From Pirellulaceae bacterium (lineage in GTDB: Bacteria; Planctomycetota; Planctomycetia; Pirellulales; Pirellulaceae): a stretch of 5,459 nt of DNA. Below, piece after piece: positions 1 to 5,459 of the stretch. The stretch covers positions 1-5,459 of the forward strand of contig JABDKS010000050.1 of NCBI GenBank assembly GCA_013002105.1, written 5' to 3'. The notes under the pieces are model-generated. The model did no database searches. It was not told where the DNA came from and saw only the letters and a list, made by a program, of their open reading frames with translations. How positions within the stretch are numbered: position 1 is the first letter of the stretch; each line of letters starts with the position of its first letter. The translations under genes were made by a program, and so were the position numbers.

Positions 1-87
1 CGACAGTACTGCGTGGGGGATTTTGTCAGTTGCCGTGAGTTACAAAGTGCAACGTTTTGAACCTGCACTTGAGCAATTTTAGTTTTC
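1..87. other. Short intergenic stretch, no feature seen
   Basis: I see no open reading frame, RNA gene or clear promoter here. It is the distal part of the region downstream of the minus-strand PDZ gene; whatever lies beyond the left edge is not visible. Confidence 0.5.
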
Positions 88-143
88 TCGTAGGCCAGGA
101 CCTGTCCTGGCGCAGCTGTGCCAGGACAGGTCCTGGCCTACGA
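88..143. repeat. Nested inverted repeat (REP-like palindrome)
   Basis: Two 24-nt arms (88-111 and 120-143) are perfect reverse complements around an 8-nt centre that contains CAGCTG. Each arm is itself a hairpin: GCCAGGAC (94-101), CT, GTCCTGGC (104-111), and again GCCAGGAC (120-127), AG, GTCCTGGC (130-137). The same 8-mer therefore occurs four times in alternating orientation, so the element can fold either as one long hairpin or as two adjacent short ones. It starts 28 nt past the stop codon of the minus-strand PDZ gene. No T-tract follows on either strand, so a classical intrinsic terminator is unlikely, although it could stall transcription or protect an mRNA 3' end. From memory, similar palindromes are common between genes in Rhodopirellula relatives; this was not checked. 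Confidence 0.85.
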
Positions 144-171
144 TTGATCCCACGTATTAACTAAACATGCT

Positions 172-2142
172 CTAGTCGTCCGACTTGGCATCTTCGAGCT
201 GTTGTCGGAGCCTTTCGATTTCGGCTTCTAGTTCCGATATCTTTTTCTCAGCCTGTGTAGCTGGAGTCTTCGCCGGCTTGATCTTGGACGGTTCGTTCTG
301 TTTGGGTGGTTCCAGTTTGATCACCGACGGAGGATCCGTTTTTGCCGCTGGCGTCGGAGAGGGTGCATCGACGGGTTTCTTTTCTGAACGCTGCGGTGCG
401 TCATCGAAATCGGGCTCAGGTATCGGGATGTCCAACACAGACGATTCGAAGATTGTTTGCTCAATCGGTTCGGCATCGCCAAACGCCATTTCGTCGGAGT
501 TGCTGACGCCACTGGCTGGTACGACTGTCGCTGGCGTCGGTTGGTTGGCGGCTTGAGGAGTTGTCGGTGGCACCGTCGCGGGTTTGTTAGTCGACGAAGT
601 GTTCGGTTCCGACTTGGCGGATGGGTTCTCATTCGCAGAGTCTGCTACCGCAGGATTTTTGCTGGACGGTTTACTGCCAAATAAACCACCAATCATCGAT
701 CCGACACCGCCCAGGACACTCCCGCCGGCGCTCGGGTCGCTTTTGCTGGCCTCAGGCGCCTGCGCGGCAATCCCCGATTCGGTCGCTCCGGCAGCGCCGG
801 ACGGCGACGCGTTGGCCAAGGAGACGTTCGATGCGACCAAACGATTACTACGAACCAATTGAACGGCGACGGTCTCGCCGTCGCGACGCGTCGAAAACTC
901 GCGGATCAAGCTATCCGTGTTGGCCACCATTCGTCCGTCGAGCGAAACGATTCGGTCGCCCACCTTCATTCCTGCCCGCGACGCGGGCGAATCTGGATCA
1001 ACACCGACGATAACAGCACCACGTGTCCCAGGTCTGTCCTCGACCTCGACACCTAACTGCACTCTTTCGGATGAATCGGGTCGCTTGGGCTTCGGTGATG
1101 GATCGACAGCGAGAGGCTGTGTGCGTACGGACGCAGAACGCGAACGATTTGGCGACGCGGTCATTGGAGCAACTCGCGATGCGGCTGCCGCCGTCGATGG
1201 CTTCGCCGCCGAATTGGGTACGCCCAGCTGCGACGCTGCCGGTGGTGCCGTCTGCGACTCGGCAACCAACGGCACCGATAAGTCCATCACCCGGATACCT
1301 CGACCAATCCGCAGTTTTGCCTGTTGACCGGTTTGTAAATCGTCCAGCAAGCCGTGCAGTGCATCGATCGTGGGTGTAGGTTGGCCATTGAGCGAATAAA
1401 TTTTGTCGCCGGCACGCAATCCCGCCTCTTTGGCCCGCGAGTGATCTTGAAAACTCACGACTTCCAGTGCGGGGATCCCGGATCGCTTCTCGACTACCTG
1501 CAGACCCAACGTTGGTCGCAAATTCGAGAGATCATTACGTTGGGGCGCGTTGTTCAAAATCGAGTCGCCGGCATCGACTTTCGATTTATTGGGCGACGTT
1601 TTGTCGGACGACGTTGTTGCTTGATGTGATGCGACTGCCTGAATGTCTGCCGGATTAACCGAAACGATTCGACGCGTCCGCGTGTCAATGACAACTTTTT
1701 GTCCGCTTCGTGGATCAATCACGACGCCGAGGAACGGAGCTGACGGATCGAATTTGTCTGAATCATTCCGGGCATCGCCCAGTGTGATCGGTTGACCGGT
1801 ACGTGAATCAACCACGATTTTTTGCGCGCTGGACGAATTCGCAATGGGCCGCCCTGTACGCGGATCGATTCGACTCGCTGGCGGTTGAACGCGATAAACC
1901 TGCGTTGGGACGCGTTGACTGGGGTTCGTTTGCGGACGTGTTTGCGGCGCCGGTTGCGGCGTGAACTGCTGAACACGCGACCGAATACGCTGCAAGATTC
2001 CTTGGGCGCTAGCGTGTGGCACATCGGCCGCAAACACGACAATGACCGACGCAATCGCGAGACCGCGCGCGAATCGTGTTGCCGATGTCATTTGATACGT
2101 AGATTCTAGAATCGATTGAACGTTCATTCCGCTTCGTTTCAT
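172..2142 (-). CDS. Exported protein with two PDZ domains, glycine zipper and C-terminal coiled coil
   Basis: The 656-residue product has a signal-peptide-like N-terminus: basic residues near 22-26, a hydrophobic core at about 28-39 (GLAIASVIVVFAA), then an AxA site (HASA, 43-46, before QG). If translation begins at M18 (ATG at 2091) instead of M1, the signal peptide has a more usual length; neither start has a well-spaced Shine-Dalgarno. After a Pro/Gln-rich stretch (60-90) comes a repeat block (91-160) with four copies of a short Asp-x-Arg-Thr/Ser motif. PDZ1 spans about 210-293 (AGLRAGDKIYSLNG) and PDZ2 about 361-442 (AGMKVGDRIVSLDG). A glycine-zipper segment (473-489) precedes a disordered Pro/Ser/Lys region (490-628), and residues 631-652 form a coiled coil with I635, L638, I642, L645 and L649 at a/d positions. 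No trypsin-like protease domain or GNSGGP-type motif is present, so this is not a DegP/HtrA protease. A periplasmic or envelope scaffold is a reasonable inference; the exact role is unknown. It is divergent from dnaA. Confidence 0.9.
   Translation of the reverse strand: MKRSGMNVQSILESTYQMTSATRFARGLAIASVIVVFAADVPHASAQGILQRIRSRVQQFTPQPAPQTRPQTNPSQRVPTQVYRVQPPASRIDPRTGRPIANSSSAQKIVVDSRTGQPITLGDARNDSDKFDPSAPFLGVVIDPRSGQKVVIDTRTRRIVSVNPADIQAVASHQATTSSDKTSPNKSKVDAGDSILNNAPQRNDLSNLRPTLGLQVVEKRSGIPALEVVSFQDHSRAKEAGLRAGDKIYSLNGQPTPTIDALHGLLDDLQTGQQAKLRIGRGIRVMDLSVPLVAESQTAPPAASQLGVPNSAAKPSTAAAASRVAPMTASPNRSRSASVRTQPLAVDPSPKPKRPDSSERVQLGVEVEDRPGTRGAVIVGVDPDSPASRAGMKVGDRIVSLDGRMVANTDSLIREFSTRRDGETVAVQLVRSNRLVASNVSLANASPSGAAGATESGIAAQAPEASKSDPSAGGSVLGGVGSMIGGLFGSKPSSKNPAVADSANENPSAKSEPNTSSTNKPATVPPTTPQAANQPTPATVVPASGVSNSDEMAFGDAEPIEQTIFESSVLDIPIPEPDFDDAPQRSEKKPVDAPSPTPAAKTDPPSVIKLEPPKQNEPSKIKPAKTPATQAEKKISELEAEIERLRQQLEDAKSDD
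1663..1872 (-). repeat. Short repeat block in the PDZ protein (Asp-x-Arg-Thr/Ser motif)
   Basis: Residues 91-160 contain RIDPRTGRPI (91-100), VVDSRTGQPI (110-119), VIDPRSGQKV (141-150) and VIDTRTRRIV (151-160). The shared pattern is hydrophobic, Asp, any, Arg, Thr/Ser, mostly Gly, two residues, hydrophobic, which suggests short beta-strands joined by Asp/Gly turns. The last two copies are directly adjacent. I do not recognise a named domain. The block sits between the signal peptide and PDZ1, so it would lie on the exported side. Confidence 0.65.
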
Positions 2143-2156
2143 TCCTGTGATTGATC

Positions 2157-2215
2157 GTTTCCATACGGGAGTTCCCGATGGTCGAGTTCCCCGTGGTCAC
2201 CTTTCCGGTGTTTGG
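2157..2215. repeat. Degenerate 15-nt tandem repeat upstream of the PDZ gene
   Basis: Two clear units, GTTCCCGATGGTCGA (2171-2185) and GTTCCCCGTGGTCAC (2186-2200), are flanked by weaker ones, GTTTCCATACGGGA (2157-2170) and CTTTCCGGTGTTTGG (2201-2215). The array begins 15 nt before the annotated PDZ start codon and would fall in its leader or promoter-proximal region. Read on the minus strand it gives a five-residue periodicity (TTGNS, TIGNS), but nothing suggests it is translated. It may be related to the 15-nt array downstream of dnaA. Confidence 0.65.
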
Positions 2216-2227
2216 CCGACCATCGTT

Positions 2228-2246
2228 TGGTGGCACCACCATGATA
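2228..2246 (-). promoter_or_regulatory. Palindrome beside a possible -10 element for the PDZ gene
   Basis: TGGTGG-CA-CCACCA (2228-2241) is a perfect 6-bp inverted repeat with a 2-nt centre. On the minus strand the hexamer TATCAT (2246-2241), 5/6 to the sigma70 -10 consensus, abuts it, about 100 nt upstream of the PDZ start codon. No good -35 lies 16-18 nt further upstream, so the promoter call is weak. The palindrome could be an operator located at the start of transcription. Confidence 0.3.
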
Positions 2247-2596
2247 AGATTGGCATCTACAAAAGAAAAATGGTCGAATTGTAGAAACAGGCCCGAATAG
2301 GCGCTTTTTTCCGAGTCAAAGGAGGGCAGGGGTGGCAAACGCGGGGGGCAGGAGACTTTGGCATGGGAAGTGTCGGATCGGCGCGCTGCGACAAAGTGCT
2401 CCGCCGGTGCACACCAACCTAGCGGCGAGCGATCGCAGCGAAAACGCAGTTGATCAGCAAATTAGAAGGGCTCCGCGTCGGAGGGACCTGTCATGACGAC
2501 GTGACTTTCGCTGATTCTGACTACGTCGATTCAACTGGGGCGCATCGGTGATGCTGTTTAAGGGCGTGAGTTGTCGATGCATCAGTCATTCCGATT

Positions 2597-2622
2597 CTCT
2601 GCGTGATTCCTCTGCGTGATTT
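2597..2622. repeat. Tandem 13-nt direct repeat with flanking inverted repeat
   Basis: CTCTGCGTGATTC (2597-2609) is followed immediately by CTCTGCGTGATTT (2610-2622), 12/13 identical. The pair is bracketed by TCTCTG (2596-2601) and CAGAGA (2623-2628), so a 6-bp stem could enclose most of it. From memory, CTCTGCG-type phrases recur between genes in some Planctomycetes and Verrucomicrobia; this was not checked. Function unknown. Confidence 0.7.
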
Positions 2623-2753
2623 CAGAGACGAGCTGGTTTGTCTGGGAAAGACGCAATGATCATGGAAAACGTCGATGGAACCTCCCTTCTGCGCCGCATC
2701 GACGCGAACGCTCGCTGATGCAAGTTGGTTGGGATCGGACACGAGTAAGGAAA

Positions 2754-2767
2754 TTAGCGCACGCTAA
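2754..2767. repeat. Perfect short inverted repeat TTAGCG-CA-CGCTAA
   Basis: Six-bp arms (2754-2759 and 2762-2767) flank a 2-nt centre. It lies in the middle of the intergenic region, away from either gene. It has the form of a dimeric-regulator site, but no promoter was recognised next to it. Confidence 0.5.
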
Positions 2768-2970
2768 AACGACACGTTCAGTGATGTGTTGGACGACGTT
2801 TCGGCGGACATTCTTGTTGGCCAAAACCGCGGAATTGACGTCACCGACCACGATCGGGAGCCTGTCTATTTTCCCGGCCGATTGATTTGATGCAGTAACT
2901 TGTTGCCGTCTTTGATCTTACGCAATCCATTGTTTTATCGATGCGATGGCCGTGAATCATCATCGACAGG

Positions 2971-2979
2971 TTTTCCACC
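2971..2979 (+). promoter_or_regulatory. Weak DnaA-box-like 9-mer (TTTTCCACC)
   Basis: Seven of nine positions match the consensus TTATCCACA. It is the best match I found by eye in the intergenic region and is isolated, so chance occurrence is quite possible. Confidence 0.2.
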
Positions 2980-3127
2980 AACGCACTGGTCAATGCCACT
3001 GGTTGCGGAGAAATATTCCTAACCAATCCGGTGCCTAGCGACGTGCGTCAGGCCCGTATTTTGTTGCCTTAGCGGTACGACCTGACAGGCAATCGGTCCG
3101 ACCTTTGACAATCGAACCAATCGGCGT

Positions 3128-3155
3128 TTGACTTGTGTGCTAGCAAACATAGAAT
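3128..3155 (+). promoter_or_regulatory. Sigma70-type promoter reading toward dnaA
   Basis: TTGACT (3128-3133, 5/6 to the -35 consensus) and TAGAAT (3150-3155, 5/6 to the -10 consensus) are separated by 16 nt. Transcription would start near 3162 and give a leader of about 260 nt before the ATG at 3421. The spacer, TGTGTGCTAGCAAACA, is a near-perfect palindrome with a single mismatched pair, suggesting that a dimeric regulator could bind exactly between the two promoter elements. It is the best promoter-like pair I could find upstream of dnaA. Confidence 0.55.
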
Positions 3156-3158
3156 CTG

Positions 3159-3224
3159 CCCACTCGCTTGACGGAATCTGAATCTGAGAAAGCGGGACAC
3201 TGAGTGGGGGAAGGCAATGTTGCC
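3159..3224 (+). promoter_or_regulatory. Foldable part of the predicted dnaA leader
   Basis: CCCACTC (3159-3165) pairs with GAGTGGG (3202-3208), and the stem can extend inward through GCTT (3166-3169) with AAGC (3190-3193), leaving an 8-nt bulge. A second hairpin follows, GGCAA-TG-TTGCC (3213-3224). Both lie at or just after the predicted transcription start. There is no U-tract after either, so attenuation is not demonstrated. I do not recognise a riboswitch class. Confidence 0.35.
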
Positions 3225-3293
3225 ACCCGGCGGAGCTAGGTTGGCTACACTTCTTTTGCCAACGCTACGGTTGCCATTTTCCTCGCTCTGCAC

Positions 3294-3335
3294 TGTTCAT
3301 TAGTAAATGTTCATTGGTAACTGTTCGTTGATCGG
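3294..3335. repeat. Three tandem 14-nt direct repeats upstream of dnaA
   Basis: The units are TGTTCATTAGTAAA (3294-3307), TGTTCATTGGTAAC (3308-3321) and TGTTCGTTGATCGG (3322-3335). The first two differ at two positions; the third keeps the TGTTC-TT core. The array ends 85 nt before the ATG at 3421 and lies inside the predicted leader. The first unit is 11/14 A+T. The arrangement could be an iteron-like binding array for DnaA or another regulator, or an unwinding element analogous to the AT-rich 13-mers of E. coli oriC. Both are inference. Confidence 0.75.
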
Positions 3336-3420
3336 ACGAAGTTGCAGTTGGTGAAATCGCTCAAGGTGATTTTTCGACGAGCAATTGGGATCAGCGCTTT
3401 GGCAAAATCGCGAAACATCC

Positions 3421-5229
3421 ATGATGGAGGATTGCGCTTCCCGTATGTCTGCAACGCAAGGCTGCAACGATGACAAGGCTGTCGTCGAATCATTCAAGGA
3501 GGCGCTCAAGCAACGGGTTGGTTTGGACATTTTCCAGGCGTGGTTTGCAAGCGGAGTCGAGTTTCGTGTGACGTTTGACGCAGCCGCGCCAGCGCCGTCG
3601 GCTGACTCTCAAGACACATCATCATCGAATCCGCCACCGCAGTTATCGGCCGCTGCAGCGGGACAGGTCGTTGTTGAAGTCCAGCGTCAGTTCGCGCTTG
3701 ATCGCTTGCGTCGCAACTTTGTTCGCGAACTACGTGGCGCGGCGATGCAAGTGTGCGGAATCGCAATGGAAATTGACTTGGTGTTGGCTCCCCAGCCGCA
3801 ACAAGTCGAATTGCCATTGGGCCAAGAGTCGGAAAATCGCAGCGGTGTCACATCATCCGCAGCGTTACCAACTGCTTCGCCGGTCGCCGAGAAAAAGTCC
3901 CGAAAAAGTCGGGCACCGCAACGAAACAAACGCAAAACCAAGTCGCTGTCGACACTCGTCAAGCACCGCAAGGGTTCTTCGGATGTCGGATTGAACCAGC
4001 CCAGCTTGCCACAGTTTGCTGGTCAGCAAGACGTTCCGACCGGTTCGGGAATCCAAGCGGTCTGTCAGCCAGATCGGGTCGGTCAAAACGAACCAAGTTG
4101 TCAACCAGAATCGGACACGCAAATTGCAACGGTCGGGTCGGATTCAGGTGATACGGAACTTGGTTCGGTACCCGCACGAGAGGCTTCGTCGACGCGGCGG
4201 CAGACGCTCGAGACATTTGTCGCGGGCAAGTGCAATCAATTGGCACGCACGGCGGCACAGTTGGTTTGCGAAACCCCGAGTGCCGCGTCTCCCATGTTCC
4301 TGGCGGGCCCTCCCGGCGTCGGTAAAACTCACTTGTTACTCGCAATTGCGGATCAATTACGTCGGCGCCAGCGAATGCGACGCGTGATTCATTTATCTGC
4401 CGAAAAGTTTACGAATGATTTTGTCCATTGTCTTTCGGGGCACACACTGACATCGTTTCGGGCTCGTTATCGCGACGTTGACGCGTTGTTGGTTGACGAC
4501 GTCCAGTTTTTGAGTGCCAAAAAAGCGACGCTTCGCGAGATGCTCTACACGGTAGAATGGTTGACCGACCGCGGCAAAACACTCGTATTCGCTGGATCCC
4601 ACACGCCCCACGAGATATCAGGACTGACGCCTGAATTGTCTGGCCGGATGTCGGCTGGGTTGGTCTGTTCGATGCAATCGTTGGACGCCGCAACACGCGA
4701 GTCGATTTTGAGGACTGAAATCGAACAGCGGTGTGCGTTCGCTTGGCCAGAAGAAATGGTGCATGAGATAAACGTCAGTTTAGCCGGCGATGGCCGGCGA
4801 ATTCACGGGATCGTCAATTTGGTTGGTGCACTGCAGCGAATGTATGGACGAATGCCAACGATGGATGAGATTCGGCAATTTGGCGGTGATCAGTTGCGCA
4901 GTAACAAGCCAGTCGTCACACTGATGACGATCGAACGTGCGGTCGCACAGACATTCCAATTGCAGAGCGAAACGTTGCGAAGCAAATCGCAGGCTCGCAC
5001 GGCCACGGAACCGCGAATGTTGGCAATGTATTTGTCCCGCGAACTGACCTCGTCCGCCTTTGCGGAAATCGGTCGGTTTTACGGTGGACGGAGTCATAGT
5101 GCGGCGATTTTGGCGATACGTCGCGTCGAATCGTGGCTTGCCAGCGGCAAATCGGTTGGTCGCGGTCCCGCGGCACTTTCGGCGCGAGACGCACTGGATC
5201 GCGTCGAAAGCCTGCTCCGCAGTGGATAA
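3421..5229 (+). CDS. dnaA: Chromosomal replication initiator protein DnaA, divergent
   Basis: DnaA is the AAA+ ATPase that binds origin boxes, melts the duplex and helps load the DnaB helicase. Numbering is from ATG 3421 (602 residues; family usually about 440-480). Domain I is at 20-120, split by a Pro/Ser/Ala-rich insert at 54-81. A long linker (121-253) carries a basic patch (158-184). The AAA+ domain (about 260-475) shows Walker A GPPGVGKT (296-303), Walker B LLVDDVQF (356-363), arginine finger R409 and sensor 2 R459. Domain IV (about 497-573) has the helix-turn-helix signature as GGRSHSAA (555-562) instead of GGRDHTTV. By manual alignment with E. coli, R281 is Glu405, R399 Gln524, R405 Glu530, D433 Ser558, T435 Ser560 and T436 Ala561, while H434 and R407 are kept. 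The frame is open from TTG 3385; ATG 3421, 3424 and 3445 are alternatives and conserved sequence begins after all of them. A divergent DnaA paralogue is possible, but the domain order is complete. No dnaN follows within the 230 bases available. Confidence 0.93.
   Translation: MMEDCASRMSATQGCNDDKAVVESFKEALKQRVGLDIFQAWFASGVEFRVTFDAAAPAPSADSQDTSSSNPPPQLSAAAAGQVVVEVQRQFALDRLRRNFVRELRGAAMQVCGIAMEIDLVLAPQPQQVELPLGQESENRSGVTSSAALPTASPVAEKKSRKSRAPQRNKRKTKSLSTLVKHRKGSSDVGLNQPSLPQFAGQQDVPTGSGIQAVCQPDRVGQNEPSCQPESDTQIATVGSDSGDTELGSVPAREASSTRRQTLETFVAGKCNQLARTAAQLVCETPSAASPMFLAGPPGVGKTHLLLAIADQLRRRQRMRRVIHLSAEKFTNDFVHCLSGHTLTSFRARYRDVDALLVDDVQFLSAKKATLREMLYTVEWLTDRGKTLVFAGSHTPHEISGLTPELSGRMSAGLVCSMQSLDAATRESILRTEIEQRCAFAWPEEMVHEINVSLAGDGRRIHGIVNLVGALQRMYGRMPTMDEIRQFGGDQLRSNKPVVTLMTIERAVAQTFQLQSETLRSKSQARTATEPRMLAMYLSRELTSSAFAEIGRFYGGRSHSAAILAIRRVESWLASGKSVGRGPAALSARDALDRVESLLRSG
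3425..3431 (+). promoter_or_regulatory. Shine-Dalgarno-like TGGAGGA inside the dnaA start region
   Basis: This is the only strong purine-rich site near the start of dnaA. It lies about 14 nt upstream of the ATG at 3445, longer than the usual 5-10 nt, and it overlaps codons 2-4 of the ATG-3421 frame. If used, it favours a 594-residue protein starting MSATQG; the choice of start stays open. Confidence 0.3.
3891..3912. repeat. 11-nt tandem duplication in the dnaA linker
   Basis: GAAAAAGTCCC (3891-3901) is followed by GAAAAAGTCGG (3902-3912), 9/11 identical. It encodes the start of the basic patch (EKKSRKSR). Because 11 is not a multiple of three, the two copies are read in different frames, so a slippage duplication here would have needed compensation elsewhere; chance A-rich similarity is the alternative. 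Confidence 0.4.
5221..5229 (-). promoter_or_regulatory. Near-consensus DnaA box overlapping the dnaA stop codon
   Basis: On the minus strand the 9-mer reads TTATCCACT, 8/9 to the consensus TTATCCACA, and includes the TAA stop codon. It forms part of a hairpin, CAGTGG (5220-5225) with CCACTG (5232-5237). It lies directly against the tandem array that follows. A single 8/9 match can arise by chance. Confidence 0.35.
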
Positions 5230-5231
5230 GG

Positions 5232-5307
5232 CCACTGAGGAACAGTCCACAATGGAAAAGTCCGCAATGGAATAGGTCCACAGTGCAAAAAACCGCGGTG
5301 GAGCAAG
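5232..5307. repeat. Five tandem 15-16-nt units downstream of dnaA
   Basis: The units are CCACTGAGGAACAGT (5232-5246), CCACAATGGAAAAGT (5247-5261), CCGCAATGGAATAGGT (5262-5277), CCACAGTGCAAAAAA (5278-5292) and CCGCGGTGGAGCAAG (5293-5307). The shared pattern is CC-A/G-C, two variable bases, TGGA, then an A-rich tail. Units 2 and 4 contain TCCACA with the preceding T, the 3' part of the DnaA-box consensus. Translated, the array gives five-residue periodicity, but it starts after the dnaA stop and no gene covering it is credible. It may be an iteron-like binding array or a simple repeat expanded by slippage. Confidence 0.7.
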
Positions 5308-5459
5308 ACTGGTCGCTAGCGAGCAACCTCGCCGTCCGGGGGATTGGATCGAGCCCGATTCCCCTCCAATTACCCCTGATTCGCACCGTCGGTCAATTAG
5401 CGGTTGCAACGCAACGCTGGCCCCGACAGATTGAGTAGTACGTGCCGACGTCAATAGTG
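5308..5459. other. Downstream flank of dnaA, no gene recognised
   Basis: The stretch runs to the window edge. It contains the perfect 10-bp palindrome TCGCTAGCGA (5313-5322) and GTTGC-AAC-GCAAC (5403-5415). No T-tract-associated terminator, tRNA or convincing start of a next gene is visible. Confidence 0.45.

Follow-up and report, generated by a model that had tools for sequence, protein, structure and literature searches.

A single protein, DnaA, is regarded as performing every step from the reading of the boxes to the recruitment of the helicase. Beside it work AAA+ relatives such as Hda, which has no domain IV, and the DnaC/DnaI loaders. The positions at which DnaA contacts bases have been published as 399, 423, 432–435 and 438–439 (PMC5043019, PMC7561715). 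Thermotoga maritima has a DnaA whose contact residues deviate from the standard (PMC7561715); it reads NRSHP in our alignment and uses boxes of its own, the tmaDnaA boxes (PMC10316083). The duplication of dnaA is in itself already known: there are three copies of dnaA in Ca. Kuenenia, of which one alone adjoins dnaN and gyrB, at the skew origin (PMC7709395), and Waddlia, of the Chlamydiae, has DnaA1 and DnaA3 (PMC4989314). As far as the accessible parts of these two papers go, neither complementary domain losses nor dnaB linkage nor rewritten contacts are described for these multiple DnaAs. In the available sections of planctomycete genome papers other than that on Kuenenia, dnaA is mentioned only for setting the start of the record. 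A domain split together with dnaB linkage was not found in the literature on planctomycete DnaA and oriC or on paired DnaAs, a search that covered mostly journals outside subscription.

The planctomycete DnaA described here is similar to the canonical DnaA of E. coli and B. subtilis in its AAA+ and HTH domains, its Walker motifs and its best structural match, but six of its eight base contacts are changed, and in the relatives its gene is found away from the skew origin with no dnaN adjoining and a second DnaA is present. It shares the departure from the standard contacts with the T. maritima protein, which differs in that it acts at its own oriC. The linkage of the gene to dnaB recalls a helicase helper of the Hda or DnaC/DnaI kind; contrary to Hda, however, the protein has a domain IV, and it scores far below the cut-off of the Hda model. 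The DnaA of the window probably does not itself mark the origin of replication, and the role of the bacterial initiator may in this case be divided between two proteins.

The long DnaA and its gene

The window, by which we mean the whole stretch of DNA analysed, is a contig of 5459 bases whose closest named relatives are Pirellulaceae, e.g. Planctomycetes bacterium K23_9. Its features are as follows.

172..2142, minus strand: PDZ-domain gene, divergent neighbour of dnaA
2966..2979, plus strand: conserved element ACANNTTWTCCAC plus one base, here ACAGGTTTTCCACC
3127..3157, plus strand: conserved promoter with TTGACT (3128–3133), the palindromic TGCTAGCAA (3138–3146) and TAGAAT (3150–3155), from the footprint alignment and a promoter scan
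3421..5229, plus strand: long-type dnaA, 602 aa, alternative starts at 3424 or 3445
3466..3798, plus strand: N-terminal domain-I-like part with a disordered insert (residues 8–118 of the AlphaFold2 model of P0001)
3808..4191, plus strand: disordered linker, domain II (model residues 122–249, pLDDT below 50)
4192..4899, plus strand: AAA+ domain with Walker A, Walker B, FRARYR stretch, arginine-finger R and sensor-2 R retained (alignment to B. subtilis DnaA)
4915..5229, plus strand: domain IV with rewritten contacts 399Q, 423A, 433S, 435S, 438I and 439L; the stretch noted earlier, 4990–5103, falls inside it

The protein belongs to the DnaA family in the broad sense, with PF00308 (141.5 bits) and PF08299 (65.6 bits) both above cut-off. 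It stays below the cut-off of TIGR00362, the DnaA equivalog that NCBI names chromosomal initiator (288.7 against 343.9 bits), and below that of the Hda equivalog (77.7 against 194.8 bits). In the AlphaFold2 model (mean pLDDT 74.5) the N-terminal domain is ordered and the linker disordered, followed by the AAA+ domain and domain IV; the best Foldseek structural match of the model is B. subtilis DnaA (8btg). In residues 8–118 the pLDDT is mostly above 84, except for residues 41–70. The domain I profile PF11638 (DnaA_N) gave no call in the window protein and exceeded its cut-off only in one relative (P0111), and the N-terminal part had no match to DnaA among PDB sequences. The motif names in the AAA+ domain (Walker A and B, arginine finger, sensor-2) are those that we presume to apply, and the FRxRYR stretch is one that we take to belong to the strand-binding part of DnaA.

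K23_9 also has a PDZ-domain gene next to dnaA, for which no role is proposed. On the 3' side of this gene in the window, a perfect inverted repeat was seen by eye at 91–140, with 20-bp arms (TAGGCCAGGACCTGTCCTGG and CCAGGACAGGTCCTGGCCTA) and a loop of 10 bases, possibly a terminator or a mobile repeat. Repeats phased by about 15 bases (AGTCCACAATGGAAA-like) were observed directly 3' of the dnaA stop, at 5239–5290, and three copies of TGTTCATTRGTAA at a spacing of 14 bases between the promoter and the dnaA start, at 3292–3329. Both sets were rejected as DnaA sites: no matching array is found downstream of dnaA in six relatives, nor do the repeats appear among the top k-mers.

The contact surface of domain IV

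The earlier note, made from the letters of the window, had reported five altered positions at or next to the DNA interface. The residues it named are correct in the 602-aa reading (Gln524, Glu530, Ser558, His559, Ser560 and Ala561), and an alignment to E. coli domain IV (1J1V) has all of R399Q, R405E, D433S, T435S and T436A, with R407 and H434 retained and R401 and R432 likewise unchanged. As contact residues, 399, 433, 434 and 435 hold good, but R405 and T436 fall outside the base-contact lists in the accessible parts of PMC5043019 and PMC7561715. Three contact changes have to be added, P423A, L438I and H439L, and altogether the contacts are not the standard ones: six of the eight base-contact positions are changed (399, 423, 433, 435, 438 and 439) and two retained (432 and 434).

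The substitutions are mostly conserved among the 120 listed homologues. Q occupies position 399 in 112 of them and S position 433 in 118; H434 is kept in 119, S is found at 435 in 113, and R407 is present in all 120. Such strong retention shows that the contact pattern is under selection and not in decay. T436A is local, with A in 11 of the 120. The loss of D433 is broader: among 80 loci fetched with the long type as query, it is absent from the 64 titled planctomycete, Pirellulales, Phycisphaerae or similar, and retained in the 16 from other groups. Since the contact surface is rewritten, and rewritten lineage-wide, it is plausible that the long DnaA has a changed DNA specificity. The retention of R407, R415, R/K432 and H434 implies that the long-type domain IV would still bind DNA, yet it does not seem to be the main reader of oriC.

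A second, short DnaA in the relatives

A search with the domain IV profile PF08299 found two DnaAs in 12 of 12 related genomes, one long gene without D433 and one short gene with R399, D433 and H434. A second dnaA with standard contacts is what the earlier note itself had said would speak against its reading, and one with mostly standard contacts is present in all 12 related genomes searched; P423 is lost in the short type too. In Aeoliella and Botrimarina (G009 and G010) R399 is retained in the long gene. Judging by the relatives, the window's own organism would also have a short dnaA. A third, weak PF08299 match (31.8 bits, in a 344-aa frame) was observed in Neorhodopirellula pilleata (G005, C2:190272–190427, L105).

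The short type is 365–429 aa long and the long type about 600 aa. Counted from stop to stop, 41–80 residues precede the AAA+ domain in the 12 short proteins (for three short genes at record starts, the N-terminal length was checked across the record start), which leaves no room for domain I and the linker. The 12 long relatives have 125–259 residues there, several of them clipped by the fetched stretch, and the window protein has 260. The FRxRYR stretch is missing from most short types and largely retained in the long ones. Five of the 12 short proteins were scored with the profiles: against PF00308 they reach 50.8–70.4 bits as compared to 141.5 for the window protein, and against PF08299 81.7–86.8 as compared to 65.6. 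The five are also below the cut-off of TIGR00362, at 175–213.5 bits. At the level of sequence, the losses of the long and the short DnaA are complementary.

In a tree of domains III and IV (L146 and L159 left out) the long and short types form one group each, and the short type is placed among canonical genes. In a tree of the AAA+ domain only, from which eight more rows (long or divergent) were omitted, long branches meet and the short type has no settled branch; its orthology therefore rests on synteny and domain IV.

Chromosomal position and gene neighbours

The records of K23_9, SV_7m_r and TBK1r all start at the short gene. Because such a start may reflect rotation of the records by the annotators, the GC skew was examined. 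In K23_9 (16 stretches) it is positive in 8 of 8 up to 3.97 Mb and negative in 8 of 8 from 4.54 Mb, and in SV_7m_r (22 stretches) the first 9 are positive and the next 13 negative, which places the skew origin at the short gene with a resolution of about 0.4–0.6 Mb. The long gene is far from it, at 5.11 of 7.95 Mb in K23_9 and 4.74 of 7.11 Mb in SV_7m_r, the two genomes sampled for skew; its position in TBK1r is 2.03 of 10.77 Mb.

The gene next after the short one is dnaN in 10 of 12 genomes, and in the stretches read around the short gene of G005 and G006 no dnaN was found. Beside the long genes of L001–L051 no dnaN was seen. It is dnaB that comes next after the long gene, on the same strand, in 37 of 41 loci (L001–L040 and L058; three of the neighbours were checked with Pfam). 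The linkage is absent in L032, L033, L036 and L039, and in the other branches, L041–L051, it is found in 0 of 11 although the long gene is retained. It thus belongs to the window's clade and is not general in the order. Since the window ends 230 bases past dnaA, and the distance between the two frames in the relatives is 3–674 bases, we infer dnaB in the window's genome from the relatives only. DciA turned up in all 16 genomes searched. Its presence rules out the long DnaA as a substitute for a missing helicase loader and leaves no obvious need for another helicase partner.

Boxes upstream of the short and the long genes

In 10 of 12 genomes the short gene is preceded by boxes of the type TTTTCCAC; Aeoliella and Botrimarina have no TTWTCCAC there. 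This core occurs 29 times in the 8.5 kb upstream of the 12 short genes, a density about 86 times that in the interior of K23_9, where 280 kb contain 11 copies. Opposed TTTTCCAC boxes exactly 77 bp apart were seen in 8 of 12 genomes (at the ends of L109 and L111 and in G002, G003, G005, G006, G008 and G011), and in six of these eight there is a second box 12 bp on. The region of opposed boxes is a candidate planctomycete oriC, and from its position and boxes the short gene appears to carry out initiation. When the oriC tandem pair was searched with up to three mismatches, a match without mismatches was obtained only near the record end of TBK1r, and one with two mismatches near that of SV_7m_r. 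Elsewhere, K23_9 has one match with two mismatches and five with three, and TBK1r one more with three.

The earlier statement that the window has no exact TTATCCACA is literally correct but misleading, as a DnaA-box core, TTTTCCACC, is found at 2971–2979 within the highly conserved noncoding element upstream of the long dnaA. A scan of the window for TTATCCACA with up to two mismatches gave 8 matches against 9.1 expected, and the one-mismatch TTATCCACT at 5221–5229 on the minus strand is missing at the corresponding place in six relatives. Of the 35 loci with at least 600 nt of upstream sequence, 34 have TTWTCCAC on the plus strand ahead of the long gene, the exception being L058. ACA precedes it at −4 to −2 in all 34, and it is located 137–205 bases before a GCTAGC palindrome (33 loci measured; 168 in the window). 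Seven of 15 further long-type loci (L041–L051, L055, L057, L059 and L069) have it on the plus strand within 700 nt upstream. The ninth base of the long-gene element is C, G, T and A in 15, 12, 5 and 2 loci, as compared to A in 16 of 29 at the short genes (Fisher p 1.6e-5, a value that is too small because the sequences are related). The reader of this putative box may be either DnaA.

A strong k-mer signal upstream of the long gene, TTGCTAGCAA, was tried as the genome-wide box of the long protein and rejected, with 9–26 sites per genome against 16–33 for the reversed control in four genomes, the control being exceeded only in SV_7m_r. In that genome (G007) five copies of it are found within about 750 bases, at C1:512956–513709, far from the dnaA genes. 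Perfect matches to the full promoter are confined to the long gene in three genomes, looser matches do not exceed the control, and no regulon was obtained. The extended box CRACANNTTWTCCACB has 1, 4 and 0 sites in three genomes (reversed control 0), again with no regulon. One of these is upstream of the long gene; with ORFs defined by length only, two of the other four are inside long ORFs and two between ORFs.

The wider phylum sample

Among 79 genomes from the phylum of K23_9, 55 have at least two PF08299 matches (E 0.001), 21 have one and 3 none; in 53 of the 55, two matches exceed the cut-off. In 70 phylum loci DH is found in 25 of 28 with adjoining dnaN and in 12 of 42 without (Fisher p 4.7e-7), where 30 of the loci are best-scoring matches, which favours canonical genes, the poorly aligned L159 is counted as non-DH, and the Pirellulaceae DnaN used as query may miss distant DnaN. 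A canonical, dnaN-linked DnaA and a rewritten second DnaA are therefore common in this sample. The idea that single-copy genomes keep the canonical contacts was dropped: the 21 single-match genomes, which may be incomplete, are mixed, with DH in 7 of 7 of one set and 5 DH, 1 EH and 8 neither among the other 14. The second DnaAs of other planctomycetes (L156–L175, L183 and L187) have the helix-5 signatures NHTT, SPGT, SPAT, SCAT, SHAA and STGA, perhaps a sign of repeated re-tooling.

Discussion

The reading that we rank first, with a probability of roughly one half, is a division of labour in which the short DnaA would read oriC and the long DnaA would serve in strand engagement and/or helicase recruitment. 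The short protein would recognise oriC, the long one would join it through AAA+ contacts and then engage single-stranded DNA and/or bring DnaB, and the expression of the long gene would be tied to initiation through the conserved box that precedes it. It is in favour of this that 12 of 12 genomes have two PF08299 genes, one rewritten and the other retaining R399, D433 and H434, that the short gene coincides with the skew origin in the two chromosomes sampled and has dnaN beside it in 10 of 12 genomes, that TTWTCCAC is enriched upstream of it, that in 37 of 41 loci the long gene is followed by dnaB, and that the losses are complementary. Against it are the presence of DciA in 16 of 16 genomes, the patchy dnaB linkage, the domain I that the profile fails to detect in the window protein, the unplaced AAA+ branch of the short type and the missing P423 in that type too. 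A more elaborate form is conceivable, in which the short DnaA, devoid of domain I, reads the duplex boxes of oriC, and the DnaB-linked long DnaA reads a changed sequence, possibly the ACANNTTWTCCAC element in its own promoter, and provides strand engagement and helicase recruitment within a mixed DnaA assembly at the origin. We put this forward tentatively, at something like one chance against two.

Second in rank, and somewhat more doubtful, is that the long DnaA is devoted to regulation, either of transcription or of replication (in an Hda-like, titrating or developmental role), binds altered sites of its own and does not open oriC. The location of the long gene away from the skew origin, the strong constraint on domain IV, as in a specific DNA binder, and the two deeply conserved elements in the promoter region all agree with this. 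However, the dnaB linkage, the retained domain-I-like part and the FRxRYR stretch point to replication, and the searches with TGCTAGCAA and the extended box yielded no regulon.

The long DnaA could also be a working initiator and helicase recruiter that acts at oriC through its altered contacts, with the short protein as an accessory for timing. Its fuller architecture and its higher PF00308 and TIGR00362 scores would fit, but the boxes on the oriC side have the standard core, which suits the domain IV of the short type better (81.7–86.8 against 65.6 bits), and we consider this improbable. Still less likely is a role with DnaB away from oriC, e.g. in restart, and none in initiation: dnaB is next in 37 of 41 loci and DciA is available for normal loading, but outside the window's clade the long gene is retained with no dnaB linkage (0 of 11). 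The different box of the earlier note, in which this DnaA is the cell's initiator at an origin of a new kind, survives as a rewritten, lineage-wide surface with a plausible change of specificity, but as a sole initiator it has the smallest chance of all, since for all the rewritten contacts and the missing exact TTATCCACA, the relatives have a mostly standard second DnaA at a skew origin with TTTTCCAC boxes, and the TTWTCCAC core is conserved even upstream of the long gene.

To place oriC from dnaA annotation alone is unsafe. If the division of labour between a short and a long DnaA is true, it bears on why planctomycete genome projects meet more than one dnaA, three in the case of Kuenenia (PMC7709395). 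A natural DnaA pair with complementary losses would then make it possible to study each step of initiation separately.
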